Source: an uncultured Jannaschia sp.
Lineage (GTDB): Bacteria; Pseudomonadota; Alphaproteobacteria; Rhodobacterales; Rhodobacteraceae
Assembly: GCF_947494055.1 (NCBI RefSeq)
Contig: NZ_CANLTR010000005.1
Span: forward strand, 186,001 to 250,000
DNA: 64,000 bases
Direction of reading: 5' to 3'
Numbering within the stretch: the first letter of the stretch is position 1; the number at the start of each line of letters is the position of its first letter. The notes under the pieces are model-generated. The model worked only from the letters and a program-made list of their open reading frames with translations. It had not been told where the DNA came from and did not search any database. Positions 1 through 64,000 of the stretch are shown here, one piece after another. A program made the translations under genes and the position numbers.

Positions 1-1
1 A

Positions 2-862
2 CAGCTGATGATCCGCAACACCGACCAGCGATCCAGGGATTACGGCGACATCGCCGAGAAGTTCCGTCCCGGTCACGCCGACATCACCTACTGGCAGAAA
101 TACGGCATCCGGGATTACCGCGGCGGCGGCCGGTCCAGCGCGCGGGAGACGGCGGCCCGTGTCGCGGCGGGCGGCGTGGCGCGAGCGGCGCTGAGCGCGC
201 TGCTGCCGCAGGTGCGGATCACCGGCTACATGGTGGCGATGGGGCCGCTCGACATCGACCGCGCGCGCTTCGACTGGAACGAGATCGGACGTAACGACTT
301 CTGGTGTCCCGACCCCATTGCTGCCGAGGCCTTTGCCGAGCATCTCGACTGGCTGCGGCGCGACGATCACAATTCGGTCGGCGCCATCATCGAATGCGTG
401 GCGCGGGGCCTGCCCGCGGGGCTCGGCGCCCCGGTCTACGGCAAGCTCGACACCGATCTGGCCGCCGCGATGATGTCGATCAACGCGGTCAAGGGCGTCG
501 AGATCGGGGAGGGAATGCATGCTGCGCGCCTGACCGGGCGCGACAACGCGGACGAGATCGCGATGGGACCGGACGGACCGGTCTATTCGTCCAACCACGC
601 AGGCGGCATCCTCGGTGGGATCAGCACCGGACAGGACGTGGTGGTGCGCTTCGCGGTGAAGCCCACCTCCTCGATCCTGTCGGAGCGGAGGACGATCACC
701 CGGTCGGGCGAGGCGACGACGATCGTCACCAAGGGCCGCCACGACCCCTGTGTCGGTATCCGCGCCGTCCCGGTGGCGGAGGCGATGATGGCTTGCGTCG
801 TGCTGGACCATTACCTGCTGCATCGCGGACAGGTCGGGGATGCCGGCGGACGGATCGGCTGA
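2..862 (+). CDS. aroC: Chorismate synthase, 5'-truncated by window edge
   Basis: Carboxy-terminal part of chorismate synthase, which converts 5-enolpyruvylshikimate-3-phosphate to chorismate with reduced FMN, the last common step of aromatic amino acid synthesis. The reading frame is open from the first bases, so the true start lies outside the window; the first visible Met (position 8) is internal, because the conserved stretch [14 protein letters not shown] follows directly and a full protein is about 360 residues. Other family signatures visible are [10 protein letters not shown], the EIGEG segment, [12 protein letters not shown] and the MVAMGP-like region. The stop is at 860-862. No linked aromatic genes are visible. 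Assignment is secure; only the length is incomplete. Confidence 0.95.
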
Positions 863-940
863 GGTCCGTCGGCATCGACGCTCCAAGCAAGATTCGATTT
901 CGAGCGGTATCCGGATCTGACGGACGCGTCCGGACGATGG

Positions 941-1813
941 TCAGGCGCGGTTCAAGCGCGAGATCTGGACCGCAAGGATGCCGAGCGTGATGACGATCAC
1001 GCCGACCACGTCGAGCGGACCCAGCCGCTCGCCGAGCAGCAGCCACGCGATCAGCACGCCGAAGAACGGGTTGAGGAAGTGGAACGTCGCGGCCGGGGTC
1101 GCGCCGATCCGTCCAACCAGAAGGAACCAGACGAAGGTGGCCGTCAGGCCCGGCACCAGCGTCGTGTAGGTGAAGGCGAGCGCCAGCCGCGGCGTCCATG
1201 TCACGTCCCAGGTCTCGAGCGCCAGCCCGGCAGGCAGGAGCGCAACCGAGCCCACGAGCATCTGCAGGCCCACGATCATCAGCAGGTTGCCGCCCCCTGC
1301 CGACGCCCCGCGCACCGCTAGCGTCGCCACGGTCAACGCGATCATTCCGACGAGGCAGAGTACGATTCCAAGAAGGTCTGCCCCGCCCTGCAGCCGCGTG
1401 CCCATGATGAGGATCACGCCGACTGCGCCTGCAATCAGTCCCACGACTCCCAGCAAGCGTGTGCGCTCCGAGAACAGGACCCAGCTCGCCAGCGCGACGG
1501 TGAGTGGCAAGCAGGAGGCGATGATCGCGGCGAGCGACGCCTCGATCCACTGCATCGCGACGAAGTTGAGACCGAGGTAGAGCGCGTTCTGGCAAAGTCC
1601 GAAGACGACGACCGCACGCCATTGCGTCTTCGTCAGACGGATCCGCTGCCCCATCAGCAGGGCCGCTCCGACCCCGATGATGCCCGCGATCCCGAAACGC
1701 AGGACGAGGGCGAGGATCGGTGGCGCCTCCGACACGATGATCCGGGCGAAGCTAAACGCCGAGGACCACATCAGCGCGAAGAGCAATCCGTAGAGAAGGG
1801 CGCGAAGGTCCAT
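941..1813 (-). CDS. EamA/DMT-family membrane transporter
   Basis: A 290-residue integral membrane protein of the drug/metabolite transporter superfamily, built from two EamA repeats of about five helices each. The amino-terminal helix (LLYGLLFALMWSSAFSFARIIV) and the later GRIGATPAATFHFLNPFFGVLIAWLLLGE segment are typical of the two repeats: the second ends in the 'P..F..L......GE' pattern. Substrate cannot be told from sequence; relatives export amino acids or metabolites. It lies alone, convergent with aroC and about 77 bp downstream of the HU gene on the same strand. Confidence 0.85.
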   Translation of the reverse strand: MDLRALLYGLLFALMWSSAFSFARIIVSEAPPILALVLRFGIAGIIGVGAALLMGQRIRLTKTQWRAVVVFGLCQNALYLGLNFVAMQWIEASLAAIIASCLPLTVALASWVLFSERTRLLGVVGLIAGAVGVILIMGTRLQGGADLLGIVLCLVGMIALTVATLAVRGASAGGGNLLMIVGLQMLVGSVALLPAGLALETWDVTWTPRLALAFTYTTLVPGLTATFVWFLLVGRIGATPAATFHFLNPFFGVLIAWLLLGERLGPLDVVGVIVITLGILAVQISRLNRA

Positions 1814-1890
1814 GCGAAGCTCGATGTTGCGGGCACGAAAAAGGGCCGCCTGATCGGCGACCCCCGGTGGATCGATCGGTGGCGGGCGGC

Positions 1891-2181
1891 TTAGCCGTTC
1901 ACGGATTCCTTGAGCGCCTTCGCAATGGTCATTTTCACGACCTTGTCGGCATCCTTCTTGAACTGCTCGCCGGTGGCCGGGTTGCGAACCATCCGCTCGG
2001 GACGTTCACGGCACATGATCTTGCCCACGCCGGGAAGCGTAACGGCGCCACCGTTGGAGACCTCGTCGGTGATGATCCCGGTCAGCGCATCCAGCGCATT
2101 CGAAGCGGTCTTCTTGTCGGATTCCATCTTGTCGGCGAGCGCGGCGACGAGTTGCGTCTTCGTCATCGGTTTGTTGGCCAT
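1891..2181 (-). CDS. HU-family DNA-binding protein
   Basis: A 96-residue histone-like protein of the HU/IHF family, which bends and compacts DNA. The start MTKTQLVAALADK is the usual first helix after a five-residue leader. The body GGAVTLPGVGKIMCRERPERMVRNPATGEQF carries the beta-arm with the conserved RNPATGE motif, which inserts its Pro into the minor groove. It is slightly longer than the classical 90 residues and lacks the heterodimer signatures of IhfA or IhfB, so a homodimeric HU is likely. A Shine-Dalgarno-like GGGGAGAAG lies just upstream of the ATG. It looks monocistronic. Confidence 0.93.
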   Translation of the reverse strand: MANKPMTKTQLVAALADKMESDKKTASNALDALTGIITDEVSNGGAVTLPGVGKIMCRERPERMVRNPATGEQFKKDADKVVKMTIAKALKESVNG

Positions 2182-2290
2182 GTGGTTCTTCTCCCCGGGG
2201 GCTGGTGATTTGCTGGAAACCTTAGACCGGGAAATCAGGCCCTCACAAGAATTAGCATGCCGGTTTCGGCGGAATCGCCAAGAAATTGCC

Positions 2291-3772
2291 CTAAAGGAAG
2301 GCTGTTTCCTCGAAACTGCGCAACTTCCGGCTGTGCAGGCGTTCCAGAGGCATTTCCCGAAGCGATTCCATCGCCTTGATTCCGATCAGAAGATGCCGGC
2401 TCACCTGAGTGCGGTAGAAGGACGAGGCCATGCCAGGAAGCTTCAGTTCGCCGTGGAGCGGCTTGTCGCTGACGCAGAGAAGCGTGCCGTAGGGCACCCG
2501 GAAGCGGAACCCGTTGGCCGCGATCGTAGCGCTTTCCATGTCGAGGGCGACGGCGCGCGACTGGGAGAGGCGCTGCACCGGGCCGGCCTGCTCGCGCAGC
2601 TCCCAGTTGCGGTTGTCGATCGTGGCCACCGTGCCCGTGCGCATGATGCGCTTCAGTTCGTAGCCCTCGAGCGCGGTGACGGATTCCACCGCCTCCTCCA
2701 GCGCGACCTGCACCTCGGCCAGCGCCGGGATCGGCACCCAGATCGGCAGATCGTCGTCGAGGACATGGTCCTCCCGCAAATAGGCGTGGGCCAGGACGAA
2801 ATCGCCGAGCGATTGCGAGTTCCGCAGCCCCGCGCAATGCCCCACCATCAGCCAGACATGCGGGCGCAGGACGGCGATGTGGTCGGTGGCCGTCTTGGCG
2901 TTGGAGGGGCCGACGCCGATATTGACGAGCGTGATCCCCTGGCTGTCGTCGCGCGTCAGGTGGTAGGTCGGCATCTGCGGCATCTTCGGCGGATCGACCA
3001 TCGGTGCGTCGGGATCGTCCGGCGTCACCCGCTGGCCCAGAGGGCCGATCAGCTCGCGGTAGCCCGAATCCGGGTCGCGCAGGGCGGCACGGGCATAGGC
3101 CACGAATTCCTCGACGTAGAACTGGTAGTTCGTGAACAGGACATGGTTCTGGAAATCGGACGGGTCGGTCGCGGTGTAATGCGCCAGCCGGGCCAGCGAG
3201 TAATCGACACGTTGGGCGGTAAAGGGGGCGAGCGGCCGCGCCCCGTCCTCGTAGGTGAAGCCTACGCCGTTCACGATGGCGTCGTTCGTGGTGTTGAGAT
3301 CGGGCACGTCGAACACGTCGCGCATCAGGAACGGCAGGACGCCGTCCTGCGGCACGGTCACGTCGGCGTCGCCCAGCACCGCGAAATGGATCGGGATCGC
3401 CGTCCGCGACGGTCCGACCGTGACCGGCACGTCGTGCGAGCGCATCAACAGGTCGAGCTGCTGCGTCAGGTAGTTCGCGAACAGGTCCGGCCGGGTGATC
3501 GTCGCCGCGTACTGTCCCGGCTCGGCGACGTGACCGAATGACAGGCGGCTATCGGTGCGTGCGAAGCTCGTCGTGGTGATGCGCACCTCGGGATAGAAGG
3601 CGCGGTAGCGACAATCCGGCAACCCGTCGGTCACCGCCTCCCGGAAGGCCCGGCGCAGGAAGTCCGTCGCCTCCTGATAAAGCCGGCGCAGTTCGGCCAC
3701 GGCTTCGGCGCCGTCGGTGAAGCGCCGGGGTTCCGACAGGTCGGGCGTGCGGATCGCGGTCTTGCGGGTCAT
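2291..3772 (-). CDS. amn: AMP nucleosidase
   Basis: A 493-residue protein close to the length of E. coli Amn, which hydrolyses AMP to adenine and ribose 5-phosphate. The carboxy-terminal half has the nucleoside-phosphorylase-like core: the stretch around NIGVGPSNAKTATDHIAVLRP, then VWLMVGHCAGLRNSQSLGDFVLAHAYLREDHVLDDD, and ALDMESATIAANGFRFRVPYGTLLCVSDKPLHGE with the catalytic/binding region DMES. Its start overlaps the stop of the adenine deaminase gene by 4 bp (ATGA), so the two are translationally coupled. The coupling makes biochemical sense: this enzyme makes adenine and its neighbour deaminates it to hypoxanthine. Confidence 0.94.
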   Translation of the reverse strand: MTRKTAIRTPDLSEPRRFTDGAEAVAELRRLYQEATDFLRRAFREAVTDGLPDCRYRAFYPEVRITTTSFARTDSRLSFGHVAEPGQYAATITRPDLFANYLTQQLDLLMRSHDVPVTVGPSRTAIPIHFAVLGDADVTVPQDGVLPFLMRDVFDVPDLNTTNDAIVNGVGFTYEDGARPLAPFTAQRVDYSLARLAHYTATDPSDFQNHVLFTNYQFYVEEFVAYARAALRDPDSGYRELIGPLGQRVTPDDPDAPMVDPPKMPQMPTYHLTRDDSQGITLVNIGVGPSNAKTATDHIAVLRPHVWLMVGHCAGLRNSQSLGDFVLAHAYLREDHVLDDDLPIWVPIPALAEVQVALEEAVESVTALEGYELKRIMRTGTVATIDNRNWELREQAGPVQRLSQSRAVALDMESATIAANGFRFRVPYGTLLCVSDKPLHGELKLPGMASSFYRTQVSRHLLIGIKAMESLREMPLERLHSRKLRSFEETAFL

Positions 3773-5595
3773 GCGGTCTCGATCAGGTCGGTCAGGGCGA
3801 ATTGGGTGACGTCCACGAGGCCCAGATCGCTGATCCGGAGGTCCGGGATCACGACGAGGGCCAGCAGTGAATGCTGCATGTAGGCGTTGTTGAGCGTGCA
3901 GCCCGCGTCGCGCATGGCCGCGCCGAGCGCCTGTGCCGCGTCCGCCACCTGCCGCGCCGGGCTGTCGGACATGAGGCCGGCGATGGGCAGCCGCACCAGC
4001 GCGCGCTCCGTGCCCTCCGCCCAGAGCGTCACGCCGCCACCCACCTCGGCCAGACGATTTGCAGCCAGCGCCATCTGTTCGCGGCAGGTACCGACGACGA
4101 TCATGTGGTGGCTGTCATGGGCGACGGTCGAGGCCATCGCCACGCGCCCTGTATAGCCGAATCCCTCGACGAAGGCGTTCGTCACGCCACCGGTGCCGCG
4201 GTGCCGCTCGACCAGCGCGATCTGACAGGTCGCGCCCGTCGCCTCGACCCGCCCGTCGCGGACCGGAAGCCTGCGGCTCAGCGCCCGGGTCGGTGCCTGG
4301 TTCTCGACCACACCGATGACCCGGACGCGCACTTCTTCCACACCTTCCGGCGCCGGAATCACGAAATCGCTTGCGGAGAGCGTCCTGCCGAGACGGACCG
4401 TGTTCCGCGCCCTCTCCGGCCAGGCGTAATGCGGGCAATCGACGATCATCTCGCCGTCCCGCGCCACCGTTTGCCCCAGAGCGATGACCCGCTCGACCGG
4501 CAGACTGCGCAGGTCCGGAGTCAGGATCAGGTCGGCCCGGCGGCCCGGCGCGATCGAGCCCAGTTCCCGTTCCATCCCGAAATGCGTCGCGGTGTTGATC
4601 GTGCACATCTGCAGCGCCACCAGCGGGTCACAGCCGCATTCGACGGCGTGTCGATAGACGCGATCCATGTGACCGTCGTGGACCAGCGTGCCGGCCATGC
4701 AATCGTCGGTACAGAGGATGAAGCCGCGCGGGTCGAGGCCCCGTTCCGTCACGGCGGTGATCTGGCGCTCGACATCGTGCCAGGCGCTGCCCAGCCGCAT
4801 CATCGACCGCATCCCCTGCCGGACGCGGGCAACGGCATCGGCCTCGCAGGTCCCCTCATGATCGTCGGCCGGCCCGCCCGCTGCATAGGCGTGGAAGTCG
4901 GAGCCAAGGTCAGGGGAGGCGTAGTGGCCGCCAATCGTGTGCCCGGCCCGCGCGGTCGCCGCCATTTCGGCCAGCATCTTCGGGTCGCCCGCGACGACGC
5001 CGGGGAAATTCATCATCTCGCCCAGTCCCACGATACCGGGCCAGCCCATCGCCTCGGCCACGTCCTCGGGCGTGATCTCGTGCCCCGTCGTCTCGAGGCC
5101 GGGGGCGGAAGGGGCGCAGGAGGGCATCTGAACGAACATCGAGCAGGGCTGCATCCGCGCCTCGTCGTGCATCATCCGCACGCCTTCGAGGCCCAGCACG
5201 TTGGCGATCTCGTGCGGATCGGTGAACATCGCGGTCGTGCCGTGCGGCAGGACGGCGGCGCAGAACTCCGCCGGCGTCAGCATCCCGCTCTCGACATGCA
5301 TGTGCGCGTCGCAGAGGCCCGGAATCACGTAGCGTCCGGCGGCGTCGATCACCTCCGTTTCCGGGCCGATGCAATGGCTCGCATCCGGGCCGACATAGGC
5401 GAAGCGGCCGTATGCGATGGCGATTTCCCAGTCCAGCACCTCGCGGGTCTGGACAAGCACCACGCGCCCGCCGCGGATCACCGTCTCGGCCGGCGCGCGG
5501 CCGGCGGCGATGGCGATGAGGTCGGCGGCCGCATCGGGCCAGGAGGGAAGCGTCTCGGGCGACATGGCGAAACGTGTCACGGGCGGGCGGCGCAC
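3769..5595 (-). CDS. ade: Adenine deaminase
   Basis: A 608-residue adenine deaminase of the amidohydrolase superfamily, converting adenine to hypoxanthine and ammonia with a metal centre. Visible: GLCDAHMHVESGMLTP with the metal-binding HxH (HMH), the phrase HGTTAMFTDPHEIANVLG, the DD pair in FILCTDDCMAGTL, and the carboxy-terminal domain with AHDSHHMIVVGT typical of Ade. I took the GTG at 5595, because GAGG lies 8 nt upstream; an ATG at 5565 (MSPETLPS) is the alternative and would give about 598 residues. It lies 10 bp downstream of the ureidoglycine aminohydrolase gene and overlaps amn by 4 bp. Confidence 0.93.
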   Translation of the reverse strand: MRRPPVTRFAMSPETLPSWPDAAADLIAIAAGRAPAETVIRGGRVVLVQTREVLDWEIAIAYGRFAYVGPDASHCIGPETEVIDAAGRYVIPGLCDAHMHVESGMLTPAEFCAAVLPHGTTAMFTDPHEIANVLGLEGVRMMHDEARMQPCSMFVQMPSCAPSAPGLETTGHEITPEDVAEAMGWPGIVGLGEMMNFPGVVAGDPKMLAEMAATARAGHTIGGHYASPDLGSDFHAYAAGGPADDHEGTCEADAVARVRQGMRSMMRLGSAWHDVERQITAVTERGLDPRGFILCTDDCMAGTLVHDGHMDRVYRHAVECGCDPLVALQMCTINTATHFGMERELGSIAPGRRADLILTPDLRSLPVERVIALGQTVARDGEMIVDCPHYAWPERARNTVRLGRTLSASDFVIPAPEGVEEVRVRVIGVVENQAPTRALSRRLPVRDGRVEATGATCQIALVERHRGTGGVTNAFVEGFGYTGRVAMASTVAHDSHHMIVVGTCREQMALAANRLAEVGGGVTLWAEGTERALVRLPIAGLMSDSPARQVADAAQALGAAMRDAGCTLNNAYMQHSLLALVVIPDLRISDLGLVDVTQFALTDLIETA

Positions 5596-5605
5596 GCAAC
5601 CGGCC

Positions 5606-6436
5606 TCAGCCGCGCCGTGGAAGGGCCATGTGCCGGTTGACGTCCTTGTAGAGCAGGTATCGGAACGGCCCCGGCCCGCCCGCGTAGCAGGCCTGCGGGC
5701 AGAAGGCGCGGAGCCACATGTAGTCGCCGGCCTCCACCTCGACCCAGTCGGCGTTGAGCCGGTAGACTGCCTTGCCCTCGAGGACGTAAAGCCCGTGCTC
5801 CATCACATGCGTCTCGAGAAACGGGATCACCGCGCCGGGCTGCAACGTGACGATGGTGACGTGCATGTCGTGGCGCAGGTCGGCCGGATCGACGAAGCGC
5901 GTCGTGGCCCAGCGGCCGTCGGTGCCCGGCATCGGGGTGGGCGCGACCTCGCCGTCGCTGGTGACGACGGGATCGGGCTGCGGCAGACCCTCGACCGCCT
6001 CGTAAGCCTTCCGGATCCAGTGGAACCGTGCCGGTCCGTCGCCGGTGGCGCGCAGGGTCCAGTCGCAGCCAGGCGGCAGGTAGGCGTAGCCGCCCGCACC
6101 GAGTGCATGCGACGCGCCGCCGATCCTGAGCGCAAGCGTGCCGCCCACGACGAAGAGCGTGCCTTCCGCCCCCGGATCCGGTTCGGGCCGGTCGCTGCCG
6201 CCGCCGGGGGCGACCTCCATCACGTAGTGGCTGAACGTCTCGGCGAAGCCCGAGAGCGGCCGCGCGATCACCCAGAGCCGCGTGTCCTCCCAGAACGGCA
6301 GCGCGCTTGTCGTGATGTCGCGCATCGTGCCGCGCGGGATAACCGCATAGGCCTCGGTGAAGACCGCGCGGTCGGTAAGCAAGTCCGTCTGCGGCGGGTG
6401 CCCGCCGAGCCGGGTGAAGTAGGAACGATCTTTCAT
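5606..6436 (-). CDS. allE: (S)-ureidoglycine aminohydrolase (bicupin)
   Basis: A bicupin of about 276 residues related to AllE/YlbA, which releases ammonia from (S)-ureidoglycine to give ureidoglycolate in allantoin breakdown. The carboxy-terminal cupin has ETHVMEHGLYVLEGKAVYRLNADWVEVEAGDYMWLRAFCPQACYAGG; its Glu, two His and Gln positions match the Mn-binding set of AllE, and the tail YLLYKDVNRHM is the family ending. I chose ATG 6436 (MKDRSYFTRLGG) because the homologous region begins there; a TTG at 6490 behind GGGGAAAGG would add 18 residues. It is commonly mislabelled as allantoicase. It sits between the Crp-type regulator and ade on the same strand. Confidence 0.88.
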   Translation of the reverse strand: MKDRSYFTRLGGHPPQTDLLTDRAVFTEAYAVIPRGTMRDITTSALPFWEDTRLWVIARPLSGFAETFSHYVMEVAPGGGSDRPEPDPGAEGTLFVVGGTLALRIGGASHALGAGGYAYLPPGCDWTLRATGDGPARFHWIRKAYEAVEGLPQPDPVVTSDGEVAPTPMPGTDGRWATTRFVDPADLRHDMHVTIVTLQPGAVIPFLETHVMEHGLYVLEGKAVYRLNADWVEVEAGDYMWLRAFCPQACYAGGPGPFRYLLYKDVNRHMALPRRG

Positions 6437-6511
6437 GCGTATTCCGTCTGGGGCCTCCGGCACGATGTGATGCCGAAGCGTCCCTGCCAAGCCTTTCCCC
6501 GCATTCGCGCT

Positions 6512-7297
6512 TCAGACGTGTTCGAGTTGCAAGAAGGTCGGGTCGAAATGGCCGATCCGCTGCAACGCGTCGCGGTCCCGGATCGTGACCCGCCGGTTGC
6601 GGATCACGCAACAGTCGGCCTCGCGCAGGTCGCGCAGCACACGGTTGACGTGAACGGAGGTCATCCCGCAGGCCGCCCCGATCTGCGCCTGCGTCAGCGG
6701 CAGGTCGAAGGTCGATCGCACGACCGTATTCGCCTGCCGCAGGCGGACGTCCATCTCAGCGAGGAAGTTCGCGACCCGGGACATGCCGCGCAGGGCACCG
6801 ATCCGGAACGACCAGTAGCGATGGATTGCCGCGTCGATGATCGTCATGCCCCAGAGCGCGATCATCATGTCCGGCTCGGTCCGGACCAGCTCGGACAGTG
6901 CCGCGTGCGGAAAGACCGCCATCCTCACGTCGCTGACCGCTCGGACCTCATGATCCAGGACACCGATCGGAAAGCCGTGCAGGTCGACGAAGTCGCCGGG
7001 CACCTGCAAGCCGACGAGTTGCGTGACTCCTTCGCCGTCGGAGGCAACATGCCGCCCGATCATGCCGTCGAGAAGCAGGAGACTTTCGGTCAACGGCTCG
7101 TTTCGGCCGGCGATCAGGGCCTTGCACGGCACATCCCGCAACCCGCTGCACTGCATGACCAGACGGTCCCACTGGTCCCGGCTGATCTGATGGCACATGC
7201 CGATCCGTTCGAGGCGTTCGTTCAGAGGGATTCCGGAATGCGTGTTCGTGCCGGGTCGGGGGTGAATGGGCGAGACGGGGTCGGGGTGTGATGCCAT
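6512..7297 (-). CDS. Crp/Fnr-family transcriptional regulator
   Basis: A 261-residue regulator with an amino-terminal cyclic-nucleotide-binding-type beta-barrel (around residues 45-150, including LQVPGDFVDLHGF) and a carboxy-terminal winged helix (LTQAQIGAACGMTSVHVNRVLRDLREADC). It has no evident Fnr-type amino-terminal cysteine cluster, so it is probably not a 4Fe-4S oxygen sensor; its ligand is unknown. It lies 75 bp upstream of allE in the same direction, so it may control the purine genes, though this is inference. Its start overlaps the 3' end of the upstream glycosyltransferase frame by 76 bp. Confidence 0.85.
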   Translation of the reverse strand: MASHPDPVSPIHPRPGTNTHSGIPLNERLERIGMCHQISRDQWDRLVMQCSGLRDVPCKALIAGRNEPLTESLLLLDGMIGRHVASDGEGVTQLVGLQVPGDFVDLHGFPIGVLDHEVRAVSDVRMAVFPHAALSELVRTEPDMMIALWGMTIIDAAIHRYWSFRIGALRGMSRVANFLAEMDVRLRQANTVVRSTFDLPLTQAQIGAACGMTSVHVNRVLRDLREADCCVIRNRRVTIRDRDALQRIGHFDPTFLQLEHV

Positions 7298-8493
7298 GAC
7301 GGCGAACCTGACATGTCGGGCTCCACCGCCAATTGCGGCGAAATGTCGCAGCTACCTATCGCTTGGTAAGTGTCGACCGACAATTCCCTTGTCGTAAAGC
7401 GTTTTGCCGGACGATGCGCTGAAAGACCCTTTCGTACAGTTTCGTACCTTCGTTCGCAGCCGTCGATCATCCGTTCCAGCGTGAAGAGCCGTTCGACCCG
7501 GTTCCGTCCGACGCCGCGCGGGATGGTCAGCGCGTCCTGCACCGCCCGGGCAAGCGCCGGCGCGTCGTCACGGGGGGCGTAGGCCCCGGCCGGGCCGATC
7601 ACCTCGCGCACCGCGCCCATCTCGATCGCGGCGACCGGCAGACCGCAGGCCATCGCCTCGATCGCCGCCAGCCCGAACGGCTCGTCCCAGAGCGGCGTGA
7701 AGAGGAGCACGGAAGCCGCGCCCAGCGTTGCCGCCAAATCCCGGCCGGAGAGATGTCCACCGTAGCGGATCTCGGGACCGAGCCATGGCGCCACCTCGTC
7801 CTGAAAATAGTCCAGATGCTCGATCGCGCCATAGATCGTCAGCGGCACCCCGGCGATGCGCGCGGCCTGCACCGCGAGATGGGTTCCCTTGTTCGGCGTG
7901 ATCCGTCCGATCCAGATCGCCGAGCCGTCGCCTTCGGGCACGAAGGGCCATTGAGCAAGGTCGATGCCGTTGTGGAGGACGCTCGCCTCTTCCGGCGCGC
8001 CCTCGGGCCACCAGCGTCCGCGCTGCAATTCGGAGGTCACGGTGAAGCGCGACCAGGGAGCGGCGCTGTCGTGCACCGCCCGGCGCAGGACAGCGAAGGG
8101 CGGGATGTGCAGCGAGGTGACCATCGGCAGCTGTTCGGCGCGGGCTAGTCGCGGCGGAAAGCGGTGCAGCGAATTGTTGTGGATCACGTCAAACCCGCCA
8201 TCGCGAAGCGCGGCGGCGGCGCGGGCGAAACCGGCATCGACATGATCGTTCAGGATGTCGGTCCCGTGGAAATCGTGCCACGGGAAGCGGCGATCGTAAT
8301 GCTCTTCGAGAACGGGGTGTACGGCCACGCCCGCCGGCGCGCCGGCGGCGCTGTCGCCGCTCGCGAAGAGCGTGACCTCGTGGCCGCGCCGGGCCAGTGC
8401 ATCGGCGAGATGCCAGGAATGGGCTTCCATCCCGCCCATGAAGGGCGGCGCGATCGGGTGGCGCACATGTGCGACGACCGCGATCCGCATCAT
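7222..8493 (-). CDS. GT4-family glycosyltransferase
   Basis: A GT-B fold glycosyltransferase, 423 residues from the ATG at 8493, which overlaps the stop of the GT2 gene as ATGA; ATG 8490 is one codon on. Amino-terminal motif VAHVRHPIAPPFMGGMEAHSWHLADALARRGHEVTLFASGD, the donor-side IWIGRITPNKGTHLAVQAAR, and the nucleotide-binding TPLWDEPFGLAAIEAMACGLPVAA (the E-x7-E motif) are clear. The homologous part ends near ERMIDGCERRYETVRKG. The last 75 or so residues, rich in Pro, Ser and Thr, run on into the Crp-type gene and resemble nothing I know. Sugar donor and acceptor are unknown. Confidence 0.88.
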   Translation of the reverse strand: MMRIAVVAHVRHPIAPPFMGGMEAHSWHLADALARRGHEVTLFASGDSAAGAPAGVAVHPVLEEHYDRRFPWHDFHGTDILNDHVDAGFARAAAALRDGGFDVIHNNSLHRFPPRLARAEQLPMVTSLHIPPFAVLRRAVHDSAAPWSRFTVTSELQRGRWWPEGAPEEASVLHNGIDLAQWPFVPEGDGSAIWIGRITPNKGTHLAVQAARIAGVPLTIYGAIEHLDYFQDEVAPWLGPEIRYGGHLSGRDLAATLGAASVLLFTPLWDEPFGLAAIEAMACGLPVAAIEMGAVREVIGPAGAYAPRDDAPALARAVQDALTIPRGVGRNRVERLFTLERMIDGCERRYETVRKGLSAHRPAKRFTTRELSVDTYQAIGSCDISPQLAVEPDMSGSPSWHHTPTPSRPFTPDPARTRIPESL

Positions 8494-9500
8494 TCGGCGG
8501 CGACGCTTGATGGCGGGGTGAGCAGACCATCCTGTGCTTGGGTCATGCGGGAATGCCGCTCCCGCATGGAGGCGGTTTCCGGTGGCAGGCCCGCGGCGAG
8601 CCGGGCCCGGTCCTCCAGCAATCGGACGACCCGACCGGTCGCCGCGTAGGGCATCTCGGCGGTCTGCTGGCAGAGCGCGAAATCCGCCTGCGACGGCTCG
8701 CGCAGCATGCGCAGGCCCTCCGGCGTGTCGGTGATCAGGCCCATCATGCGGAACGCGTGGAGCCAGTGCTCCATCGTGCGGTGGCCCCATTTCGTGGCGA
8801 ACAGCTCCGCGTTGCGGATGATCGATGGGACGTGATGGATCGGTGGCATGCAATGCGGGTGGTACTGGTGGTAGGCGCGCGCGCCGCGGACCCACCATAT
8901 CGGAATGTCGCGTTCGGCCAGCGTGCGGCCGAAATCCGTGTCCTCGCCGCCGTAGCCCGAGAACCGCTCGTCGAAGCCGCCGGATCGCGCCCAGTCGTCG
9001 CGGTGCATCGCGAAGGTTAGCGACCAGAAGCAACGATAATCGTCGCAGCGCTTGCGGGCCGCCTCGGGCGGTCCCTGCCGGTCGCAATGCCGCACTGCGA
9101 CGGCGTCGAACGCTTCGGTGGACCATCCGGGATCGTTCGCGCCCGCCGGCAGATAGAGAACCTCGCCCATCGTAAGCCCTTCGCCCGCGCGGGTCTGCGC
9201 CGCATAGTCGGCCAGCAGTTCCGGCGCGGGGATGCAATCGACATCGAGGAAGACGAACACGTCCCCGCAGGCCGCCGCCGCGACGGCGTTGCGCGCGCGT
9301 GCGAGCGGCAACTCGTCGCCAGTGATGCGGATCTGGCGGATCGGGAACGGGGTCACGGGCAGATCGTCGTAGAGTTCGTCCTGCATCACCGCGATGACGA
9401 GTTCGCAAGGCGCGACCGTCTGCCGGGTCAGGCCGACGATCATGTTGCGCAGGTGGACGGCCCGGCCGCGCGCGAGGGTCAGGACGGATATCTCGGTCAT
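8490..9500 (-). CDS. GT2-family glycosyltransferase (galactosyltransferase-like)
   Basis: A 336-residue GT-A fold glycosyltransferase. Start MTEISVLTLARGRAVHLRNMIVGL is the usual Rossmann beginning. The metal-binding DxD is DVDC in VFVFLDVDCIPAPELL, and GGFDERFSGYGGEDTDFGRTL matches the carboxy-terminal galactosyltransferase motif (GYGGED). It begins one base after the stop of the MurG-like glycosyltransferase (TGAAATG) and its stop overlaps the next start, so it is part of a coupled operon. The amino-terminal residues encoded further upstream in the open frame are not coding. Acceptor and donor are unknown. Confidence 0.87.
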   Translation of the reverse strand: MTEISVLTLARGRAVHLRNMIVGLTRQTVAPCELVIAVMQDELYDDLPVTPFPIRQIRITGDELPLARARNAVAAAACGDVFVFLDVDCIPAPELLADYAAQTRAGEGLTMGEVLYLPAGANDPGWSTEAFDAVAVRHCDRQGPPEAARKRCDDYRCFWSLTFAMHRDDWARSGGFDERFSGYGGEDTDFGRTLAERDIPIWWVRGARAYHQYHPHCMPPIHHVPSIIRNAELFATKWGHRTMEHWLHAFRMMGLITDTPEGLRMLREPSQADFALCQQTAEMPYAATGRVVRLLEDRARLAAGLPPETASMRERHSRMTQAQDGLLTPPSSVAAE

Positions 9501-9501
9501 T

Positions 9502-10659
9502 TCAGTCTCCGTGTATCGTGACGGCATGGGGGGTGCCTTCGCGCAGCCGGGCGCACAGGCTCTCGATCCAGGTCGCGGCGTGGCGGGCGGCATCCGGGCG
9601 CAGCATCGAGCCTTGCCGCACCGGGTCGTGCGTGGCCGTGGCGATATCCAGCGCATGGCGCCAGGCTTGCGCCGAAGACGGCATGTGCGGCCGCCAGGTC
9701 GCTACGCCTGCGGCATCGAGCGCGCGAGCCTTCTCGACCTGTTCGTCGAAGTAGCGCCATTCCGGCACGGCGAGCCAGGGCCGGCCGGCGGCAAGGATCT
9801 GATGGCAAGTCGTGTTCCCGGTCGAGGCGACGACCAGATCCGCCGCGGCCAGATAGTCCGCGGCGTTCTCCACCCATCCGTCGTGGCGCAGGTTCGCAGG
9901 CTCCGTCGCGTGCCAGTCCCGTGCGACGGTGCCGATGGTGATCCACGTCGCATCCGGTACGGCGCGCGCGCCCACCGCGATCGGTGCGGAGGCGAAGCCG
10001 CTGCCGCCGCCGCCGGACTGCACGACGATCAACCGCGCATCCTTCGGCACGCCGAGGCGCGCACGGGCCGTCTCGCGATCGGGCTGCGCCATCGTCACGC
10101 CGAGCCCCCCGGCAAAGCAGGATTTCGCGCGCATCGCCGGCGTCCAGTCCGGCTGTGCCAGCCGCGCGTCGCAGGGAACCAGAAGCCCCGCGGCGCCGTC
10201 ATAGGCCGCGCGATGGCCGGGATCGTCGCGCAGACCGTGCTGCAGCACCTTCACATGCGGGACGGAGCAGATCCGCGCGAGCTGTGCCACCTCGGCGGAC
10301 ACGTCGCAGATCATGAGCGCAGGGTCCGCCTCGGCGAACCACCCGGCGATCCGCCCCATCGCGGTGCGGATACCCGGCCAGCCCAGGGGCGCGCAATGCA
10401 GCGTCTCGGGCGTCGCAACCCAGTCGGCGTGGTGTTCCTCCCCCGTCGGCTCGAAGAGCGACGGGATGCGTTCGACCCGGGCGTTCGGCGGCAGGGCAGG
10501 AAAGATGTCGTCCCGGGCACAGAAGATCGTCACCGGCCGGCTCTGCGGCAGCGCCTGAACCAGCGCGGCACAGCGCTCGGCATGGCCGCGGCCCTGATGG
10601 TGCACGAAGTAGCCGATCGGCGCCGACCGGACGTTGCGAAGATCGAAATGCGCCGTCAC
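9502..10659 (-). CDS. MurG-like GT-B glycosyltransferase
   Basis: A 385-residue protein beginning at a GTG (10659) that overlaps the stop of the upstream gene by 4 bp (GTGA). The first segment IGYFVHHQGRGHAERCAALVQAL is the glycine/histidine loop typical of MurG/UGT-type enzymes, and the second half has LIVVQSGGGGSGF and ADLVVASTGNTTCHQILAAGRPWLAVPEWRYFDEQ, the UDP-sugar-binding region of this fold with a conserved acidic/Gln end. It is not MurG itself, because cell-wall genes are absent and the motifs diverge. It acts with the neighbouring glycosyltransferases; donor and acceptor cannot be told. Confidence 0.83.
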   Translation of the reverse strand: MTAHFDLRNVRSAPIGYFVHHQGRGHAERCAALVQALPQSRPVTIFCARDDIFPALPPNARVERIPSLFEPTGEEHHADWVATPETLHCAPLGWPGIRTAMGRIAGWFAEADPALMICDVSAEVAQLARICSVPHVKVLQHGLRDDPGHRAAYDGAAGLLVPCDARLAQPDWTPAMRAKSCFAGGLGVTMAQPDRETARARLGVPKDARLIVVQSGGGGSGFASAPIAVGARAVPDATWITIGTVARDWHATEPANLRHDGWVENAADYLAAADLVVASTGNTTCHQILAAGRPWLAVPEWRYFDEQVEKARALDAAGVATWRPHMPSSAQAWRHALDIATATHDPVRQGSMLRPDAARHAATWIESLCARLREGTPHAVTIHGD

Positions 10660-12716
10660 GCAGGGACGCCCTGAGACCGCCGTTTCGGCTCTTCCCGGAC
10701 GAGGCCGAGATGCGCGAGGCCTTCGAGAATGCCCGCCGCATGCGACGCCTCGGCCCGATAGATTCGACCGCCATGCAGCGTGGCCATTTCCGGACGGGCG
10801 TTCGCGACCAGAATGCCGAGCCCCGAGGCGACGAGCATGTCGGAATCGTTGCCGCTGTCGCCCGCCGTGATGCAATCGGTCAGGTTCAGGCCGAACCGAC
10901 GCGCCGCCGCGGCGACGGCCGCCGCCTTGCCCCCGTTCGGCGCGAGGATGTCGATGAGGTTTCCGTGCGAGGCGACGATCCGGACCGCCACGCCGCTTCG
11001 GCGATAGCGTTCCCGCAGAAGCTCTGCTTCCCGCTGGGATCCGTAGCAGGCAAGCTTCCAGCGCCGCTGCTCGATGCTGGGCTGAAGCTCGAGGGACGAG
11101 GACGTCAGGACCCGCCACGCGGCGTCGCGGTCCCAGTCTTCGTGCAGGCGTGACGCGTAGTCGTGGCAGAGGTGGAAACGTCCATCGGCCTCGCGCACGT
11201 GCAGCTCGGTCCCGACGGCGGTGATGAAGATGTCCGGCTCCGGCAGGGACCAGGCGTGCAGGACGTTGCGTGCCTCGACGATGGATCGTCCGGTGGCCAC
11301 GGCGAAAGGAATGTGCCGGTTCTTCGCGACCCATGACCCGAAGCGACGGGCGCTCGCCGCGCTGCCCGTCAGGGTGCCGTCGATGTCGCTGGCGAGAAGA
11401 TGGCGCGGTTGGGCGAAGCTCCGCCGCGGCCGTTGGAACTCCGAATAGACGCGCTGCACCCGGTCCGCCCAGCGGTTCCAGTCGAAGGCCTGCATGTTGC
11501 GGCGGGCGGCGGAGGCGGCCCTCTGCCATTCGGTGCGGTCGGAGATCAGCGCGTCGATCGCCGCGCCGATGGCCGACGCGTCGGTCGGATCGACGAGCGT
11601 TCCGTGCCCGATCGTCTCGAGGATGTCCGCCGGCCCGCCCTCGCGCGTCGCCACGACCGGCAGCCCGAACCGCGCCGCCTCGAGAAGCGTCAGGCCGAAC
11701 GGCTCGTGCAGCGCGGGGTTCACGAAGACGCCGCCGCGCGCCGCAGCAAGCCGGTAGAGTTGCGGCACGGCCTTCGGTGCATGCCGCGGCGGAAGCGCCA
11801 CGCGCCCTGCCAGGTCCGGCCGGGCGGCTTCGCGCAGGAGCGCGTCGGTCACCCTGCGGCTCTCCTCGTTCTGGACGATGCCGCCGCCGCGCTGTCCGGC
11901 GAGGATGACGAGGTTCGCACGGTCCCGGAGCGTCGGATGCTCGGCATAGGCCCGCAGGAGACCGAGGAGGTTCTTGCGGATGACGGGCCGGGCGACCGCG
12001 AGGATCATCGGACGTTCGGGATCGGTCAGGTACGGATCGACAAGCGCCGAGGCGGCCACGGTCCCCGACGGCGCGGCAGGCAGGTTCACGCCGGGCGCGA
12101 CGCGATGCACGGCGGCGGCAACGTCGGCGTCGTAGGCCTCCACCTGCCGCTCGGCCTCGTCGCGCGAGGAGACGACGATCGCGCGCGCGGTGGCGAGCGC
12201 TTCCCGTTCCTCGTCGATGCGGCGGGCCAGAACGGCGCATCCCGGACCCTTCAGGCAAGCCTGCTTGTCGATGCCGAGCGAATGGGGTGTGTAGACGACC
12301 GGAATATCGTGCCGCGCGGCTGCGCGGCGGACCGTCATCACGGCGTCGGAGAAATGCGCGTGGATCACGTCGGGCTTGCGGCCCATTCGTCCGATCAGGT
12401 CCGCGAAGGCGCGCTCGAGCGCCGGGCGTTCCGCCGCGAGCGCTTCCTTGGCGAGGTAGCGCCGGTCGCTGGTCGCGAGGCGCAGGATCCGTGATTTCGG
12501 GCCGATGGTCTGAACCAGATGCATGTGGTCGGAACCGAGATCCGGATCGTCGAACGCCCGCGTGACGATATCGACCCGATCGACATCCGTGCGCTTCGCC
12601 TGAGCGGTCACCGCGCCGAGTATATAGGCGATATGGCCGCCGGTATCTTCCGTCACGCCGTACCGGACAGCCGGAAACGTCAGACATCCTCCGAGCGCGA
12701 TATGCAGAATATACAT
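10656..12716 (-). CDS. Sucrose-phosphate synthase-like glycosyltransferase fused to HAD-IIB phosphatase
   Basis: A two-domain protein of 686 residues. Residues 1-430 are a GT4 glycosyltransferase of the sucrose-phosphate synthase type (EDTGGHIAYILGAV near the start, HAHFSDAV, VYTPHSLGIDK, AVARPVIRKNLLGLLRAYAEHP, NPALHEPFGLTLLEAARFGLPVVAT). Residues 438-686 are a HAD-IIB phosphatase with LLASDIDGTLTG (D444, D446) and GDSGNDSDML, like sucrose-phosphatase. The expected product is a phosphorylated disaccharide dephosphorylated in cis: sucrose, or a relative such as mannosylfructose or glucosylglycerate, which sequence alone cannot separate. ATG 12716 is preferred because AGGGG lies 8 nt upstream; a GTG at 12722 is too close to it. 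It heads the glycosyltransferase operon. Confidence 0.82.
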   Translation of the reverse strand: MYILHIALGGCLTFPAVRYGVTEDTGGHIAYILGAVTAQAKRTDVDRVDIVTRAFDDPDLGSDHMHLVQTIGPKSRILRLATSDRRYLAKEALAAERPALERAFADLIGRMGRKPDVIHAHFSDAVMTVRRAAARHDIPVVYTPHSLGIDKQACLKGPGCAVLARRIDEEREALATARAIVVSSRDEAERQVEAYDADVAAAVHRVAPGVNLPAAPSGTVAASALVDPYLTDPERPMILAVARPVIRKNLLGLLRAYAEHPTLRDRANLVILAGQRGGGIVQNEESRRVTDALLREAARPDLAGRVALPPRHAPKAVPQLYRLAAARGGVFVNPALHEPFGLTLLEAARFGLPVVATREGGPADILETIGHGTLVDPTDASAIGAAIDALISDRTEWQRAASAARRNMQAFDWNRWADRVQRVYSEFQRPRRSFAQPRHLLASDIDGTLTGSAASARRFGSWVAKNRHIPFAVATGRSIVEARNVLHAWSLPEPDIFITAVGTELHVREADGRFHLCHDYASRLHEDWDRDAAWRVLTSSSLELQPSIEQRRWKLACYGSQREAELLRERYRRSGVAVRIVASHGNLIDILAPNGGKAAAVAAAARRFGLNLTDCITAGDSGNDSDMLVASGLGILVANARPEMATLHGGRIYRAEASHAAGILEGLAHLGLVREEPKRRSQGVPA

Positions 12717-12874
12717 GGACACATCCCCTAAGCCGAAGGAATAACCCTCCCGTCGCGGTGCCGGTTCCTGCGGCGATCTGGCGGTCCGGTTCGACTGCTG
12801 GGGCGGTGTCGATTCCCACCGTAATGCGAAGGTGGCGAAGCGCCCGGTTGATAATTGTTAGCTGCGAGGTTGCG
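12717..12874. promoter_or_regulatory. Divergent intergenic region, SPS-like operon and sulfotransferase
   Basis: 158 bp between two divergent genes. The right side holds an AT-richer stretch (GGTTGATAATTGTTAGC, 12846-12862) with a -10-like GATAAT at 12850-12855, but no convincing -35 at the right spacing. GAGG at 12866-12869 is the ribosome binding site for the sulfotransferase GTG. The left side holds AGGGG, the ribosome binding site of the glycosyltransferase operon. A short inverted repeat CCACC/GGTGG lies at about 12816-12835. Shared control of the two genes is possible but unproven. Confidence 0.4.
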
Positions 12875-13672
12875 GTGCTTTTGACACGGTATCTCTTCGT
12901 CGGCGGGCTGCACCGTTCGGGCACGAGCCTCGTCGCACGGATGGCCGCGCGCGTTCCGGGCGCCGCCGGAATCGTCGGGGCGCCGGTGCCCGAGAACGAG
13001 GGCGTCTACCTGCAGGGCGCGATCCCGCACGACGCGCTGGCCGGCGCGCCGATGCGCTTCGCGACCGATCCGGCGCAGCATTTGACGGAGGCGCATCCGC
13101 TCAACCGGCTGGAGACGCGCGAGCGGCTGGCCGCGGATTGGGACCCATGGTTCCCGAACGGCGCGGCATGGCGGGTCGAGAAGTCGCCGGTGAACCTGAC
13201 GCGGATGCGCCTGCTGCAGCAGCTTTTCCCGCTGTCGCAGTTCGTCGTCGTGATCCGGCATCCCGAAGCGGTCGCGGCGGCCACGGCGAAATGGGTGGAC
13301 GATCCGGCGCCCGCGCGCATCGACCATTGGCTGGATACCCACGACATCGTTCGGGAAGACATCGCCCGGCTGCACGCCGTGCTGGTACTTCGCTACGAGG
13401 ACGTGGTGGCCCGGCCGGATGCGGCGCTGACGGCCCTCGCTGCGTTCCTCGACCGCGACGGCACCGGACTGCTGCCGGACGAGGCGATCCGCAACGGCAA
13501 TCGCGACTATCCGGATGCGCCCACGATGCATGACGCTCAGGCGGCGCGGGCGGCGGCCTGGGGCTACGCGCCCGGGCGGGGGGTCAATGCCTGGACGCCG
13601 ATCCTGCATCATCCGCTGCGCTCGATCCGGGAGACGACCGCTGCGGCGTGGACCGGTCAGTCCTCAAAATAG
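12875..13672 (+). CDS. PAPS-dependent sulfotransferase family protein
   Basis: A 265-residue sulfotransferase-fold protein. The amino-terminal YLFVGGLHRSGTSLVARM (Arg14-Ser-Gly-Thr) is the 5'-phosphosulfate-binding loop of PAPS sulfotransferases; EKSPVNLTRMRLLQQLFPLSQFVVVIRHPEAVAAAT is the 3'-phosphate-binding part with the expected RHP; VLRYEDVVARPDAAL is the typical third block. I start at GTG 12875 because GAGG precedes it by 5 nt and homology begins there; the open frame extends to 12758. It is divergent from the glycosyltransferase operon, which hints that it sulfates that operon's product, an inference only. Its last 16 bp overlap the end of the convergent gntR gene. Confidence 0.8.
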   Translation: MLLTRYLFVGGLHRSGTSLVARMAARVPGAAGIVGAPVPENEGVYLQGAIPHDALAGAPMRFATDPAQHLTEAHPLNRLETRERLAADWDPWFPNGAAWRVEKSPVNLTRMRLLQQLFPLSQFVVVIRHPEAVAAATAKWVDDPAPARIDHWLDTHDIVREDIARLHAVLVLRYEDVVARPDAALTALAAFLDRDGTGLLPDEAIRNGNRDYPDAPTMHDAQAARAAAWGYAPGRGVNAWTPILHHPLRSIRETTAAAWTGQSSK

Positions 13673-14361
13673 GACGCGTAACGCGTGCGGGCGTGGTCGA
13701 CCGTCCGGTCGAGGCGGCCGAGATGGTCGCGCATCGCCAGCACGGCCTCCTCCGGATCTTCGGCTCCGAGCGCGTGCAGGAGGCGGCGGTGATCGGTCAA
13801 CAATTCGGCCATCCCCGCCTTCGGCTCGAGGCTCAGACGGCAGAGGCGATCGACCTGCGCCTTGTTCACCGTGATGGCATCGACGGCATGTCCCGCGTCG
13901 GCTAGGTCGCAGAGCAGAAGGTGGAACCCGAGGTCGTGTGCCAGGAAGGCCGAACGGTCGTCGTTGGCGACCGCATCCGCCTGCGCCCGGAGGTTGGCGT
14001 CGAAGCGCGCCGACTTTTCCGGGGTCCAGCGCAAGTGACAACGGCGGACGACCTCGAGTTCAAGCGCGAGGCGGACGAAGCGGGCGGCGACGATGGCATG
14101 GGTCGAGAACTTCCGCACCTCCGTGGCCTTCTGCGGCCGGACCGTCAGGTAGCCCAGGTTGCCGAGCCGGCTGAACGCGTCGCGGACGGGCTGGCGCGAG
14201 ACCCCGAACCGGCGGGCGACCTCGACCTCGGACATCTTCGTGCCGGGCAGGAGGTCGAGCGCGACGATCTCCCGGTAAAGCTCCTCGAAGACGATGTCCG
14301 CGCTCGTCCGGCGCGCGCCAAGCTCATCGAGCCGGACCATATGGGCGCCGTCCTCAAACAT
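13657..14361 (-). CDS. GntR-family (FCD) regulator of the uronate regulon
   Basis: A 234-residue GntR regulator. Residues 15-85 are the winged helix (EELYREIVALDLLPGTKMSEVEVARRFGVSRQPVRDAFSRLGNLGYLTVRPQKATEV), followed by an all-helical FCD ligand-binding domain with conserved His and Asp residues (FLAHDLGFHLLLCDLA, LLTDHRRLLHALGA, MRDHLGRL). FCD members such as UxuR/ExuR bind sugar acids. It is the last gene of the minus-strand uronate operon, 51 bp after uxuB, so it is probably autoregulated through the operator at 22010-22022. ATG 14340 behind GAGGACGG is an alternative start. It overlaps the 3' end of the sulfotransferase gene tail-to-tail. Confidence 0.88.
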   Translation of the reverse strand: MFEDGAHMVRLDELGARRTSADIVFEELYREIVALDLLPGTKMSEVEVARRFGVSRQPVRDAFSRLGNLGYLTVRPQKATEVRKFSTHAIVAARFVRLALELEVVRRCHLRWTPEKSARFDANLRAQADAVANDDRSAFLAHDLGFHLLLCDLADAGHAVDAITVNKAQVDRLCRLSLEPKAGMAELLTDHRRLLHALGAEDPEEAVLAMRDHLGRLDRTVDHARTRYASYFED

Positions 14362-14412
14362 CCGTCGACGCGCGGCCCGTGCCGTGTTTGCGTGTCGGCA
14401 TACCGCCTCCGA

Positions 14413-15822
14413 CTAGTCGGATCGGGCCGCGGCGCTTGCCCGTGCGCCGTCGCGGACGAGGGCGGCATGAACCTCGCGCAGCGGGTCCGCGATCCGCGCT
14501 GCCATATCCGCGTCGAACACGTCCCGGATGGCGAGGACCGATCCCACCGGGTCGTCCGCGTTCGCCGCCTCGCGCAGGCGGTCGGCCAGCGGATCGCGCA
14601 CGTCGATCGGCGCGCCGGCCTCGTCGGTGCCGGAGACGTAGCGGATCCACGCGGCCAAGGGGAGGAGGAGCGCGTCGGTCTTCCTGCCCGCATCGAGCGC
14701 GTCGCGCAGCGTGCCGAGTAGACGTTGCGGCAGCTTCTGGCTGCCGTCCATCGCGATCTGCCAGGTTCGGTGCCGGATTGCGGGGTTGGCGAACCGCTCC
14801 ATCAGGGCGTCGGCATAGGCGGAAAGGTCCTCGCCCTCCGGCGTCTCGAGCGTCGGGATCACCTGCGACCAGAAGGTCCGCACGAAGTCCGCGATGGCCG
14901 GGTCTGCCACGGCCTCGGAGACGTGTTCGTGTCCGGCGAGGTAGCCCAGATAGGCGATCGAGGAGTGGCTACCGTTCAGCATCCGCAGCTTCATTGCCTC
15001 GAAGGGCGCCACGTCGCCGACCATCTGCACGCCGACGCGGTCGAGTGCGGGGCGTCCTGCGGGAAACGCGTCCTCGATCACCCATTGCCGGAACGGCTCG
15101 TGCAGGACGGGCGCGGCGTCGTGGGTCCCGGTCAGGCGCGCCACCTCGGCGATGTCGTCCTCGGTCGTGGCGGGCACGATCCGATCGACCATCGTGGCGG
15201 GGCAGGCGACCTCCGCCTCGATCCATCGGGCCAGTTCCGGGTCGATCCGATGGGCAAGGTCGATCAGGACAGATCGGGTCAGCGCGCCATTGTGCGGGAG
15301 GTTGTCGCAGGAGAGCACGGTGAAGGGGCGCGTCCCCGTCTTCCGCCGGCGCTCGAGCGCGCGGACGAGGTAGCCCGGCGCGCTGCGGGGGATGGCGTTG
15401 ACGATGTCGTGCGCGATATCAGGGTGGTCCGAGTTCAGCTTGCCGGTTGCCGGATCGTGGCAATAGCCCTTCTCCGTCACGGTGAGCGAGACGATCCGCA
15501 CGGCCGGGTCCGTCATCGCGGCGAGCACGGCCTCCGGGTCCTCGGGCGCGACAAGCACGTCCCGGACCTGCTCGATCGGCCGCGGTTCGGGGCCGTCCGG
15601 CGTCATCTCGACCGCGTGGTAGACGCAGCCCTGCGGCGCGAGCGCGTCGCGGACGTCGGGGCTGCGCAGGCTCACGCCAATCACGCCCCAATCGCCCCCG
15701 GCCTCCGCCAGCCAGGGCATGATGAAAGCACGGGCGAAAGCGCCGAGGCCCAGATGGACGATGCCGACCTCGGGCCGCGGATCGCCGGAAGGGGTCACGC
15801 TATCGGGCAAGCCAGCCTCCAT
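14413..15822 (-). CDS. uxuB: Mannitol/fructuronate dehydrogenase family (D-mannonate oxidoreductase)
   Basis: A 469-residue long-chain mannitol dehydrogenase-family protein. The NAD-binding start is VGIVHLGLGAFARAFIMPWL, followed by VSLTVTEKGYCHD, LSCDNLPHNGALTRSVL, and the catalytic region MKLRMLNGSHSSIAYLGYLAG in which Lys, Asn and His are the conserved trio. In this context, next to uxaC, kduI, kduD and kdgK, the best call is fructuronate reductase (fructuronate to D-mannonate). Mannitol or altronate activity cannot be excluded. The chosen ATG overlaps the end of kduD by 23 bp; a GTG at 15798, directly after the kduD stop, is an alternative. Confidence 0.88.
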   Translation of the reverse strand: MEAGLPDSVTPSGDPRPEVGIVHLGLGAFARAFIMPWLAEAGGDWGVIGVSLRSPDVRDALAPQGCVYHAVEMTPDGPEPRPIEQVRDVLVAPEDPEAVLAAMTDPAVRIVSLTVTEKGYCHDPATGKLNSDHPDIAHDIVNAIPRSAPGYLVRALERRRKTGTRPFTVLSCDNLPHNGALTRSVLIDLAHRIDPELARWIEAEVACPATMVDRIVPATTEDDIAEVARLTGTHDAAPVLHEPFRQWVIEDAFPAGRPALDRVGVQMVGDVAPFEAMKLRMLNGSHSSIAYLGYLAGHEHVSEAVADPAIADFVRTFWSQVIPTLETPEGEDLSAYADALMERFANPAIRHRTWQIAMDGSQKLPQRLLGTLRDALDAGRKTDALLLPLAAWIRYVSGTDEAGAPIDVRDPLADRLREAANADDPVGSVLAIRDVFDADMAARIADPLREVHAALVRDGARASAAARSD

Positions 15823-16525
15823 CGACGTTGAGCAGCGCGCCGTGGATGTAGCGTGCGGCGGGAGAGGCGAGGAACACGGCGGTCTGCGCGATGTCCTCGG
15901 GTTCGCCCCAGCGGCCGGCCGGGATGCGGTCGAGGATCGCCTGGCTGCGCTCGGGGTCGTCGCGCAGGGCCTGCGTGTTGTTCGTCGCGATGTAGCCCGG
16001 CGCGATGGCGTTCACGCCGATTCCCTTCGCCGCCCATTCGTTGGCGAGGATTTTCGTCAGCCCGGCGACGCCGTGCTTCGACGCGGTGTAGGAGGGCACG
16101 CGGATGCCGCCTTGGAAGGACAGGAGCGAGGCGATGTTGACGATCCGGCCCGCGCCGCGGGGCAGGGCGGCCTTCGCGAAGGCCTGGCAGGTGAAGAAGA
16201 CGGCCTTCAGGTTGACGTCCATCACGTCGTCCCAGTCGGATTCGGTGAAGTCGGCGCTGTCCTCGCGGCGGATAATGCCCGCGTTGTTGACGAGGATGTC
16301 GACCTGCCGGTCGGCGAACACGTCCCGCGCCGCCATCGGATCGGCGAAGTCGAGCGCCATCTCCTCGGCGCCCTCGATCATGCCGACCGTTTCAGTGCAG
16401 GAAGAGCGTCCGGCGCAGATGACGTGGGCACCGGCCTGACCCATCGCCACGGCGATCGCCTGGCCGATCCCGGTATTGGCGCCGGTCACCAGCGCCGTCT
16501 GGCCGTCGAGCGAGAAGGGGCTCAA
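15800..16525 (-). CDS. kduD: 2-deoxy-D-gluconate 3-dehydrogenase / DKII reductase
   Basis: A 241-residue short-chain dehydrogenase strongly like E. coli KduD, reducing 2,5-diketo-3-deoxygluconate to 2-keto-3-deoxygluconate with NADH. Motifs: SLDGQTALVTGANTGIGQAIA (cofactor glycine loop), LVNNAGIIRREDSADFTESDWDDVM, ASLLSFQGGIRVPSYTASKHG (Ser, Tyr-x3-Lys catalytic set), INVNAIAPGY-like VNAIAPGYIATNNTQ, and the ending NVDGGWLAR. The start is a TTG at 16525 that overlaps the kduI stop (TTGA), with GGGAG 7 nt upstream; no ATG fits the family start. It follows kduI and precedes uxuB. Confidence 0.92.
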   Translation of the reverse strand: MSPFSLDGQTALVTGANTGIGQAIAVAMGQAGAHVICAGRSSCTETVGMIEGAEEMALDFADPMAARDVFADRQVDILVNNAGIIRREDSADFTESDWDDVMDVNLKAVFFTCQAFAKAALPRGAGRIVNIASLLSFQGGIRVPSYTASKHGVAGLTKILANEWAAKGIGVNAIAPGYIATNNTQALRDDPERSQAILDRIPAGRWGEPEDIAQTAVFLASPAARYIHGALLNVDGGWLAR

Positions 16526-17346
16526 CGCAACGCTCCCATGTCCACCATGTCCATGTCGGTGAAATCGACGTTGTCGCCCGCCATCGCCCAGCAGAACGTG
16601 TAGGCCCCTGTGCCGGCGCCACAATGGATCGACCAGGGCGGCGAGATCACCGCTTCCTCGTTCGCCATGACGATGTGGCGCGTCTCCTCGGGCTTGCCCA
16701 TGAAGTGGAACACGCGCTGGTCCGCGCCGACGTCGAAGTAGAGATACGCCTCCATCCGCCGGTCGTGCAGGTGGGCGGGCATCGTGTTCCACAGGCTGCC
16801 CGGCTGGAACTGCGTGTAGCCCATGACGAGCTGGCAGGTGTCGATCACCTCGGGATGCAGGAACTGGATGATGACCCGCTCGTTCGCCGTTTCGCGGGAG
16901 CCGAGCTCGACGCGCCGGGCCTGCTGCACCGTGACGAGGCGGGTCGGGCAGGCGCGGTGCGCGGGCGCGGAGAGGATGTAGAAGCGGCCGGCGCCGGAGA
17001 ACTCAATCGCGCCGGAGCCCATGCCGATATACAGGATCTCGCCGCTTCCGACCGAATGCGCCTCACCGCCGACCGACACCGTGCCGGTCTCGCCGATGTT
17101 GAGGACGCCCATCTCGCGCCGGTCGAGGATGCTGTCGGTGCCGGTCTCGGCGACCTTGTCGAGCGTGAGCGTGCCGCCGGCGGGCACCGCGCTGCCGAGG
17201 ATGAGGCGGTCGTAATGGCTGTAGACCAGCCGGACCTCGCCCTCCGCGAAGAGATCGCCCACGTGGAAATGCGCGCGCAGCCCTTCGGTATCGAGCGTCT
17301 TCGCGGTGGAGGGGTCGATCGCGTAGCGGGTTTCGGTCTTGAGCAT
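16522..17346 (-). CDS. kduI: 5-dehydro-4-deoxy-D-glucuronate isomerase
   Basis: A 274-residue KduI, which isomerises 5-keto-4-deoxyuronate (DKI) to 2,5-diketo-3-deoxygluconate (DKII) in the breakdown of unsaturated uronates from pectin, alginate-like or glycosaminoglycan polymers. Visible: YSHYDRLILGSAVP, TLDKVAETGTDSILDRREMGVLNIG, and the Zn-binding carboxy-terminal cupin WNTMPAHLHDRRMEAYLYFDV (His-x-His and Glu), with SIHCGAGTGAYTFCWAMAGDN as the last metal-binding part. It begins 11 bp downstream of kdgF in the same direction and overlaps kduD by 4 bp. Confidence 0.95.
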   Translation of the reverse strand: MLKTETRYAIDPSTAKTLDTEGLRAHFHVGDLFAEGEVRLVYSHYDRLILGSAVPAGGTLTLDKVAETGTDSILDRREMGVLNIGETGTVSVGGEAHSVGSGEILYIGMGSGAIEFSGAGRFYILSAPAHRACPTRLVTVQQARRVELGSRETANERVIIQFLHPEVIDTCQLVMGYTQFQPGSLWNTMPAHLHDRRMEAYLYFDVGADQRVFHFMGKPEETRHIVMANEEAVISPPWSIHCGAGTGAYTFCWAMAGDNVDFTDMDMVDMGALR

Positions 17347-17357
17347 CGGATGGCCTT

Positions 17358-17663
17358 TCAGAGGAAGTCGTCGCGGCGGGGCGTGAAGTTGTCGATGAGC
17401 GTGCCCGCCTCGAGGCAGGTGCAGCCATGTACGGCGTCCGAGGGCACGACGAGGCTGTCGCCCGGGCCAAACTCCCGCGTCTCGCCTGCGACGGTGAAGC
17501 GGAAGCGGCCGGATTGGACGAAGGTGGACTGCACGTGGGGGTGGTTGTGGAGCTTGCCCTCGGCGCCTGCCGCGAAGCGGAACGCCACGACCATCAGTTC
17601 GGGCGCGTCGGCGAGGACCTGACGGCGGACGCCGGGATCGGCGTCGACTTCGGGGAAGGGCAT
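17358..17663 (-). CDS. kdgF: KdgF-like cupin (unsaturated uronate linearising enzyme)
   Basis: A single-domain cupin of 101 residues. The motif KLHNHPHVQSTFVQSGRFRFTVAGETREFGPGDSLVVPSDAVHGC holds the two cupin boxes with metal-binding His residues, and the end LIDNFTPRRDDFL is the KdgF-type tail. KdgF opens 4,5-unsaturated uronates to DKI, so placement just upstream of kduI and kduD gives the full order of the pathway. The start ATG 17663 has AAGGAGG with a 5-nt gap; the longer open frame upstream is out of homology and overlaps dctM. It is 10 bp downstream of dctM. Confidence 0.88.
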   Translation of the reverse strand: MPFPEVDADPGVRRQVLADAPELMVVAFRFAAGAEGKLHNHPHVQSTFVQSGRFRFTVAGETREFGPGDSLVVPSDAVHGCTCLEAGTLIDNFTPRRDDFL

Positions 17664-17673
17664 CGCGGCCTCC

Positions 17674-18954
17674 TTACTGGAAGAGTTGCGGCAACCAGAG
17701 CGACAGCCCCGGGATGTAGGTGACGGCCAGAAGCACCGCGACCGCTGCCCCGTAGAACGGCCAGATCGTGCGCACCGCGTCCCAGATCGGGATGCGGCCG
17801 ACGGCACAGCCCACGAACAGGACGGCGCCCACCGGCGGCGTGCAGAGGCCGATGCCGAGGTTCAGGATCAGGATTACGCCGAAATGGACCGGATCGACAC
17901 CGAAGGCCGTGGCGACCGGCAGGAAGATAGGCGTGGTGATGACGATCAGCGGCGACATGTCCATGAACGTGCCGAGGATCAGCAGGACGACGTTCAGCAG
18001 CAGGAGGATGACGATCGGGTTGTCCGAGACGCCCTGCAGGAGCGCCACCATCGAGGCCGGCACCCGGGTATAGGCCAGAAGCCAGCCGAACGCCGCGGCC
18101 GAGCCGATGACGAGGAGGACCATCGCGGTGGTCCGGACGGCCGCGAAGGTGGCCGCCTTGAAGTCCTCGAAGCTGAGCGTGCGATAGACGAAGAAGGTCA
18201 CGAACAGCGCATAGACGACGGCGATGTTCGAGGATTCCGAGGCGGTGAAGATGCCCGACCGCACCCCGCCGAAGATGATCGCGACGAGGATCAGTCCGGG
18301 GGCCGCCGAGACGAAGAGCGTGCCGATCATGCGGAAGCCCTGGAAGGGCTGGACCGGATAGCCCTTGCGCATGGCCACGTACCAGGAGGTGACCATCAGC
18401 GCGAAGGCCAGCAGGAAGCCCGGCAAAATGCCCGCGGTGAAGAGGTCGGCGATAGAGATCCGCCCGCCCGCGGCGATCGAGTAGATGATCATGTTGTGCG
18501 ACGGCGGCAGCAGCAGCGCGATGATCGAGGAAACGACGGTGATGTTGACCGCGTAGTCCACGTCGTAGCCGCGCTCCTTCATCTGCGGCACCATCAGGCC
18601 GCCGACCGCGGAGGCGTCGGCTGCGGCCGAGCCCGAGACGCCGCCGAACATGACCGAGGACAGGACGTTCACCTGCCCGAGGCCGCCGCGGAAATGCCCG
18701 ACGAAGGCCCCGGCGAGCGCCACCAGGCGGCGGGCGATGTCGCCGCGCACCATCAGGTCGCCGGCGTAGATGAAGAACGGGATCGCCATCAGCGCGAAGA
18801 CGCTGACGCCCGAGTTGAGCCGCTGGAACACGACGACGGGCGGCAGGCCCAGATAGGCGATCGTCGCGAAGCTCGAGACGCCGAGGCAGAAGGCGACGGG
18901 CGTGCCGATGAGGAGAAGGAACGTGAACGTTCCGAACAGGACCCAGAGTTCCAT
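17674..18954 (-). CDS. dctM: TRAP transporter large permease (uronate type)
   Basis: A 426-residue DctM-type TRAP permease, about 12 to 13 transmembrane helices, that couples solute uptake to sodium. The ends are typical: MELWVLFGTFTFLLLIGTPVAFCLGVSS at the start and the periodic PPSHNMIIYS, FGGVSGSAAADASAVGGLMVPQM and GLCTPPVGAVLFVG motifs in the body. Start ATG 18954 overlaps the dctQ stop (ATGA). It lies within the uronate operon between dctQ and kdgF, so the likely cargo is a hexuronate or unsaturated uronate monomer or dimer. Confidence 0.92.
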   Translation of the reverse strand: MELWVLFGTFTFLLLIGTPVAFCLGVSSFATIAYLGLPPVVVFQRLNSGVSVFALMAIPFFIYAGDLMVRGDIARRLVALAGAFVGHFRGGLGQVNVLSSVMFGGVSGSAAADASAVGGLMVPQMKERGYDVDYAVNITVVSSIIALLLPPSHNMIIYSIAAGGRISIADLFTAGILPGFLLAFALMVTSWYVAMRKGYPVQPFQGFRMIGTLFVSAAPGLILVAIIFGGVRSGIFTASESSNIAVVYALFVTFFVYRTLSFEDFKAATFAAVRTTAMVLLVIGSAAAFGWLLAYTRVPASMVALLQGVSDNPIVILLLLNVVLLILGTFMDMSPLIVITTPIFLPVATAFGVDPVHFGVILILNLGIGLCTPPVGAVLFVGCAVGRIPIWDAVRTIWPFYGAAVAVLLAVTYIPGLSLWLPQLFQ

Positions 18955-19478
18955 CAGTCGATCTCCGCCTCCTCGCCGAACCGGGCCGTCTGGAGCCCTG
19001 CGGCGCGGCGCACGATCCGCTCGGCGGAGAACAGGACGACCAGCACGCCGCCCGCGACGATGGGAAGGAAGTCGAACGCGCCCGAGATGCCGAGCGACGG
19101 GATCATGTTGCCGCCGGTCTTCACGGCAAGCTCGGTGCCGAACCAGATCATGCCGAGCCCGAACGCGCCGACCGCGATGTCGGAGAGCGAATGCAGCCAG
19201 GGCACCACGCTGTCGGGCAGGAAGTAGAGCAGCACATCGAAGCTCAGGTGGTAGCCCTCGCGGATGCCCACGGCGGCGCCCAAGAAGATGAACCAGCCCA
19301 TCACCATGACGGAGGCCGGCTCGGTCCAGATGATGCTGTCGTTGAGGACGTAGCGCCAGAAGACCTGGCAGGCGATCATCGCCGTCATGGCGACAAGCCC
19401 GATGGCCGCGACCCAGAGCGCGATGCGGGCCAGGAGGCCGGTCGCGCGGGCTACGCTTTGCAGAGCGGATGGGGACAA
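18954..19478 (-). CDS. dctQ: TRAP transporter small permease (uronate type)
   Basis: A 174-residue DctQ-type subunit with four predicted transmembrane helices (for example LLARIALWVAAIGLVAMTAMIACQVFWRYVLND and AVGAFGLGMIWFGTELAV). The phrase FWRYVLNDSIIWTEPASVMVMGWFIFLGAAVGIREGYHL is the DctQ signature. It pairs with the large permease to form the membrane part. The start is a TTG at 19478 with no good Shine-Dalgarno sequence; an upstream hairpin (19503-19532) precedes it, and lowered initiation is plausible. Next gene overlaps by 1 bp. Confidence 0.88.
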   Translation of the reverse strand: MSPSALQSVARATGLLARIALWVAAIGLVAMTAMIACQVFWRYVLNDSIIWTEPASVMVMGWFIFLGAAVGIREGYHLSFDVLLYFLPDSVVPWLHSLSDIAVGAFGLGMIWFGTELAVKTGGNMIPSLGISGAFDFLPIVAGGVLVVLFSAERIVRRAAGLQTARFGEEAEID

Positions 19479-19502
19479 GGTGGTTGCTTTCGCAGCGTGG
19501 GG

Positions 19503-19532
19503 GCATCCCCCGGCGCGGCGGCCGGGGGATGC
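19503..19532 (-). promoter_or_regulatory. Intercistronic stem-loop between dctP and dctQ
   Basis: A perfect 12-bp inverted repeat: GCATCCCCCGGC, a 6-nt loop, then GCCGGGGGATGC. It fills the gap between the binding-protein gene and the small-permease gene. There is no T-run, so it is not a standard intrinsic terminator. Such hairpins are known in binding-protein operons to protect the upstream mRNA segment from 3' exonucleases and so raise the binding protein over the permease; here that role is inferred. Confidence 0.75.
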
Positions 19533-19539
19533 GGACGGA

Positions 19540-20526
19540 TCACTCGGTCGCCTGGACGCGCTCGACGAGGTCCTTCAGCTTGTCGGACGTGACGTACTTC
19601 TCGTAGACCGGGACCATCGCCTCGATGAACGGGGTCTTGTCGATGTCCTTGATGATCTCGACGCCCGCGTCGCGGACCTTCTGCTCGGACTCGGCCTCGC
19701 GCTCGGCCCAGAGCTCGCGCATGACCGGGACGCTGTCCTTGGCGGCCTGGCGCACGATTTCCTGATCCTCGGGGGAAAGGGAATCCCAGCTCGACTTCGC
19801 CATCACCAGGACTTCCGGCACGATCAGGTGCTCGTCCAGCGTGTAGTATTGCGCGACCTCGAAATGGCCCGAGCTGTCGTAGGAGGGCCAGTTGTTCTCG
19901 GCGCCGTCGATCACGCCGGTCTGGATCGAGGAATAGACCTCGCCATAGGGCATCGGCGTCGCGTTCGCGCCGAGGGCGGAGACCATGTCGACGAAGATGT
20001 CGGATTGCATGACGCGGAACTTCATGCCCTGCAGGTCTTCCATCGACTGAATCGGCTTCTCGGAATTGTAGAAGCTGCGCGAGCCGCCGTCGTAGAAGGC
20101 CAGCCCGACGAGGTCGTGCGCCTCGAACGCGGCCAGGATCTCGTCGCCGATCGGGCCGTCCATGACGTTGTGCATGTGCTCGACCGAGCGGAAGATGTAG
20201 GGCAGCGAGACGACCTGCGTCTCCTCGACGATGTTGTTGAACGGCCCCATCGAGACGCGGTTGAGGTCGATCACGCCGAACTGCGTCTGCTCGATCGTGT
20301 CCTTCTCCTCGCCGAGCTGGGCGGAGTGGAACACCTCGATGCAGATGCGTCCGTCGGTGCGCTCCTCGACCATCTCGCCCATCCGCTCGACGGCCACAAC
20401 CGTGGGGTAGCCCTCGGGGTGGGTGTCGGAGGAGCGCAGGGTCGTCTCGCATTGCTGCGCGAAGGCCGCGCCGGTCAGCGCCGCGCTGGCCAGCAGGGCC
20501 GCGGTCAGGGTTCTCGTCAGTTTCAT
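19540..20526 (-). CDS. dctP: TRAP transporter solute-binding protein (uronate type)
   Basis: A 328-residue periplasmic binding protein of the DctP family with a signal peptide [23 protein letters not shown] cut before [13 protein letters not shown]. Motifs include [48 protein letters not shown]; the Arg of KFRVMQ is the usual carboxylate-binding residue and FRVM/GAENN are family landmarks. It is the first transport gene after uxaC, in the same operon as kdgF, kduI and kduD, so it probably binds a uronate. Usual length for the family. Confidence 0.92.
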
Positions 20527-20552
20527 GTGGTGGTTCTCCCTTTGGTATCGTG

Positions 20553-21950
20553 TCAGAGCCGGTAGGCCTTCTTGGCGAGCCGGTAGGCCAGGTCCTCGGC
20601 CACCTCTTCCGCGTCCGGCCGGCTCAGCCGTCCGGTTGCGACGAGGGTGGCGAGATGGGCGCAGTCGACCCGCCGCGCGACGTCGTGGCGCGCGGGGATC
20701 GAGCAGAAGGCACGGGTGTCGTCGTTGAACCCGGCCGTGTTGTAGAAACCGGCGGTCTCGGTCACCGCCTCGCGGTAGCGGCGCATTCCCTCGGGGCTGT
20801 CGAAGAACCACCAGGCGGGCCCGAGCAGCAACGACGGGTAGACCCCCGCCATCGGCGCGAGTTCACGGCTGTAGACCGTCTCGTCCAGCGTGAAGAGGAT
20901 GATGCGGAGCCGCGGATCGGTACCGTGCGCGTCGAGGAGCGGCTTGAGCACGCTCACGTAGTCGGTACGCGCGGGGATGTCGAAGCCCTTGTCGGGGCCG
21001 AACAGCGCGTGCATCGCAGGCGAATGGTTGCGCGACGCGCCGGCGTGGATCTGCATCACCAGCCCGTCGTCGAGGGACATCCGCGCCATCTCGGTCAGCA
21101 TCTGCGCGCGGAACGTCTCTGCATCGTCTGGCGTCGCACCGGCGAGGACGCGGGCGAAGAGCGCGGCGGGATCGTCGAGATCGGCCGTCCGCGCGGTCGG
21201 GTGGCCGTGATCGGTTGCGGTGGCGCCGAGGGCGATGAAATCGGCACGACGCTTTCGGTGCGCGGCCAGATAGCCCGTCCAGGTGGTCGTGTCCTCGCCG
21301 GTGATCTCGCCCAGCCGGGCGACGTTGGCGGCGAAGCCCTGCGCCTCGGGATCGACGGTCGCGTCGGGGCGGTAGGTCGGAACGATGCGCCCGTACCAGT
21401 CTGCGGCGCGGATCGTCTCGTGGTGCGCGAGCGGGTCGAGCGCGGAGTCCGTCGTCGCCAGCACCTCGATCCCGAACCGGTCGAAGAGGGCGCGGGGCCG
21501 GAAGGCCGGATCGGCCAGCTTGGCGGCGATGTGGTCGTAGGCGGCATCCGCCGTCTCGGCCGAAAGCGTCTCCTCCCAGCCGAACACGTCCTCGAGCGCG
21601 TGCTCGACCCACATCTGCGACGGCGTGGCGCGGAACAGGTGCCAGTGCGACGCGAAGACCCGCCAGATCGCGCGGCCGTCGGTCTCCACCTCGCCCCCGT
21701 CGCGACGGGCGATGCCCAGGCTCTCGAGCGGGACGCCCTGCGAGAACAGCATCCGGAACACGTAATGGTCCGGCGTCACGAACAGGCGGGCGGGATCGGG
21801 GAAGGGCGCGTCCTCGGCGAACCAGGCCGGGTCGCAATGGCCGTGCGGGCTGATGATCGGCAGCGCGTGGATCCGGTCGTAGAGATCCCGGGCCAGGCCA
21901 CGGGTGCGATCGTCTGTCGGGAACAGACGGTCGGGATCGAGTCGTGCCAT
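20553..21950 (-). CDS. uxaC: Glucuronate isomerase
   Basis: A 465-residue uronate isomerase of the amidohydrolase superfamily, interconverting D-glucuronate and D-fructuronate (also galacturonate and tagaturonate). The start is [41 protein letters not shown] with the HxH metal motif (HGH), followed by [16 protein letters not shown] and [12 protein letters not shown]; the ending [18 protein letters not shown] is family-typical. ATG 21950 is used. It is the first gene of the minus-strand uronate operon and faces kdgK across the operator. Confidence 0.95.
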
Positions 21951-22009
21951 CAATGTCCCCCCTCGTCGCGTCGGCCGAACGACGGCCTCCGTGTTGCGTC
22001 TCGGTAATA

Positions 22010-22022
22010 TGGTAGAATACCA
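22010..22022. promoter_or_regulatory. Palindromic GntR-type operator in uxaC-kdgK divergent promoter
   Basis: The sequence TGGTA-GAA-TACCA is a perfect 5-bp inverted repeat about a 3-bp centre, inside ATATGGTAGAATACCAGATG. TGGTA/TACCA half-sites are the core of UxuR/ExuR-type operators of FCD GntR regulators. The site is 60 bp upstream of the uxaC ATG and 132 bp upstream of the kdgK ATG, and contains a -10-like TAGAAT (22013-22018), so binding would block the promoter. The likely regulator is the GntR gene at 13657-14361. I see no second copy in the region. Confidence 0.7.
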
Positions 22023-22153
22023 GATGTCAAATCACGTCGTGGCGGCAACGTCGCGACACTCTGTTTCCGGTCGCCGCTGGCGGTACGGACACGGGTATGG
22101 AAGGCAAGGGCGTGAATGGCAGTCCGGGGAGCGTACGACATGGGGGAACGCAG

Positions 22154-23052
22154 ATGAGGATCGTCTCCGTCGGAGAATGCATGGCCGAACTGGCCCCGCT
22201 CGATGCCCCCGCGACCTACCGGCTCGGCTATGCGGGGGATACGCTCAACACCGCATGGTATCTCGCGCGGCTCCGCCCGGAATGGCAGATCGACTACGTC
22301 ACCGCGCTCGGCTCGGACGCGATGTCGGACAGCGTGCTGACGTTCCTGCGGGATTCGGGGATCGGGACGGAACACGTCATCCGCGACGCGGAGCGGACCG
22401 TCGGGCTCTATCTCATCACGCTGAAGGACGGGGAGCGGAGCTTCTCCTACTGGCGGGGGCAATCGGCGGCGCGCCGGCTCGCGGAGGACCCGATGCGGCT
22501 CGACGCGGCGTTCGCCGGGGCCGACCTCGTCTACCTGTCGGGCATCACGCTCGCGATCCTCGAGGGCGAGGGGCGCGCGCATCTGATGGAGGCGCTGCGC
22601 CGTGCCCGGGGGGCGGGGGCAAAGGTCGCCTTCGATCCGAACCTCAGGCTGCGGCTCTGGCCCGATACGGCCACGATGTGCGCGGCAGTCATGGAGGCCG
22701 CCGCGCTCTGCGACATCACGTTGCCCAGCCACGACGACGAGGCGTCCCATTTCGGCGACGCAGACCCGGCGGCCACGCGCGACCGATACCTGGGCCAGGG
22801 CGCGGGGACGGTCGTGGTCAAGAACGGCGACGGCCCGATCCTGCATGCCGAGGGCGGGACGACCGGGCGCTTCGAGCCCGAGCCGCTGCCCCGTGTCGTG
22901 GACTCGACCGCCGCCGGAGACAGCTTCAACGCCGCCTACCTGGCGGCCCGCCTCGACGGACAGGGCGAGGCCACGGCCATCGCCGCCGGGTGTGCGCTCG
23001 CGGCACGCGTCATATCCGAGCGCGGTGCGCTCGTTCATCTGGAGGACATGTG

Positions 23053-23053
<1 letters not shown>
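22154..23053 (+). CDS. kdgK: 2-keto-3-deoxygluconate kinase
   Basis: A 299-residue PfkB/ribokinase-family sugar kinase. The start MRIVSVGECMAELAPL, the LRLGYAGDTLNTAWYLARL segment, KVAFDPNLRLRLW, and the carboxy-terminal VDSTAAGDSFNAAYLAARL (the anion hole and catalytic Asp in AAGD) are clear. It phosphorylates 2-keto-3-deoxygluconate to KDPG, the shared end product of both the UxaC/UxuB and KduI/KduD branches. Start ATG 22154 has GGGGGAACG upstream; the longer open frame from 22097 is not supported. The stop overlaps the next start (TGATG). Confidence 0.92.
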
Positions 23054-24087
<1,034 letters not shown>

Positions 24088-24157
24088 ATTCGCGTTCTCT
24101 CCTTGCATCGCCGGCGCGGTTCAACAACCCTGTGGCGCACAAACGGGAGAGAACTGA

Positions 24158-25174
24158 ATGACACAGACGAAACGCACCTTTCTGAAGGCGGCCGGCACCT
24201 TCGCCGCGGCGGTCCTGATCGCCGGATCGGCCGCGGCGCAGGCCCCGTCCTTCTTCCGCATCGCGACGGGAGGCACCTCGGGCACCTACTTTCCGATCGG
24301 CGGCCTGATCGCGAACGCCATCTCCGCCCCGCCGGGCAGCCGTCCCTGCGAGGAAGGCGGCGCCTGCGGCGCGCCCGGCCTGATCGCCACCGCGATGTCG
24401 GCGAACGGCTCGGTCGCGAACGTGAACGGCATTGCCGGCGGCACGATCGAAAGCGGCTTCGCGCAGTCCGACGTCGCCACCTGGGCCTATACCGGCACCG
24501 GCATCTGGGAGGATCAGGAGCCGGTCGAGTCGCTGCGCGCCATCGCCAACCTGTATCCGGAATCGATCCACCTCATCGCCTCCGCCGACAGCGGGATCGA
24601 GAGTGTCGCGGATCTCGCCGGCAAGCAGGTCTCGCTCGACGAACCGGGCTCCGGCACGCTGGTCGATGCGCGGATCATCCTCGAATCCGCCGGCCTCAGC
24701 GAGGACGACGTCGAGGCGGAGTACCTCAAGCCCGACCAGGCCGCCGACCGGATGCGCGACGGCGCGATGGACGCGTTCTTCTTCGTGGGCGGCTTCCCCG
24801 CCGGCGCCATCGCGGAGCTGGCCTCGCAGGAGGACATCCGCGTCATTCCCATCGATGGCGACGCGGCTGCGGGCATCCTGAGCAACTACGAGTTCTTCGC
24901 CGAGGACCTGATTCCCGCCGGCACCTACGAGGGGCAGGAGGAGGACGTCACGACGATCAGCGTGGGCGCGCAATGGGTCACCTCTGCGGACCAGCCCGAA
25001 GAGCTGATCTACGAGATCACCAAGGCGCTGTGGAACGACAACACCCGCGCGTTGCTCGATGGCGGTCACGCCAAGGGCGCCTCGATCACGTCGGACACGG
25101 CGCTCGACGGTGTCGGCATCCCGCTGCATCCGGGCGCGGAGCGCTTCTACCGCGAGGCCGGCCTGATCGAGTGA
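24158..25174 (+). CDS. TAXI-family TRAP transporter solute-binding protein
   Basis: A 338-residue exported protein of the TAXI type. The core IATGGTSGTYFPIGGLIANAIS is the family ligand-loop motif, and SGFAQSDVATWAYTGTG, ANLYPESIHLIA and AGKQVSLDEPGSGTLVDARIIL follow. The signal region MTQTKRTFLKAAGTFAAAVLIAGSAAAQA has a Lys-Arg version of the twin-arginine motif (KRTFLK), so Tat export is possible. The ATG has GGGAGAG upstream. Ligand is unknown; known TAXI members bind glutamate and other acids. Its permease follows after a strong hairpin. It begins 70 bp after the aldo/keto reductase. Confidence 0.9.
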   Translation: MTQTKRTFLKAAGTFAAAVLIAGSAAAQAPSFFRIATGGTSGTYFPIGGLIANAISAPPGSRPCEEGGACGAPGLIATAMSANGSVANVNGIAGGTIESGFAQSDVATWAYTGTGIWEDQEPVESLRAIANLYPESIHLIASADSGIESVADLAGKQVSLDEPGSGTLVDARIILESAGLSEDDVEAEYLKPDQAADRMRDGAMDAFFFVGGFPAGAIAELASQEDIRVIPIDGDAAAGILSNYEFFAEDLIPAGTYEGQEEDVTTISVGAQWVTSADQPEELIYEITKALWNDNTRALLDGGHAKGASITSDTALDGVGIPLHPGAERFYREAGLIE

Positions 25175-25219
25175 TGGCCTGACCATCCGCGATTCCGGTT
25201 CGGGGTCGCATCAAGACCA

Positions 25220-25246
25220 GACGGGGCGGCAACGATCCGCCCCGTC
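25220..25246 (+). promoter_or_regulatory. Intercistronic stem-loop between TAXI binding protein and TRAP permease
   Basis: A perfect 10-bp stem: GACGGGGCGG, a 7-nt loop, then CCGCCCCGTC. It sits 45 bp past the binding-protein stop and just before the permease ribosome binding site (AAGGGGGAG, 25251-25259). No U-run follows. The most likely role is to stabilise the binding-protein mRNA or limit read-through, so the binding protein outnumbers the permease; inferred from other binding-protein operons. Confidence 0.78.
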
Positions 25247-25267
25247 CTCCAAGGGGGAGCGACGGAC

Positions 25268-27367
25268 ATGACGAACGATCCGAAGGCCGGCCCGGCAGGC
25301 GGCGTCGCCGCGAGCGAGGGCGCCGCGGCATTGACCGAGGCGGAACAGCGGGCGCTGGAGGAGAAGTTCGACAGCGAGGTCCGGTTCCGCCCGCTGACGC
25401 GGCCGGTGCTCATCGCCTCCTCGATCGCGCTCTTCGTGCTGTCCTGCTTCCACTACTACACCGCCGGCTTCGGCATCCTGCAGCAGACGACGCATAACGG
25501 CCTGCACCTCGCCTTCACGCTCGGTTTGGTCTTCGCGGTCTTCGCCTTCTCCGGCCGCGTCTCCACCGACCCCGCCGAGCAAGGCTGGCTGAGACCGCTG
25601 GGCCTGCCGCTTCTCGACTGGGCGTTCCTGATCGGCGGCGTTGTCTCCGCGATGTACGTGCCGTGGATCTTCGACACGTTGGCCATGCGCGTCGGCAACC
25701 CGACGCCCGTCGACGTCGCGATGGGAACGATCCTCATCCTCTGTCTGCTGGAGGCGACGCGGCGGGCGATGGGCTGGCCGCTGCCGGTCATCGCCATCCT
25801 GTTCATGGCCTACGCCTATTTCGGCCAGTCCATGCCCGGCATCCTGCAACATCCGGGCGCGTCCTGGGCGAGCCTCGTCAATCACCTCTACCTGACGAGC
25901 CAGGGCATCTACGGCACCGCGCTGGGCGTGATCGCGACCTACGTGTTCCATTTCGTCCTGTTCGGGGTGCTGGCGACGCGGATCGGGCTGGGCCAGCTCT
26001 TCATCGACCTCGCCTCCGCGCTTGCTGGCCGTTACGCGGGCGGGCCGGCCAAGGTCTCGGTCCTGTCCTCGGCGATGCTCGGCTCGATCTCGGGCTCCTC
26101 CATCGCCAACACGGTCACGACCGGCTCCCTCACCATCCCGGCGATGATCAAGATCGGCTACCGGCGCCACTTCGCGGCGGCGGTCGAGGCGGCGTCGTCG
26201 ACGGGTGGACAGATCACGCCGCCGGTCATGGGGGCGGTGGCGTTCCTGATGATCGAATACCTCGAAGTGCCGCTGACGACGATCCTGACCGCGGCGCTGG
26301 TGCCGGCCTTCATGCATTTCTTCGGCGTACTGGTGCAGGTCCACATGGAGGCCAAGCGCCTCGGCCTGCGCGGGCTGACGAAGGAGGAGCTGCCGGATGC
26401 CTGGAAGGTGTTCAAGGCAAACTGGCTGACGATCTTCCCGCTGATCGTGCTGGTCGCGATCCTGCTATCGGGGCGGACGCCCTATTCGGCGGCGTTCTGG
26501 GGCATCACCACCTGCATCGCCGTGATGGTGGTGCAGAACCTGATGGCGCGTGGCTTCGTCGACGCGTTGCGGGCGACGGCGACCGATATCTTCGACGGCT
26601 TCGTGATGGGCGCGAAGTACTCGCTCTCGGTCACGGTGGCCGCCGCGCTGGTGGGCGTGGTGATCGGCGTGGTGACGCTGACGGGCGTGGGGTTCAAGAT
26701 CGTGTTCCTCGTCACCTCCACCGCTGGCGGCTGGGCGGAGACGGTCGCGCCCTACATCCCGTTCGGCGCGATGGACGTCGGCACGCTGACGCTCCTCTTC
26801 ACGCTGATGATGACGGCGGTGGTCTGCATCCTCATGGGCTGCGGCATCCCGACGACGGCGAACTACCTGATCATGATCGCCATCGCGGCCCCGATCCTCG
26901 GGGCGCTCGGGGTGGAGCCGATCGTGGCGCATTTCTTCGTGTTCTACTACGGCGTGCTGGCCGACGTGACGCCACCCGTGGCGCTGGCCGCCTATGCCGC
27001 CGCCGGGATCGCGGGGGCGAACGCGTTCAAGGCGGGCAACACGGCGTTCCGCCTCTCGATGGGCAAGGCGCTCGTGCCCTTCGTGTTCGTGTTCTCACCT
27101 TCGCTTCTGCTGGTGACGCAGGGGTTCACCTGGCCGTCCTTCATCCTCGCCCTGTCCGGCGCGATGCTCGGGATCACTGCGCTGTCGGCAGCGTTCTCCG
27201 GCTACCTGACGCAACCCTTGCGCGCGTGGGAGCGGTCGCTCCTCGCGGTGGCCGCGCTCCTCTTCGTGGCGCCGGACCTCGTCACGACACTGATCGCGGC
27301 GGCGCTTTGCGTGCCGGTCCTGATCCGTGGTTTCGTCGGCGGATCGTCCTCGCCGGCGCCGGCTTGA
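25268..27367 (+). CDS. TRAP transporter fused 4TM/12TM permease
   Basis: A 699-residue TRAP permease in which the small (4TM) and large (12TM) subunits are one protein, the usual partner of TAXI binding proteins. The amino-terminal 60 residues are hydrophilic. Motifs: LSSAMLGSISGSSIANTVTTGSLTIPAMIKIGY, SSTGGQITPPVMGAVAFLM, MGCGIPTTANYLIMIAIAAPIL and YYGVLADVTPPVALAAYAAAGIAGANA, which are the sodium- and substrate-site loops of this subfamily. The gene follows the binding protein after 93 bp with the stem-loop. Substrate is unknown. Confidence 0.92.
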   Translation: MTNDPKAGPAGGVAASEGAAALTEAEQRALEEKFDSEVRFRPLTRPVLIASSIALFVLSCFHYYTAGFGILQQTTHNGLHLAFTLGLVFAVFAFSGRVSTDPAEQGWLRPLGLPLLDWAFLIGGVVSAMYVPWIFDTLAMRVGNPTPVDVAMGTILILCLLEATRRAMGWPLPVIAILFMAYAYFGQSMPGILQHPGASWASLVNHLYLTSQGIYGTALGVIATYVFHFVLFGVLATRIGLGQLFIDLASALAGRYAGGPAKVSVLSSAMLGSISGSSIANTVTTGSLTIPAMIKIGYRRHFAAAVEAASSTGGQITPPVMGAVAFLMIEYLEVPLTTILTAALVPAFMHFFGVLVQVHMEAKRLGLRGLTKEELPDAWKVFKANWLTIFPLIVLVAILLSGRTPYSAAFWGITTCIAVMVVQNLMARGFVDALRATATDIFDGFVMGAKYSLSVTVAAALVGVVIGVVTLTGVGFKIVFLVTSTAGGWAETVAPYIPFGAMDVGTLTLLFTLMMTAVVCILMGCGIPTTANYLIMIAIAAPILGALGVEPIVAHFFVFYYGVLADVTPPVALAAYAAAGIAGANAFKAGNTAFRLSMGKALVPFVFVFSPSLLLVTQGFTWPSFILALSGAMLGITALSAAFSGYLTQPLRAWERSLLAVAALLFVAPDLVTTLIAAALCVPVLIRGFVGGSSSPAPA

Positions 27368-27435
27368 GGACGCAGGTGCCTCTCTGGCCGCAAGGCCCGG
27401 CGTGACGTCGGGCAGCTCCCCGGCCTCCATCGGCA

Positions 27436-27450
27436 GGGGGGGCTGCCCCC
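27436..27450. terminator. Possible GC-rich hairpin between convergent TRAP and puuD genes
   Basis: GGGGG-GGCTG-CCCCC can form a 5-bp stem with a 5-nt loop in the 132-bp gap between the end of the fused TRAP permease and the convergent puuD gene. No T-tract follows on either strand, so termination is only a guess. Nothing else is evident in this gap. Confidence 0.3.
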
Positions 27451-27499
27451 ACCCGCGGCCGGGGACTGCCCTTACCGCATAGCTTATCCCGGTCGAGCT

Positions 27500-28744
27500 T
27501 CAATCGGCCCGAGCGACCTCCGTTCCGGCACCCCGATACCACCCCACGATGGCGGCGCGTTCCGCCTGCGTGATCCCGGTCAGGTTGCCCGGCGGCATGG
27601 CGTGCGTGACGCCTGCCTGCAGGTAGATCTGCCGCGCCTCGTGGGCGATGTCGGCGGTGTTCTCCAGATGCACGCCCTTCGGCGCCCAGCGGATACCGTC
27701 CCAGTTCGGCTCCCGCGCGTGGCACATGGAGCATCGGCCCTGCACGATGCTCGCGACCTCCTCGAACCCCTCGGCCTCGGCGAAGCGCGTCTCGTAGGCC
27801 GTCATCCCCGCCTCTTCCAGCGCCTCGTAATCCCCGTCCCAGGAGGACGCGGTGGAGAGCCAGGCGATCACCACGAAGAGGACTGCCGTCGCGCCCCAGG
27901 TCCAGACGGGACCGGATCCGGTCGCGTGCAGCGTGTTGAAGTAATGCCGGATCGTGACGCCGAGCAGGAAGACGAGCGCCGCGATGATCCAAGCGTGCTG
28001 CGTGCCGAAGGCCAGCGGGTAATGGTTCGACAGCATCAGGAACAGGACCGGCAGGGTCAGGTAGTTGTTGTGGGTGGAGCGTAGCTTGGCGATCTTGCCG
28101 TATTTCGCGTCCGGCGTCCGTCCCGCCTTGAGGTCGTCCACCACGATGCGCTGGTTCGGCATGATGATGAAGAAGACGTTGGCCGTCATGATCGTCGCCG
28201 TCATCGCGCCGAGATGGAGGAGCGCGGCGCGTCCGGTGAAGACCTGGTTCAGAAGCCAGCTCACCGCGACGATGCCCGCGAAGAGGACCAGCATCACCAG
28301 CGTCGGCCGCGACGCCAGCGGCGACTTGCAGAGAAGGTCGTAACCGATCCAGCCCGCCGCGATGAACGCGGCCGAGAGCAGGACCGCCTGCCAGACGGCG
28401 AGTTCGAGCTTCGACGGGTCGATCAGGAACAGCTCCGCCCCCGCCCAGTAGACGACTGCCAAAAGGGCGGCGCCCGAAAGCCAGGTCGTGTAGCTCTCCC
28501 ATTTGAACCAGGTCAGGTGGTCGGGCATCGACCCCGGCGCGACGAGGTACTTCTGGATATGGTAGAAGCCGCCGCCATGAACCTGCCATTCCTCTCCATC
28601 GGCGGGGCCGGGCACGTTGCGGTTCAAGCCGAGGTCGAGCGCGATGAAGTAGAAGGACGACCCGATCCACGCGATCGCGACGATGACATGCGTCCAGCGG
28701 ACCGCGAAGGCGAGCCAGTCCCACATGATGGCGAGGTCGTACAT
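27500..28744 (-). CDS. puuD: Urate hydroxylase PuuD (membrane, cytochrome c domain)
   Basis: A 414-residue integral membrane urate oxidase. The amino-terminal part has about eight or nine transmembrane helices (for example WTHVIVAIAWIGSSFYFIALDLGLN and ATGSGPVWTWGATAVLFVVIAWL), followed by a cytochrome c-like domain with the haem motif CSMCH in VQGRCSMCHAREPNWDG and a second-axial Met region (THAMPPGN). It oxidises urate to 5-hydroxyisourate, passing electrons to the respiratory chain. It is followed on the same strand by nothing until the TRAP gene, and uraH lies upstream, so the order uraH-puuD suggests one transcript. Confidence 0.93.
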   Translation of the reverse strand: MYDLAIMWDWLAFAVRWTHVIVAIAWIGSSFYFIALDLGLNRNVPGPADGEEWQVHGGGFYHIQKYLVAPGSMPDHLTWFKWESYTTWLSGAALLAVVYWAGAELFLIDPSKLELAVWQAVLLSAAFIAAGWIGYDLLCKSPLASRPTLVMLVLFAGIVAVSWLLNQVFTGRAALLHLGAMTATIMTANVFFIIMPNQRIVVDDLKAGRTPDAKYGKIAKLRSTHNNYLTLPVLFLMLSNHYPLAFGTQHAWIIAALVFLLGVTIRHYFNTLHATGSGPVWTWGATAVLFVVIAWLSTASSWDGDYEALEEAGMTAYETRFAEAEGFEEVASIVQGRCSMCHAREPNWDGIRWAPKGVHLENTADIAHEARQIYLQAGVTHAMPPGNLTGITQAERAAIVGWYRGAGTEVARAD

Positions 28745-28809
28745 GCGCGGCTCCTTCGGATCATGGGGGCGGTTCCTGTTTCGCGCGCTGCGGCGCGGCG
28801 GGCAAGGCG

Positions 28810-29160
28810 TCAGCTGCCCCGGTAGGTCGAGTAGCCGAAGGGAGAGAGCAGGAGAGGGACGTGATAATGGACCGCCTCGTTCATGCCGAAGCGGATCGGG
28901 ATGCGCTCGAGGAACAGCGGGTCGTCCCGGAAGCCCTGCGCGCGGAAATAGTCTCCGGCCTGGAACACGAGCTCGTAGCTGCCGATGCGGAAGGCGTCCT
29001 CGGGCATGATCGGCGCGTCGGTGCGACCGTCGGCGTTGGTGACGGCTTCCGCCAGCAAGTCACGCGCCTCGCCGGCCACCCGCCACAGCGTGATGGCCAT
29101 TCCGTGGGCGGGATGCCCCTGCGCGGTGTCGAGGACGTGGGTGGTAAGGTAGCCGGCCAT
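28810..29160 (-). CDS. uraH: 5-hydroxyisourate hydrolase
   Basis: A 116-residue transthyretin-related protein. The start MAGYLTTHVLDTAQGHPAHGMAITL carries the conserved His and Arg area, and the end HYHVPLLLSPFGYSTYRGS is the family YRGS signature. It hydrolyses 5-hydroxyisourate to OHCU. The ATG has GGAG with 6-nt spacing. It is the first gene of the minus-strand pair with puuD and is divergent from puuE-uraD. Usual length. Confidence 0.95.
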   Translation of the reverse strand: MAGYLTTHVLDTAQGHPAHGMAITLWRVAGEARDLLAEAVTNADGRTDAPIMPEDAFRIGSYELVFQAGDYFRAQGFRDDPLFLERIPIRFGMNEAVHYHVPLLLSPFGYSTYRGS

Positions 29161-29262
29161 TTGCGTCTCCGTCAGCGTTCGGCCGCAGGATGCGACGTCG
29201 GAGGTTGCAGGGGAAGCCGGCAAATGGCGAGAAGGGTCCGACGCGACCCCGAGGAGTCCCCA
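29161..29262. promoter_or_regulatory. Divergent promoter region of urate catabolism genes
   Basis: A 102-bp gap between uraH (minus) and puuE-uraD (plus), the likely shared control region for the urate pathway. Ribosome binding sites GGAG are visible for both genes (GAGGAGTCCCCAATG on the right). I found no clear -35/-10 pair and no strong palindrome, and I cannot name a regulator for this locus. Confidence 0.4.
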
Positions 29263-30660
29263 ATGACCCGCTACCCCCGTGACCTGCAGGGCTACGGCCC
29301 GACCCCGCCCGAGGCGAACTGGCCCGGCGGCGCGCGGATCGCGGTGCAGATCGTGCTGAACTACGAGGAGGGGGGCGAGAACAACGTCCTCCACGGCGAT
29401 GCCGCCTCCGAGGCGTTCCTGTCGGAGATCGTCGGCGCCGCGCCCTGGCCGGGACAGCGGCACGCCAACATGGAGTCGATCTACGAATACGGCGCGCGGG
29501 CCGGGTTCTGGCGCCTGCACCGGATGCTGCGCGACCTGCCCGTGACGGTCTACGGCGTGGCGACCGCGCTGGCGCGCTCGCCGGTGCAGGTCGCGGCGAT
29601 GAAGGACGCGGGCTGGGAGATCGCGAGCCACGGGCTGCGCTGGGTCGAGCACAAGGACATGCCCGAGGATGCGGAGCGCGCGGCCATCGAGGAGGCGATC
29701 CGGCTGCACTCCGAGGTCGTGGGCGAGGCGCCCGTCGGCTTCTACTGCGGACGGTCCTCGGTCAACACGATCCGGCTCGCCGCCGAGACCGGGCAATTCG
29801 CCTATCTTGCGGATACCTACGCCGACGACGTTCCCTACTGGATCGAGGTCGGTGATCGGGACCAGATGATCGTGCCCTATACGCTCGACACCAACGACAT
29901 GCGCTTCGCCACGCCGCAGGGGTTCAACGCGCCGGAGCAGTTCTTCGACTACCTCCGCGCGACCTTCGACACGCTTCACGCCGAGGGCGGGCGGATGATG
30001 TCGGTCGGCCTGCATTGCCGCCTCGTCGGACGGCCCGGCCGGGCGGAGGCCCTCGCGCGGTTCGTCGAGCACGCCCGGGCCAGGGGCGATGTCTGGTTCG
30101 CCACGCGGGAACAGATCGCGGCGCATTGGGCGGCGACGCACCCGCATGTCCGGCGGAAGCGACCCTCGCAGATGGATCGCGAGACCTTCGTCGCGCGCTT
30201 TGGCGGCGTCTTCGAACATTCGCCCTGGGTTGCGGAGCGGGCGCATGCGCTGGAGCTCGGCCCCCCGCACGACACGGCGATCGGTCTGCACAATGCACTG
30301 GCCCGCGTCTTCCGAAGCGCAAGCGAGGCTGAGCGGCTCGGCGTCCTGACCGCGCATCCGGACCTTGCCGGCAAGCTCGCCGCCGCGAAGCGACTGACCG
30401 AGGAAAGTTCGTCGGAGCAGGCGAGCGCCGGGCTCGACGCGCTGACCGACGCGGAGCGGGCAAACTTCGAACGATTGAACGCCGATTACGTCGCTCGGCA
30501 CGGCTTCCCGTTCATCATCGCGGTACGTGACCACGACAAGGCCGGCATCCTCGCCGCTTTCGAGCGGCGCAACGGCCAGAGCCGCGAGACCGAGTTCGCC
30601 GAGGCCTGCCGGCAGGTGGAGCGCATCGCGCTGCACCGCCTGTCGGACATGCTTCCATGA
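29263..30660 (+). CDS. Fusion: PuuE allantoinase and UraD OHCU decarboxylase
   Basis: A 465-residue two-domain enzyme. Residues 1-300 are a polysaccharide-deacetylase-fold allantoinase (PuuE): GGARIAVQIVLNYEEGGENNVLHGD, the region IASHGLRWVEHKDMPEDAE, and GFYCGRSSVNTIRLAAETGQF. Residues 301-465 are UraD: FVARFGGVFEHSPWVAERAH, TAHPDLAGKL, SSEQASAGLDALTDAE and VRDHDKAGIL. UraD turns OHCU into allantoin, and PuuE opens allantoin to allantoate, so the fusion joins consecutive steps. The ATG 29263 follows GGAG; the open frame reaches back to 28861 but homology starts here. It overlaps allA by 4 bp. Confidence 0.94.
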   Translation: MTRYPRDLQGYGPTPPEANWPGGARIAVQIVLNYEEGGENNVLHGDAASEAFLSEIVGAAPWPGQRHANMESIYEYGARAGFWRLHRMLRDLPVTVYGVATALARSPVQVAAMKDAGWEIASHGLRWVEHKDMPEDAERAAIEEAIRLHSEVVGEAPVGFYCGRSSVNTIRLAAETGQFAYLADTYADDVPYWIEVGDRDQMIVPYTLDTNDMRFATPQGFNAPEQFFDYLRATFDTLHAEGGRMMSVGLHCRLVGRPGRAEALARFVEHARARGDVWFATREQIAAHWAATHPHVRRKRPSQMDRETFVARFGGVFEHSPWVAERAHALELGPPHDTAIGLHNALARVFRSASEAERLGVLTAHPDLAGKLAAAKRLTEESSSEQASAGLDALTDAERANFERLNADYVARHGFPFIIAVRDHDKAGILAAFERRNGQSRETEFAEACRQVERIALHRLSDMLP

Positions 30661-31151
30661 GCCGGGAGATCCGGACCGAGCCGCTGACCGCCGAAGCCTT
30701 CGCGCCGTTCGGCGAGGTGCTGGAGGCGCGGGGCGACCCCGACAGGATCATCAATCAGGGGATGTGCGGCCGGCATCACGACCGCGCCCGCCTCGATTTC
30801 GCCGACGGCCAAGCCGGGATCAGCGTATTCGACGCCGTGCCGCGCGACCTGCCGTACCGGCTTGAGATGGTCGAGCGGCATCCCGCGGGCAGTCAGGCCT
30901 TCGTGCCGATGCATGGCAATCCGTGGCTGGTAATCGTCGCGCCTGACAATGCCGGGATTCCGGGCATTCCGCGCGCTTTCGTGGCGGAACCGGGCCAGGG
31001 GGTGAACTATCGGCGCGGGACGTGGCACGGCGTCTTGACCCCGCTCGTGGCGCCGGGCCTGTTTTCCATCATCGACCGGATCGGTGACGGCGAAAATCTC
31101 GAGGAACACTGGTTCGAGGCGCCGTACACCGTGCTCCGCGATCAAGGCTGA
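30657..31151 (+). CDS. allA: Ureidoglycolate lyase
   Basis: A 164-residue ureidoglycolate lyase that releases glyoxylate and urea. Start MSREIRTEPLTAEAFAPFGEVLEARGDP and the motif VERHPAGSQAFVPMHGNPWLVIVAPD, then PGQGVNYRRGTWHGVLTPL are AllA signatures; the two His and the Gln line the cupin-like active site. It overlaps puuE-uraD (ATGA) and is followed 13 bp on by a nucleobase permease, so the operon runs puuE-uraD, allA, permease. Confidence 0.94.
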   Translation: MSREIRTEPLTAEAFAPFGEVLEARGDPDRIINQGMCGRHHDRARLDFADGQAGISVFDAVPRDLPYRLEMVERHPAGSQAFVPMHGNPWLVIVAPDNAGIPGIPRAFVAEPGQGVNYRRGTWHGVLTPLVAPGLFSIIDRIGDGENLEEHWFEAPYTVLRDQG

Positions 31152-31164
31152 CGGGGGACTTGCC

Positions 31165-32592
31165 ATGAAAGACCATTCCATCGGCACGCCGGCAGAGCTG
31201 CGCGATCCAGACTACACGCCCCCGCTGGCGCAGGCGATCCCGCTCGGCATCCAGCACGTTATGGCGATGTTCGTCTCGAACGTTACGCCGGCGATCATCG
31301 TGGCGGGCGCCGCGGGGTTTGGCTTCGGCTCGGACTCGCCGGACTTCCCGGAGCTTCTCTACCTGATCCAGATGTCGATGCTCTTCGCGGGCGTGGCGAC
31401 GCTGCTGCAGACGGTGACGATCGGGCCGGTGGGCGCGGCGCTGCCGATCGTTCAGGGCACGAGTTTCGCGTTCCTGCCGATCATGATCCCGCTCGTGGCG
31501 GGCAAGGGCGTGGATGCGCTCGCGGCCCTGTTCGGAGGCGTGCTGATCGGCGGACTGTTCCATGCCTGCATCGGTACCTTCATCGGCCGCATCCGCTTCG
31601 CGCTGCCGCCGCTCGTCACCGGCCTCGTCGTGACGCTGATCGGTCTCGCGTTGGTGCAGGTCGGCATCCAGTACGCGGCCGGTGGCGTGCCGGCCATCGG
31701 GACGGCGGAATACGGCTCGGCGCTGAACTGGTCGGCGGCGTTGATCGTGGTCGTCGTCACGCTGGCGCTCAAGTTCTTCGCCCGCGGGATGCTTTCCGTC
31801 TCGGCCGTGCTGATCGGGCTCGTCGTGGGATATCTCTACGCGATCCTCGTCGGCATCTTGCCGGTGGCCGACATCGCGGGGTCGTGGTCGAACGCGGCGG
31901 CCTTCGCCCTGCCGCAGCCGTTCCGCTACGGTTTCGAGTTCTCGGCCGCCGCGGTCCTCGGCTTCTGCCTGATGGCCTTCGTCTCCGCGATCGAGACCGT
32001 TGGCGACGTCTCGGGCATCGCCAAGGGCGGCGCGGGGCGGGAGGCGACCGACCGGGAGATTACCGGCGCGACCTACGCGGACGGTCTCGGCACGGCAATC
32101 GCGGGCGTATTCGGCGGCCTGCCCAACACCTCATTCAGCCAGAACGTGGGCCTGATCGCGATGACGGGGGTGATGAGCCGCCACGTCGTCACGATCGGCG
32201 CGATCTTCCTCATCCTCTGCGGCCTGATCCCGAAGGTCGGCGGCGTCATCCGGACCGTCCCGATCGAGGTTCTGGGCGGCGGGGTGATCGTGATGTTCGG
32301 CATGGTCGTCGCGGCGGGCGTGTCGATGCTCGCCGACGTCGTCTGGAACCGTCGCAACATGGTGATCTTCGCGGTCGCCCTCTCGCTCGGCCTCGGCCTG
32401 CAGCTCGAACCGGGGGCGGTGCAGTATCTGCCCGACTGGCTTCGCGTGCTGATGGTCTCGGGGCTCGTGCCCGCGGCCTTCATCGCCATCGTCCTGAATC
32501 TCGTCCTGCCGGAAGAACTGGCGGAGGAGACGGTCGAGGACCTCGTCCCCGCGGGCGACGGCACCCGCCCGCGGGACGTGCCGCGGCATTGA
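31165..32592 (+). CDS. Xanthine/uracil-family nucleobase permease (NCS2)
   Basis: A 475-residue NCS2 transporter with about 14 membrane segments. It starts DYTPPLAQAIPLGIQHVMAMFVSNVTPAIIVAGAAGFG, the family motif around helix 1, with LLQTVTIGPVGAALPIVQGTSFAFLP and FVSAIETVGDVSGIAKGG (the nucleobase-binding Glu in ETVGD) and PNTSFSQNVGLIAMTGVMSR (the NCS2 signature). In this operon, the cargo is most likely urate or xanthine (UacT-like). The frame extends upstream to 31084 inside allA, but the ATG at 31165 fits the family start. Confidence 0.92.
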   Translation: MKDHSIGTPAELRDPDYTPPLAQAIPLGIQHVMAMFVSNVTPAIIVAGAAGFGFGSDSPDFPELLYLIQMSMLFAGVATLLQTVTIGPVGAALPIVQGTSFAFLPIMIPLVAGKGVDALAALFGGVLIGGLFHACIGTFIGRIRFALPPLVTGLVVTLIGLALVQVGIQYAAGGVPAIGTAEYGSALNWSAALIVVVVTLALKFFARGMLSVSAVLIGLVVGYLYAILVGILPVADIAGSWSNAAAFALPQPFRYGFEFSAAAVLGFCLMAFVSAIETVGDVSGIAKGGAGREATDREITGATYADGLGTAIAGVFGGLPNTSFSQNVGLIAMTGVMSRHVVTIGAIFLILCGLIPKVGGVIRTVPIEVLGGGVIVMFGMVVAAGVSMLADVVWNRRNMVIFAVALSLGLGLQLEPGAVQYLPDWLRVLMVSGLVPAAFIAIVLNLVLPEELAEETVEDLVPAGDGTRPRDVPRH

Positions 32593-32642
32593 TCCACCCC
32601 CGTCCGGCGAGGCGCTGCGACATTTGTCAGCCCCGCAGTTCC

Positions 32643-32675
32643 TTGAAAAATTCTGGTTTGGAACATATCCAGAAC
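32643..32675 (+). promoter_or_regulatory. SOS (LexA) box and promoter of radical-SAM/UdgX operon
   Basis: GAAC-ATATCCA-GAAC at 32661-32675 is, on the other strand, GTTC-N7-GTTC, the LexA binding sequence of alphaproteobacteria such as Rhodobacter. A -35-like TTGAAA (32643-32648), 17-bp spacer and a -10-like TATCCA (32666-32671) overlap it, so LexA would cover the -10. The site is 2 bp upstream of the first fitting ATG of the radical-SAM gene. It was found by reading; no other such box occurs nearby that I noticed. Confidence 0.7.
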
Positions 32676-32677
32676 CT

Positions 32678-33907
32678 ATGGGTAAAATGTCGATCCGGGA
32701 CAAGCTCGCGCTTTTGTCCGATGCCGCGAAGTACGACGCGAGTTGCGCCTCCTCGGGCACCACGAAGCGCAACTCGAAGGATGGTTCGGGGCTCGGTTCG
32801 ACCACCGGCTCGGGGATTTGTCACGCCTATGCGCCGGACGGGCGGTGCATCTCGCTCCTCAAGATCCTGATGACGAACCACTGCATCTACGACTGCGCCT
32901 ATTGCGTGAATCGCGTGAGCAGCAACGTGCAGCGCGCCCGGTTCACGGTCGACGAGGTCGTGTGGCTGACGACCGAGTTCTACCGTCGGAACTACATCGA
33001 AGGGCTGTTTCTCTCCTCCGGCATCATCAAGTCGTCGGACTACACGATGGAGGAGATGGTCCGCATTGCCGAGAAGCTGCGCGCCGGCGGGTTCCGCGGC
33101 TACATCCACCTCAAGACGATCCCTGACGCCGCGCCCGAGTTGATCGAGCGGGCCGGCCTCGTCGCCGACCGCCTCTCGATCAACGTCGAGCTTCCGACCG
33201 ATGCCAGCGTGAAGGCGTTTGCGCCGGAGAAGGACCCCGAGCAGATCCGCGGCGCGATGGGCAAGGTGCGTCTCACCACAGAAGATTACGCCGACAAGTC
33301 GCATACCGGCCGCAAGCGAGGCCGTTTCGCGCCGGCTGGGCAGTCGACGCAGATGATCGTCGGCGCCGATGCCGCGAACGACGCGACGATCCTCGGCAAT
33401 GCCAGCCGTCTTTACGGCGCCTACGGTTTGAAGCGCGTGTATTACTCGGCCTTCTCCCCCATCCCGGACAGCAGCGCCGTGCTGCCGCTCGTCGATCCGC
33501 CGCTGATGCGGGAGCACCGGCTCTACCAGGCGGACTGGCTCCTGCGGTTTTACGATTTCGGACTGGACGAGATCGTCACGCGGGACGGGGCGGGGATGCT
33601 CGACCTTGACATCGACCCGAAGCTCGCCTGGGCGCTGTCGAACCGCGACCGTTTTCCGGTGGACGTGAACCGCGCATCGAAGGAGCTTCTGCTGCGCGTG
33701 CCGGGGTTCGGCACCAAGATCGTGGATCGGATCGTCGCGGCGCGGAAGTCCGCATCTCTGGGCCTCGAGGATATTCGCCGCATGGGCGGGCGGGTGAAGC
33801 AATCGCGCGCCTTCATCACCACGCGCGACCATCATCCCGGGGGCAATCTCGACGCCGAGAATCTCAAGGCCCGCTTCGTGAAGCCGAAGCAGATGGAACT
33901 CTTCTGA
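32678..33907 (+). CDS. DNA repair-linked radical SAM protein
   Basis: A 409-residue radical-SAM protein of the 'putative DNA modification/repair' type that occurs paired with a UdgX gene. The cluster-binding cysteines are C69-x3-C73-x2-C76 (HCIYDCAYCVNR), preceded by AKYDASCASSGTTKR, another conserved Cys region. A helix-hairpin-helix-like DNA-binding part lies at the end (RVPGFGTKIVDRIVAARKSASLGLEDIRRMGG). Start: ATG 32678 is 2 bp after the SOS box; ATG 32687 (MSIRDKL) also fits homologues, and the frame is open to 32624. The partner gene begins one base after this stop. Its reaction is not established. Confidence 0.88.
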   Translation: MGKMSIRDKLALLSDAAKYDASCASSGTTKRNSKDGSGLGSTTGSGICHAYAPDGRCISLLKILMTNHCIYDCAYCVNRVSSNVQRARFTVDEVVWLTTEFYRRNYIEGLFLSSGIIKSSDYTMEEMVRIAEKLRAGGFRGYIHLKTIPDAAPELIERAGLVADRLSINVELPTDASVKAFAPEKDPEQIRGAMGKVRLTTEDYADKSHTGRKRGRFAPAGQSTQMIVGADAANDATILGNASRLYGAYGLKRVYYSAFSPIPDSSAVLPLVDPPLMREHRLYQADWLLRFYDFGLDEIVTRDGAGMLDLDIDPKLAWALSNRDRFPVDVNRASKELLLRVPGFGTKIVDRIVAARKSASLGLEDIRRMGGRVKQSRAFITTRDHHPGGNLDAENLKARFVKPKQMELF

Positions 33908-33908
33908 G

Positions 33909-35357
33909 ATGTACGCCCCGCGCCTTCCCCGCATCGGCACCTACGAGGCCTGGCGGGACGTGGCGCGGCGTCTCGCCTCGGCGGACGTCCCGCCCGAGGA
34001 CGTGGACTGGGCCCTCGAGGGCGAGAGCGACGCGATGTTCGACGACGCGTTGCCGGAGGCCGGGCGGCCGCTCGCCGTCACCAAGGCGTTCCTGACGCTC
34101 AGTCGCGACCTGATCCCCGAGCGGACGGGGCTGGGCATGCGGTTGGCCTATTCGCTGTTGACGCGAACTCAGGGACGGCCGGACCTGCTCGCGAACCGCG
34201 CCGACGAACAGGTCGCGCGCGCCCGCGACATCGCCAAGGCGATCCATCGCGACATCCACAAGATGCATGCCTTCGTCCGCTTCCAGGAGCTGGCCCCGGA
34301 CACCGAACGCCCCGACGGGCGCCGCGCCTTCGCCGCATGGTTCGAGCCGGAGCACCGGATCGAGGAGCCGGTGGCAAGCTTCTTCGTCGACCGGTTCGGA
34401 GACATGGACTGGCGGATCGTCACGCCGGAGGTGACGCTCACCTATGCCGGAAGAGAGCTTTCGATGGAGGCCGTGGCCGCGACGCGACCGAATGCCACGG
34501 ATCCGCTCGAACAGCTCTGGACGACCTATTACAGCAACATCTTCAACCCCGCCAGGCTGAAGCCAGACGCGATGCGGGCGGAGATGCCGAAGAAGTACTG
34601 GCGGAACCTTCCCGAGGCGCAGGCGATTCCTTCCCTGATCGCCGGCGCACGGGCTCGCGTGGCCGAGATGCAGGCCGCCGGGCCCAGCCTTCCGGCGCCG
34701 CAATCGCTCAGACGGAAGGATGACGTCATGGCCACCCAACCCGGACCCGACCTCTTCGCCGCCACAAATCTGGAGGGCATCGCCCGCGACGCGAAGGGCT
34801 GCACCCGCTGTCCGCTCTACGGCCCCGCCACGCAGACCGTCTTCGGCGAGGGGCCGGAGGACGCGCCGCTGATGTTCGTGGGCGAGCAGCCGGGCGACCG
34901 CGAGGACATTGCCGGGCGCCCCTTCGTCGGTCCCGCGGGGCAACTCTTCGACCAGGTCGTCGAACAGGCGGGGATCGACCGGAAAGCGGCATACGTCACG
35001 AATGCGGTGAAGCATTTCAAGTTCGTCCAGAAGGGCAAGCGCCGCATCCACCAGAAGCCCGGTGGCGGCGAGATCAGCGCCTGCCGGTGGTGGCTCGAGC
35101 AGGAATTGACGACGGTCGACCCGAAGGTCGTCGTGGCGCTCGGCGCGACGGCGCTGCATTCGCTGACCGGGGACGGCAAGGGGATCCTGAAACGCCGCGG
35201 CCAGATGGAGGAGACGCGTGACGGGCGGCCCCTGATGGTCACCGTGCATCCGAGTTTTCTTCTGCGCCTGCCCGACGAGCGTACTCGTGCGGCCGAGACG
35301 GAGCTGTTCCGGCGCGACCTCGAGGCGGTCCGCGAGGCGCTGGCGCAGGCGGGGTAA
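33909..35357 (+). CDS. DUF4130 / UdgX fusion, uracil-DNA binding protein
   Basis: A 482-residue fusion. Residues 1-265 are a DUF4130 domain of unknown function, with AWFEPEHRIEEPVASFFVDRFGDMDWRI and WTTYYSNIFNPARLKPDAMRAEMPKKYW. Residues 274-482 are UdgX, family-4-like uracil glycosylase: four Cys for a 4Fe-4S centre are suggested by GCTRCPLY and later Cys, motif A is GEQPGDREDIAGRPFVGPAG (325-344), and the K377-R-R-I-H381 loop is the hallmark of UdgX, whose His forms a covalent bond to the abasic site. Motif B is VHPSFLLRLP. It follows the radical-SAM gene by 1 bp. UdgX traps uracil-containing DNA; its role with the SAM enzyme is not known. Confidence 0.92.
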   Translation: MYAPRLPRIGTYEAWRDVARRLASADVPPEDVDWALEGESDAMFDDALPEAGRPLAVTKAFLTLSRDLIPERTGLGMRLAYSLLTRTQGRPDLLANRADEQVARARDIAKAIHRDIHKMHAFVRFQELAPDTERPDGRRAFAAWFEPEHRIEEPVASFFVDRFGDMDWRIVTPEVTLTYAGRELSMEAVAATRPNATDPLEQLWTTYYSNIFNPARLKPDAMRAEMPKKYWRNLPEAQAIPSLIAGARARVAEMQAAGPSLPAPQSLRRKDDVMATQPGPDLFAATNLEGIARDAKGCTRCPLYGPATQTVFGEGPEDAPLMFVGEQPGDREDIAGRPFVGPAGQLFDQVVEQAGIDRKAAYVTNAVKHFKFVQKGKRRIHQKPGGGEISACRWWLEQELTTVDPKVVVALGATALHSLTGDGKGILKRRGQMEETRDGRPLMVTVHPSFLLRLPDERTRAAETELFRRDLEAVREALAQAG

Positions 35358-35417
35358 TCCAAGCGGCATCCCGCCCGGTCAAGATTAACGCAAGTTGCGC
35401 AAAATTCTGGACAGGTG

Positions 35418-35450
35418 CGGATCGTTCGTAGGAACCCTGCGCACGATCCG
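35418..35450. other. Inverted repeat upstream of galU
   Basis: CGGATCGT (35418-35425) and ACGATCCG (35443-35450) form an 8-bp inverted repeat with a 17-nt spacer in the 128-bp gap between the UdgX gene and galU. A T-rich stretch (35453-35467) follows, with a -10-like TATACA at 35464-35469. It may be a terminator for the upstream operon or a two-site operator; neither is shown. Confidence 0.35.
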
Positions 35451-35485
35451 GCCGTTTACGTTTTATACATCACGAGGAATTTTCG

Positions 35486-36349
35486 ATGCGCAGCATTTCC
35501 ACCGTCGTCTTCCCTGTTGCAGGTCTCGGGACGCGGATGCTTCCCGCCACCAAGGTCACGCCGAAGGAATTGTTGCCGGTCTACGACACGCCGCTTCTTC
35601 AATTCGCCGTCGAGGAGGCGCTTGCCGCCGGCGCGAAGCGTCTGGTCTTCGTCTCCCACCCCGCCAAATCAGCGATCGAGGCCTATTTGCGCCCCGATCA
35701 GACACTCGAGGCGGAGTTGACGGCGAAAGGCAAGACCGAGCTTCTGGAGGCCGTGCAGGCTGCATCCGTTCCAAGCGACGTGGAGGTGGTCTTCACGATG
35801 CAGGAAGAGCAGCTCGGCCTCGGCCACGCGATCCTTTGCGCTGCACCGCATGTTCTCGACGGGCCGGTCGGCGTGATCCTGCCCGACGATCTGATTCTCG
35901 GCGCGCCCTGCATGCGCGAGATGGCGGAGGCCTTCGATCCCGAACGCATGCGGAGCCTCGTCGCCGCGCAGCGCGTCCCGGCCGATCGCGTATCGAGCTA
36001 CGGCATCTTCGACTGCGACTGCGACGGCGCCGACGGAAAGGCCCGGACCCTCGCGGCGCGGGGCTTCGTCGAGAAGCCCGATCCTGCCGATGCGCCGTCC
36101 GATCTCGCCGCGGTCGGTCGCTACGTGATCGCGCCTGACGTGTTCGATGCGCTGACGCGGACCGAGCGTGGCGCTGGCGGAGAAATCCAGATCACCGACG
36201 CGATCGCCGCGGCCGGCGCGATCCATGCGTTCCGGTTCTCGGGTACGCGTTATGACTGTGGGTCGAAGGACGGCATCGTTGATGCTACGCTTGCCGTACA
36301 GGCAGCGCGGCGGGACAATGAAGTCCCGCTGGCCATCGCCGCAGAATAG
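35486..36349 (+). CDS. galU: UTP-glucose-1-phosphate uridylyltransferase
   Basis: A 287-residue nucleotidyltransferase making UDP-glucose. The start ISTVVFPVAGLGTRMLPATKVTPKELLPVYDTPLLQFAVEEAL is the GalU signature loop (GxGTRxLP), followed by FTMQEEQLGLGHAILCA and GVILPDDLILG with the catalytic acidic residues, and RYDCGSKDGIVDATL near the end. GAGGAA precedes the ATG. It lies just upstream of otsB-otsA on the same strand; the 21-bp gap suggests one transcript and supplies UDP-glucose for trehalose phosphate synthesis. Confidence 0.93.
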   Translation: MRSISTVVFPVAGLGTRMLPATKVTPKELLPVYDTPLLQFAVEEALAAGAKRLVFVSHPAKSAIEAYLRPDQTLEAELTAKGKTELLEAVQAASVPSDVEVVFTMQEEQLGLGHAILCAAPHVLDGPVGVILPDDLILGAPCMREMAEAFDPERMRSLVAAQRVPADRVSSYGIFDCDCDGADGKARTLAARGFVEKPDPADAPSDLAAVGRYVIAPDVFDALTRTERGAGGEIQITDAIAAAGAIHAFRFSGTRYDCGSKDGIVDATLAVQAARRDNEVPLAIAAE

Positions 36350-36370
36350 ATCGATTGAGGGGGGGCTTCC

Positions 36371-37159
36371 TTGGAATTCTACCAGATGACGGGCTTCATG
36401 GGCGTGGAGACGGATACGGCCGATGACTGCTCCGACATACGGATGCCCGATCCCGCCGATTCGGCGCTGTTCCTCGATTTCGACGGCACGCTCGTCGAGA
36501 TCGCGGATCGACCGGACGGTGTCGTCGTGCCGCAGAACGTGGTCGACCTTCTGGATCGGGCGATGGACCGGCTGAACGGCCGTGTCGCGCTCGTCTCCGG
36601 ACGTTCGGTTGCCACGCTCGAAGCGTTCCTTCCGGGGTTCAAGGGCGCGCTGATCGGAACCCACGGGGCCGAAATGCGTGCCATGGGTGGCGAACATCTT
36701 GATGTGGTGGAGATCGACCACGGTACGGTTTCCCGGCTTTGCCGTCTGGCCGACGACTTCGCCGCTTTGCGGCCCGAATTCTTCGTCGAGCACAAGCCGT
36801 CGGGCGTCGTGCTGCACTTCAGGCAGGCGGAGCAGCATTCGGCGCTGGCGATGCGGTTCATGGAAAGCCTCGCCATGGCGGCCGATGGTTTCCGCCTTCA
36901 GCCGGCCCTCATGGCCTACGAGATCAAGCCGGAGGGCGTCGGCAAGGACATCGCGCTGAAACGGCTGCTCGACACCGATGCGTTCCGCGACAGGACGCCG
37001 ATCTATGCCGGCGACGATCTGACCGACGAGCCCGCGCTCGAACTGGTCCAGTCCCGCGGCGGTGTGGCGATCAAGATGGGCCATGCGGAAACCGTCGCCG
37101 AGCACAGGCTCGAGCGTCCCGAGCAGCTCGCGGCTCTTCTAGGAGGCTGGCTTGCCTGA
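36371..37159 (+). CDS. otsB: Trehalose-6-phosphate phosphatase
   Basis: A 262-residue HAD-superfamily phosphatase. The nucleophile loop ALFLDFDGTLVEIADRPD (Asp-x-Asp) and ALVSGRSVATLEAFLPGF plus IGTHGAEMR follow the OtsB order, and YAGDDLTDEPALELVQ gives the last Asp pair. The start is a TTG at 36371 with a strong GAGGGGGGG ribosome binding site 5 nt away; ATGs at 36386 and 36398 would be weaker. The stop overlaps the start of otsA by 8 bp, with the otsA ribosome binding site inside this gene. Confidence 0.92.
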   Translation: MEFYQMTGFMGVETDTADDCSDIRMPDPADSALFLDFDGTLVEIADRPDGVVVPQNVVDLLDRAMDRLNGRVALVSGRSVATLEAFLPGFKGALIGTHGAEMRAMGGEHLDVVEIDHGTVSRLCRLADDFAALRPEFFVEHKPSGVVLHFRQAEQHSALAMRFMESLAMAADGFRLQPALMAYEIKPEGVGKDIALKRLLDTDAFRDRTPIYAGDDLTDEPALELVQSRGGVAIKMGHAETVAEHRLERPEQLAALLGGWLA

Positions 37160-38558
37160 TGAAGAAGACAGCGGGGGGCGGCTCCTCGTCGTTTCCAACA
37201 GGCTTCCCAAGGGCGACGACGTCCCGGCAGGGGGGCTCGTCTTTGCAATCCACGAAGCGCTGACGGAGGCCGGCGGATTGTGGATCGGGGCCGCCAATCC
37301 GACCGAGGAGACCGATGACGGCCTGACCCAGATCGGAAGCGGCGACTACGACCGCGCGACGTTCTCGCTCACCGAAAGCGAGCACAAGGGGTTCTATTTC
37401 GGCTATTCGAACTCGGTGCTCTGGCCGCTCTTCCACCACCGCTCCGATCTGCTGTCGCTCGACGGACGGGACTTCGAGGATTACGCGACCGTCAACACAC
37501 GCGTGGCGCGCGCCATCGCCGCGATCGTCGAGCCGAACGACCTGATCTGGATCCAGGATTACCATTTCCTGATGGTCGCGCAGGAACTTCGCAGGCTCGG
37601 TGTCGACAACCGGATCGGGCTGTTCCTCCACATTCCGTTCCCGAACCTCTCGGACGTCATGGCGCTGCCCCAGGTCGACATGATCGGTGGATGGCTCGCC
37701 GCCCACGATCTCGTCGGTCTCCAGACATCCCGCGACGTCTCCGCCGCGCAGGACGTGCTGCGCCGCGATCCGCAGGCGCAGATCCTCAACAACGGGTCCT
37801 GGATTCGCGACGGCCGCATCTTCTCGGTCCGCAGCTTTCCTATCGGGATCGACGCGGAAAGTTTTGCCAGGACGGCGGCCGAGGCACCTATCGTCGATCT
37901 CCAGGTGCCCGAAGGCGCGCCGCTCCTGCTGGGCGTGGACCGGCTCGACTACTCGAAGGGGCTCGTCCAGCGCTTCGAGGCGTTCGGAGCCTATCTCGGC
38001 ATGCGAGAACCGCACGACCCGAAGCCGACCTACATTCAGATCGCGCCCGTCAGCCGCGAGGACGTCTCTGCCTATCAGGATATTCGGGAGGAGCTTGAGC
38101 GAACGGCGGGCTCCACGAATGGCGAGCACGCCGAACTCGACTGGACGCCGATCCGCTATATCCGCCACCATATCGACCGCGACATCATCGCGGGCCTGTA
38201 CCGCCGCGCGGACGTGGCACTGGTGACGCCGCTCGCCGACGGGATGAACCTCGTGGCGAAGGAATATATCGCGGCGCAGAACCCCGAGAGTCCCGGCGTG
38301 CTCATCCTGTCGCATTTCGCGGGCGCCGCCGAGCAGATGGCGAACGGAGCGCTGATGGTGAACCCGTTCGACAAGCGTGCCTTCGCGCAGGCCATCGACC
38401 GGGCGATGCGGATGCCGCTGGAGGAGCGAAAGCAGCGATACAACGATCTGCGCCAGGGCGTGTTCGAGGAGGACATCCGCTGGTGGACGGACGCGTTCCT
38501 CAACTGGCTGCGGCGGGCGCCCCGGTCCTTCGACCGGGCGGTCCGGCAACTGACCTGA
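37152..38558 (+). CDS. otsA: Trehalose-6-phosphate synthase
   Basis: A 468-residue GT20 enzyme that joins UDP-glucose and glucose 6-phosphate. Motifs: LLVVSNRLPKGDDVPAGGL, FYFGYSNSVLWPLFHHR, WIQDYHFLMVAQELRR, GLFLHIPFPNLS, LLGVDRLDYSKGLVQRFEAF and PLADGMNLVAKEYIAAQ. The start is a TTG at 37152 with a full AGGAGG 5 nt upstream. It overlaps otsB. The galU-otsB-otsA order is sensible for trehalose, probably an osmotic or stress solute. Confidence 0.95.
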   Translation: MPDEEDSGGRLLVVSNRLPKGDDVPAGGLVFAIHEALTEAGGLWIGAANPTEETDDGLTQIGSGDYDRATFSLTESEHKGFYFGYSNSVLWPLFHHRSDLLSLDGRDFEDYATVNTRVARAIAAIVEPNDLIWIQDYHFLMVAQELRRLGVDNRIGLFLHIPFPNLSDVMALPQVDMIGGWLAAHDLVGLQTSRDVSAAQDVLRRDPQAQILNNGSWIRDGRIFSVRSFPIGIDAESFARTAAEAPIVDLQVPEGAPLLLGVDRLDYSKGLVQRFEAFGAYLGMREPHDPKPTYIQIAPVSREDVSAYQDIREELERTAGSTNGEHAELDWTPIRYIRHHIDRDIIAGLYRRADVALVTPLADGMNLVAKEYIAAQNPESPGVLILSHFAGAAEQMANGALMVNPFDKRAFAQAIDRAMRMPLEERKQRYNDLRQGVFEEDIRWWTDAFLNWLRRAPRSFDRAVRQLT

Positions 38559-38592
38559 GAGCCGACGCGGCCCGCCGGCGAGGACCCCTCTT

Positions 38593-39330
38593 TTGGACCA
38601 CTGGGTTCTCCTGATCCTCGCCGCCATCGTCGTGGGCGCGTCCAAGGGCGGACTCGCCTCCGCCGCGGCCGTTGCGGTGCCGATGCTCGCGCTGGTGATG
38701 AGCCCGGTGGAGGCGGCGGCCACGTTGCTGCCGGTCTATCTGGTGACGGACTGGGTCAGCGTCTGGCTCTACCGGCGGGACTATTCGCGGCGGAACCTCG
38801 CGATCCTGGTCCCTGCGATGCTGTTCGGCGTCGTCCTCGCGACGCTCCTGACGCCGGTCCTGCCCGAGGCCGCGCTGCTTCTGGCGACGGGGGCCATCGG
38901 GTTCTGGTTCCTGGCGCGGGACTGGATGAACCGGGCGGTGACCGTGCCGACGCCGGCCGGCATCCTGCCGGGCCTGTTCTGGGGCACGATCACCGGCATC
39001 ACCAGCTTCATCACCCATTCCGGCGGCCCGCCGTCGCAGGCCTATCTGCTCCCGCAACGCCTGCCGAAGCTGGTCTTCGCCGGGACGATCGCCATCGCCT
39101 TCACTGTCGGCAACCTCGCCAAGCTGCCGGGCTACTGGGTGATCGGCGCTCTGGACCGGCTCGACTGGGGCCTGACGGCCCTGCTGATCGCGGCCGGGAT
39201 CTGCGGGACGTTCCTCGGTCGCCGGATCGTCGAGATCCTGCCGGAGGACGCCTACCGGACCGCGATCAAGGCGCTGTTGCTGCTCTTGTCGGTCGTACTG
39301 GTGACGAAGGGGATTCTGGGCCTCCTTTGA
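38593..39330 (+). CDS. TauE/SafE-family sulfite exporter-like permease
   Basis: A 245-residue membrane protein with about eight helices, TauE/SafE-like. The opening AAIVVGASKGGLASAAAVAVPMLALVMSP and LPGLFWGTITGITSFITHSGGPPSQAYLLPQRLPKLVFAG are typical of the family. The substrate is not known; relatives move sulfite, taurine-derived sulfonates or small organic acids. The start appears to be a TTG at 38593 with GAGGA 8 nt upstream; no ATG is available near the beginning. It lies 34 bp after otsA and may be co-transcribed. Confidence 0.82.
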   Translation: MDHWVLLILAAIVVGASKGGLASAAAVAVPMLALVMSPVEAAATLLPVYLVTDWVSVWLYRRDYSRRNLAILVPAMLFGVVLATLLTPVLPEAALLLATGAIGFWFLARDWMNRAVTVPTPAGILPGLFWGTITGITSFITHSGGPPSQAYLLPQRLPKLVFAGTIAIAFTVGNLAKLPGYWVIGALDRLDWGLTALLIAAGICGTFLGRRIVEILPEDAYRTAIKALLLLLSVVLVTKGILGLL

Positions 39331-39345
39331 CGCCGGGGGCGCCTG

Positions 39346-40650
39346 TCAGCGGTACATTAGGTCCGGCAGGAAGGTGACGAGGCCGGGGAAGGCGACGAAG
39401 ATCACGATCGACAGGAGCAGTAGCCCGAGGAAGGGCAGCGTGTCCCGCGCGATCTCGCCGATGCCGCGATCAGTCATCGACTTCAGGACGATGAGGTTGA
39501 AGCCCACCGGCGGCGTGATCTGCGCGCATTCGATGACGATGACGGCGAAGATGCCGAACCAGATCAGGTCTATCCCCGCCGCCTCGACCATCGGCAGGAC
39601 GACCGAGCTCGACAGGACGAGGATCGAGATGCCTTCGAGGAAGCAGCCGAGGATCAGAAAGAACACGGTCAGCACCGCGATCAGCGCGACCGGCGACAGG
39701 TTCATCTCCTCGACCCAGGCGGCGGCGACGCGGGGAATGTCGGCGAAGCCGACGGCGATGGACAGGCAGGCGGCCGCCGCGATGATGAACGAGATCATGC
39801 AGGAGATCCGCGTGGCCGAGAGCAGGCTGTCCATGAACATCGCACGGCTCAGCGTGCCGTTCAGGAGCGCGAGGAGAAGCGCACCGACGATGCCGATGGA
39901 GGCGGCCTCGGTCGGCGTGGCGATGCCGCGGTAGATCGAGCCGATGATCGCGAAGATGAGGGCGACGACGGGCAGCAGGTCTTTCGAGGCGCGGATCTTC
40001 TCCGCGAACGTCGTCCGCGGTACGGGGTCGCCCTGCCGGTCGGGATTGAGCCACGACCAGAGGGCGATGTACCCGGAGAACAGCAGGATCAGCAGCGCCC
40101 CCGGCACGATCCCCGCGACGAACAGGCGGGCGACGGATTGCTGCGCGACGACGCCGTAGACGATCATGATGATCGAGGGCGGGATCAGCAGGCCGAACGT
40201 CCCCGCACCGGCGAGCGAGCCCACCATCATCGACCGGTCGTAGCCGCCGCGTCGCAGTTCCGGCACGGTCATCCGCCCGACCGTCGCGCAGGTCACCGCG
40301 GAGGAGCCGGAGACGGCTGCCATCACCCCGCAGCCGACGACATTGACGTGCAGCAATCCGCCGGGCAGCCAGCCGACCCAGGGCGACAGCCCGCGAAAGA
40401 GGTTGGTGGACAGGCCCGACCGCATCAGGATCTCGCCCATCCAGATGAAGAGCGGCAGCGCGGTCAGCGCCCAGTTCCAGCTCGCGTCCCACATGGTCGA
40501 GGACAGGATCGAGCCGGGCGCGATCGGCGTGAACCACGCGAAGATGACGACGGCGGCGGACAAGAGCGAGAGCGCGATCCAGACGCCGCTGCCCAGCAGG
40601 ACGAGAAGGCAGAGCAGCAGCGCGATGCCAGCGAGGGTGACCGTGTCCAT
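39346..40650 (-). CDS. dctM: TRAP transporter large permease (second system)
   Basis: A 434-residue DctM-type permease with twelve or so helices. MDTVTLAGIALLLCLLVLLGSGVWIALSLL starts the protein, and GCGVMAAVSGSSAVTCATVGRMTVPELRRGGY and ITPPVGFNLIVLKSM are the DctM loops. The ATG 40650 overlaps the dctQ stop (TGATG); a GTG at 40653 gives one more residue. It is convergent with the TauE gene. Substrate is not shown; it differs in sequence from the uronate TRAP at 17674-20526. Confidence 0.91.
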   Translation of the reverse strand: MDTVTLAGIALLLCLLVLLGSGVWIALSLLSAAVVIFAWFTPIAPGSILSSTMWDASWNWALTALPLFIWMGEILMRSGLSTNLFRGLSPWVGWLPGGLLHVNVVGCGVMAAVSGSSAVTCATVGRMTVPELRRGGYDRSMMVGSLAGAGTFGLLIPPSIIMIVYGVVAQQSVARLFVAGIVPGALLILLFSGYIALWSWLNPDRQGDPVPRTTFAEKIRASKDLLPVVALIFAIIGSIYRGIATPTEAASIGIVGALLLALLNGTLSRAMFMDSLLSATRISCMISFIIAAAACLSIAVGFADIPRVAAAWVEEMNLSPVALIAVLTVFFLILGCFLEGISILVLSSSVVLPMVEAAGIDLIWFGIFAVIVIECAQITPPVGFNLIVLKSMTDRGIGEIARDTLPFLGLLLLSIVIFVAFPGLVTFLPDLMYR

Positions 40651-41159
40651 CACTCGGCCGTGCTGTCGACGTTGGTCTCGTAGCCGGCTTCCTCACCTCG
40701 CCAGACGAGTGTCGCCTGCTCGAGGATGCCGAGGCACATGACGGCGAGTCCGAAGGCTACCGCGCTTTGAGGAATCCAGAGCGGCACGCCGAGCATGCCG
40801 GGACTCAGGTCGCCGAAGCGGTAGCTCTCCGCCGTGAAGAGCGTCATCTGCCAGGCCGCATAGCCGGTAACGAACGCGCCGATCGCGCAGCACCACAGCT
40901 CCACCCAGCGGTTGCGACCCTGCGGAAAGAGCTGGCCGATGAGGGTGATGCGGACGTGACCCCCGTTAACGAACGTATAGGCCAGGGCGAGGAAGGTGGA
41001 GGCCGCGAGGAAGAACCCCGAGATCTCCGTCGTCTCGACCGCCATGCCCATCTGCCGGGCGACGATCTGGCAGAGGGTCGCGACGGCAATGCCCGCGAGG
41101 AAGAAGGCGGCCGCGTAGCCGCAGGCGAGATAGAGGCCGTGCAGGGCCTTGCGGAGCAT
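40650..41159 (-). CDS. dctQ: TRAP transporter small permease (second system)
   Basis: A 169-residue DctQ-type subunit with four transmembrane helices (KALHGLYLACGYAAAFFLAGIAVATLCQIVARQ; GFFLAASTFLALAYTFVNGGHVRI; RWVELWCCAIGAFVTGYAAWQM; PLWIPQSAVAFGLAVMCLGIL). The family signature WIPQS (in PLWIPQSAVAFG) is present. It lies between dctP and dctM, separated from dctP by a hairpin. It ends with an overlap to dctM. Confidence 0.88.
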   Translation of the reverse strand: MLRKALHGLYLACGYAAAFFLAGIAVATLCQIVARQMGMAVETTEISGFFLAASTFLALAYTFVNGGHVRITLIGQLFPQGRNRWVELWCCAIGAFVTGYAAWQMTLFTAESYRFGDLSPGMLGVPLWIPQSAVAFGLAVMCLGILEQATLVWRGEEAGYETNVDSTAE

Positions 41160-41186
41160 TGCGGCACCCTTTCGTGGGAGCGGTGG

Positions 41187-41207
41187 CGGCGGCCTGTCCG
41201 GCCGCCG
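41187..41207 (-). promoter_or_regulatory. Intercistronic stem-loop between dctP and dctQ (second TRAP)
   Basis: A perfect 8-bp inverted repeat: CGGCGGCC, loop TGTCC, then GGCCGCCG. It lies in the 56-bp gap between the binding-protein stop and the small-permease start. No T-tract. It matches the pattern seen in the other binding-protein transporters of this window. Confidence 0.7.
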
Positions 41208-41215
41208 TGATCGGA

Positions 41216-42199
41216 TTATTCGGAGGTGGCCAGATATGCGTCGAGCACGGCGATCTCGTCCTCGGCGGCCTCGCCGCGGAACTCCTCGAGCATCTGCCCG
41301 CTGATCTCATCGATCTTGGCCTGCAGCTCCGGGCTTCCGTCGGCGACGGACATGCCGTTGTCGACGAGCACCTGCACCGTGGCGTCGGCCGCTTCCTGGC
41401 TCAGCTGCCAAGCGGTCTCCGTCGCCCGCGCGCCGGCCTCGCGGATCGCCTCCTGCAACTCGGGGGACAGGCGCGACAGGGCGCGGGCGTTCACGATGAT
41501 GGCGTTCTTGCTGAGCGAGGTGCCGGTATACGTGAAGTGGTCCACGTAGTCCCAGGCCTGGATGTCGTTACCGGTCTGGGCCGAGGTGAAGAGCGACTCG
41601 ATCAGCCCGGTGGAGAAGGCCTGCGGCACCTCGGCGAAGGGCAGGATCGTCGCGTCGAAGCCCAGAAGCTCGCCCAGGCGCTGCGTCGCGGGCGAGTAGA
41701 TCCGGAGCGACACGCCGTCGAACTCCGACCCGTCCGTGACCTCGAAATTGGTGAAGAAGCCCTGTCCCGGCCAGGCCATGTAAGTGAGCACCTCCATCCC
41801 CATCTCCTCGAAGGCGGCGTCGAACCAGGGATCCTGCGCTTCCATCAGGCGATGGGCCTCCTCGTAGTCGCTCGCGAGGCCGGGCAGGCTGTCGAGCGTG
41901 TACATCGGGCTCTCGTTGCCGTAGACGCCGAACCGGATTTCGCCCAGCTGCACCTGACCGGACTGCACGGCCCTGCGAATGGCGTCGAGCTTGATGAGCT
42001 CGCCGTTCGGGCGCAGGTCGATGGTCAGCTCGCCGTCGGCGGCACTCTCGACCTCGTCGATGAACTGGCGGATCGTCTTGGTGAAAAAGCTGTCCTCGGG
42101 ATAGCCCGACGCCATCACCCATGTCTCCTGTGCGGCAGCGGTCGTGGCGGCGAGGCAGAGCGCGAGGGCGGCCTGTCCGAGTCTGGCACGTATCGTCAT
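41216..42199 (-). CDS. dctP: TRAP transporter solute-binding protein (second system)
   Basis: A 327-residue exported DctP-type protein with signal MTIRARLGQAALALCLAATTAAA before QETWVMASGYPEDSFFTKTI. The GVSLRIYSPATQRLGELLGFDATILPFAEVPQAFSTGLIESLFTSAQTG stretch is the ligand-binding core, with the Arg of SLRIY that usually holds a carboxylate. GGAGG lies 8 nt upstream of the ATG. It is divergent from oppA. Substrate is unknown. Confidence 0.9.
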   Translation of the reverse strand: MTIRARLGQAALALCLAATTAAAQETWVMASGYPEDSFFTKTIRQFIDEVESAADGELTIDLRPNGELIKLDAIRRAVQSGQVQLGEIRFGVYGNESPMYTLDSLPGLASDYEEAHRLMEAQDPWFDAAFEEMGMEVLTYMAWPGQGFFTNFEVTDGSEFDGVSLRIYSPATQRLGELLGFDATILPFAEVPQAFSTGLIESLFTSAQTGNDIQAWDYVDHFTYTGTSLSKNAIIVNARALSRLSPELQEAIREAGARATETAWQLSQEAADATVQVLVDNGMSVADGSPELQAKIDEISGQMLEEFRGEAAEDEIAVLDAYLATSE

Positions 42200-42533
42200 A
42201 ATGGTGTCCTCCTGTCGGATCATGTCGCGGCCGGGGAAAACCGTTTCTGACGCGTCGGCTGATTGACCCCCGTCCGCCGTTCGTGGGGTCATCAAGACAC
42301 CGTGGGGAACCGCTGACAAGCGCCGTCTCCCACGGCGGGTCGGTCCGATCGCACGGGAATGCGCGCGGGATGCGCGCCGTCCTCCGCCATGCCCAATCCT
42401 TGGGCGCTGCCGAGTCGTGACGATCCGCCCTTGCCAATCCGGCATCCTCCGCAAAGACTTGGACCCACAGACCCGCATCGCTCGAACGACGACAAGAACG
42501 AGCCCCGGGCATATCCTATCAGGGAGACACGAG
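42200..42533. promoter_or_regulatory. Divergent intergenic region, TRAP dctP and oppA (334 bp)
   Basis: The only gene-free stretch longer than 300 bp. It separates two divergent transporter operons. On the minus strand a -35-like TTGTCA occurs (complement of 42314-42319), but the matching -10 is poor. On the plus side an AT-richer CATATCCTATC (42510-42520) and the ribosome binding site GGGAG before the oppA ATG are visible. I see no clear operator or RNA gene. Open frames here are short and lack homology. Confidence 0.4.
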
Positions 42534-44156
42534 ATGAACCGCTTCACGCTTCTGGCTTCGACAGCATTCCTCCTCGCCGCGCCGCTCGCCACGACGGCCT
42601 TCGCCGCGGAGGTGGCCGAGGGCGACACGCTGGCCGAGGATCAGAGCTTCTCCTACCGCCTGCTCGACCAGTTCCCGACCATCGACCCGCAGCTCATCGA
42701 GGAGACGGCCGGCGGCCACGTGGCGCGGCAGGTCTTCGAGGGATTGCTGACGCAGAACGCCGACGGCACGCTGCGCCCGGGCGTGGCGACCGAGTGGTCG
42801 AGCGACGACAACCGCGTCTGGACCTTCACCCTGCGCGACGACGCGCGCTGGTCGAACGGCGAGCCGGTGACGGCGCAGGATTTCGTCTATGCCTGGCGCC
42901 GCGCGGCCGATCCGGCGACCGCTTCGGAATATGCCTGGTATGTCGAACTGACGCAGATGCAGAACGCCGCCGAGATCGTCGCCGGCGAGATGGAGCCGTC
43001 CGAGCTCGGCGTGCGCGCGGTGGACGACCATACGCTCGAGGTGACGCTGAACCAGCCGCTGCCGTACTTCCCGCAGATGGCCGTGCATTACACGCTGATG
43101 CCCACGCCGCAGGCCACGATCGAGGCGTTCGGATCGGATTGGACCGCGCCGGAGAACATCGTCTCCAACGGGGCCTACGTGCTGACCGACATCGCGGTGA
43201 ACGAGTTCTTCCGGCTGGAGAAGAACCCCGAATACTGGGACGCGGACAACGTGATCATCGAGGAGGTGACGGGCTACGTCATCAACGACGCCAACCAGGC
43301 GCTGAGCCGGTTCCAGGCCGGCGAGTTCGACATGATGGACGATCTGCCGGCCGGCTCCTACCCGACGCTCGAGGAGGAGAGCCCGGACATCGCCCATGCC
43401 GTGCCGCGGCTCTGTTCGTACTACTACACGGTCAACCAGTCCGAGAGCGGTCACGAGGCGTTGAAGGATCCGCGCGTCCGCAAGGCCTTGAGCTACGCGA
43501 TCAACCGCGACGTCATCGTCGATCAGGTCCTCAAGGCGGGTCAGGCCCCGGCCTACAGCTTCACGCATTGGGCGACCGCCGATTTCGAGCTTCCGGAGAT
43601 CGACTACGCCCAGCTCACGCAGCAGGAGCGGATGGAGCAGGCGCGATCCCTCCTCGAGGAGGCGGGCTACGGGCCGGACAATCCGCTCGAGCTCGACCTG
43701 ATCTACAACACTTCGGAGAACCACCGGCAGATCGCCACCGTGGTCAGCCAGATGTGGAAGCCGCTCGGCGTGAACGTCACGTTGTCGAACTACGAATGGC
43801 AGAGCTATCTCGACATCCGCGGTCAGCAGAACTTCGACCTCGCCCGCTCGGCCTGGTGCGGAGATTACAACGAGGCGTCGACCTTCCTCGATCTTCTGAC
43901 CACGCGGAACGCCAACAATGACGGCAAGTACGACAATTCCGACTACGACGCCCTCCTGACCGAGGCGGCGCAGGCCGACGATCCGCAGCCGCTCTATACC
44001 CAGGCCGAGGAGATCCTGGCCGAGGACATGGCGATCATCCCGGTCTACCACTACACGCAGAACTTCGTGCTCGACCCGAGCATCCGGCATTGGCCGATGG
44101 AGAACGTGGAGAACAACTGGTACGTCCGCGACATCTATCGCGCGTCCGAAGGCTGA
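42534..44156 (+). CDS. oppA: Oligopeptide ABC transporter, binding protein
   Basis: A 540-residue extracytoplasmic peptide-binding protein, close to the 543 residues of E. coli OppA. Signal peptide MNRFTLLASTAFLLAAPLATTAFA. Landmarks: LLDQFPTIDPQLIEETAGGHVARQVFEGLLTQNADGTLRPGVATEWSSD, VRKALSYAINRDVIVDQVL, and SYYYTVNQS, with NWPMENVENNWYV-like ending. The ATG follows GGGAG. It heads a five-gene oppABCDF operon; the next gene follows a strong hairpin. The likely role is uptake of short peptides, possibly including cell-wall peptides. Confidence 0.93.
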   Translation: MNRFTLLASTAFLLAAPLATTAFAAEVAEGDTLAEDQSFSYRLLDQFPTIDPQLIEETAGGHVARQVFEGLLTQNADGTLRPGVATEWSSDDNRVWTFTLRDDARWSNGEPVTAQDFVYAWRRAADPATASEYAWYVELTQMQNAAEIVAGEMEPSELGVRAVDDHTLEVTLNQPLPYFPQMAVHYTLMPTPQATIEAFGSDWTAPENIVSNGAYVLTDIAVNEFFRLEKNPEYWDADNVIIEEVTGYVINDANQALSRFQAGEFDMMDDLPAGSYPTLEEESPDIAHAVPRLCSYYYTVNQSESGHEALKDPRVRKALSYAINRDVIVDQVLKAGQAPAYSFTHWATADFELPEIDYAQLTQQERMEQARSLLEEAGYGPDNPLELDLIYNTSENHRQIATVVSQMWKPLGVNVTLSNYEWQSYLDIRGQQNFDLARSAWCGDYNEASTFLDLLTTRNANNDGKYDNSDYDALLTEAAQADDPQPLYTQAEEILAEDMAIIPVYHYTQNFVLDPSIRHWPMENVENNWYVRDIYRASEG

Positions 44157-44162
44157 GGCGCG

Positions 44163-44188
44163 GGGCCGGGGCGTTCCCGTCCCGGCCC
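44163..44188 (+). promoter_or_regulatory. Intercistronic stem-loop between oppA and oppB
   Basis: An 11-bp stem with one G-U wobble: GGGCCGGGGCG, loop TTCC, then CGTCCCGGCCC. It occupies most of the 43-bp gap. A short pyrimidine run (TCCTTTCCC) follows. As in the other transporters here, it lies between the binding-protein gene and the first permease gene, consistent with differential expression by mRNA stability or partial termination. Confidence 0.75.
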
Positions 44189-44199
44189 TCCTTTCCCGC

Positions 44200-45123
44200 A
44201 TGATCCCCTTCATCCTCCGACGTCTGCTGGTCGCGATCCCGGTCCTCGTGCTGCTGGTCGTCCTGACCTTCGTGCTGATGTACGCCGCCCCCGGCAGCCC
44301 CTTCGCCTCCGACCGCGGCATCCCGCCGGCCGTCCTGGCCAATCTGGAGCGCGAATACGGGCTCGACCGGCCGTTCCTCGCGCAGATCGGCACCTATATC
44401 TGGAACATCGTCAGCGATTTCGATTTCGGCCCCTCCTTCATCTACCGCGACCAGGACGTGAACGACCTGATCTCGCAGGGCTTCCCGGTGACGCTGACCT
44501 ACGGGTTCTGGGCCTTCATGCTGGCCGTCCTCGTGGGCGGCACGCTCGGGATCGTCGCGGCGATCCGGCAGAACACCTGGCTCGACTATCTCGCCGTGGG
44601 CGTGTCGATCGGCGCGCAGGTCCTGCCGAACTTCGTGCTGGCGCCGATCCTCGTGCTGATCTTCACGCTCTGGCTCGGCTGGCTGCCCGGCGGCGGATGG
44701 CAGGGCGGCCAGTGGCAATTCGTCATCATGCCGGTGATCGCGCTGGGCACCAGCTTCATGGCCTCCATCGCCCGGATCGCGCGCGCCTCGATGCTGGAGG
44801 TGCTGTCGTCGAACTTCATCCGCACCGCCCGCGCCAAGGGCCTGCCCGGGCGGCGGATCATCCTGCGGCACGCGCTCAAGCCCGCGCTCCTGCCGGTGAT
44901 CTCCTATCTCGGACCGGCCTTCGTCGGCATGATCACCGGGTCGGTGGTCATCGACATCTACTTCTCCACCGGCGGGATCGGGCAGTTCTTCGTGGCCTCC
45001 GCGCTCAACCGCGACTACGGCGTGATGATGGGGATCACCGTCCTGCTCGGCGCCCTCACCATCCTGTTCAACCTGCTGGTCGACATCGCCTATGCGTGGA
45101 TCGACCCGAAGATCCGGTACTGA
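44200..45123 (+). CDS. oppB: Oligopeptide ABC transporter permease
   Basis: A 307-residue inner-membrane permease with six helices. Start [35 protein letters not shown] and the EAA loop in [40 protein letters not shown] are the OppB/DppB signatures. The stop overlaps the oppC start (TGATG). There is no strong Shine-Dalgarno sequence: the hairpin just upstream may matter for translation. It forms the channel with OppC. Confidence 0.92.
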
Positions 45124-46037
45124 TGCGCACCGCCACCCTCACAGATGCGAGCGCGCTCGCCACCGCGCCGAAGGGGCGCAGCCTCTTGGCCGATGCGCGC
45201 CGCCGGTTCTTCCGCAACCGCGCCGCCGTGGGCGGGGTGGTCGTGCTCGCCCTCATCGCCGCCTTCGCGCTCGTGGGTCCGTGGATCGCGCCGTGGGACT
45301 ACGAGGAGATCGACTGGGCCGTCCTCGGCTCGGTGGAGACGATGGGCCGGCCCTCGCTCGAGACCGGGCACTGGTTCGGCACCGACCAGCTCGGCCGCGA
45401 CCTCTTCGCGCGCACGGTGCAGGGCACGCAGATCTCGCTGATGGTCGGCATCGTCGGCGCGCTGATCGCGGTCGTGGTCGGCACGCTCTACGGCGCGGTG
45501 GCGGGCTATTTCGGCGGTCGGGTCGACGGGGCGATGATGCGCGTCGTCGACGTGCTGATGTCGATCCCCTACATGTTCGTCCTGATCCTGCTCCTCGTCG
45601 TGTTCGGCCGCTCGATCCTGATGCTCTTCGTCGGCATCGGGCTGATCTCCTGGCTCGACATGGCGCGGATCGCGCGGGGGCAGACGCTGGCGCTGCGCGG
45701 CAAGGAGTTCGTGGAGGCCGCCATCGCCACCGGCGTGCATCCCTTCCGCATCATCCTGCGCCACATCGTGCCGAACCTTCTAGGCGTCATCATCGTCTAT
45801 GCGACGCTGCTCGTGCCCTCGATGATCATCTACGAGAGCTTCATCTCCTTTCTCGGCCTCGGCGTGCAGGAGCCGCTGACGTCCTGGGGCGCGCTCATCA
45901 ACGACGGCGCGGCGGAGATGCGCAACGGCACCTCGTGGCAGCTCCTCTTCCCGCTGGGCTTCTTCGTGGCCGGCCTCTTCGCCTTCTTCTTCATCGGCGA
46001 CGGGCTGCGCGACGCGCTCGACCCGAAGGACCGTTGA
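45123..46037 (+). CDS. oppC: Oligopeptide ABC transporter permease
   Basis: A 304-residue permease. The amino-terminal cytoplasmic part is followed by [39 protein letters not shown], the OppC extracytoplasmic segment [25 protein letters not shown], and the EAA loop [42 protein letters not shown]. It starts by overlap with the oppB stop and ends by overlap with oppD. Partner of OppB. Confidence 0.93.
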
Positions 46038-47026
46038 TGTCGATGCCCGGAGACAAGACCGCCGCGTTGCTTGACGTGACCGACCTGCACGTCGCCTTCG
46101 ACACGCCGGACGGGACGGTGAATGCGGTGAACGGCATTTCGTTCGGCCTGCGGAGCGGCGAGACGCTGGCCATCGTCGGCGAGAGCGGGTCCGGCAAGAC
46201 GCAGCTCGCCTTCGCGATCCTCGGGCTTCTGGCGCGGAACGGCCGAGCGGAAGGGTCCGTCCGGCTGGAGGGGGCGGAGATCCTCGGCCTGCCCGAGCGT
46301 CGGCTCAACGAGATGCGGGCCGAACGGATGGCGATGATCTTCCAGGACCCGATGACCTCGCTGAATCCCTACCTGCGCGTCGGCACGCAGATGGCGGAGG
46401 TGCTGACCCTGCATCGCGGCCTGTCGAAGCGCGCCGCGCTCGCGGAGAGCGCCCGGATGCTGGAGGCGGTCCGCATCCCCGACGCGGAGGGGCGGCTGCG
46501 GATGTATCCGCACGAGTTCTCCGGCGGCATGCGGCAGCGGATCATGATCGCGATGGCGCTGCTCTGCCGCCCCGCCCTGCTGATCGCGGACGAACCGACG
46601 ACGGCGCTCGACGTGACGGTGCAGGCGCAGATCATGGATCTGCTCGCCGACATCCGCGCGGAGTTCGGCACCGCCATTATCCTCATCACCCACGATCTTG
46701 GCGTCGTGGCCGGGGCCTGCGAGCGGATCATGGTGATGTACGGGGGGCGGGTGATGGAATCCGGTCCGACCGACGCGGTCTTCGCCGACCCCTCGCACCC
46801 TTACACGGCAGGGCTTCTGGCCGCGGTGCCACGCCTCGACGTGCCGCAGGACGCGCTCGAGACGATCCCGGGCGACCCGCCGGACCTGTCGAACCTGCCC
46901 GAGGGTTGCCCGTTCCAGGCGCGATGCCCGCTGGTACACGACAAATGCGTGCGAATGCCGCCGCTCGCGCCCCACGGGGCGGGCCGGCTCCGCGCCTGCT
47001 GGGCCGATCCGGAGGAGGTGTCGTGA
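46037..47026 (+). CDS. oppD: Oligopeptide ABC transporter ATPase
   Basis: A 329-residue ABC ATPase. Walker A is GESGSGKT, signature EFSGGMRQR, Walker [15 protein letters not shown], and the switch His in ITHDLG. The carboxy-terminal [15 protein letters not shown] has the Cys cluster (possible 4Fe-4S) usual for OppD/DppD. MFQDP-type Q-loop is [16 protein letters not shown]. It overlaps oppC at the start and oppF at the end (GTGA). Confidence 0.95.
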
Positions 47027-48018
47027 GCGCGCCGCTCCTCGCCGTCGAAGGGCTCGACGTGACCTTCCCGGTCATGCCGCGCGGCGCGTGGCCGTGGACC
47101 AGGCCCGCGGGCCTGCAGGCCGTGTCGAAGGCCGACCTGACCTTGGAGCGGGGCGAAACGCTGGGCCTCGTGGGCGAGAGCGGGTCGGGCAAGTCCACGC
47201 TCGCCCGCGCCGTGATCGGCACCGTGCCGGCGACGGACGGACGGGTGATGTGGAAGGGCCGCGATATCACCGCGCTCGGACCCGCCAGCCGCCGCAAGCT
47301 CGGGCGCGAGGTGCAGATGGTGTTCCAGGACCCGCTCGCCGCGCTGAACCCGCGCATGAACGTGGGCCAGATCGTGGCCGAGCCGCTTGCCACGCATACC
47401 GACCTGTCCGCGAAGGAACGGCGGACCCGCGTGAGCGAGATGATGGAGCGCGTCGGCCTGCTGCCGAACCTCGTGAACCGTTACCCGCACGAGTTCTCCG
47501 GCGGCCAGTGCCAGCGGATCGGCATCGCCCGCGCGCTCGTCACCGAGCCGGAACTCCTGATCTGCGACGAGCCGGTCAGCGCGCTCGACGTCAGCGTGCA
47601 GGCGCAGGTCGTGAACCTCTTGGCCGGACTGCAGCGGGACATGGGCCTGTCGATGCTGTTCATCGCCCATGACCTGAGCGTGGTGCGGCACATCTCGACC
47701 CGGATCGCGGTCATGTATCTCGGCCGCATCGTGGAGACGGCCCCGGCCGAGGCGCTCGTCACAGATCCACGTCACCCCTACACCAAGGCGCTCATCGCCT
47801 CCGTCCCGATCCCCGACCCGGTCCGCGAACGCGCGCGGTCGCGGCCGGTGCTCGAAGGCGAACTGCCGTCGCCGCTGAACCCGCCCTCCGGCTGCGTCTT
47901 CCGCACCCGCTGTCCGATCGCGCGGCCCGACTGCGCCGAGGCGCGACCCCCGCTGGTGCAGGAGGTGCCGGGCCACCGTGTCGCCTGTCCGTATCACGAC
48001 CGGGGCGGGCCGGTCTGA
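47023..48018 (+). CDS. oppF: Oligopeptide ABC transporter ATPase
   Basis: A 331-residue ABC ATPase, second of the pair. Walker A is [10 protein letters not shown]-loop [18 protein letters not shown], signature [10 protein letters not shown], Walker [15 protein letters not shown], and IAHDLS. The carboxy-terminal [14 protein letters not shown] is the Cys cluster of OppF. GTG start at 47023 has a strong GGAGGAGG ribosome binding site. It is the last gene; a GC-rich hairpin lies just after it. Confidence 0.95.
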
Positions 48019-48051
48019 CGGCAGGCGGCGGCTCCCGGATTGCTCCGACGT

Positions 48052-48067
48052 GCGGCCCTCGGGCCGC
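48052..48067. terminator. Candidate bidirectional terminator hairpin after oppF
   Basis: GCGGCCC-TC-GGGCCGC is a perfect 7-bp inverted repeat in the 51-bp gap between the convergent oppF and the flavin oxidoreductase genes. The minimal loop suggests a tetraloop of CTCG. No T-tract is present on either strand, so termination is likely but not certain. Confidence 0.4.
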
Positions 48068-48069
48068 CG

Positions 48070-49068
48070 TCAGGCCGCTTCGGCCGTCGCCAGATCGCCC
48101 AGCACCTCGGCGGCGATCTCGAAGGAGCGCAAGCGCGCCGCGTGGTCGTGGATCTGCCCGGTCAGGATCAACTCGTCGGGGGCGTAGCGCCGGATCATCG
48201 CGTCGAGCTGGCTCCGCACCGTTTCCGGCGAACCCACCGCCGAGACGCGCAGCGCGTGATCCACGGCGCGGGTCATGTCCGGGCCGATCTCCGCCGCGAT
48301 GTCGTCCACCGGCGCGGGCAGCTTGCCCGGCTGACCGGTGCGGAGCCGCGCGAAGGCCTGCTGCATCGACGTGCGCAGGCGGCGTCCCTCGGCATCGGTA
48401 TCGGCGGCGAAGACGTTGGCGGCGAGCATGAAATGCGGCCGGTCGAGCTGCGCGGAGGGCTGGAACCGCTCGCGATAGATCGCCACGGCCTGCTCCAGCG
48501 CGTCGGGCGCGAAATGCGAGGCGAAGGCGTAGGGCAGGCCCAGATGCGCGGCGAGCTGCGCGCCGTAGAGGCTGGAGCCGAGGATCCAGATCGGGACCTG
48601 CGTTCCCTCGCCGGGATGGGCGCGAACCGGGGCGCCGGGCTGCGGCTCACCGAAATAGCCGATCAGCTCGACCACGTCCTCGGGGAACCGGTCCGCCTCG
48701 AGACCGCGCCGCAGCGCGCGGGCCACGGCGAGGTCGCCGCCGGGCGCGCGGCCGAGGCCGAGGTCGATGCGGCCGGGATGGATCGTCGCGAGCGTGCCGA
48801 ACTGCTCCGCGATGGCGAGCGGCGCGTGGTTCGGTAGCATGATGCCGCCCGCGCCGACCCGGATGGTCGACGTGGCGTCGGCGATATGGCCGATCAGCAC
48901 CGACGTCGCGGCCGAGGCGATGCCGGGCATGTTGTGGTGCTCGGCAAGCCAGTAGCGGCCATAGCCCCAGCGCTCGGCGTGACGCGCCAGGTCGACGCTG
49001 TTGGCGATCGCGGTGCCGGCATCGGCCCCCTCGGGCACCGGCGCGAGGTCGAGAACGGAATAACGCAT
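48070..49068 (-). CDS. LLM-class flavin-dependent oxidoreductase
   Basis: A 332-residue luciferase-like monooxygenase of the MsnO8/YhbW type. [93 protein letters not shown] is a textbook amino-terminal half, with [16 protein letters not shown] following. The substrate is unknown; the family includes many without known function. It is single, convergent with oppF and divergent from glgC. Not linked to the glycogen genes by evidence. Confidence 0.9.
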
Positions 49069-49262
49069 GTCCGATGCTCCTTTGAACGTTGTTCCTGAAT
49101 CTCTGCCTCCCGACCCTCGGTTTCAACCGCTTCTCCGGTGCGGCAGGGCACAGGCCCGAAGTGTCCCCTGCGCATGTCACATCGCACCTAGACGCGGCGG
49201 GCTTCCCTGCGCCAAGCTGAACCCGGAAGCGGGCCACGGCCCGACAAGGGGGGAGAGACGAG

Positions 49263-50522
49263 ATGGGACCATCCCAGAGATTGACGGCGCGCACGATGGC
49301 GTTCGTCCTGGCCGGCGGACGGGGGAGCCGCCTGAAGGAGCTGACCGACATCCGCGCCAAGCCGGCGGTGCATTTCGGCGGCAAGGCCCGGATCGTGGAT
49401 TTCGCGCTGTCCAACGCGCTCAATTCCGGCATCCGCAAGATGGCCATCGCGACGCAGTACAAGGCGCACAGCCTGATCCGTCATTGCCAGCGCGGCTGGA
49501 ACTTCTTCCGGGCGGAGCGCAACGAGTATCTCGACATCCTGCCCGCGTCGCAACGGGTGGACGAGGTGCACTGGTACCAGGGCACGGCCGACGCGGTGTT
49601 CCAGAACACCGACATCGTCGACAGCTACGACGTCGACTACGTCGTGGTGCTGGCCGGCGACCACATCTACAAGATGGATTACGAGGTCATGCTGCGCCAG
49701 CACGTCGAGAGCGGCGCGGACGTGACCGTGGGCTGCCTGACCGTGCCACGGCACGAGGCTTCGGCCTTCGGGGTCATGGCGATCGACGAGACCGACCGGG
49801 TGACGAGCTTCCTCGAGAAGCCCGCCGACCCGCCGGGCACGCCGGACGACCCGGACATCACGCTGGCCTCGATGGGCATCTACGTGTTCCGCTGGGATTT
49901 TCTGCGCGATCTCCTGCGGAAGGATGCCGACGATCCCGAGAGCAAGCACGATTTCGGCGGCGACCTGATCCCCTACATCGTGAAGAACGGCAAGGCGATG
50001 GCGCACCGCTTCACCGAGAGTTGCGTCAAGCACACGCCCGAGGCGCCGGCCTACTGGCGCGACGTGGGCACGGTCGACGCCTACTGGAAGGCGAACATCG
50101 ACCTGACGGACTTCAACCCCGATCTCGACCTGTGGGACAAGAACTGGCCCATCTGGACCTATTCGGAATCCGTCCCGCCCGCGAAGTTCATCCACGACGA
50201 GGAATGCCGTCGCGGCCTCGCCATATCCTCGATGGTCTCGGGCGGCTGCATCATTTCCGGGACGGAGGTGCGGGAATCGCTGCTGTTCACGCGGGTCCAC
50301 ACCAATTCCTACGCCACGCTGACCCGCGTCGTCGCGCTGCCCGACGTGGTGGTGGAGCGTTCGGCCCGGCTCACCAACTGCGTGGTCGATCGCGGCGTCG
50401 TCATTCCCGAGGGGCTCGTCGTTGGCGAGGACCCGGAGGAGGATAGCAAGTGGTTCCGCGTCACCGACACGGGCGTGACGCTGATCACGCAATCCATGCT
50501 GGACCGGCGCGCCGCCGGATGA
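49263..50522 (+). CDS. glgC: Glucose-1-phosphate adenylyltransferase
   Basis: A 419-residue enzyme making ADP-glucose, the first step of glycogen synthesis. Motifs: [84 protein letters not shown], and KSDFNPD-like carboxy half with the left-handed beta-helix. The upstream sequence GGGGGGAGAGACGAG gives a ribosome binding site. Its stop overlaps the glgA start (ATGA). Confidence 0.95.
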
Positions 50523-51925
50523 CGGAGATCCTGTCCGTCGCATCCGAATGCGCCCCGCTGGTCAAGACCGGCGGGCTCGCCGACGTGGCCGGTGCCTTGC
50601 CCGGGGCGCTGCGCCCGCTCGACATCCGGATGCGGACCCTGCTGCCGGGCTATCCGCAGGTGATGGCCGAAACGCGGGAGGCCGCGGAGGTCTGGCGGTC
50701 GGACGACCTCTTCGGCGGCCCGGCGCGGGTGCTGGCGACGATGGCGGGCGTGCTCGACCTGCTCGTCCTCGACGCGCCGCACCTCTTCGACCGGCCGGGG
50801 CAGATCTATCTCGGCCCGGACGGCCGGGACTGGCTTGACAACCCGGAGCGTTTCGCTGGCCTCAGCCTCGCAGCGGCGGAAATCGCGGGGCGGGGGGCGG
50901 ATGGCTGGCGGCCCGACATCCTGCATTGCCACGACTGGCAGGCAGGGCTCGCCCCCGTCTACCTGCGCGACCGGTTCCCCGATGCGTCGGTGGGCATCGT
51001 CCAGACCATCCACAACGTCGCGTTCCAGGGCCTTGCGCCCGCGGACCGCCTCCATGCGCTGGGTCTGCCGCAATCCGGGATGCATCCGGACGGGTTCGAA
51101 TACTGGGGCCAGATCAGCGCGCTGAAGGCAGGTCTCGTCCGGGCCGACCGGATCACCACGGTCAGCCCGACCTACGCGGCGGAACTGCTGACGCCCGAGT
51201 TCGGGATGGGCCTCGACGGCGTTCTGCGGGCGCGGCGGGACCGGCTGTCGGGCATCCTGAACGGCGTCGACCTGTCGGATTGGGCGCCACCCTACCGCCT
51301 CGCCTCCGGCAAGGTGAAGTACAAGGCGCGCTTGCGTGCGGAGATGGGCCTTCCGGAGGCGGAGGGGCCGCTCTGCGTCGTCGTCTCCCGGCTGACGGAG
51401 CAGAAGGGGCTCGACCTCCTGCTGGAGGCGCTGCCCGCGCTGCTGGACGGCGGCGGTCAGCTCGCGCTGCTGGGCAGCGGCGCGGCGGATCTCGAACTGG
51501 CCTTCGAGCGGGCGGCCACGCATCCGAACGTCGCCGTGCGCCTGGGCTACGACGAGGCGCTGTCGCGGATGCTGATCGCCGGGGGCGACGCGATCCTCGT
51601 GCCCTCCCGGTTCGAGCCCTGTGGCCTGACCCAGCTCTACGGCCTGCTGCATGGCACGATCCCGGTCGTGACGCTGACCGGCGGGCTTGCCGACACGGTG
51701 ATCCCGGCCACGCCGGCCGGCCTGCGCGCGGGGGTCGCCACGGGGCTTCAGGTGCATCCGATCACCGCAGACGCGCTCGGCCGCGCGCTAACGCAGGTCT
51801 GCGCGCTTTACGCCCAGACGGAGGTCTGGCGCCGGATGCAGCGCAACGCGATGCGCCAGCCCGTCGGCTGGGACCGCTCGGCCGAGGAATACGCGGCGCT
51901 CTATCGCGCGATGTCGGAAGGGTGA
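50519..51925 (+). CDS. glgA: Glycogen synthase
   Basis: A 468-residue GT5 glycogen synthase using ADP-glucose. The start [31 protein letters not shown] has the KTGGL donor-binding motif, followed by [54 protein letters not shown] and [24 protein letters not shown]. It overlaps glgC by 4 bp. No branching, debranching or phosphorylase gene lies in the window, so the glycogen set here is only glgCA. Confidence 0.95.
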
Positions 51926-52027
51926 TCCGAGGAATCTGTAGCCATCGCAGCGCGATTTGCGGAAAGTGGCGGGGCAGTCCGTCGTCGCGCGTGCGGGGCG
52001 GACGGGGAGAAACAAGGGAGAGACGAC

Positions 52028-52978
52028 ATGATACGCACCATTCTGACTCAGGCCGCCGCGGCGATCCTCGCCACCGGCCTCGCCCATGCACAGGACTTCC
52101 CGGCGGGCAGCGTCGATTACATCATCCCGTTCGGGCCGGGGGGCGAATCCGACATCACGGCGCGGCTCCAGCAACCGTACTTCCAGGACCTCTACGGCGA
52201 GCAGATGGTCATCTCCTACCAGCCCGGCGGCGGCGGCGCGGTCGGCTGGGCGCAGCTCAACGGGATGGCCGAGGACGGCACCGTCATCATGGGGATCAAC
52301 CTGCCCCACATCATCGTCAAGCCAAAGCAGGGCAATGTCGGCTTCGAGACCGAGGATCTCGCCGCGGTCTACTGGTTCCACTACACGCCCGACGCGATCC
52401 TCGTGCGCGCCGATAGCGAGATCGAGACCCTCGACCAGTTGATCGAGCAGGCCAGGGCGAATCCCAGGCAGGTGATCTTCTCGGGTTCCGGCAAGGGCTC
52501 CGCCAACCATCTCGCGCAGCTTCAGTTCGACGAGATGGCCGATATCGAGACGACCTACGTGGCCTTCGACGGGACCGGATCGGCGGTGACCGCGTTGCTG
52601 GGCGGTCAGGTGACGGCGGAATGGGGCTATACCACCGTCGGCAGCGGTCAGGGCGACGAGGTACGGATGCTCGCCGTCGCGATGGAGGAGCGGCATCCGG
52701 CCTTCCCTGACGTGCCGACCTTCAAGGAGCAGGGCTACGATCTCGTCTCAGGGGCCTACCGGGGCATCGCGGTGCCGCAGGACGCGTCGGAAGAGGTCAA
52801 GCAACAGGTTTCGGACGCGATCGCGGCGATCAATGCCGATCCCGAGTTCCAGCAGAAGATGATCGACGGCGGGTTCGCGATGGCCGACGTGCCCTACGGC
52901 GAGGAGATGGACGCCTTCATGGCCGAGAAGGCGGAGGAATATCTGCCCGCCGCCCGCGAGGCCGGCATCATCGAGTGA
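52028..52978 (+). CDS. Tripartite tricarboxylate transporter binding protein (TctC type)
   Basis: A 316-residue exported protein of the TctC/Bug type with signal MIRTILTQAAAAILATGLAHA. Core motifs VDYIIPFGPGGESDITARLQQPYFQDLYGEQMVISYQPGGGGAVGW and PRQVIFSGSGKGSANHLAQLQF. The ATG has GGGAGAG upstream. It stands before a TctA gene and a hairpin, so these form one transporter. The solute is not clear; Bug proteins bind citrate, tartrate, nicotinate and others. Confidence 0.92.
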   Translation: MIRTILTQAAAAILATGLAHAQDFPAGSVDYIIPFGPGGESDITARLQQPYFQDLYGEQMVISYQPGGGGAVGWAQLNGMAEDGTVIMGINLPHIIVKPKQGNVGFETEDLAAVYWFHYTPDAILVRADSEIETLDQLIEQARANPRQVIFSGSGKGSANHLAQLQFDEMADIETTYVAFDGTGSAVTALLGGQVTAEWGYTTVGSGQGDEVRMLAVAMEERHPAFPDVPTFKEQGYDLVSGAYRGIAVPQDASEEVKQQVSDAIAAINADPEFQQKMIDGGFAMADVPYGEEMDAFMAEKAEEYLPAAREAGIIE

Positions 52979-52986
52979 CCGAAGGC

Positions 52987-53015
52987 CGGGACGTGTTCGA
53001 CACGCGCGCGTCCCG
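52987..53015 (+). promoter_or_regulatory. Intercistronic stem-loop between TctC and TctA genes
   Basis: CGGGAC-GTGT-TCG-ACAC then, after a 6-nt bulge, GTCCCG: a two-part stem of 4 and 6 bp. It is less regular than the other intercistronic hairpins of this window but falls at the same place, between the binding-protein stop and the permease start. The permease ribosome binding site CCGGAGG follows at 53037-53043. Confidence 0.6.
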
Positions 53016-53047
53016 CGCCGTCCGCTAGCTCAGAACCGGAGGAACCC

Positions 53048-55015
53048 GTGCTCGACTTCATGGCGAACGCGATCTCGCCGTTCAACCTGCTGCTCGCGCT
53101 GCTGGGCGTCGCCGCGGGGACGATCATCGGCTCCATCCCCGGCCTGACGGCCACGATGGCGGTCGCGGTCCTCGTGCCGCTGACCTTCACGATGTCGCCC
53201 GACAGCGCGCTCATCCTGATGGGCGCGATCTATACCGGGGCGATCTACGGTGGCGCCTACGCGGCGATCCTGCTCAACACGCCGGGCACGCCCTCAGCCA
53301 TCGCCACGACCTTCGACGGCTACCCGATGGCCAAGCGCGGTGACGGAGATCTCGCCGTCACGATCGCCTGCCTGAGCTCGGTGTTCGGCGGACTGGTGGG
53401 TGCGCTGGCGCTCCTGTTCCTCGCTCCGCCGCTGGCGCGGGCGGCGCTGGCCTTCGGGCCGGTCGAGTATTTCTGGCTTGCCGTGTTCGGCCTTTCGCTG
53501 ATCGCTGCAGTGTCGACGGGCGACTTCCTCAAGGGCGTGATCGGCGCCTGCTTCGGCCTCCTGATCGCCACGATCGGCGTGTCGGAGACCAGCGCGGAGG
53601 TGCGCTTCACCTTCGGCTCGCGCATGTTGCTCGGCGGGGTGGAGACGGTATCCGCACTCATCGGGCTCTACTGCATTCCCGTCCTCATCGACCTCGTCGC
53701 CACCCCCGACCGCCATCTCGACGAAGCGGGCGGGGGCATGCGCGGGTTCCGGCTCCTGGAGGCGGGGCGGGTGATGCTGCAGAACGGGGTGAACGTCCTG
53801 CGCTCCTCGGTCATCGGCACGATGGTCGGCGCGCTGCCCGGGGCGGGCGGCTCCATCGCCGGTCTGGTGGCCTATTCCGAGGCGCGGCGGAACGGGCGCG
53901 GCGTCGAGAAATACGGGGAGGGCAATCCCGGCGGTATCGTCGCCACCGAATCCGCCAACAACGCGACGGTAGGCGGCGGGTTCATCCCGACGCTGGTGCT
54001 GGGCATTCCGGGCACGCCGCCCGACGCGGTGATCCTCGGCGCGCTTCTGGTGCAGGGCGTGCGCACCGGCCCGACCCTGTTCCAGGGCAGCGCCGACATC
54101 GTCTATACCTTCATCTTCGGCCTGCTGCTCGCGACGGTCCTGATGCTGCCGGTCGGCCTGCTGATCGGCCGCTTCGCCTACGGGGCGATCCTGAAGGCAC
54201 CGAAGGCCGCGCTCGTGCCCGTCGTGGCCTTCATGACGGTGATCGGGACCTTCGCGATCCGCAACAACGTCTCCGACATCTACATCATGATCGTCCTCGG
54301 CGTCGTCGGATGGCTCGCCGCCAAGCGGGGCTTCGGCGCCTCGCCCATCGTGCTCGGCCTCATCCTCGGCAGCATTGCCGAGCAGGGCTTCGTGCAGAGC
54401 TGGACCATCGGAAGCGCCATCGGCGATCTCTGGGGTCAGTTCTTCGGCCGGCCGATCTCGCTCGTCATCATCGCATTGACAGTTCTGAGCTTTCTCTATC
54501 CGTTCTGGCCGCAGATCCGCCGGATTGCGGGGCGCAGCGACGACGCGACGCCCGCCGACATGGTCGACCGGCCGCGTGCCGGGGGTCGGATGGTGGCCTG
54601 GGACCTGCTGGGCTTCGCGGTCTTCGGTGCCGTGGCCGCCCTCGTCCTCGTGCAGAGTGCCGGGCTGAACCCCGAGGCAGCGGTGTTCCCGCGCACGATC
54701 GCCACGGTGATGGTCGTCGTGGTGGTGGCTTCCGTCGCCAAGCTCATGCTGACGCGGCACGTGACGGGCGAGCCGGTGCGGGGGTCCCTGATCCGCAGCG
54801 CGTCGGTCCCCGCGGCGATGCTGCTCGCGGCCGCCCTGATCCCGCTCGCGGGCTTCGCCCTCGCCGCGGCGCTTCTCGGAGCCGTCCTCACCGTCCCGGC
54901 GCAGCACGAGTCGTTCTCGCGACGGGGCTGGATCTTCCTCCTCGGAAGCGTTCTGGCGGTGGTCCTGGGCGTGGTCCTCCTCTTCGACCTCGGCCTGAAC
55001 GTGCCGCTTCCCTGA
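53048..55015 (+). CDS. Tripartite tricarboxylate transporter permease, TctA with TctB-like tail
   Basis: A 655-residue membrane protein. Residues 1-500 are TctA with twelve helices: LLGVAAGTIIGSIPGLTATMAVAVLVPLTF, GAIYTGAIYGGAYAAILLNTPGTPSAIATTFDGYPMAKRGDG, and SSVIGTMVGALPGAGGSIAGLVAYSEARR. After a hydrophilic linker (about 498-520), a second four-helix block (WDLLGFAVFGAVAALVLVQSAGLNPEAAVFPRTIATVMVVVVVASV, LLAAALIPLAGFALAAALLGAVL, GWIFLLGSVLAVVLGVVLLFDLGLNVPLP) has the TctB small-subunit pattern, so the two permease subunits are one polypeptide here. GTG 53048 follows GGAGG by 5 nt. Confidence 0.88.
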   Translation: MLDFMANAISPFNLLLALLGVAAGTIIGSIPGLTATMAVAVLVPLTFTMSPDSALILMGAIYTGAIYGGAYAAILLNTPGTPSAIATTFDGYPMAKRGDGDLAVTIACLSSVFGGLVGALALLFLAPPLARAALAFGPVEYFWLAVFGLSLIAAVSTGDFLKGVIGACFGLLIATIGVSETSAEVRFTFGSRMLLGGVETVSALIGLYCIPVLIDLVATPDRHLDEAGGGMRGFRLLEAGRVMLQNGVNVLRSSVIGTMVGALPGAGGSIAGLVAYSEARRNGRGVEKYGEGNPGGIVATESANNATVGGGFIPTLVLGIPGTPPDAVILGALLVQGVRTGPTLFQGSADIVYTFIFGLLLATVLMLPVGLLIGRFAYGAILKAPKAALVPVVAFMTVIGTFAIRNNVSDIYIMIVLGVVGWLAAKRGFGASPIVLGLILGSIAEQGFVQSWTIGSAIGDLWGQFFGRPISLVIIALTVLSFLYPFWPQIRRIAGRSDDATPADMVDRPRAGGRMVAWDLLGFAVFGAVAALVLVQSAGLNPEAAVFPRTIATVMVVVVVASVAKLMLTRHVTGEPVRGSLIRSASVPAAMLLAAALIPLAGFALAAALLGAVLTVPAQHESFSRRGWIFLLGSVLAVVLGVVLLFDLGLNVPLP

Positions 55016-55129
55016 CGACGTCACCCTAGACCAACGGACGAATTGCCGCAGCGTCGTCGTCGGGGCAGGCTGACCGGGACGCATTTTGCAGCGGGGCCAC
55101 GCACGGTCCCGATCAAGGGGGAGTCGGGA

Positions 55130-55771
55130 ATGAGTTTGCTGTCATCTTTGTTCGGCGGAGGCGGCAATGCCGCTGCGCCGCAGACGAAACCATCACATAG
55201 CGATGTCCGTATCCATCCGGACGTGGATAACGGGCTGGGCACCGCACGGCCCGGTTTCTCCGGCGGAACGCTGAAATGCCATTGCGCCACCGACAAGGTG
55301 GAGGTGAAGGTCGGCGATCAGGTCGCCCACAACCACGTCTGCGGGTGCAGCAAATGCTGGAAGCCCAAGGGCGCCGACTTCTCGCAGGTCGCGGTCGTCT
55401 CGCGCGACAAGGTCAAGGTGACGGCGCACGACGAGAAGCTGCACGTCGTCGATCCGTCGGCCGCGATCCAGCGCCATGCCTGCAAGCAATGCGGCGTCCA
55501 CATGTTCGGCCGCATCGAGAACAAGGACCACCCGTTTCACGGGCTCGACTTCGTGCATGTCGAGCTGTCGTCCGAACAGGGCTGGGCGCCGCCGGAATTC
55601 GCCGCCTTTGTGTCGTCGATCATCGAGTCGGGCACGCCGCCCGAGCGGATGGACAAGGTGCGCGGGCGGCTCGACTACCTAGGGCTGGAACCCTACGATT
55701 GCCTCTCGCCGCCGCTGATGGACGCGATCGCGACGCATGTGGCCAAGTCGAAGTCGCCCGAGCCGGCCTGA
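55130..55771 (+). CDS. gfa: Glutathione-dependent formaldehyde-activating enzyme
   Basis: A 213-residue Gfa, forming S-hydroxymethylglutathione from glutathione and formaldehyde. Zn-binding cysteines are in [23 protein letters not shown] and [13 protein letters not shown]; the ending [18 protein letters not shown] is family-like. It has an unusual 25-residue amino-terminal extension ([20 protein letters not shown]) absent from the Paracoccus type, which starts near VKIHP. The ribosome binding site GGGGGAG and the lack of another Met make the start good. It lies about 8 kb from the class III alcohol dehydrogenase that uses its product. Confidence 0.93.
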
Positions 55772-55881
55772 TCCGCTCGGGATCGTGATCGAACCTTACG
55801 GCGTTCCGCTGCTGCGGAGCGCCGCGGGGTGTTGTCTTGCCGCGAATTTCGTTGCTAACCTTCCGACAGGGAGGATTGGGG

Positions 55882-56613
55882 ATGAATGTTCAGCGGGCAG
55901 GGAACCGTGCGAGCCGGGTCGGCACCGCGTTGGTGATCGACGATCATCCATTGTATTGCGACGCCCTCGCTTCGGCACTCACGCGGGTCTTCGCGGACAG
56001 CACGATCCGGACGGCGACGACTCTGGAGGCAGGGCTCGACGCGTTGAGATCGGGCTTCGCGCCGGATCTGATCGTGCTGGATCTGAAACTGCCCGATGTG
56101 ACGGGGATCAGCGGCTTCCTGCGCCTCAAGGAGGCGGTGGACCCGGTGCCGATCCTGATCAATTCGGCGATGACGTCACCGGAGATCGTCACCTCGCTGA
56201 TGGAGGCCGGTGCGGCGGGCTTCGTGCCGAAGGACGTCTCGATCGGGGTGTTGCAGACCGCCTTGCGCGAGGTCCGGGCGGGGCGGCGGTATCTGCCGAT
56301 GGAGTATCGGGCCTCGGCGGGGCGCCGGCCCGAATGCAGTCGCGACACCTCGCGGGAGGTCGGACGCAAGATCGCGGAACTGACGCCGCAGCAGGCCCGG
56401 ATCATGAAGCTGATCTGCGAGGGGATGCCGAACAAGCAGATCGCCTACGAGCTCTCGCTCGCCGAGGCGACGGTGAAGGCGCATATCACCGCGATCCTGC
56501 GTCGTCTCGACGTGCAGAACCGGACGCAGGCCGCCCTCATGATGGAGAGCGCGACGCTCACCGACCGGGACCGCCCGGAACAGGCGGAAGCCCGCAACTT
56601 CCTCACGCATTGA
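55882..56613 (+). CDS. LuxR-type response regulator of the formaldehyde region
   Basis: A 243-residue response regulator. Residues 15-135 form the receiver with D20-D21 and phosphoacceptor D67 (LIVLDLKLPD), followed by LTPQQARIMKLICEGMPNKQIAYELSLAEATVKAHITAILRRLDVQNR, the LuxR helix-turn-helix. It is like FlhR of Paracoccus, which activates formaldehyde oxidation genes. GGGAGG precedes the ATG at 55882. It is 4-8 bp upstream of the FIST gene, and the hybrid kinase follows, so the three form one signalling unit. Confidence 0.88.
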   Translation: MNVQRAGNRASRVGTALVIDDHPLYCDALASALTRVFADSTIRTATTLEAGLDALRSGFAPDLIVLDLKLPDVTGISGFLRLKEAVDPVPILINSAMTSPEIVTSLMEAGAAGFVPKDVSIGVLQTALREVRAGRRYLPMEYRASAGRRPECSRDTSREVGRKIAELTPQQARIMKLICEGMPNKQIAYELSLAEATVKAHITAILRRLDVQNRTQAALMMESATLTDRDRPEQAEARNFLTH

Positions 56614-56620
56614 CCCGGTG

Positions 56621-57772
56621 ATGCATTCAGGGTCCGCGGCCGGCATCCGCATCGCGGTGTCCCATGCCGGGCAGGCGCGGCCAGCGGTGGCGGAGATCGC
56701 CGCGACGATCGCGCCGACGGGCCTGTGCTTTCTACTGGTCTTTCCGCATGACGGGCTCGACTTGGCCGAGCTCGCGCCCGCGCTGGCGGAGCGGTTCCCG
56801 GGAATACCGGTCTTCGGCTGCACCACCGCCGGTCAGATCACGCCGGACGGCTACGAGGCCGGCGCGCTTCTCGTCATCGCCTTCCCGCGCGCGCATTTCC
56901 ACTGCGCCTCGCTGCTGATCCAGCCGCTCGTCCCGCTCTCCATAGAGAAGATCACGTCGGAGGCCCGGCGTCTCGAGGCCCAGTTCCGGCGGACCGCCGG
57001 GTGGAAGCGGCTCGCGCTGACCTTCGCGGACGGGTTGTCGAAGCAGGAGGATCTATTGGCGGCGATCCTGACCGCGGCGCTGCCAGACATGCCGGTCTTC
57101 GGTGGCTCGGCGGGCGACGGCGGGGCGTTCCGCGACACGCGGGTGCTGCATGGCGGGCGCTTCCACGAATGCGCGGCGCTCCTGCTCATCCTCGAGACCG
57201 ACCACGACTTCGTCGGTCTGGGCTTCGATCACTTCCTGCCGACCGACAAGCAGATGGTCGTGACCGACGCGATCCCCGAGGAACGCATCGTGCTGGAGCT
57301 GAACGGCGCCCCCGCCGCAGAGGAATACGCCCGCCTTGTCGGTTGTCCGGTCGAGGCGCTGTCGCCGCGGGTTTTCGCGGAGAACCCGGTCCTCGTACGG
57401 ACCAACGCGCTCTATCACGTACGTGCCATCGGTTCGGTGCGCGACGATTTCGCGCTCGCCTTCCTGTCGGCCATCGACGACGGCCTCGTCCTGACCCTCG
57501 GCCGCGGGACGGAGATCCTGCGCACGCTTGAGGACGGCCTCGCCGTGCGGGACGCCTCCGGGCAGCCGCCGGACCTGATCCTCGGCTTCGACTGCTATCT
57601 TCGCCGGCTCGAGATCGAGGAGAAGCGGATGACCGAGGCCGCCTCGGAAATCATCGCGCGGGCCGGGGTGGTGGGCTTCAACACCTACGGCGAGCAGCAT
57701 TGCGGCGTGCACGTGAACCAGACCTTCGTCGGCGTCGCCTTCTTCCCGCCGGGGGAGCGGGCACTGCATTGA
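56621..57772 (+). CDS. FIST-domain sensory protein
   Basis: A protein of about 383 residues with FIST_N and FIST_C domains, a ligand-sensing module found with signalling proteins. FIST_N covers about residues 30-220 (FGCTTAGQITPDGYEAGALLVIAFPR, FADGLSKQEDLLAAI, PVFGGSAGDGGAFRDTRVL) and FIST_C the rest, ending GVVGFNTYGEQHCGVHVNQTFVGVAFF. The ligand is not known. An in-frame GTG at 56618 would add one residue. Its stop overlaps the hybrid kinase start (TTGA), so it probably delivers its signal to that kinase. Confidence 0.85.
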   Translation: MHSGSAAGIRIAVSHAGQARPAVAEIAATIAPTGLCFLLVFPHDGLDLAELAPALAERFPGIPVFGCTTAGQITPDGYEAGALLVIAFPRAHFHCASLLIQPLVPLSIEKITSEARRLEAQFRRTAGWKRLALTFADGLSKQEDLLAAILTAALPDMPVFGGSAGDGGAFRDTRVLHGGRFHECAALLLILETDHDFVGLGFDHFLPTDKQMVVTDAIPEERIVLELNGAPAAEEYARLVGCPVEALSPRVFAENPVLVRTNALYHVRAIGSVRDDFALAFLSAIDDGLVLTLGRGTEILRTLEDGLAVRDASGQPPDLILGFDCYLRRLEIEEKRMTEAASEIIARAGVVGFNTYGEQHCGVHVNQTFVGVAFFPPGERALH

Positions 57773-59985
57773 TCGACCCGACCGAACCGCCGGAGGTCCA
57801 GATCCGGAGGCAGGCCCGGATCATCGAGGCGTTGATCCGTCGCGCGGGCCGCCAGCACGAGGTCTCGACCTCCGCCTATGCCGCCTTTCAATCCGCGGTG
57901 GCGTTGCAGGGGCAGGTCTGGGCCAAGACCCGCGACCTCGAGCGCGCGTCGAGCGAGCTCGAGACGTTGCGCTTCGACCGGGCGCGGACGCAGAAGAACC
58001 TCGCCGACGCGCTGTCGGTGCTCGACGGGGGGTTCGCGCTGTTCGAGGACGGGCGGCTGCACGTCTGCAACGACCTCTTCGCCCGGCTTCTACCCGACAT
58101 CTCCGACCGGATCGTGCCGGGCCTGCCGTTCGAGACCTATCTCGATCTCGTGGCGTGCAGCGACCATCTGGTAGGCCGCGAGGGGCGCGACGGCATGCGG
58201 TCCGATGATGCCGGCGATCTCGCGACCTTCGTCGTCGAGCTCAGCGGCGACCGCTGGTTCCAGTTCAGCCGGCAGCGGACCTCCACGAGTTCGCTGGTGA
58301 TCCTGCTGACCGAGATCACCGGCATCGTCCGCGCCAACCGGCTGGAGAAGGACGCGCTGATCGACATGCAGGCGCATTACCTGCAGGCGGCCTTCGACAA
58401 CATGGCGATCGGCATCGCCACCTTCTCGCGGGCCGGCGGGATGGCCATCCGCAACGACCGGTTCCGCGATTTGCTCGGTCTGCCGGCGCGGCTGATGCAG
58501 ACGGGGACGCCCTTCGCGGACATCCTGACATTCCTGCGCGAGAAGGGCCTGATCGCGGAGATGGAGCTCGAGGGGATCGACGGCTGGCCGCTCAAGCTGC
58601 GGCAGCGGTCCGGCCTGCGCGCGCGGCTGCGTCACGCCGGGGGTTGGGTGCTGGACCTGCACGTGCATCTCCTCCCCGATCGCGGCTTCCTCGTCGACAT
58701 CACCGACGTCACGCTCGAACACAGGGCGACCGAGGTGCTCGAGAAGGAGGTCGAGGCCCGAACCCGCGACCTGACCGAGGCGAACCGCCGTCTGACCGAG
58801 CAGTCTCGCGCCCAGAGCCGGGTGGAGGACGAGTTGCGCGTCGCCAAGGAGGCGGCAGAGGCGGCGGTCTCGTCGAAGACCCGCTTCCTCGCCGCCGCGA
58901 GCCACGACCTGTTGCAGCCGATCAACGCCGCCAAGCTCCTGATCTCCACGCTCGAGGACATGTCGCGCGGCGGCGAGCTCGCCGGGATGGTCACGCGCCT
59001 GCAGGACACGTTCACCTCGGTCGAGACGCTGCTCCACGCGCTTCTCGACATCTCCCGGCTGGAGAGCACCGACGCCGCGCTGACCCCGCAGGACGTCTGC
59101 CTCGGCCCGCTGATGGAGGCGGTGACGGAGGATCAGGCGCCGCTGGCGGCGAAGAAGGGCATCCGCCTCGACGTGGTGCCGAGCAGCGTCTGGGTGCGCA
59201 GCGACCAGCGCTACCTGCTCCGCTCGATCCAGAACCTCGTCGTCAACGCGTTGCAATACACCGAGAGGGGTCGCGTCCTCGTCGGCTGCCGGCGGCGGGG
59301 CGACCGGGTGGTGCTGCAGGTCTGGGACACCGGGGTCGGCATCTCGCTCGCCGACCAGGCCCGCATCTTTCAGGAGTTCACCCGCGCCGGCAACGCGGCG
59401 CCCGACACCGGGATCGGCCTGGGCCTTTCCATCGTCGAGCGGACCTGCCGTCATCTCGGACACAACCTGCAAGTCCGGTCGAGCCCGGGAGAGGGGTCGG
59501 TCTTCTCCATCGAAATGGCCACGACGGAGGCGGGCGAGATCCCGGCCCGCCGGCCCGCCGTCTCCGAAGCGGGCGAGCTCGACGTGCTGGCGCTGGTCGT
59601 CGAGAACGACCCCGATGTCCTCTTCGCCACCGTGAGCAAGCTCGAGAGTTGGGGGGCGAGCGTCTTCGCCGCGGCATCCACGGCGGAGGCGCTCGATCTC
59701 CTCGGCGATGCGGCGATGGCACCCGACATCGTGCTGGCCGACTATCAGCTCGACGGCGCGGACAACGGGCTCGAGACGATCCGCGCGGTGCGCGACTTCG
59801 CCGGACACGACGTGCCTGCGATCATCGTCACCGCCGACCGGAGCCCGGTCCTGATCGTGGAGGGGGCCCGCGAGAACGTCACCGTCCTGCCGAAGCCCGT
59901 CGACCTCGCCCGGCTCCGACGCACGATCGCGCGCAGCAGCGGCGCGAACGAGGCGGAGGCGGGCTCAGACGAAAGTCGACTTTGA
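57769..59985 (+). CDS. Hybrid sensor histidine kinase
   Basis: A 738-residue soluble hybrid kinase. There is no transmembrane helix. Two PAS-like segments (about residues 80-200 and 205-325) and a coiled coil (about 325-365) precede HisKA with the phospho-His H379 in AAASHDLLQPINAAKLL, HATPase with NLVVNALQYTERG, DTGVGI and GIGLGLSIVER, and a carboxy-terminal receiver (about 605-720) with D658 in IVLADYQLDG. The SHDLLQP H-box is typical of the FlhS-like group. Start TTG 57769 overlaps the FIST stop. The partner is the response regulator two genes upstream. Stimulus is not known; formaldehyde is suggested by neighbours. Confidence 0.88.
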   Translation: MIDPTEPPEVQIRRQARIIEALIRRAGRQHEVSTSAYAAFQSAVALQGQVWAKTRDLERASSELETLRFDRARTQKNLADALSVLDGGFALFEDGRLHVCNDLFARLLPDISDRIVPGLPFETYLDLVACSDHLVGREGRDGMRSDDAGDLATFVVELSGDRWFQFSRQRTSTSSLVILLTEITGIVRANRLEKDALIDMQAHYLQAAFDNMAIGIATFSRAGGMAIRNDRFRDLLGLPARLMQTGTPFADILTFLREKGLIAEMELEGIDGWPLKLRQRSGLRARLRHAGGWVLDLHVHLLPDRGFLVDITDVTLEHRATEVLEKEVEARTRDLTEANRRLTEQSRAQSRVEDELRVAKEAAEAAVSSKTRFLAAASHDLLQPINAAKLLISTLEDMSRGGELAGMVTRLQDTFTSVETLLHALLDISRLESTDAALTPQDVCLGPLMEAVTEDQAPLAAKKGIRLDVVPSSVWVRSDQRYLLRSIQNLVVNALQYTERGRVLVGCRRRGDRVVLQVWDTGVGISLADQARIFQEFTRAGNAAPDTGIGLGLSIVERTCRHLGHNLQVRSSPGEGSVFSIEMATTEAGEIPARRPAVSEAGELDVLALVVENDPDVLFATVSKLESWGASVFAAASTAEALDLLGDAAMAPDIVLADYQLDGADNGLETIRAVRDFAGHDVPAIIVTADRSPVLIVEGARENVTVLPKPVDLARLRRTIARSSGANEAEAGSDESRL

Positions 59986-60031
59986 CACTCCCGCGCGCAT
60001 GGCGGAGCGTGTGGGCCGGAGGAGACATGAC

Positions 60032-60703
60032 ATGCGTTTGCTGATGGCGATCTGCGCCGCGACATTGCTGCTGGGCGGGGTCGGGACCGCGCAGGAGACC
60101 ACGATGACCGAGGCGGAGGAGACCTACGATCTCCTGTTCCGGACCGGCACTCTCGACGACCTGCCGCGCGGCGAAACGCTGGTCTACGACCGGGTCGTCG
60201 AGAGCGCGCTCGCGCCAGATGCGGCGGAGCGCAACACCGGCCGGATCGAGCTGACCTTCGAGGCGGGCGAGCCCGAGGCGGCGCAGCTGCGCTTCCTGCA
60301 GGGCGACCGCTTCAAGGGGATCGGGGACTTTCCGGCGAGCGTCGGGAACCCGATCATCATGTATTTCGTCGAGACCGTCGTGCGCGACATGGCCGAGGCG
60401 GCGGGGGGCAGCAGCTTCTACATCCGCAACCGTGTGAAGGCCGCGCTGGTCGAGCCCGCGGAGATCGAGATGCGCGAGGTATCGGTGGGCGACGAGACGG
60501 TGGCGGCGCGCACGGTGACCCTGCTTCCGTTCGAGGGCGACCCGAACGCGGAGAAGATGCAGGGCTTCGACCGGATGGAACTGACGGTGACGATGTCCGA
60601 GGACGTGCCGGGCTGGTACGCCTCGCTCGACGCGACTGTGCCGGCGGCCGATGGCGACGCGCCGGTCTACAGCTCGACCATCACGCTGGAACCGGACGAA
60701 TGA
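60032..60703 (+). CDS. Secreted protein of unknown function, C1 region
   Basis: A 223-residue protein that I do not recognise as a named family. It has a signal peptide MRLLMAICAATLLLGGVGTAQ, then an acidic, mostly beta-strand-like body (for example RIELTFEAGEPEAAQLRFLQGDRFKGIGDFPASVGNPIIMYFVETVVRDMAEAAGGSSFYIRNRVKAAL). GGAGGAG is upstream. It overlaps the next gene by 4 bp. It belongs to the plus-strand run after the hybrid kinase, 46 bp on, in a region of genes usually found with PQQ-dependent alcohol dehydrogenases. Confidence 0.7.
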   Translation: MRLLMAICAATLLLGGVGTAQETTMTEAEETYDLLFRTGTLDDLPRGETLVYDRVVESALAPDAAERNTGRIELTFEAGEPEAAQLRFLQGDRFKGIGDFPASVGNPIIMYFVETVVRDMAEAAGGSSFYIRNRVKAALVEPAEIEMREVSVGDETVAARTVTLLPFEGDPNAEKMQGFDRMELTVTMSEDVPGWYASLDATVPAADGDAPVYSSTITLEPDE

Positions 60704-61044
60704 CCGGCCGTCTGCTCGCCGCGGCGCTCGTCCTGGCGCTGCCTGCGTCGGCGCAGGATCTCGAGGAGCGGTTCAACGATTACCCGACCGCCACGCGGGC
60801 CGATTACGTGTTCGGATGCATGGCGGCGAACGGACAGGGGCGGGATGTGCTCGAGAAGTGTGCCTGCTCCATCGACACCATCGCGGAGATCCTGCCCTAC
60901 GGGAAATACGTCGAGGCGGAGACGGTCCTGTCGCTGCGCCAGACCGGGGGCGAGCGCATGTCGGTCTTCCGCGGGGCCGCGACGGACAGCATCGTGGCCG
61001 ATCTGCGCCGCGCCCAGGCCGAGGCCGAGATCCGCTGTTTCTGA
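60700..61044 (+). CDS. Small secreted cysteine-containing protein, unknown
   Basis: A 114-residue protein with signal MTGRLLAAALVLALPASA. The mature part holds four Cys: in VFGCMAANGQG, EKCACSIDTI and EIRCF, which could form two disulfides. GQGRDVLEKCACSIDTIAEILPYGKYVEAETVLSLRQTGG looks helical. It overlaps the preceding gene (ATGA), so both are likely one unit. I do not know its function; a periplasmic role beside a quinoprotein system is an inference from position. Confidence 0.68.
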   Translation: MTGRLLAAALVLALPASAQDLEERFNDYPTATRADYVFGCMAANGQGRDVLEKCACSIDTIAEILPYGKYVEAETVLSLRQTGGERMSVFRGAATDSIVADLRRAQAEAEIRCF

Positions 61045-61077
61045 TGCTTCGGGACTGGGTCTGGTCCTGATCCTGCA

Positions 61078-61105
61078 AGATGTCCGGGTTTACCGGCGAG
61101 CATCT
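61078..61105. terminator. Weak hairpin between convergent genes
   Basis: AGATG-T-CCGG-GTTTA-CCGG-CGAG-CATCT can form an imperfect stem in the 69-bp gap between the small secreted protein gene and the convergent SoxYZ-like gene. It has no T-tract and an uneven bulge, so it is only a candidate terminator. Confidence 0.3.
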
Positions 61106-61113
61106 AGCAACGT

Positions 61114-61914
61114 TCAGCTTTCGACCGATTTCGGCAGGCTCTGCTCGAACACGTTGCCCTCGGTGTCTTTCGCGCGAATGCGCAGGTCGGGCGACCCGTT
61201 GTCGTCGTAGCGGAAGCGGAAGGCCGGGTTCTCGCTGATCGAGATGCCGCCGGTCATCGTGAAAAGCATCTCGTCGCCCTGCCAGACGGTGAGTTCGTCG
61301 ATGAAATGCGCCGGGATGAAGAGATGCGTGATCTGGTCGCGCTGAAGCCCGGAATAGTTCGGATGCCGGATCATCACCTGCGCCTCGCTGCGCCCCTCGG
61401 GCAGATCCGCCGTCGCATCGAAGCTGCGCAGCTGCATCCGGCCCATCGCGGCGAGCGCAAGTTCCGGATCGCGCGTCGCGGGCGCGGAGCAGCCGCCGGA
61501 GGCCTTCACGAAGCGCCCGTTCATGTAGGCCCCGTCCGCCGTCTCCGCGATGACGCGCACGTTGGAGTACTGGTTGACCCGGACCCGAAGCTCCATGTCG
61601 AGGGGCAGCATGGCCGGGCCGAACGTCATCTCGGCGGCGACGGGGGCGGGGTTCTCGTCGATGACGATCGTCGCCCGCTCGATCACGGCGGCATCGTCGA
61701 CCTGCCGGATCTCGATCGGCACCGTCGCCGCCTCGTGCGCGCGATAGGGCGCGTCGACCTCGAAGAGCGCGGCCCCGTCGGCGGGGGCGGTCGTGCCGCC
61801 CAGCACGGCCTCCGAAATCATCTCCCAGCTCTCGCTTTCGGTCATCGGGTTGTCCTGCGCCTGTACGGGCAGGCCGAGACTGGCGAGGATGGCGGCGAGG
61901 TGCAGGGCTTTCAT
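61114..61914 (-). CDS. Quinoprotein dehydrogenase-associated SoxYZ-like carrier
   Basis: A 266-residue exported protein with signal MKALHLAAILASLGLPVQA. The first half is SoxY-like, ending in KASGGCSAP with C142 in the place of the SoxY carrier cysteine; the second half (about 160-266) is SoxZ-like (HPNYSGLQRDQITHLFIPAHFIDELTVWQGDEMLF, SISENPAFRFRY). So it is a SoxY-SoxZ fusion of the type linked to PQQ dehydrogenases. GGGAG precedes the ATG. It is divergent from the metallohydrolase gene at 62014. Confidence 0.86.
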   Translation of the reverse strand: MKALHLAAILASLGLPVQAQDNPMTESESWEMISEAVLGGTTAPADGAALFEVDAPYRAHEAATVPIEIRQVDDAAVIERATIVIDENPAPVAAEMTFGPAMLPLDMELRVRVNQYSNVRVIAETADGAYMNGRFVKASGGCSAPATRDPELALAAMGRMQLRSFDATADLPEGRSEAQVMIRHPNYSGLQRDQITHLFIPAHFIDELTVWQGDEMLFTMTGGISISENPAFRFRYDDNGSPDLRIRAKDTEGNVFEQSLPKSVES

Positions 61915-62013
61915 GACGCGTCTCCCTTCCGTGACACACGGCTTGCGGGGAAGTATGACAGATCCGCGCCGCCCGTGATACGCACACCTTCGTAGGGAGC
62001 CGGGAGGGGCGCC
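61915..62013. promoter_or_regulatory. Divergent region, SoxYZ-like and metallohydrolase genes
   Basis: A 99-bp gap, the shared upstream region of two genes that act in the same predicted relay. Both ribosome binding sites (GGGAG) are visible. No clear promoter hexamer pair or palindrome. The palindrome seen at 63731-63756 is not repeated here. Confidence 0.35.
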
Positions 62014-63048
62014 ATGTTCGAAGCCGTCGTGACGCTGTGCCTCGCGGGCGCGCCGGACATATGCCGGGAGACGCTCCTGCCCGACATCGTTGGCGCGGAT
62101 GCCGCGTCCTGCGAGACACGGCTGCCGGGGACCTACGCCCCGCCGGCGGGCCTCGTCGCGACGTCGCCGCCCGCCTGCCGCGAGGCGCCGGCGCCGCTCG
62201 CCTTCACGGAACTCGCGCCCGGCCTCTACGCCCACCGGGGCATGGTGGCGGAGCCGGACGAAGCGAATGGCGGCGACGTCGCCAATATCGGCTTCGTCGT
62301 CGGGTCGGACGCCGTGGCCGTGATCGACGCCGGCACGACGCGCGGGGTGGCCGAGGGCGTCTGGCGCGCGATCCGGGCGCGGACCGACCTGCCGGTGCGC
62401 TACCTGATCCTGACCCATGTCCATCCCGACCACACGCTCGGCGCACCGTTCTTCGCGGAAGCGGGGGCGGAGGTGATCGGCCACGCCGCGCTCGACCGGG
62501 CGCTGGCCGACCGGCAGGCGAACTACCTCGAAAGCCTTGAGGCGTCCCTCGGCACGGGGGCCGTCATCGGGAGCGGCGCGGTCGCCGCCGACATCGCGGT
62601 CGCCTCGACGGAAACGGTGAATCTCGGCAACCGCGTGCTGGAGCTGCGAGCCTGGGCGACGGCGCATACCGGGACCGACGTCACCGTGCTCGACCGGGAG
62701 AGCGGCACGGTCTTTGCCGGCGATCTGGTCTTCGACGACCACGTCCCCGCGCTCGACGGATCGCTGCGCGGCTGGCAGGACGCGCTCGACGCGCTGACCG
62801 GAATGGAGCTTACCGCGATCGTGCCCGGTCACGGCGGCCCGCGCCTCGACTGGCCTGTCGGCGCGAAACCGATGCGCCGCTACCTCGACACGCTGGCGCG
62901 AGATACCAAGGCAGCGATCGCGGAGGGCGACCGCATGGCGGATGCGGTGGAGCGCATCGCCGCGTCCGAGGCGGACGACTGGGCGCTCTTCGACGCCTAC
63001 AACGCGCGCAACGCCACGGTCGCCTTCACGGAGCTCGAATGGGAATGA
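62014..63048 (+). CDS. Quinoprotein relay system zinc metallohydrolase (MBL fold)
   Basis: A 344-residue metallo-beta-lactamase-fold protein. The metal motif is HVHPDHTLG in ILTHVHPDHT, with further metal-site residues in ATAHTGTD and VFAGDLVFDDH and PGHGG. The first part FEAVVTLCLAGAPDICRETLLP is a leader-like segment with cysteines that matches the 'relay' family rather than a typical hydrolase. It is found beside SoxYZ-like carriers and quinoproteins. GGGAGG is upstream of the ATG. The substrate is not established. Confidence 0.85.
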   Translation: MFEAVVTLCLAGAPDICRETLLPDIVGADAASCETRLPGTYAPPAGLVATSPPACREAPAPLAFTELAPGLYAHRGMVAEPDEANGGDVANIGFVVGSDAVAVIDAGTTRGVAEGVWRAIRARTDLPVRYLILTHVHPDHTLGAPFFAEAGAEVIGHAALDRALADRQANYLESLEASLGTGAVIGSGAVAADIAVASTETVNLGNRVLELRAWATAHTGTDVTVLDRESGTVFAGDLVFDDHVPALDGSLRGWQDALDALTGMELTAIVPGHGGPRLDWPVGAKPMRRYLDTLARDTKAAIAEGDRMADAVERIAASEADDWALFDAYNARNATVAFTELEWE

Positions 63049-63052
63049 ACGG

Positions 63053-63664
63053 CTAGTCCGCCGCGCCTTCCAGCATCTGCGCGATAGAATAGAGGCGCTT
63101 CTCCAGAAGGACGGGCGTCTCGCAGACATAGGTGAGCGAGCGTTGACGGTCGGTATAGATGCGCTGATCCCAGTCGATCTGCTCCTCCAGCGCGTCCACG
63201 CGGTCGAAATCCGGCTCGTCTCCGGCCATCTGCGTGTCCATTTCACCCCGCGCCGCGTCGATCCGCTCGGAAAGCGCGATCTGCTCGAGCGAGTAATCCT
63301 CGATCCCCGCGACCACCTCCGACCGGGTGCGGGCAAGGCGGTCGAACACCTCCGCGAAGACGTGGCCCAGAAGGGCGCGGTCGGTCCCGTGCGCCTCGGT
63401 GAAAGCCTCGACACGGGGCGCCAGATCCTCGACCGGAATGCGCCGCAGCGACAAGCGCGCGACGAGGTCGTCCACCGCAGCTGCGGTGTCGTCCGACATG
63501 TCCGGCGCGGCAGCCGGCGGATCGGGCCACATCAGGCCGACGGAAAGGCGGTCCACCTTGCGCTGTATGCAGGGCCAGGTCGGGTCCGAGAAATCGGCCG
63601 CGAAGGCGGTGGCGGCCGTCAGGAACAGCCCGCCGATCGCCGTCATCACGGTAGTGCCGCGCAT
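63053..63664 (-). CDS. Secreted protein of unknown function, C1 region
   Basis: A 203-residue protein with signal MRGTTVMTAIGGLFLTAATAFA, then DFSDPTWPCIQRKVDRLSVGLMWPDP, a conserved-looking block that I associate with genes in quinoprotein/methylotrophy regions but cannot name. The rest is helical with a coiled-coil look (LSERIDAARGEMDTQMAGDEPDFDRVDALEEQIDWDQRIYTDRQRSLTYVCETPVLLEKRLYSIAQML). Two Cys remain. GGAGG lies 7 nt upstream of the ATG. It is convergent with the metallohydrolase (4-bp gap) and divergent from the alcohol dehydrogenase. Confidence 0.7.
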   Translation of the reverse strand: MRGTTVMTAIGGLFLTAATAFAADFSDPTWPCIQRKVDRLSVGLMWPDPPAAAPDMSDDTAAAVDDLVARLSLRRIPVEDLAPRVEAFTEAHGTDRALLGHVFAEVFDRLARTRSEVVAGIEDYSLEQIALSERIDAARGEMDTQMAGDEPDFDRVDALEEQIDWDQRIYTDRQRSLTYVCETPVLLEKRLYSIAQMLEGAAD

Positions 63665-63730
63665 CGCGAATCCTCCCCGATGCCGAGTGTGCCGAGAGGA
63701 GGTCGAGCTGTCCACGGGGGGCGACACCCA

Positions 63731-63756
63731 CCAAGGTATGCGTTGGCATGCCTTGG
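63731..63756. promoter_or_regulatory. 26-bp palindromic operator in front of class III alcohol dehydrogenase
   Basis: CCAAGGTATGC (63731-63741), a 4-bp centre GTTG, then GCATGCCTTGG (63746-63756): the arms match at 10 of 11 positions. It overlaps the -35 of the promoter below. No copy is seen elsewhere in the window. Likely a dimeric regulator site; the LuxR-type regulator at 55882 is a candidate, but the distance prevents a firm link. Confidence 0.7.
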
Positions 63757-63771
63757 AGCGGGTTTCATACT
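63743..63771 (+). promoter_or_regulatory. Sigma70-like promoter of alcohol dehydrogenase
   Basis: A -35 TTGGCA (63743-63748), 17-bp spacer and -10 CATACT (63766-63771). The predicted start point near 63778 leaves a leader of about 50 nt, with a 5-bp hairpin CCGGT-N6-ACCGG (63796-63811) just before the GGAGGG ribosome binding site. Confidence 0.5.
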
Positions 63772-63787
63772 TTCCAAGATCGCCTAG

Positions 63788-64000
<213 letters not shown>

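Follow-up and report, generated by a model that had tools for sequence, protein, structure and literature searches.

A predicted LexA-controlled operon of a radical-SAM protein and a DUF4130-UdgX fusion in Alphaproteobacteria

SOS regulation of a uracil-DNA-glycosylase (UDG) base-excision system has been reported in Verrucomicrobia and Alphaproteobacteria, and the gene pair COG1573-COG4277 occurs in predicted Bacteroidetes networks, according to the available text of PMC8565304, which names Erill 2016 and da Rocha 2008 (its references 7 and 65) as sources for the SOS-UDG link. The operon analysed here is alike in having two genes, one of which includes a UDG, under apparent LexA control. It differs in its UdgX-type glycosylase and constant DUF4130 partner, and in its predicted leaderless promoter module and extra cysteines, none of which is in the available account of the COG1573-COG4277 base-excision system (PMC8565304). 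SOS control of such operons (COG1573-COG4277) is already published. Within the literature searched, the joining of the SOS link to UdgX and DUF4130 and the control comparison with stand-alone UdgX appear to be new; the prediction of a leaderless promoter module and the three extra cysteines are further new detail. We take COG4277 to be the radical-SAM family of our operon.

The glycosylase itself is best known from Mycobacterium smegmatis, whose UdgX binds abasic DNA covalently after uracil excision; the family is defined by a Q in motif A and the KRRIH R-loop (PMC10359453, available text). Our protein shares the fold, the GEQPG motif A, the KRRIH loop with its linking His and an HPSxLLR-type motif B, and is 44–49% identical to the UdgX structures that its structure model matches. 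It differs in being the C-terminal half of a DUF4130 fusion preceded by a LexA box, with 482 aa in the fusion and 205–229 aa in the solved UdgX chains. The words "SOS" and "operon" are absent from the available text of two UdgX papers (PMC10359453, PMC10776899), and no paper joining UdgX with radical SAM, LexA or the SOS response was found in the literature searched.

For the other two components, a figure legend connects DUF4130 to SplB-like radical-SAM proteins and to UDGs (PMC3765255, available part), and SplB-like and PA0069-family proteins resemble ours as radical-SAM proteins tied to the SOS response (available text of PMC8565304 and PMC3765255). A PA0069-family gene also stands behind a box in the genome studied here, but its NCBIfam family is NF033668 and that of our protein TIGR03916. 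PA0069 and SplB presumably belong together. A Caulobacter vibrioides strain carries the pair (locus L126), and CC2333 is among the four UDG-family genes of Caulobacter (PMC1839093, available text). Uracil, glycosylase and radical SAM do not occur in the main text of three Caulobacter SOS and repair papers (PMC12700426, PMC13384398, PMC12907096).

Operon layout and promoter module

The two genes lie in the window, i.e., the whole stretch of 64,000 nucleotides that was analysed, with the following features (window positions):

32643–32648, + strand: -35 element TTGAAA (T.66 T.59 G.61 at -18 to -16 from the start of the box in 122 aligned promoters)
32661–32675, - strand: LexA box GTTC-TGGATAT-GTTC, read as GAAC-ATATCCA-GAAC on the + strand
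32666–32671, + strand: -10 element TATCCA, between the half-sites inside the LexA box (same place conserved in 122 promoters)
32678–33907, + strand: radical-SAM protein of 409 aa, TIGR03916 (rSAM_link_UDG; 566.5 bits, cut-off 343.5)
32744–32848, + strand: three extra cysteines, C23, C48 and C57 counted from the ATG at 32678
32882–32905, + strand: radical-SAM cluster motif C-x3-C-x2-C
33659–33751, + strand: helix-hairpin-helix motif PF12836, residues 328–358 (30.2 bits, cut-off 27)
33909–35357, + strand: DUF4130-UdgX fusion of 482 aa, starting one base after the radical-SAM stop codon
33936–34619, + strand: TIGR03915/DUF4130 domain (170 bits, cut-off 112.25)
34626–35330, + strand: UdgX domain TIGR03914 (326.4 bits, cut-off 189.95)
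34881–34898, + strand: UdgX motif A GEQPGD, with the Q of M. smegmatis UdgX
35037–35051, + strand: KRRIH R-loop ending in H381, the counterpart of the DNA-linking H109 in M. smegmatis UdgX
35247–35267, + strand: UdgX motif B HPSFLLR, read in the sequence

Three further family models were scored. The DUF4130 part matched PF13566 with 126.2 bits against a cut-off of 27, the UdgX part lay just over the cut-off of the family-4 UDG model TIGR00758 (125.6 against 125.3 bits), and the radical-SAM protein fell just under the gathering cut-off of Pfam Radical_SAM, PF04055 (28.4 against 29.5 bits).

A sequence-only reading of the locus had placed a LexA-type site 2 bp ahead of the first ATG, overlapped by a -35 and a -10 element 17 bp apart, and inspection of the letters agrees. 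The segment GAACATATCCAGAAC (32661–32675) is an exact alphaproteobacterial LexA box that surrounds the -10 element, has GAAC half-sites at 32661–32664 and 32672–32675, and is separated from the ATG at 32678 by the spacer CT; the spacing between TTGAAA and TATCCA is 17 bp. GTTC-N7-GTTC occurs once in the whole window, where 1.41 occurrences are expected by chance, and at least one was present in 75 of 100 shuffles of the window. Since the in-window count equals chance, the motif alone is no evidence; we count it as real because it is conserved across loci.

When 122 non-identical promoter segments were aligned on the box, conservation was limited to the -35 element, the box, the -10 element and the ATG, with the remaining bases near background. 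Between the two GAAC half-sites the alignment reads T.92 A.87 T.58 A.46 A.48 T.58. The first in-frame start codon follows the box by 2 nt in 63 of these segments and by 0–6 nt in 101, and the ATG stands 2–3 nt after the box in all nine congeners (9/9), which supports 32678 as the start. Judged from the aligned letters, the -35, box, -10 and ATG are one compact module in which the putative operator encloses the -10 element. The usual distance from a -10 element to the transcription start is about 7 nt; given this distance and a -10 element inside the operator, we predict a leaderless or nearly leaderless mRNA whose first base is the A of the ATG or lies close to it.

Conservation of the operator within and beyond the class

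The check that had been proposed, a scan for the box upstream of orthologous radical-SAM genes in related genomes, returned the exact box at 126 of 130 alphaproteobacterial loci, counted within -70 to +10 of the start of the TIGR03916 family match. By set, these were 77 of 80 named loci, 10 of 11 in the class sample (own genome included), 30 of 30 in the order and 9 of 9 in congeners. Elsewhere in the named loci the exact box was found in only 9 of 6886 80-bp tiles. Other half-site spacings between N2 and N13 occurred at three loci or fewer per set. The backward motif turned up at two named loci (of 80) and was absent from the 50 loci of the other sets. The box is oriented as in our locus in 122 of the 126 cases and only in the opposite direction in four. 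The named loci, the 80 best among at least 586 confirmed candidates, are close relatives taken as Alphaproteobacteria by their titles, and the order sample comprises the best-scoring 30 loci of 123 over-cut-off genomes, plus the nine congeners and the own genome; alphaproteobacterial hits of the phylum scan outside these sets were left out of the 130. In the class set, 11 of 192 genomes have an over-cut-off TIGR03916; the figure is 123 of 292 for the order set and 103 of 397 for the phylum set.

The exact box was absent at four of the 130 loci (L010, L081, L103 and L124). Two of these, L081 and L103, deviate from it by one half-site base each; at L124 the half-sites are scattered, and L010 has a single one. 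The genome of L010 (G166) is 1.5 Mb long and 92% complete, and its best LexA match (84.5 bits, below cut-off) spans the C-terminal half only, in a frame that by eye looks like UmuD. This single case fits a loss of the box along with LexA. Two box-less loci, those of G166 and of G544 from another class, lie in genomes without an over-cut-off LexA.

In the other classes of the phylum the motif changes. We examined all 35 over-cut-off TIGR03916 loci from these classes, and the alphaproteobacterial box was present at none of them (0/35). Exact CTGT-N8-ACAG, which we take to be the beta/gammaproteobacterial LexA box, was found within -100 to +10 at 25 loci and with one mismatch at five more, compared with none of 140 control tiles. 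From phylum and motif, we infer that the 35 genomes are beta- and gammaproteobacterial. The site was missing within one mismatch at five loci (G544, G742, G561, G696 and G770). In G544 the LexA-like match is C-terminal only (62.8 bits), and in G742 the LexA match of 99.6 bits is below cut-off. G561, G696 and G770, which belong to one genus, have an over-cut-off LexA and a TTAGTAGTAATACTACTAA-like TTAG/TACTA-type sequence before lexA but not before the pair. LexA control may have been lost in these three genomes, and they count against universal LexA control.

At the loci of these three genomes (L179, L191 and L202) an inverted repeat, GTCTCAT-N3-ATGAGAC, replaces the LexA box about 50 bp before the family match, with one mismatch in the copy of G696. 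It was rejected as another LexA site, occurring in only one or two places per genome and not before lexA.

Outside the phylum, six patterns, including two Bacteroidetes motifs of PMC8565304 for the Spirosoma test, were tried on plasmid loci of Spirosoma, Pusillibacter, Acetoanaerobium and Gemmatirosa and on a phage-type record (L236). At the Pusillibacter (Clostridia) locus, two GAAC-N4-GTTC sites begin 156 and 185 bp upstream, ahead of a small annotated frame; with the six patterns, no box was found at the Spirosoma, Acetoanaerobium, Gemmatirosa and L236 loci. GAAC-N4-GTTC is presumably the Bacillota-type LexA site. The Gemmatirosa match is diverged and spans residues 56–378 only. At the Spirosoma and Pusillibacter loci, the annotation names a TIGR03915 protein and no neighbouring UdgX. 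The plasmid collection holds 158 records with the radical-SAM gene (Phaeobacter 58, Paracoccus 15, Azospirillum 11, and others), 142 of which are typed non-mobilizable.

The genome that contains the window, placed in the Alphaproteobacteria by its named relatives, encodes its own LexA, recognised by profile match on contig C9, and holds 160 GTTC-N7-GTTC sites, compared with 55 for the backward control pattern. One site lies 56 bases before the LexA family match; the longest lexA frame extends past it, and the real lexA start decides how this site is read. Two more lie 96 and 128 bases before the RecA match. The genome shows both signs looked for in a member of the alphaproteobacterial LexA regulon, an encoded LexA and the motif near lexA and recA. 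Apart from the two at recA, 15 of the 160 sites were inspected, in 13 stretches chosen for AT-rich spacers or proximity to lexA. A recognised SOS-type gene stood beside the motif in four of these stretches, i.e., lexA, uvrA, an IMS-domain (ImuB/DinB-type) frame and a PA0069-family radical-SAM gene; the other nine showed no recognised SOS-type gene in the frames scanned, which in both counts were a subset of all frames. With such a gene in only 4 of 13 stretches, many of the exact matches here probably do not mark SOS genes.

Two of the inspected sites are of interest in themselves. The PA0069-family gene, a second radical-SAM gene (L220:1227-2318, contig C11), begins 12 bp behind its GTTC-N7-GTTC, and the genome may thus have two LexA-controlled radical-SAM proteins. 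On contig C10 (L219:1162-1520, about 21161), the common module GAACATATAGTGAAC stands 14 bp before a 109-aa frame that matched neither Pfam nor NCBIfam at the thresholds applied and is possibly an undescribed small SOS protein.

The probable regulated core and its proteins

We compared what accompanies the box. A DUF4130 homologue lies downstream of the radical-SAM gene at all 121 alphaproteobacterial loci tested (121/121), and a UDG homologue at 105 of them, with about 1500 bases of flank for class and order loci. Among the 80 named loci, 70 have fusions and 10 are without a UDG domain in the fetched flank; the exact box is present at nine of these 10, and the tenth, L103, has it with one mismatch. 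A UDG is also absent at four class and two order loci, less securely than at the named loci given their flank of about 1500 bases. In G136 and G146, the whole genome holds UdgX-model matches only below the cut-off (139.2 and 134.3 against 189.95 bits), and the box is present.

As a control, we took 12 stand-alone UdgX genes of the class sample, including two pairs from the same genus, with no radical-SAM or DUF4130 motif within about 1500 bases on either side. The exact box was found at one of them (1/12), compared with 10 of 11 loci of the pair in the same sample. This one gene (L251, in G003) carries the same operator module, GAACGTATAGTGAAC, at -80 from the match and 2 nt before a possible start, so that UdgX alone can have a LexA-type box of its own. 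One-mismatch sites lie 90–101 bp before the match at L247 and L249, from one genus, and further upstream at L242, L245, L250 and L253, where they were left uncounted. On these counts, the predicted SOS control tracks the radical-SAM/DUF4130 pair more than UdgX. Because the box persists without a UDG domain and stand-alone UdgX genes are mostly box-less, the SOS-controlled core is more likely to be radical-SAM plus DUF4130, to which UdgX is commonly added. The alternative of UdgX as the regulated core was not supported by the 1 of 12 stand-alone genes or by the genomes that keep the box without an over-cut-off UdgX.

The radical-SAM protein has six cysteines in total, i.e., the SAM-cluster triad and the three extra ones (C20, C45 and C54 in the numbering of alignment A3), and none of the six varies among 42 aligned sequences. 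In the other classes of the phylum, all 35 sequences also show the motifs around C20 and C45-x8-C54. This invariance suggests that the three extra cysteines may hold an auxiliary Fe-S cluster. The structure model has a pLDDT of 80.8, with residues 20–54, the stretch of these cysteines, below 50, and gave 63 fold matches with E up to 0.001, the best 50 of which were examined. Biotin synthase, HydE, HydG, ThiH and lipoyl synthase are among the best of these 50, and MiaB and others are also present; TM-scores by query length reach at most 0.44 and identities are 10–19%. Biotin/lipoyl-synthase-type enzymes carry an auxiliary cluster and resemble our protein in having extra conserved cysteines beside the SAM triad. 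They differ at these low identities, and our protein has a helix-hairpin-helix and a C-x24-C-x8-C spacing unlike the cysteine pattern of lipoyl synthase. A sequence search of the PDB for radical-SAM relatives gave weak matches only (best E 0.023). In NCBIfam at E 0.001 the protein matched TIGR03916 only, and no SplB-type family model.

The membership of the fusion protein in the UdgX family, claimed from its KRRIH loop, holds on wider grounds: TIGR03914 is over its cut-off, and the Q of motif A, the KRRIH loop with its His and motif B are all in place. The commonest variants among relatives retain motif A, the KRRIH loop and motif B. The fusion was modelled with a pLDDT of 90.3 and a pTM of 0.61, and 48 of its 50 listed fold matches carry the name UDG, UdgX or TDG, the exceptions being 9qhs_A (DNA polymerase) and 3ikb_A (conserved protein). 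These matches are taken to cover the UDG half. The further claim, of uracil or abasic-site processing under SOS control, stands in part: the SOS control is backed by the comparison of loci, and the uracil or abasic-site role derives from the UdgX part only.

Competing explanations and a model

Taken together, the two genes very probably form an SOS operon, with a LexA-type operator fused to the promoter ahead of the radical-SAM and DUF4130-UdgX genes. This reading draws on the box, found at 126 of 130 loci and in 9 of 6886 tiles, on the switch of motif between classes and on the lexA, recA and uvrA sites of the own genome; box conservation and motif switch in particular give strong comparative support to the LexA control first proposed from the letters. 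The motif could instead have arisen by chance in a GC-rich genome, or have been kept as promoter or start-codon context, with no LexA binding. Both half-sites are kept at nearly all loci with other spacings rare, CTGT-N8-ACAG substitutes in the other classes, and lexA, recA and uvrA have the motif nearby, all of which speaks against such an origin. It is true that one match per window is the chance level, that 160 exact genome sites are far above the expected size of an SOS regulon, and that the N7 spacer is the -10 element, so that its conservation is partly promoter conservation. A chance motif is nonetheless rejected, by conservation and not by the in-window count, and we give this explanation as a whole almost no credence.

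A different question is which gene the SOS control serves. If it belonged to UdgX, the operon would be mainly a uracil or abasic-site trap, with the radical-SAM protein serving UdgX, for example in adduct release. UdgX is fused to the core in 70 of the 80 named loci, the stand-alone gene of L251 has the same box and two others have their one-mismatch site 90–101 bp upstream; however, nine of the 10 named loci without a UDG domain in the fetched flank keep the exact box, as do G136 and G146, where UDG-family matches are weaker and none exceeds the UdgX cut-off. With stand-alone UdgX exactly boxed in one case of 12, and with the Spirosoma and Pusillibacter TIGR03915 proteins annotated without UdgX, we consider a UdgX-centred operon improbable. 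Somewhat less so, though still unlikely, is that the radical-SAM protein resembles spore photoproduct lyase and, assisted by DUF4130, reverses a pyrimidine photoproduct directly. A DNA substrate would suit the helix-hairpin-helix, but NCBIfam matches TIGR03916 only, no spore photoproduct lyase is among the 50 listed of 63 fold matches, and the same genome has a separate PA0069-family radical-SAM gene behind a box of its own.

Under the preferred reading of an SOS operon, LexA bound across the -10 element would exclude RNA polymerase, and RecA filaments on damaged single-stranded DNA would trigger its self-cleavage. Transcription would then start at the ATG or a few bases from it and yield a nearly leaderless mRNA. 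The core radical-SAM enzyme would have one SAM cluster, probably one auxiliary Fe-S cluster and a helix-hairpin-helix grip on DNA, and together with DUF4130 it may work on a damaged base or sugar. The UdgX half of the fusion would excise uracil, stay covalently on the abasic site, as M. smegmatis UdgX does, and shield that site at damaged forks. More tentatively, and with rather more doubt than confidence, we propose that radical-SAM plus DUF4130 represents a widespread, undescribed LexA-induced repair chemistry: a two-cluster helix-hairpin-helix enzyme would remove or rewrite an SOS lesion, the UdgX add-on would hold abasic sites, and the operator would have been retained, or re-created from the local LexA motif, in two LexA classes and, by one locus, in a third.

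The presence of UdgX in a LexA-type operon with a constant radical-SAM and DUF4130 partner would offer a setting in which both can be tested, and it points to the radical-SAM/DUF4130 pair, more than to uracil excision, as the place to look for the missing chemistry.
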